A DNA stretch of 17,496 bases, taken from NCBI GenBank assembly GCA_036939355.1, contig JALLAP010003410.1, forward strand, positions 1-17,496, given 5' to 3'. This document shows, piece after piece, positions 1-17,496 of the stretch (the first letter of the stretch is position 1; the number at the start of each line of letters is the position of its first letter). Made by a program: the position numbers and the translations under genes. The notes under the pieces are model-generated. The model saw only the letters and a program-made list of their open reading frames with translations, was not told where the DNA came from and searched no databases. The stretch is from Thalassiosira profunda. Taxonomy: Eukaryota; Bacillariophyta; Thalassiosirophyceae; Thalassiosirales; Thalassiosiraceae.

Positions 1-1
1 G

Positions 2-79
2 GAGGTGTGGACGGCGATTGCGGACGAGCTTCCGGAAAGTCAGAAGCCGGCGAAGGACACTCCAGTGGGAGCGAATTAG
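2..79 (+). CDS. Possible C-terminal end of an upstream gene (partial)
   Basis: The second forward frame is open from the window edge and reads EVWTAIADELPESQKPAKD followed by a few residues and a TAG at 77-79. The composition (mixed hydrophobic and charged residues, Pro-Ala-Lys tail) looks like a natural C-terminus. The competing frame open to about base 198 runs into a repeated sequence and looks less protein-like. With only 25 codons no family can be named, and this could be chance. Confidence 0.3.
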   Translation, partial: EVWTAIADELPESQKPAKDTPVGAN

Positions 80-136
80 AGTTTACGCTCTTGGGAGGAA
101 GGAGGATATTTGCCGGAAGGGACGAGACACAACGAG

Positions 137-198
137 TATCGGACACACGCGTTGGCTGTAGCACGGCGGAGTATATCGGACACACGCGTCGGCTGTAG
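137..198 (+). repeat. Two 25-base direct repeats with one mismatch
   Basis: A 25-base unit starting TATCGGACACACGCGT occurs at 137-161 and again at 174-198, with start points 37 bases apart. The copies differ at one base (T/C after the shared ACGCGT). It lies in non-coding sequence between the possible end of the upstream gene and the prolyl 4-hydroxylase. It may be a recent local duplication in a 3' or 5' untranslated region. No function is assigned. Confidence 0.7.
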
Positions 199-670
199 GT
201 ACAGATGATCATCACCGGTGCAAGACAGTTTTGATACTGCATTCATAATGAAGGGTTGAAGGAGTAGAACCTACTACCATAGATCATCTTTCCTCGCACA
301 ATCACAAGTCTTGAAGCTGCTGCAAAGGCTGTACGAATCTCCTAAGAACTTGAAAGCGAGCAGGGTTCTGCTGGGCCAGGGGGTGTATTTTGATATTTGG
401 TCTCAGCGTGAGCAGCTCCTACGTATTTGTCCCAACTGTCATTATTACTACTTTCCCTCAGGATAACATTTTATCGTATCTTTTGCAAGTAGGTAATAAA
501 CTAGTGTCCCCCCTGCGCACAGCCAACACCAACAGCGCAACAGCGCCTCCTGCGCCCTGCGCCTCCGCCCGGCAGCCCTGCCCTAGTATCGAAGCGGCCC
601 GGTGTCGTCTGCAGGGGCCCAGAGAGGTTGAAGCGGCGCCCACGTGCGGTCCATCGTCTCCGGCAATACA
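199..670. other. Intergenic / 5' region of the prolyl 4-hydroxylase gene
   Basis: No convincing coding sequence is seen here. The first part is of mixed composition and moderately AT-rich. The last 150 bases are GC-rich (CGCCTCC and GCCC runs) and probably hold the promoter and 5' untranslated region of the gene whose first ATG is at 671. A 157-codon open frame crosses the region but continues over that ATG in another frame and has a low-complexity Pro/Arg/Ser composition typical of a chance frame. Confidence 0.5.
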
Positions 671-2316
671 ATGGCGCAGAAAAAGAAGCCCGCCAAGCCT
701 CCGCCCCCGGCGAGCAACGGTGCAGGTGCTGAGTCTCCATCGACGCCGTCCAATGCAGCGCTGCTCCCGAGCATCGTCGTCGCGATTATTGCATTCCTCG
801 GAGGAGTGCTTACCCCTCCTTCGTTGCACGCCTACCGATCAGCTACAAGCGCAAGGTGAATAGATTTGTGTGATGCGTTGCACTGTATGTAGAGTAGTGT
901 CAAAAGGTGCACCTTCTCACATGCACCCGCTTGCTTCGACGTGCTGCAATTATTGCAACAGCAACCCCAGCGATTCCTTTCCGCTCCCGCGGCACACCGT
1001 CCCATGCACGCCATCAAACCTTGACAATTACCTCCACGTCAAACCGATCCCGGGCCTGCACCTGATATGCATCGAGCAACTGTCTGTGGGCGAGGATGGA
1101 AAGGAGCAGGCGTTGCCCCCCACCTCGGATACAAACGAGCAACGCCGAAGGCTGGGGCAGATCGACTCGTTGCGATTCACAATCTACAAGGGATCACACT
1201 CGGGACCGCTCCGTCGTCGCATCAAGGTGGGGGGTGGATCGCAAGGAGTGCAATCCATCGCGTGGCCGGAGGTGAAGCTGCAATTGATACGAGAACTAGG
1301 TCTGACGCCCGAGGGAAAGCTGCAACAACCCTGGGCGCTCTTCACTGCTTTGGGAGAACGGATCGTGGGAGAAAACGACAATGTCGTGGGGAAAGGGGGC
1401 GGTGAGGTTGGATCCAACCAACAAGTCATGGCGAGCATCGCAGCGTCGGGAATGGTCGTCATCGCCCAAGGGGGGAATTGGGTGTGGCCGGGAGTGAGGC
1501 AAGGATTCGAACGAACCATCGAGCTGGCGCCAATGGACGACACCACTGGAAAATCTGTGGAGCCGCGCAATATCACAATTGAAACTCTTTCGATGGTGCC
1601 ACTCGTGTTGAGCATCAAGGGGTTTTTGACTGAGGATGAGTGCGATCATATTGCTGAGAAGGCGGGGCCATCGATGCGGTATAGCAGCGTGTCGCTAAAA
1701 GATGCCGACAAGGGCAGGGCCGCCAGCGACTGGAGAACGTCTCAATCCACTTTCCTCTCGTCCAAGGACGATCCGGTGTTGAGGGCCATCGAGGATCGCA
1801 CGGCCAGTCTCACGCGCGTGCCCCGGAACCACCAGGAGTACGTGCAAGTGCTCCGCTATGGAACAGATGAGAAATACGACGCCCACCACGTGAGTTTTGA
1901 TTTGAATGTCATAGCAGCTCATAGCATATGTACTAACTTCGTACCGCTTCGATGTTATGAAGGACTACTTCGATCCAAAGGCGTACCAGTCGGACGAGAA
2001 TACGCTGCGCCTCATTGAGAACGGCAAAAAGAATCGCTTCGCAACGGTGTTCTGGTATCTGACAGACGTAGACGACGGCGGCCACACGATCTTCCCGCGC
2101 GCCGGGGGACGCCCGCCGGTGCGGAGCCACAAGGATTGCACGAAGGGTTTGAAGGTGCAGCCGCAAAAGGGCAAGGTAATAATCTTTTACAGCCTGGACG
2201 CGGCCGGGGCCATGGACGAGTATTCGCTCCACGGAGCGTGTCCCGTCGGAGAGGGCAACGTCAAATGGGCCGCTAACAAATGGATTTGGAACGCTCCGAT
2301 GGGATATGTCACTTAG
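671..2316 (+). CDS. Prolyl 4-hydroxylase, type II membrane protein (3 exons)
   Basis: Predicted 2-oxoglutarate/Fe(II) dioxygenase that hydroxylates proline in secretory proteins such as wall or matrix glycoproteins, in the ER/Golgi lumen. Exons: 671-855, 962-1889, 1963-2316 (488 residues). The ATG at 671 has A at -3 and G at +4. A Lys-rich head (residues 4-9) and a hydrophobic stretch at about 31-47 form a signal anchor. Residues about 63-225 are a less conserved segment ending in a GNWVWPGVRQGF block, which as I recall is shared with algal hydroxylases. The catalytic domain starts near ETLSMVPLVLSIKGFLTEDE. Iron ligands are H370 and D372 (YDAHHDYF) and H461 (SLHGACPV); K472 should bind 2-oxoglutarate. 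The HxD motif is split by the second intron. Family assignment is firm; substrate is unknown. The first splice acceptor is ambiguous (961 or 970, both in frame). Confidence 0.9.
856..961 (+). other. Intron 1 of the prolyl 4-hydroxylase gene
   Basis: The first exon frame ends in TGA at 857-859, right after a donor GTGAAT at 856. A CAG at 959-961 is followed by the in-frame second exon. A second CAG at 968-970 is also in frame and would remove three residues (N-P-S). Without the intron, the membrane anchor would be cut off from the hydroxylase. Confidence 0.7.
1890..1962 (+). other. Intron 2 of the prolyl 4-hydroxylase gene, TACTAAC branch site
   Basis: The donor GTGAGT is at 1890 and the acceptor AG at 1961-1962, giving a 73-base phase-0 intron. 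It contains TACTAAC at 1931-1937, identical to the classical yeast branch-point consensus and 25 bases before the acceptor. Removal joins DAHH to DYFDP and creates the HxD iron-binding motif. Confidence 0.85.
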
Positions 2317-2323
2317 TTGTAGA

Positions 2324-2367
2324 GGCGGTTTGATTACTTTCTGGAAAGCATTCTCTTGGAAACCGCC
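2324..2367 (+). repeat. Inverted repeat just after the hydroxylase stop codon
   Basis: GGCGGTTT (2324-2331) is matched by AAACCGCC (2360-2367), a perfect 8-base stem with a 28-base loop, starting 7 bases after the stop codon. It would fold as a hairpin in the 3' untranslated region. A role in mRNA 3'-end formation or stability is only a guess, and an 8-base stem can arise by chance. Confidence 0.4.
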
Positions 2368-2972
2368 CTCGGCCATACTTATGCGGTAGAATCACATCTC
2401 CGTCCTCAAACAACGATGCATCGGTTGGTTCCCCCGGTTCCAGATATCTTCGGATGATACTGATACCATGCACTTTGTAGCTCGATCAAGCTGGCAACCA
2501 GGAGGGCCTGCATGCATGGCGGGCCTCCTCCTCCGGCCGGAAGATCCAGCCCCGTTTTGTGAGAAGGGGGCAAGTCATCATTCGTATCTGCGAAGGAACG
2601 TTAAGTATAACTGTCGCTTAGTGACTGACCATCCGAACGACATGGATTTGCAGAATCTTTTTGATGTCTTGACCGTCTGGAAGATTTTTGGCAAGATCTC
2701 TCGCGGGCGGAGGACTGCTTGCTTCCTGCGCGCGGGCTGGCCTCTGTGACCCCGTCGACACCTTCCCCGCATAATTCGACGACGGTGCGCGCTCCGCAGT
2801 TGTCCATCCTGTTGGTGGTGGCGCTATCATCCCCGGCATCGGCTCCTCGGCTTTAGCAAGCGACGCGCTCGGTGCAGGTGAACCTTGACGTGCACCGACC
2901 GGGGCTCATCCAGATTTGACACACACCCGAGCCGACGCCTTTGACAAGACACCCCACCCAAAGGTTGCAACC
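2368..2972 (+). other. Intergenic region, promoter and 5' region of the receptor cyclase
   Basis: No supported gene. A 93-codon open frame (2468-2749) has no recognisable domain and looks like chance. Around 2794-2850 one frame encodes a hydrophobic, signal-peptide-like run (PQLSILLVVALSSPASAP). It has no upstream ATG back to a stop at 2662-2664 and meets TAG at 2854-2856, so a signal-peptide exon for the downstream receptor cannot be closed from the sequence. A palindromic TGCATGCA sits at about 2510-2517. Confidence 0.4.
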
Positions 2973-5900
2973 ATGAGCCTCGCCCGCCTCCTCGCGGAGG
3001 AGACGCAGCTCTGCCCGGCCCCCCTCCTCGACCCGGCCGTCCTCGCCTCCTGCCAGGCGTGGGAGGCCGAGAAGGCCAGCAACTACGATTGCAGCAACGA
3101 TCCCCACCTCCAAGCCCTCACGCCCGGCAAGCACGCCGGCGTCGAGGCGAGCTACCTCAGCTTCAACACCGCCCAGTCCACCGGGCACTTTGTGGATCGG
3201 GCCAAGCTCTTCGAGCAGTGCACCGGCGGCGTCATCAACTTCGCCGAGGCGACCGACATCGCCGAGGATCCCATCACCGACATCGGCTCGGCCTCCTCCA
3301 TCGGCGCCGAGCTGTATGATGCCTACCTCATGATCTACTCCTTTACCTCGGAGGCGTCGAGCCTCGGCCTCCTCGAGAACCTCAACGACCGCATCAAGGA
3401 GTCCAACACCCTGCTGCGCTACGAGGATTTGTTCCCCAAGGTCCGAAGCATGGGGGAATACCGCAAGGACGGCAAGACCAACGTGGACCTCCTCATGGCC
3501 GACGGCGACTTCTTCGTCCCCATCGTCCGCATCGACCTCCTCGAAAAATTCGACCTCCCCCTCCCCCACACGTGGGAGGACCTCGTCGAGACGGCCCGCT
3601 TCTTCAACGGGACCGACCTCAACGACGACGGCGATCCCAACGATTTCGGATTCTGCATCTACCCCCGCACCGGCTCCGGGTTTAACGACGCGTGGATCCC
3701 CGAGCTCATGTACTCGACGTGGGCGACGACCGACCAGACCAAGGGCATCCAGGAGGGATTCCTGTTCGACGACGAAACCTTCGAGCCGCGCATCGGGGCC
3801 GGGTTCGAGAATGCCATGGACGTGTGGAAGGATTTGTGGCCCAATTCCGCCGACGGGTGCATCACCCCCACCTTCGTGTCGGGGCGGTGCGCCATCGGGC
3901 TGGCGCCCCCGGGATGCTGGAAGGGCACCTTCGTCAATTCCAAGGAGGGGGGCGTGGCGTGGCGCAACATGGAGACGTGGGAGGTGCTGACGGACGAAAA
4001 CGGGGAGGCGTTGTGGCGGCCGACGATGAAGGACGGGAGCTACGCCGAGCCGTACCGGATGCGCCCTTTCGGGAGTTTGAAGGTAGTGAACGAGGACGAT
4101 CAGTTGGTGCCGTGCACGCCCGAGACGTGCCCCAAGGGTGAGTTGTGGTTTGAAGGAATGAGGGTTATTTGGGGGGAGATGCTTGTGGGCACACAAGATG
4201 CACCTGCATTCTAACCATTCCACTCTCATTTTGTTTCCACATCCAGGCGAACGCATCCAAAAGTCGGCCGACCTTCCCGCCAACGACCGCGCGAGGATCC
4301 TCAAGGACTCCCCCCACGCCGGACAAATCATCAACCGCGTCCCCTTTTATTGGTCTGGGGGATACGGAACGGGCATTAGGAAGTCCGCAGACGACGCCCA
4401 GAAGGACCTCATGTGGGATTTCTTCGTCTACGTCAACAGCCCCACCACCTCCGTCGACGACGTCGTCATCCCCTCCTGGCTCGACGCGTGGCGGAACAGC
4501 CAGTTGAGCGACTGCGACGGCGTCCTCGCCGCCGGGACGTGGAACGATCCCAACGCCACCCAGACGTGCAACTTCCGCGAGGGAGGATGGTCCGAGGTCA
4601 CCTTCCGCGAGCACAAGCGCACCATGGACTGGGCGCTGGGGAACGAGGTCAATAGTGCCTTGACCCTGCGCCTTCCCGGCGTCCTCGGGTACACCCGCGA
4701 GGTCCTGTTGCCCAAGTTCTTGCGCTACATGGATGGGAAGATTTCGATGGAGGACCTGAAGCAGTCCACGATCGACGGGTGGAACGACGTCACCGCCTCG
4801 CGGGGGAAGCTGACCCAGCTCGAGATCTACCGGGCGAGTCTGTCCAGGGATCCTCTGTCGCAGTATGAAATGTGTCAGTTGCACCGCGAGGAGATGGACA
4901 AAGAGGACCCCTCAATTTGCGCCCAGTACGACCCGAAGGAGGAGGAGAGCAACGACAATGCCAAGTTGTTGGTTGCTGTTCTAGTGCCCGTTTGTGTCGT
5001 GGTGCTGGCGGCCATCCTGGGCGTCTGGATGTACCACGAGAGGAAGCGCCGACAGGCCGATGCCATCTGGAAGATCGACAAGAACGAATTGAAGTTTGAC
5101 GATCCTCCTGAGGTTGCCGGCAGAGGAACGTTCGGTGAGTACAACCAGTTGCCTGGCATTGTTGATGCCCCTCACCGCCATATGCTCATGTTTGCTCATC
5201 TACCTTGTGTGCGTAGGGTTGGTGGTCAAGGCCGAATATCGTGGAACGACGGTGGCGGTGAAGCGCGTCATCCCTCCCAAAGAAAGGGCCAATCGGGCTG
5301 CGAGCTTCCTGGAAGAGGAGAATCCCAACGCGGGAACGGAGTCTGGTATCGCAACGGGCGTGCCACAGGACCCCAAGAATGGGAAGAAGCCAGGAGTGCC
5401 GCGCCACGCCAGCACGACGGGCAGCATGACGAGCAGCATGGTCAGCATGGATCGTATCTTCGAGGCGAAGGACTCCAAGGGCTCGGACAACGTGGAAGAA
5501 GCCACTCCTGACCTTGAGGCCGGGCCACCCGTCCACCACAACATCTACAGCTCGGTTGAGACTGGAGTGACTGCCGTGTCCAGCAAGAACCACAGTGGAA
5601 GCCTCGAAGGAGCCTCCTCGCGCGGCGCGTCCAAGGCGAAGTGGAAGCGCTGGTTTGGCTACAGCAGTAGCACCGGGGGCAAGAATTACGAGCAACTCAA
5701 GCAGGAATTCATCGTCGAAATGCGCGTTCTTTCCAAGCTCCGCCATCCCTGCATTACCACGGTAAGTTGCCCGGTGGTAGCCAAGGAACTTCATTTTTTT
5801 ACTCCTGCTGTTTCTAAGCTCTTCACACTCGTTGTGTAGGTTATGGGTTGCGTCATCGACAGCAAAGAGGAGCCAATGTTGGTGATGGAGTTCATGGCGT

Positions 5901-7147
5901 ACGGCTCCCTCTACGACCTTCTCCACAACCAGTCCCTCTCCATCGATGGCGAGCTCATCTCGCCCATCCTGCAGGACGTCGCTCGCGGGGCACGGTTCCT
6001 CCACGCTGCTGACCCCAAGATCATCCACGGTGACCTGAAAGCGGCCAACGTCTTGGTGGATGGACGGTTCCGTGCCAAGATCAGCGACTTCGGCCTCTCG
6101 GCCAAGAAGAAGTACCTTGGCGCCTGCGGTACTCCCTATTGGATGGCGCCGGAGCTCCTTCGTAGGGAGTCGACGAACACCCCGGAGTCTGACGTGTACT
6201 CCTTCGGCATCATCCTGTACGAGCTCTATTCGCGGCAGGATCCGTATGAGGGGGAGAATCCCGCCACCGTGCTCGACGAGATCTGCGACAAGAAGATCAA
6301 TAAGCGCCCTCCCGTCCCGGAGCATTGCCCTGCCAAGATCGCCGAGATCATGAATGAGTGCGTTGACGGCAACCCGGAGAAACGTCCTACCTTTGAGGAA
6401 ATCGATCTTCGCATCCAGCGGCTCGATTCCGAGAATGTTGATCCTGGAGAGATCACTTTCGGCCACCGTCTTCTGGACAGCAGCTACAGGAGGAGGCGGG
6501 CTTCCAACGAGGAGGATCTCATCAACCAAGTGTTCCCGAAGCACGTTGCCAAGGCTCTGCTGCAGGGTCGCAAGGTGGAGCCGGACCGTGTGGAGATGGC
6601 AACCATGTTCTTCTCCGATATTGTTGGGTTCACTTCGATTTCCAGCAAAATGACTCCCGAAGAGGTGTCGGACATGTTGGATCGCCTGTACCTCAAGTTC
6701 GACGCGCTCTCCGAGAAGCACGACGTGTTCAAGATTGAGACCATTGGCGATGCCTACGTCGGAGTGTGCAACCTCGTCAAAAATCAGGAGGGGGACCACG
6801 CGAAGCGCATTGCCGAGTTTGCCATTGACACCATCAAGGCCGCGGGAGAAACGTTCATCCTCCCGGACGATCCTTCGATGGGCACCGTCAAGATCCGCAT
6901 CGGAGTCCACTGCGGTCCGCTCGTGGCGCGCGTCGTCGGGTCTCGGAATCCTCGCTACTGCGTTTTTGGGGATACTGTCAACACCACCGCGCGGATGGAG
7001 AGCAACTCGCTGTCCATGCGGATCCAGTGCTCGGACAGGGCCGCGGAAGTGTTGAAGAAGCAGGCGCCGGAGCTGCCTCTGGAATCGCGCGGAGTGATTC
7101 ATATCAAAGGAAAAGGAGAGATGAGCACATTCTTCCTGTCGAAGTAA
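2973..7147 (+). CDS. Receptor-like guanylate cyclase: solute-binding ectodomain, TM helix, protein kinase, cyclase (4 exons)
   Basis: Predicted membrane receptor that makes cGMP and may phosphorylate proteins. Exons: 2973-4137, 4247-5134, 5217-5761, 5840-7147 (1301 residues). Residues about 50-600 resemble family 1 extracellular sugar-binding proteins of ABC importers: LPLPHTWEDLVETARFFNG, then LNDDGDPNDFGF, then FVSGRCAIGLAPPGCW. N212 and N491 lie in N-glycosylation sequons. A transmembrane helix spans about 628-652, followed by HERKRRQ. The kinase has GRGTFG (680-685), K700 in VAVK, E852, HGDLKAANVL (D931), DFG (D949) and GTPYWMAPE, plus an extra insert of roughly 130 residues, Ser/Gly-rich and charged, between K700 and E852. 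A short signalling helix leads to the class III cyclase: metal ligands D1126 and D1170; guanine-specifying E1166 and C1240 (RYCVFGDTVN); NTTAR catalytic motif. The first in-frame ATG is 2973, but no signal peptide follows it, so a 5' exon may be missing. Confidence 0.88.
4138..4246 (+). other. Intron 1 of the receptor cyclase gene
   Basis: The donor GTGAGT is at 4138. The acceptor is CAG at 4244-4246, preceded by a pyrimidine-rich tract (CATTTTGTTTCCACATC). The phase-1 join restores a Gly codon and links the two halves of the solute-binding domain. Confidence 0.85.
5135..5216 (+). other. Intron 2 of the receptor cyclase gene, inside the glycine-rich loop
   Basis: The donor GTGAGT is at 5135 and the acceptor TAG at 5214-5216. 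The phase-1 join completes the last Gly of GRGTFG and continues into LVVKAEYRGTTVAVK, so the kinase ATP loop exists only after splicing. Confidence 0.87.
5762..5839 (+). other. Intron 3 of the receptor cyclase gene
   Basis: The donor GTAAGT is at 5762 and the acceptor TAG at 5837-5839, phase 0, 78 bases. Splicing joins LRHPCITT to VMGCVIDS, a normal kinase transition from the C-helix to beta strand 4. The intron interior is T-rich near the 3' half. Confidence 0.87.
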
Positions 7148-7381
7148 GGACAGTGGCGTTGAGTGGTTGGGGTTACTGATGAGATGTGGAGAATGGGTAG
7201 CAAGTTGGGCTGTGGAGATGAGGTGAACCGCGGGGGAAGTGGTTCTCTGAGGGCATTGTTGTTGTTTCATGAATAGGTAAAAGGATCTGTTGGAGAGATG
7301 AGCAAAGAGTAAACTACACTGAACTGAGAAATGATTGGTTTGCAAGTAAAAGTCTCCATCAAGTCGCTGTCTGGTGGGCTG
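7148..7381. other. Convergent 3' spacer between receptor cyclase and sulfotransferase
   Basis: 234 bases between the stop codons of two genes facing each other. It must hold both 3' untranslated regions and polyadenylation sites. No coding sequence and no strong hairpin is seen. Confidence 0.6.
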
Positions 7382-8419
7382 TCACATGCACATCTTGAAA
7401 TCGTATTCCTTCTCCGCGCGCGACACCTGCTCCCGGAAGATTTCTCCCGCCGCCTCGACCAGCGGAACGTCGTTGGACGTAATGGCATGTATCATTCGCA
7501 GCTGCGTTTCGGTCAGGTTGGCGTCGTGCCCGTGCGTTGTGACGCCGTGACTGACCCGTATCTCAGTCGCTCTGTTCTCCTTGCCGCTGCAATCGCACCG
7601 TTTCGGGACCTTGCCGTGGATGGCAATGGAGATCAAGCACGTGGATGCCGCCATTTGGTCCGTGATGCCGACCACGTCGTACAGGACCTCGAGGTCCCGC
7701 GGATTCCTTGCCATCATTTTTGTTCGGTGGCTTTGCAGGTCTAGGGCATTGTAGCACCGGTACGATGGGCACCCTCTCTCCGTCGCTCCACCGTGCTTTA
7801 GATGTGGGCAATCAATCTTCTTTGTTTGCACGTCCGCCCACGTCGTCAGCCACTCTTCGATCGAGTCCGGCATTGAACTCCATTTGCTTTTGCGCTTTGG
7901 CGATTGGGTGCAGTAATTCCACATGGACATCGTGTGATGCACAGGGTCCCGCAATATCACGAACGATCGTCCCGGCTCCGTGCTGTAGAAACTCTCCGTC
8001 GTATGAAGCCAACACCAATCCCACGTCCCCCACTTGTCGATCTGCGCGCCGCCGTGATTGCAGACCTTCGCCTGCTTCGGCGACAGCGGGACGGCGCTCA
8101 GCTCGGCGCGGTCGAGGGACAAGTACTCGAAGGCGCTGTAGCCCCCGGCTTTGGGGATGTGGATGAGGTAGTTGCTGTACGATCGCTTCAGCTCGGACGC
8201 GAGCTCGCGCGCCCGCCGGTCTCGTCGCTCGCTCTCCTCGAGGGCGGAGGTCAGGCGCCTCTCGCTCTCCTCGAGGGCGGAGGTCATGTTGGCCCGCAGG
8301 GATCGGGCGAGGGCATCTGAATCGTCACCCCTCGTGGAGCACATCATCGTGTAATGCACTGAGATGTTGCCGATGAGCCCCACGAGGAGGACGGCGAGCA
8401 GGATGTGGACTGTGTGCAT
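7382..8419 (-). CDS. Golgi-type sulfotransferase, type II membrane protein
   Basis: Predicted PAPS-dependent sulfotransferase that would sulfate a glycan or protein in the Golgi lumen. It is a single exon of 345 residues, with the ATG at 8419 and TGA at 7382. A hydrophobic segment at residues 6-21 forms a signal anchor. Residues about 36-80 are a charged, probably helical stalk containing an 11-residue repeat (TSALEESERRL then TSALEESERRD). The PAPS 5'-phosphosulfate loop is seen as LIHIPKAGGYSAF (about 85-97) and the 3'-phosphate motif as FVILRDPVHHTMS (about 153-165, with R157 and S165). N44 is in a glycosylation sequon, and numerous Cys residues (120, 136 and others) fit a lumenal domain. 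It resembles the uronyl/heparan 2-O-sulfotransferase-like branch in motif style, but the acceptor cannot be told from sequence. Confidence 0.82.
   Translation of the reverse strand: MHTVHILLAVLLVGLIGNISVHYTMMCSTRGDDSDALARSLRANMTSALEESERRLTSALEESERRDRRARELASELKRSYSNYLIHIPKAGGYSAFEYLSLDRAELSAVPLSPKQAKVCNHGGAQIDKWGTWDWCWLHTTESFYSTEPGRSFVILRDPVHHTMSMWNYCTQSPKRKSKWSSMPDSIEEWLTTWADVQTKKIDCPHLKHGGATERGCPSYRCYNALDLQSHRTKMMARNPRDLEVLYDVVGITDQMAASTCLISIAIHGKVPKRCDCSGKENRATEIRVSHGVTTHGHDANLTETQLRMIHAITSNDVPLVEAAGEIFREQVSRAEKEYDFKMCM
8230..8287 (-). repeat. In-frame 33-base tandem duplication in the sulfotransferase stalk
   Basis: The 25-base core TCGCTCTCCTCGAGGGCGGA... is identical at 8230-8254 and 8263-8287, a period of 33 bases (11 codons). 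It encodes the two TSALEESERR units. Identical DNA suggests a recent duplication that lengthened the stalk without breaking the frame. Confidence 0.85.
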
Positions 8420-8834
8420 CCGCGGCGGCTATCGAAGCAGTTCAGCGCGCCGCAGAAGATATTAGATGCACCGTTGCACGTTTCCTTGCAACCTCTTGCC
8501 AACGACAAACGGCTCTTCTCCTGGCGACGGCTGCTATCGAAGCAGATGCACCATTGCGTGCAAACGGCTCTTTGCTCTTGCCTCTTGCTCTTTGCCAGCA
8601 CCGTCGGAGGTGATCGATAGTCACGCGTGAAATAACGGCATGCACCTTGACCTTCGCGTGTTCTTCCTTCGCGAGGCACCAGCGCAGAGACGACGAGGCG
8701 ACGCGCGCGCCTCTGGCCTCCCGGCCGGGGGCGCTGCCGCCAAGATGCCACAACTTTGCAGATAAGCGGCCGCGGCAACGCTAAGAGCTTGGTTTGCAAT
8801 CCTGGCGAGGAGCGCTGGCGTCGCGCACGAGAGC
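8420..8834. promoter_or_regulatory. Divergent promoter region with duplicated sequence blocks
   Basis: 415 bases between the start codons of two divergent genes. Three blocks recur in the same order but with different spacing: GCTATCGAAGCAG (8428-8440 and 8533-8545), GATGCACC followed by a TTGC (8465-8472 and 8545-8552), and CAAACGGCTCTT (8506-8517 and 8561-8572). This looks like a degenerated duplication of roughly 50-100 bases. It could hold shared regulatory sites, but no known operator or core promoter is recognised. Confidence 0.55.
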
Positions 8835-10517
8835 ATGACCGGCCGATGCAAGTCCCGAGGGCGAGGGCTGCCGTCGCTCCAATCCCTGCGGCGCAAGAAA
8901 TCGCCCGCATTGCAAATGAGGGACGATGAGGCTCCGCCCAAGCCCTACGCCACCGCGCCGACGCTTCTGCGCGAGCACAAGCCGGCGAGGACGAAAACAA
9001 GCAGCCGCAGGCAAGAGGCGCGGGGCAGAAAGGATACCCGGCGCGGGCGGGCACGGCAGCGGAAGCCGCACACGCCGCTCTCGCCCATCAAGGAAGGCGA
9101 GGAAAAATCGACGCGCTCGCCGTCCTCCTCGATCGATGGCGCGTACGCGGGCGGCTTCCGCCCCGACTACCTGCTCGGGGATCCCCTTCGGAGTCCACAT
9201 CATGTTATGCTTTCCTCCTCCGCTGGCGAGACACGATACGCTGCTACCTCGCTGCAGAATCACGACTACGCATTCATCCGACGCTCCGATGGCAGTTACA
9301 CCTACGCGGTGTTGGCCTACCGCTCGTACGAGGCGGACGTGGCCGCGGAGTGCCTGCACTTCGTCATTGACGACAGTGGGGCGACGAAGATGGTACCCGA
9401 GTGGCTGTGGGGGACGTGTGTTTGCCTCGTGTCGGACGAGGGGGTGGACGAGGAATGCTTCGAGGAAGACGACGGTTCGATTGAGGAGGGAGCGCCGGAA
9501 CAATGCTTACCTGAACCGAATAAGTTGCTGGACAGTTGTTCACCAAGGATGCACCGCAACTGCGACGAAGCGAACTCTCTGTCCTACGAGGAGAGCGAGT
9601 TTGCGGCAGCCTGGCCATGTTCGATCTGCGCTCAAGAGTTTGTTTCGTACACGACGTTGGCCGAGCATACATGCCAAGCTAGATGCGAGTCGACAAAGAT
9701 GGAGTGCGATGACGATGATTGCAACGATGGAACCGACGGCAGTGACGGCACTGATTGCAGCGACGACATGACCTTCGTATCTGCAAGATCCATGCTGTCG
9801 GAGCACATCATAGATGCCGAGCCGCTTTTGGCAGCGAGCAATGTACAAGATGCTGGGAGCTCGCCAAAGCTAACGGAACTGGAAACCCCGCCGCGCCCCC
9901 GGCGCCGCGTGAGCGACGTGTCCGTCCATAGCCCGTTCTACGGCGAGGACATCGCCCGGCAGATCGAGGACATGGCCGCGGCGGCGGAAGAACTGCGGCG
10001 TTCCGTAAGAAGTGCGGAAGGAGAGTGTGGACTCAGAGTGGAGCAATCCAGCTGTGCTCAGGAGGCTGCCGCCCTGTCAAACGAGAAGGCGTTTGGGTCG
10101 GACGTGGACCAAAGCGACATCCTCAACGATAGCACTGACGCCGTGACGGACATCGATCAGAGTTTCCTCTTCAGCGACATGCCCACCACGTCTCTGCAGG
10201 AAGCTAGCACCAAGGAGGCTGCCGATTCTGCCCTGGCGTGGAGCGCCTTGGGCATGATCCTGGGCTCCCCCGCGCCCACCTCGGCAAAGACGAAGAGAAG
10301 GAGGCGGCCCGTCAACCTATGGCAGGAGGGTGATGGCTCTGCTTGTGACGATCTCGAGCGGGTCATGTTGCCATCAGACGATAACGAATTGGGCACGAGC
10401 GAGAAGCAGATGGCTCCAATGTGTCGAACCTCCTCTATGCCAGATCTCGTGTTGGACGAGAGTGCCAACGACGACTGCAGCATCCCGTCCATTTGTGGTG
10501 ATGTGATGGAGGAGTGA
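8835..10517 (+). CDS. Unrecognised acidic protein with CxxC...HxC motif and an algal-type conserved block
   Basis: Single-exon gene of 560 residues. The ATG at 8835 has A at -3. The N-terminal 100 residues are strongly basic (RGRKDTRRGRARQRK) and could be a nuclear signal. Residues about 111-193 form the only well-ordered block: DYLLGDPLRSPHHVML, YAFIRRSDGSYTYAVLAYRS, then a LHFVIDDSGATKMVPEWLWG segment. As I recall, similar blocks occur in many stramenopile proteins of unknown function. C262-x2-C265-x12-H278-x-C280 resembles a shortened C2HC zinc site. The rest is acidic and Ser-rich, with KTKRRRRPVN as a second basic patch and RTSSMPDL as a possible phosphosite. No signal peptide or membrane segment. 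A nuclear or regulatory role is a guess; no known family assigned. Confidence 0.75.
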   Translation: MTGRCKSRGRGLPSLQSLRRKKSPALQMRDDEAPPKPYATAPTLLREHKPARTKTSSRRQEARGRKDTRRGRARQRKPHTPLSPIKEGEEKSTRSPSSSIDGAYAGGFRPDYLLGDPLRSPHHVMLSSSAGETRYAATSLQNHDYAFIRRSDGSYTYAVLAYRSYEADVAAECLHFVIDDSGATKMVPEWLWGTCVCLVSDEGVDEECFEEDDGSIEEGAPEQCLPEPNKLLDSCSPRMHRNCDEANSLSYEESEFAAAWPCSICAQEFVSYTTLAEHTCQARCESTKMECDDDDCNDGTDGSDGTDCSDDMTFVSARSMLSEHIIDAEPLLAASNVQDAGSSPKLTELETPPRPRRRVSDVSVHSPFYGEDIARQIEDMAAAAEELRRSVRSAEGECGLRVEQSSCAQEAAALSNEKAFGSDVDQSDILNDSTDAVTDIDQSFLFSDMPTTSLQEASTKEAADSALAWSALGMILGSPAPTSAKTKRRRRPVNLWQEGDGSACDDLERVMLPSDDNELGTSEKQMAPMCRTSSMPDLVLDESANDDCSIPSICGDVMEE

Positions 10518-10569
10518 AGTGAAGGAAGACAAATATGAAGATACTGTACAAATCTCATCACATCAATAA
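10518..10569. other. Very short convergent spacer (52 bases)
   Basis: Only 52 bases separate the stop codons of the gene at 8835-10517 and the CID gene on the other strand. The spacer is AT-rich (ACAAATATGAAGATACTGTA, then CATCAATAATTA). Both transcripts must end within it or overlap the neighbouring gene's coding region. Confidence 0.7.
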
Positions 10570-12166
10570 TTAGCCCGTCTTCAACTTCTTCGCCGCCGGC
10601 CCCTCCGCTCCCTGCCCCGGAAACCAGTCCGGTCTCACCAGCGCCCCTTCCTCTCCTCCGCCCTTCTTCTTCTCGTCCTCCTCCTCCACATCAAGCCCCT
10701 CCAGGGCAAGCGCGTCAACTAAGGCCTCCTTCCGCTTCTTCAAACCGTCGAGAATCTCCTCCATGTTGGTCTTTCCCTCTCCGCCCTCCTCTCCGTCGCC
10801 GCAGAAGGCCCGCGCCGCCTCCATCGAGCCAAAGTCGCACCGCGACGCCAGCAGGAGCTGGAGGCAGCGCAACCGCGCCTGCCGCTGCTTCCGGATCGAC
10901 TCCCGGTACGCCTGGAGCGACCGCCGGGCGTGAGGAATGTCGATATCGAGGACCTCGTCGGGGAGCTTCGACAGCGCCTCCGGATCGGACAGCAATTCTG
11001 CCACGTTGGCCGTTGCTCCCTCCTTCCCCGTGCCCTTTTGCTGCGCGAGGACTTTGTCGCACGCCTCCTCCACCTCGGCCGGGACGCTTGCCAGCGCCGA
11101 GGACAGGTTCATGGCCGCGTCGCTCCCGATGTCGCGGGCGATCTGGATCGAGGCGATGACCTTGCACGCGTCGAGGAATTGGGACGGCTCGACCTTGGCC
11201 TCCTCGACGCCCTCGAAGTCCACTTCCACTTCTGGCAGGGAGGCCACGCTGTCCCTTTTGGATGCGGGTGCGCTCGCCTTGCTACCGTCGTCTTCTGCGG
11301 CCGAGGAGGGAGTGGGCGTAGCATCGACTGCCTCTTTCGTTTCGGGCTTTTCTTCTTTTGCATCCGTCGATGTTTCAGCAGCTGCCTCTGCTTCGTCTTC
11401 AGCTTTGTCAGCTCCAGCACTCGCCGCATCAGGGGGTGCCTCCTTCTCTCCCTTCTCCACTGCGGCAGTTTCCGGAGCCTTTTCTGTTTCAGCCTCAGCC
11501 TCGGCTGGCGCCTCCTCCTTCGCCCCCTTCCCTCCTCCCTCCTCGGCGCCCTTCAACGCCCGGTTCCACCCCCTCCGATACTCGTCCACCACCGTCGGCC
11601 CCCCGAACACATTGCGCTCCTTCCACTCCTCGAGCATCCCCNCCCCTCCGATACTCGTCCACCACCGTCGGCCCCCCGAACACATTGCGCTCCTTCCACT
11701 CCTCGAGCATCCCCCGCACCTCCTCGGCGTGCTTCTCCTGTGTGGCCCCGTCCACTTTGGCCAAGGATGAAGCGAGCGCCTTCCACAACGGCTCGACGGC
11801 CGCCTCCCCCAACGTCACTCGCAATGGCGCCGACTTCTCCCACTTGTCGACGTCCCCCTCCGCCCCCGCCGTGGGACAATTCGCCATTAGCGCCCGGTGC
11901 AAAATCCTCAGCAGTAACATCAACCGCGCCGTCCCCCCATCGTCTCCGGCCGATGCGGCCGCCTCGTCAATGGCCACGACCAACCCCTCCCCCATCCCCT
12001 CCGCCTTCTTGCGGTTGAACACCATCCACCCCGCGACGGTCTGGAGGGAGTCGGGGGAGGCGCTGCTGCTGAGGGCCGCGAGCTTTTGGAGCAATTTGCG
12101 CGCGTGGAGGGAGGGCTGCGGCTTGGCGGCCGCGGGCTTGGCGGGCGGGGCGGCGTCGCTGGACAT
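10570..12166 (-). CDS. RPRD1/Rtt103-like CTD-interacting-domain protein (interrupted by assembly artefact)
   Basis: Nuclear protein predicted to bind the phosphorylated C-terminal repeats of RNA polymerase II and act in transcription termination or CTD dephosphorylation. The ATG is at 12166 and TAA at 10570. Residues about 18-170 are a CID domain: SLHARKLLQKLAAL, SLQTVAGWMVFNRKKAEGM, ARLMLLLRILHRALM and the diagnostic MLEEWKERNVFGGPTVVDEY (153-172). Then come a long acidic Glu/Ala/Lys linker and a C-terminal helical region (about ACKVIASIQIARDIG to LEGLDVEEEDEKKKGGG), as in RPRD proteins, which dimerise through a coiled coil. It ends PDWFPGQGAEGPAAKKLKTG, with a basic tail. The frame is broken at 11642 by an N flanked by a 72-base duplication. 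Dropping 73 bases gives one continuous frame of about 507 codons, so this is not a pseudogene. Confidence 0.83.
11570..11714. repeat. 72-base exact repeat around a single N: assembly overlap artefact
   Basis: Bases 11570-11641 and 11643-11714 are identical, separated by N at 11642. The offset of 73 shifts the reading frame of the CID gene by one. Removing one copy and the N restores it exactly. The same length recurs at 15295-15439, which points to contig ends with a fixed overlap rather than a genomic tandem repeat. Confidence 0.92.
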
Positions 12167-12269
12167 GATGGTGAAGGCAGGCGCCAGGAAGGGTGTGGGG
12201 CGGGGGTGGCTGGTGGATTTAGGGGGGGATTCATGCCGTAGGCGGGGGTCCCCCGCGTCGCCGCACCTT

Positions 12270-12329
12270 CTAACAAAAGGCACTAGCTTTGCGTCTGCCC
12301 CCAGCGGGGCTTTGTTAGGATGAAGCTAG
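12270..12329. repeat. Interleaved complementary words (pseudoknot-like order)
   Basis: CTAACAAA (12270-12277) pairs with TTTGTTAG (12311-12318), and CTAGCTT (12283-12289) pairs with AAGCTAG (12323-12329). The order A-B-A'-B' cannot form nested hairpins but could form a pseudoknot if transcribed. It lies upstream of the CID start codon on the minus strand. The words are short, so chance is a real alternative. Confidence 0.35.
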
Positions 12330-12574
12330 AGGAGGGGTCGCAAGTGCCATCGGCGGGGGCCCCCTCTACCCCGCTAAACCCACAAGCAGCGAGAGCCACA
12401 CGCCACACACCACTTACACATCATAAGGGAAGGGACGGGGACGGGCCGGCGTTATTGAATTGCCCAGGACTTCGGGGCATCGCTCGGCCTATTCCTCTCC
12501 TGCTTGTCGCTAGTGCGTGCAGGGTTGCCGAGGCCACGCTCATTCGGTTGGTGCATGTTGATGTTTGAGGGGCC

Positions 12575-12621
12575 CAGCCATCAGCCATCAGGCAGCCGCA
12601 GCCATCACCTCACAGCCATCA
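12575..12621 (+). repeat. Short CAGCCATCA repeats before the EngB start
   Basis: The word CAGCCATCA or its core GCCATCA appears at 12575-12583, 12584-12590, about 12599-12607 and 12613-12621, in the 80 bases before the ATG at 12655. It is a degenerate microsatellite-like run in the predicted 5' untranslated region. No function is assigned. Confidence 0.6.
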
Positions 12622-12654
12622 CGAAATTGATCAACCAGAAGTGGCCTCCTCATT

Positions 12655-14184
12655 ATGATCTCGCGCGCCTCGTTGTCGCTGGCGATGAGGGCGAGGCCGA
12701 CGGGCGCCTGCGCGCGCTGCCGCCGCCCCGGCACTGCAATGGCACCGGCCTGCCATCCATTATTGCAATCACAAAACAACATGATGTCAACACCACATTG
12801 CAGACAGCTCAGCACACGCATCGATCCGCAGCGGGAGGGAGGAGGGTCGGAGAAGGAAGCGATGAGCAACCGAGCCGCGTTCAAGAACACGCCCATCATC
12901 CCATCGATACTCGCGCACATTGAAAAGATTGGCGTCGGCATCCGGAGCAAGCCGAAACGCCGACGGAGGCCGCGAACTGCCGAAGGCGAGGGCGGTGCAT
13001 CAGGCAGGGGCAGGTCGAGAAGGGGAGACACGTTGGACGAGTCCGAGGAATTGGAATACTTCGCCGAGAGCGATCGGAGGCATCGAGTGCAGAGGCAAAG
13101 CAAACGCGGCGCCGAGGACAGGGGCCGGAGGTCGGCCGGGGGCACCAGAAAGGGCAGCCGGGACGACGACAAAGCGCCACCGGGACGAACCGGCCTGCAC
13201 TGGCTCCCGCCCCCGCCCTTCTCGTCCTTCTCGCGGGCCGAGGAGCGGGACGAGCTGGGCCGCCATATCGTCCGCCGGCCCGTCAAACTCATCGGCAAAG
13301 CGGGCACCCTGAACGACAAATTGCCCCGCGAGAGCAAGGGTCTGGCCGAGGTGGCCATCGCGGGCCGATCGAACGTGGGCAAATCCACCCTTCTGAACGC
13401 GCTGCTATACGGGAACATCGACGAAACGCTGGCCCCGCGGGAATATCGGCGGGGACGGACGCCGGAGGGCGCCAAGCTCCCGCGAGGGGTGAAGGCGATC
13501 ACGTCGGATCGGCCGGGGGAGACGCGCGAGCTGAGCTTTTACCAGCTCTCGGCCGATGTCGCGGAGGAAGGCCAGAAAGAGAAGGCGAAGATGTCCCTCC
13601 TCATGGTCGACCTGCCCGGCTACGGCTTTGCGTACGCCAAGGACGAGCGCCGGACGGAGTGGAGGGATCTGATGCACCACTACCTCCTGGAAAGGCGGAG
13701 CTTGAAGCGGATTTTGCTGCTGTTGGACGCCCGGCATGGCTTCAAAAAGGCCGACTTTGACTTCCTGGGCGAGATGCAGGACGGGCTGTTGGCCAAGATG
13801 GACGATGACAACAGAAAGGTAGGCAGTCTCACTTGATTGGCTTAAGTGTGACATTCACTCTGTGCGCACAAACTCACTCCTTCTCTCCCTACACGACGAC
13901 GGCAGACGGCGAAGCGCGAGCTGCCCCCCATCCAACTCGTACTGACAAAGTGCGACCTCGTGAAGCAGCCCGACCTCGCCCGCCGCGTCGTCGTGGTGCG
14001 GGAACAGCTGTCCGACTTTCTGATCCGCGAGCCGTCGTCCCTTCCCGTGATGCTCGTGAGCGCCCGCGCGGGGTTGGGGTTCAACAACGTCCGGGGCGAG
14101 ACGCCGTTGGGGGGCGTGCTGGAATTGCAGCGGGAGCTGGCGTCGCTGGTGCCCGCGCCGAGGGCCCACGAACGGAGGAAGTGA
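12655..14184 (+). CDS. EngB/YihA-type ribosome-assembly GTPase, probably mitochondrial (2 exons)
   Basis: GTP-binding protein of the TrmE-Era-EngA-EngB-Septin class. In bacteria EngB acts in large ribosomal subunit assembly; here it probably serves an organelle ribosome. Exons 12655-13818 and 13906-14184 (480 residues). G1 GRSNVGKS (237-244), G2 region TSDRPGETRELSFY, G3 DLPGYG (from D319), G4 TKCD (402-405, after the intron) and G5 VSAR (SA 440-441). The first about 58 residues are rich in Arg/Ser/Ala/Cys, lack acidic residues until D57 and end CRQLSTRIDPQ, like a mitochondrial presequence. No signal peptide of the kind needed for a complex plastid is seen. Odd points: a 235-residue extension before G1 (bacterial EngB is about 200 residues in total), with basic and acidic low-complexity stretches, and a roughly 20-residue insert between G1 and G2. 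Family assignment is firm, location inferred. Confidence 0.9.
13819..13905 (+). other. Intron of the EngB gene
   Basis: The donor GTAGGC is at 13819 and the acceptor CAG at 13903-13905, 87 bases, phase 0. A pyrimidine-rich tract (CTCACTCCTTCTCTCCCTAC) precedes the acceptor. Splicing joins DDDNRK to TAKRELPPIQLVLTKCD, supplying the G4 motif. Confidence 0.87.
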
Positions 14185-14561
14185 GAAGAGATAAGTGGAT
14201 GAGCAAGCTGGTGCGATCAGCACACTAAGAGCGAATGAATGTTACCATCAATCAACTTCTACCTAAGCGATTGCGATAAACAAGAGTGCAGCAAGAGTTC
14301 TCATTCACTCTCTATTACTTTATCTTCTCTCCCAAAGAACAACTACAATTCTCGCGTCTAGCCTGACATCCCATGACAGCCGCCCGCAGCGGCAGGGATG
14401 GCGCAACGCAAAGAAGGAATGAAACTCATGGGGCACATACAAAAAATGGTCTTGGCGAAAGATCGACAGAAGCCGGTCGGGGGTGGGCTTCATCTTCTGC
14501 TCGCCGGGGTGTGTGGTGGGTGGTCTTGGTTTGTCTTGGTAGGTTGAAATGTTCTTGCGCC
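14185..14561. other. Convergent 3' spacer between EngB and the SGK-rich gene
   Basis: 377 bases between facing stop codons. The left part is AT-rich (GCGATAAACAAGAG, TCTATTACTTTATCTTC) and fits polyadenylation regions for both transcripts. No coding sequence, RNA gene or strong repeat is seen. Confidence 0.55.
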
Positions 14562-16083
14562 TTAGACAGGGATGAAGTCCTCACGAGCAGGTCCATCCTG
14601 CGCATCCGGACCGCCGGCTGCGTCGGTGGCGACCGTCGGCGTGGATCCGGAGGTGGGCTCCGGGGACGGAGCCGGGGTTTCGATCTCTGCAAACTCAGAC
14701 GGGGCCGGGGTGGTCGGGAACGGAGTGGGCACAGGCGTAACGACGATCTCCGCAATGGGCCTCGGAGTGGGCCTCGGCGTCTCGAGTTCGTCCTCCGTGG
14801 GCCCAGGAGTGGGCGACCGCGTGGGCTTCGGCGTGGGCGCAGGCGTCGGCATGGGGGTGGGGCAAAGGTCCACGACATTGCCGTCCCCGCGGCAATCAAT
14901 GCCGTTGCTACTGTCGTCGCAGCACGCAGACTCGCTTTCGTACTCAATGCACGTGGGCTCGCCCATCGACATGCTCATGAAGGTGTAATCCTCGCAGCCA
15001 GCGTTGCAGTCGGCGAAGACGCACTTCCCTTCGATGGCGAGCCAAATGCGATCATCGTCGTCGCAGTCACAGTCGTTGCAGACGGAGGGAGCGCCGCTCT
15101 TGCCACCCTTGGAGCCGGACTTGCCACCCTTGCCGCCGCCGCTGCCACTCTTGCCTGACTTGCCGCTCCAAGAACCGTAGCTCATGGATGTGCTCCAGGC
15201 GCCGGACCAGGAGCCGGACTTTCCGGACTTGCCGTTGCCGGACTTTCCTGACTTGCCGCTTCCCTTGCCCGACTTGCCCGGGGAGAGGTCGCAGATGCCG
15301 GGACTGTAGGTCGCGCAGGACTTGGCCCCCTTGCTGCCGGAGCCCTTGGATCCCTTGCTGGAGTAGNATGCCGGGACTGTAGGTCGCGCAGGACTTGGCC
15401 CCCTTGCTGCCGGAGCCCTTGGATCCCTTGCTGGAGTAGGACATGTCGCTCTTGCCGGACTTGGAGCCGGATCCCTTGGAGGACTTGGAGTAGGACATGG
15501 AGTAGTCGCTGTCCGCGGGGGCTTCTTCCATGTCGGCGTAGACCTCTGTCGTGGAGTGGAAGGACGGGCAAGGGGCAACGGCTAGGGGGTCAGCAACAGC
15601 AACAACAGGACGGCACACAACTAACAATGGCAACGTTGCAACTCAATAGATCTCAACATAGGAACCCCAAGCACAGAACTCACTCCGCTGCTGCTGCTCG
15701 GTCCGGAGCTGGGCCCGCTTCCCGGCCTCGACGCCGGCGGCGTACTCCTCCGTCCCGGGCACGACGAGGCGGCGCCGGTAGGGAATAGTGGAGGCCTCCT
15801 TCTCCTCGTCCTCCTCGCCGTAGGACATACTGCTGCTCTTGCCCCCCTTCGATCCGCTCTTCCCGCTCTTTCCTCCGCCGCCGCTGCTCTTGGCGGCCTT
15901 CGAGTAAGCGGGGGCGACCTCCTCGCACTCCTCGTCGACCCCGCCCATGTCCGCGTAGCCGTAGGCCTGGGACGCGGAGGCGTTCCGCTTTTGGGATTGC
16001 GTCACCCCGACGGCCACGCCGATGACGATGGCGAGGGCGGCGAGGGCGGCGACGCCGACCTTCATGTACTTCTTCTCGACCAT
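14562..16083 (-). CDS. Ser-Gly-Lys-repeat single-pass membrane protein with Cys-rich module and Pro-Thr tail (2 exons)
   Basis: No enzyme family recognised. The ATG is at 16083; exons 16083-15684 and 15545-14562 on the minus strand. Allowing for the 73-base artefact at 15367, it encodes about 436 residues. MVEKKYMK plus a hydrophobic run (about 8-27) forms a signal anchor. YADM motifs recur before each repeat region (YGYADMGGV and VYADMEEA). Two blocks of SGK/GSK units follow, with KSGKSG and KGSGSK spacing that places lysines about three residues apart. Next is a Cys-rich, Asp-rich module (VCNDCDCDDDDRIW to GIDCRGDG, about 10 Cys), then PTPMPTPAPTPKPT-type repeats to the C-terminus. Such Lys-Ser-Gly and Pro-Thr composition is frequent in diatom surface proteins, and lysine-spaced Ser-rich proteins are linked to silica deposition in diatoms. 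A wall or surface role is inference. The Pro-rich tail could be a hydroxylation or glycosylation target. Confidence 0.75.
15295..15439. repeat. 72-base exact repeat around a single N: second assembly overlap artefact
   Basis: Bases 15295-15366 and 15368-15439 are identical with N at 15367 between them. The duplication falls inside the SGK-coding region and shifts the frame by one. Dropping 73 bases restores continuity with the downstream Cys-rich and Pro-Thr part. The length matches the artefact at 11570-11714 exactly. Confidence 0.92.
15546..15683 (-). other. Intron of the SGK-rich protein gene
   Basis: On the minus strand the donor GTGAGT starts at 15683 and the acceptor CAG ends at 15546, giving a 138-base phase-1 intron. 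Splicing joins TEQQQR to a Lys codon and VYADMEEAP. Without it the first exon ends eight codons later in SYVEIY and a stop. Another acceptor nearby cannot be excluded, but this one keeps the frame into the repeat region. Confidence 0.7.
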
Positions 16084-17400
16084 GGTTGCGGGATGGGTTG
16101 GGGGTGGGGGTGTTGTCCTGTTGGGGAAATTGTGAAGGGGCGGTGCGGTGGCTGGCCTGGTCGAGTCGGGCAACAGGAAGGGAGATGGCGTGTGTGATGT
16201 GTTGGGGATTTGATTTGGCTTCGACAGCCGTCCGAAGGCTTTCAAATTCACTCCAACCAACGGCTACATTTTTCTGCGTCGGAATTGGTAATAAAAGATA
16301 CGACTGCGACTTCGGGAGGAGACTTTCTTGCATTGCATTCAAAGTGAATAAAATAACGGCCACCAAGCGGAGTGTACAACAACGTGGGAATTCGTACTTT
16401 GAGTTTGGAGAGTGACAAGCACCTTTCGAATGAATGCGAACGAAAGACCAACGAATTATGGGAGAAGGTGGTTCAATTCGTCCGTTCAGGACGAAACGTC
16501 GTATCACAACCAGGTACTATCTATTCCTTCGTGAATTGGCCGTTTCTACAAGTTATCTACCTCTGATACGTCGTAAATATCGTATGTAGGAGATTCTGCG
16601 CCGCCTTGTGCAAACTCAACCACCCCCGGCAAATGGGCAGAAAGCAAAAGGACACTCTCTTCTGAAACCTTATCCAACATCAGAAGGCAGCAAGCAAGCC
16701 GCACATGCCGCCAGCTGATCATGGAGCTCCTCGTGGAAATTGATGAATAGGGAGAGACAAAGCAATACAGCCCCGAGAGAGAGCGCGGGGAGCAGAGAGA
16801 TGTCCAATTAAAACCTGTGGCGCGCTGCTCATATCCTGAAAATAAAGATCCGCCAGAAAGATACATACCTACCTACTGTCTGCAACCACCTTGACATTAT
16901 CAAACTTCGTCAACCCACAGCATCACGCCTGCGCAAGTGGCTTTTCTTGTTTTCTTTTTGTTTTCTGTGCGTTCATCGCTCTCACTCTCAGCATTCCGAG
17001 TCCGTTGTTTTGTACATATTATTGTAGATATTCATAAGTAGATATTATCTCACCTTCCAGCTCCACTTACTCCTCGCTCACTTGTGCGGCACCCCCTCCT
17101 TGTGTGTGCTCTCCGCTGGTCTTTCAGGTTCACTGGCGACGACGCGATGACAAGAAGCTGGCTCGGGTGGGCACTAAGTATCTTCGTTTGCAAAATATTT
17201 CCTCCTGTGGTATCATACCTAGGGATAAGGATACTATCTTCGTTTCATAAAAAACGCACCCCGGAAGAAGTTGTGAGAGGCCACTTCTTACCATACTAAA
17301 TTTACTCCTTAGAGAGAAAAGATCCAAGCCATCAAAAAATCAGAAAATCAGAAGGCGGTCGTCGAGCACACTCGCTCCCACACTTCTACTGCGCCCAACC
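16084..17400. promoter_or_regulatory. Long AT-richer divergent intergenic region
   Basis: About 1.3 kb between the minus-strand SGK-rich gene and the plus-strand gene starting at 17401. Composition turns clearly AT-richer from about 16250. A 106-codon minus frame (16546-16866) and shorter frames lack recognisable features. Visible signals: a T-rich run with repeated TTGTTTTCT-like words (about 16940-16968), two TAGATATT words (about 17025-17050), a 7-base hairpin AAGAAGT/ACTTCTT (17265-17289) and an AAATCAG duplication (about 17337-17350). It probably holds two promoters; a small non-coding RNA cannot be excluded by eye. Confidence 0.5.
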
Positions 17401-17496
17401 ATGATCGTCTCGCCCCGCCTCGTCTCCCGGCATGGCCGCCACCTCTTCCGCCCTCGCGCGCCCGCCCCCGCCACCGGGGCGGCGCTCCGCGCGACG
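17401..17496 (+). CDS. N-terminus of an organelle-targeted protein (partial, cut by window end)
   Basis: The ATG at 17401 is preceded by CCAACC (A at -3). The 32 codons to the edge read MIVSPRLVSRHGRHLFRPR followed by an Ala/Pro/Thr-rich stretch. There are many Arg and no acidic residues, a mitochondrial-presequence-like composition. GC content jumps at the start codon compared with the AT-rich upstream region, as expected for coding sequence here. The mature protein lies outside the window, so no function can be given. Confidence 0.55.
   Translation, partial: MIVSPRLVSRHGRHLFRPRAPAPATGAALRAT

Follow-up and report, generated by a model that had tools for sequence, protein, structure and literature searches.

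A putative receptor guanylate cyclase of a diatom and an algal ectodomain family repeatedly joined to different outputs

Can a single diatom gene join a solute-binding protein (SBP) of bacterial type to a membrane helix, a protein kinase and a guanylate cyclase, and, if so, where did the sensor come from and what might it report? The question is raised by a locus of Thalassiosira profunda located on a contig that makes up the whole stretch under study (17,496 bases, hereafter the window; the assembly comprises 21.8 Mb). Diatom sensing via cGMP is poorly known; excerpts of three papers describe diatom cGMP enzymes that respond to sex pheromones (PMC4726125, PMC5485032, PMC8027222).

Layout of the gene and its product

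The gene runs on the forward strand from an ATG at 2973 to a TAA at 7145-7147, and removal of three GT-AG introns (4138-4246, 5135-5216 and 5762-5839) yields a single open frame of 1301 amino acids. As read from the frame, exon 1 (2973..4137) encodes residues 1-388, that is, the N-terminus and most of the solute-binding ectodomain; the region 2973-4142 is 80% identical to the relative P0001. Intron 1 (4138..4246, +; GTGAGT...ATCCAG, with the donor at 4138 and the acceptor CAG at 4246) was placed by the frame and a conserved seam. It is followed by exon 2 (4247..5134, +), to which frame, hydropathy and profile assign the C-terminal remainder of the ectodomain (as far as about residue 622), the transmembrane (TM) helix and the beginning of the kinase N-lobe. 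Introns 2 (5135..5216, +; GTGAGT...GCGTAG, donor at 5135, TAG at 5216) and 3 (5762..5839, +; GTAAGT...GTGTAG, donor at 5762, TAG at 5839), both placed by frame and alignment, flank exon 3 (5217..5761, +), where frame and alignment locate the kinase N-lobe, whose VAVK lies at residue 697, together with an insert of low conservation (residues 701-840). Exon 4 (5840..7147, +; frame, Pfam, PDB search and alignment) contributes the kinase core (HGDLK at 929, DFG at 949, MAPE at 968), a linker, the class III guanylate cyclase (residues 1114-1300) and the stop codon; the cyclase catalytic domain, with the motifs FFSDIVGFT, FKIETIGDAY and YCVFGDTVNTTARMES, spans 6578..7141 of the same strand (E 1.3e-53). 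The predicted order of SBP ectodomain, one TM helix, kinase and guanylate cyclase is thus borne out by Pfam for the kinase (PF07714, residues 843-1055, 7.7e-52) and the cyclase (Guanylate_cyc, PF00211, residues 1114-1300, 5.9e-53), by hydropathy for the TM helix, and by homology for the ectodomain.

The sole hydrophobic helix that hydropathy finds in the window protein lies between the ectodomain and the kinase, at residues 630-648 (4969..5025, +, coordinates derived by hand from the exon map); the alignment shows an acidic flank, DPKEEESNDNAK, before it and a basic flank, ERKRRQ, after it. According to the positive-inside rule, the basic flank of a TM helix marks the cytosolic side; therefore, the N-terminal domain would face outwards, and the ectodomain is probably exposed on the cell surface. 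A crude hydropathy rule for signal peptides is passed by 27 of 37 N-termini elsewhere in the family vs. 3 of 25 in the clade of the window protein, and an evident signal peptide is likewise absent from P0004; upstream of the start, no M-initiated frame of at least 16 residues in 2100-2973 attains the hydropathy limit of 2.0. A stretch at about 2800 (LSILLVVALSSPASA), picked by eye as a candidate signal-peptide exon, runs into a stop ahead of which no GT donor occurs, and was rejected. Hence, either the first exon is missing from many of the gene models in this clade, or export proceeds in an unusual way.

Fold, kinship and origin of the ectodomain

The sensor had been assigned to the solute-binding proteins, as opposed to the ANF receptors of animals, and the family databases taken alone would overlook it. 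Nothing exceeds the Pfam cut-off in residues 1-660; even at E 1, the window protein matches neither a solute-binding family nor ANF_receptor; and among 34 relatives Pfam reports SBP_bac_1 once (9e-4) and SBP_bac_8 once, while NCBIfam finds no SBP family in the same 34. A phmmer search of the window protein against the PDB returned only 5iai (0.013) and NqrC (0.0011); the latter was taken as a chance match because the structural model points to SBPs, and a Psg1 match across the TM region (9e-4, below the Pfam cut-off) was also judged to be due to chance.

The assignment draws instead on at least 57 homologs, on a confident structural model of one of them, P0010 (66% identical to the window protein), and on bacterial homologs. 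The fold neighbours of the P0010 model are family-1 SBPs with two lobes, so that the two-lobed fold is predicted for this relative. With a profile built from 53 eukaryotic ectodomains (585 positions), the set searched yields 41 bacterial genes whose matches reach 3e-56 or better and mostly run from position about 40 to 553. SBP_bac_1 (PF01547) is matched well over cut-off in four of the four bacterial homologs tested (4.9e-24 to 5.7e-38), and the ectodomain is homologous to such proteins over nearly its full length. The identification as a family-1 solute-binding protein is, accordingly, supported by both fold and homology, and the distinction from the ANF receptor holds. Profile searches had been expected to match residues 50-600 to solute-binding proteins; those with Pfam do not, and the homolog-built profile finds the bacterial genes just described. 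As to the ligand, a solute-binding fold stands, whereas the sugar that had been proposed goes no further than a hint from the fold neighbours of the P0010 model, which suggest a carbohydrate-like compound as the best guess. NCBIfam gave no match in two of the four bacterial homologs and matches far under cut-off in the other two, and the substrate therefore cannot be named.

The ectodomain may no longer bind a ligand at all. It could then be a module for dimerisation or protein-protein contact, the signal being brought by another protein, a reading that would explain why SBP profiles match it so poorly, as well as the insertions and Cys residues that were seen by eye in eukaryotic rows and are absent from bacterial ones, and the branch of 2.09 changes per site that separates the two. 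We consider it unlikely. The motifs DG (172-173), P-TW (193-196) and DLN-D (210-214) recur in every one of the 17 aligned sequences, of which nine are bacterial, and the fold neighbours of the P0010 model are two-lobed. Furthermore, identity between the window protein and its green algal counterpart from Cymbomonas is 55% for the cyclase, 50% for the kinase core and 47% for the ectodomain, against 22% for the kinase insert; the sensor thus seems to be under almost the same constraint as the two enzymes.

A solute-binding ectodomain being the preferred reading, its origin can be considered. In a first tree of 25 eukaryotic ectodomains (picked from the 53), 41 bacterial and six outgroup ones, the eukaryotes form one group (100/100) on the long branch just mentioned, outside the sampled bacterial subgroups; the program warned of long branches meeting at the junction of eukaryotes and bacteria, and a smaller tree of 35 rows agrees. 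One origin of the sampled eukaryotic ectodomains is thus supported by the sequence trees, with later transfer between algal lineages being possible. Of the predicted capture from bacteria, the kinship stands by virtue of the near full-length homology; as to the donor, AU tests reject neither a grouping of eukaryotes with the cyanobacterial rows (p 0.139) nor one with the other bacterial rows (p 0.19). A search for the domain order had been proposed for stramenopiles, and diatoms do carry it; the ectodomain also occurs in dinoflagellates and in the green alga Cymbomonas, so the family is not confined to stramenopiles.

Gene neighbourhoods add a functional aspect to this kinship. Scanning the species genomes of GTDB brought up 58 loci, and the neighbour survey, by similarity to six query proteins, covered 37 loci, two with shorter matches (L075, L076) being left out. 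At the 21 non-cyanobacterial loci (Chloroflexota, Thermomicrobium, Desulfobacterales and one Armatimonadetes), a gene for a MalF/UgpA-like permease lies downstream in 16 and a HAMP-STAS protein is a neighbour in one (L060); four (L039, L045, L063, L073) have no neighbour assigned by the six-query similarity. At all 16 cyanobacterial loci (Nostoc, Okeania, Roseofilum and others), a gene resembling the sensor queries follows on the same strand, no more than about 2.2 kb downstream. For six of these 16 genes, Pfam shows HAMP and histidine-kinase domains (L061, L067), HAMP-SpoIIE (L070), HAMP-PAS (L049) and HAMP-PAS-GAF (L064), the last two being cut by the locus end, and HisKA-HATPase-receiver with no HAMP match (L058). 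Six cyanobacterial loci also have an opposite-strand gene with weak similarity to permeases (1e-9 to 1e-11); the one tested, at L058, is a BPD_transp_1 permease beside another SBP. The binding-protein family, therefore, likely serves in import in some bacteria and as a sensor partner in cyanobacteria, the latter being read from gene order alone. The cyanobacterial pairs resemble the algal receptor in that a homologous sensor is tied, via gene order, to a membrane signal transducer, and differ in that two separate proteins are involved, with the co-sensor role suggested by their adjacency. With bacterial relatives that adjoin both transporters and sensors, the algal proteins probably represent a transport protein that was converted into a receptor. 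Among eight selected ORFs of the window, Pfam finds no partner permease.

Enzymes, outputs and known receptors

The kinase motifs VAVK, HGDLK and DFG are kept in the window protein and in P0001, P0002, P0004, P0014 and P0033; the Cymbomonas kinase has HNDLK at the HGDLK position. By sequence, the nearest PDB entry to the kinase is plant CTR1 (1.2e-35, for the exon-4 part searched), and those to the cyclase are GC-C (2.6e-48) followed by NPR1. The glutamate of ETIGDAY and the cysteine of YC-FGD, which mark a guanylate-type class III cyclase, are both present, and the window protein shares FFSDIVGFT, ETIGDAY and C-FGD-VNT with six of the six relatives compared. The cyclase of P0030, which was outside these six, looks degenerate by eye.

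It could be argued that phosphorylation is the main output and that the cyclase is secondary or regulatory: the catalytic residues of the kinase are kept, P0035 and P0064 combine a kinase with a histidine kinase and have no cyclase match (for P0035, by Pfam), and one cyclase, that of P0030, seems to have decayed. Given that the cyclase motifs persist in the window protein and all six relatives compared, with P0030 not included, we regard this as rather improbable. It is, by contrast, quite probable that the window protein is a diatom receptor guanylate cyclase that crosses the membrane once, with an outer part captured from the family-1 SBPs of bacterial type, in which binding alters both kinase activity and cGMP output. 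Under this mechanism, a small solute, perhaps carbohydrate-like, would close the two lobes of the ectodomain, and the closure would be transmitted via the one TM helix to the kinase, with its complete catalytic residues and CTR1-like by best PDB match, and to a class III cyclase that would work as a homodimer; solute binding could thereby modulate both enzymes.

The same ectodomain is found on other outputs. Three protein searches gave at least 130 proteins, and with the window protein 131 were labelled by the output modules present. Kinase plus cyclase was assigned in 20 of these (the window protein included), 17 with the whole ectodomain; kinase alone in 27, many of which are records that stop inside the kinase and may be truncated; and a HET-like tail in 23. 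Rarer outputs are cyclase plus phosphodiesterase (PDE, three), kinase plus histidine kinase (two), cyclase (two), histidine kinase (one) and 7TM (one), the remainder having none assigned (10) or being ectodomain only or truncated (42). Pfam confirms kinase, HisKA, HATPase and receiver in P0035, HisKA and HATPase in P0077, cyclase and PDE in P0071, 7tm_3 in P0006, and kinase and cyclase in the Cymbomonas protein (P0052); among the 34 relatives, it finds 7tm_3 in two and weak HET in seven. Of five members with the HET-like tail, two match Pfam HET (best 6.2e-4), and a profile search of the PDB with this tail gave nothing convincing (best E 0.42).

A tree for the outputs included 64 eukaryotic and five bacterial ectodomains. 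The other 67 of the 131 proteins were excluded because they were short, lacked enough of a tail or diverged too far (P0129, P0130), and the count of changes omits four of the 64 with unassigned, probably truncated tails. On this tree, the HET-like label needs five changes, three of which follow of necessity from branches with good support. When five classes of output are distinguished (any kinase, HET-like, 7TM, cyclase-PDE and histidine kinase), eight changes are required vs. a possible minimum of four. The window protein, P0001 and P0002 are sister to eight HET-like proteins, including P0015 and P0020 (95/81). Thus, the ectodomain was re-wired repeatedly. What emerges is a family of algal receptors whose one conserved ectodomain has been joined time and again to other outputs; judging from the sequences, the ectodomain is used on several outputs and is not bound to one architecture. 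As to how this came about, we see an even chance that a single bacterial SBP lineage, already a co-sensor in signalling, entered algae and became a plug-in chemoreceptor, probably for the same class of ligand, which in diatoms, dinoflagellates and green algae was moved again and again between outputs, namely a HET-like cytosolic domain, 7TM, kinase-cyclase, cyclase-PDE, histidine kinase and kinase-histidine kinase. The same sensor on differing outputs suggests how algae may read dissolved nutrients or signals, and a conserved ectodomain of well-understood fold that serves several outputs offers one soluble domain for ligand screening.

Animal receptor guanylate cyclases (NPR1/GC-A, GC-C), whose cyclase domains are the PDB entries nearest to that of the window protein, share with it a binding domain, one TM helix, a kinase-like domain and a class III cyclase. 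Their ectodomain is of the ANF-receptor type, with a type I periplasmic fold, and their kinase-homology domain is devoid of the catalytic Asp. The window ectodomain, in contrast, has a predicted family-1 solute-binding fold, and its kinase retains this Asp (HGDLK at 929, DFG at 949). SBP ectodomains on eukaryotic receptors are already known, since earlier reports describe class C GPCRs of diatoms, in P. tricornutum, whose N-termini resemble sugar transporters (PMC3727952, 2013), and SBP_bac_1 on eight glutamate-type receptors of A. macrogynus (PMC3251606, 2012). The algal family touches upon these in P0006, where the ectodomain is joined to 7tm_3; by those descriptions, they differ from the window protein in having a 7TM output in place of kinase-cyclase. 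The receptor adenylate cyclases of Trypanosoma brucei, as outlined in excerpts of PMC6027212, likewise combine a Venus-flytrap (VFT) ectodomain, one TM helix and a class III cyclase, but have two VFT domains and no kinase between the TM helix and the catalytic domain. Another diatom membrane cyclase, the SIP-responsive GC/PDE of Seminavis robusta, has two predicted TM helices and an extracellular stretch, and the excerpted descriptions mention no solute-binding domain (PMC4726125, PMC8027222); the window ectodomain family also occurs on GC-PDE proteins, namely P0071 (whole) and P0056 (partial), both named Bacillariaceae or Nitzschia, and P0054 (partial). For the kinase-cyclase form, the ectodomain common to several outputs, and the bacterial pairing with sensors, no description was found in the open-licence literature searched.

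Integrity of the gene and its place in the source genome

The claim of one spliced frame at 2973..7147 held at both ends and throughout its 1301 residues, with seams conserved in relatives: alignment to P0001, P0002, P0004, P0014 and P0033 is gap-free within 10 residues of all three exon seams. It is highly improbable that two adjacent genes, one for a binding protein (exons 1-2) and one for a kinase-cyclase, were wrongly joined. Although Pfam detects the kinase-cyclase half alone, exon 2 is one open frame from the binding domain through the TM helix to the glycine loop of the kinase, and fused relatives carry the seams at identical residues. These include P0004, a Detonula protein of identical domain order and the closest stand-in for RNA reads of the source organism, whose record names MMETSP, which we take to be the transcriptome project. 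Still less probable is a bacterial contaminant or chimeric assembly, since the two single-N joins with 72-base duplicated flanks on the contig (11642, 15367), which would speak for it, both fall outside the gene, which carries three GT-AG introns and whose bacterial homologs are merely about 25% identical, while the organism-named relatives among its top matches are diatoms, namely Detonula (P0004), a CCRYP gene model (P0015, presumably Cyclotella cryptica) and Stephanocyclus (P0020).

One full copy of the ectodomain was found in the source genome. A second kinase-cyclase on contig C903 is 37-55% identical to P0001, depending on the stretch, and has no match to the window ectodomain. The divergent P0130 of Chlamydomonas sp. 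UWO 241, with its own SBP and cyclase, did not enter the output tree, and neither did P0129. Along with P0130, the other eukaryotic SBPs, outside the ectodomain group or not placed, include a fragment in the source genome, where contig C793 ends within another SBP domain, distinct from that of the window (SBP_bac_1/SBP_bac_8, 43.6 bits, above cut-off).

Modules joined to the ectodomain

A cytosolic domain of about 280 residues follows an ectodomain of the window type in at least 23 proteins among the matches listed, for instance, P0044, P0045, P0048, P0063, P0043, P0059, P0013 and P0016, all found in searches for ectodomain relatives. This form is found in diatoms and dinoflagellates, and its cytosolic part, which carries the motifs F-SHQW or FFSYHW ... 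D..SIPQ ... R.E, is denoted here HET-like, its similarity to HET being weak; comparison with PDB sequences yielded no convincing relative of this domain. Judging from its sequence, P0130 of Chlamydomonas sp. UWO 241 is another SBP-cyclase fusion: it matches SBP_bac_8/SBP_bac_1, Guanylate_cyc and PsbP, and shares 22% identity with the kinase-cyclase relative P0052 from Cymbomonas across half of the searched part of the latter.

The ectodomain of the window's clade should be located outside the cell, despite N-termini in which, by a crude hydropathy rule, a signal peptide is not evident (22 of the 25 proteins).

Related genes in the same genome

The genome encodes a second kinase-cyclase (locus L102, C903:5500-12008, minus strand), the ectodomain of which differs from that of the window gene and received no assignment from Pfam; by eye, it resembles Cache-type domains. 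A second SBP_bac_1/SBP_bac_8 domain (L101:4953-5603) is partial, truncated by the end of contig C793.

Neighboring frames and assembly joins

Elsewhere in the window, domain matches were obtained for a 2OG-Fe(II) oxygenase (1915-2316, plus strand), a CID domain (11495-12325, minus strand) and a 50S-ribosome-binding GTPase (12631-13836, plus strand). Single N positions at 11642 and 15367, both within long minus-strand reading frames, are probably assembly joins with duplicated ends, since each is flanked on either side by identical 72 bases. Ser/Lys/Gly-rich minus-strand frames with SKGSKGSGSKG repeats (14562-16263), with no Pfam match in either of the two parts searched, recall, by eye, diatom cell-wall proteins.
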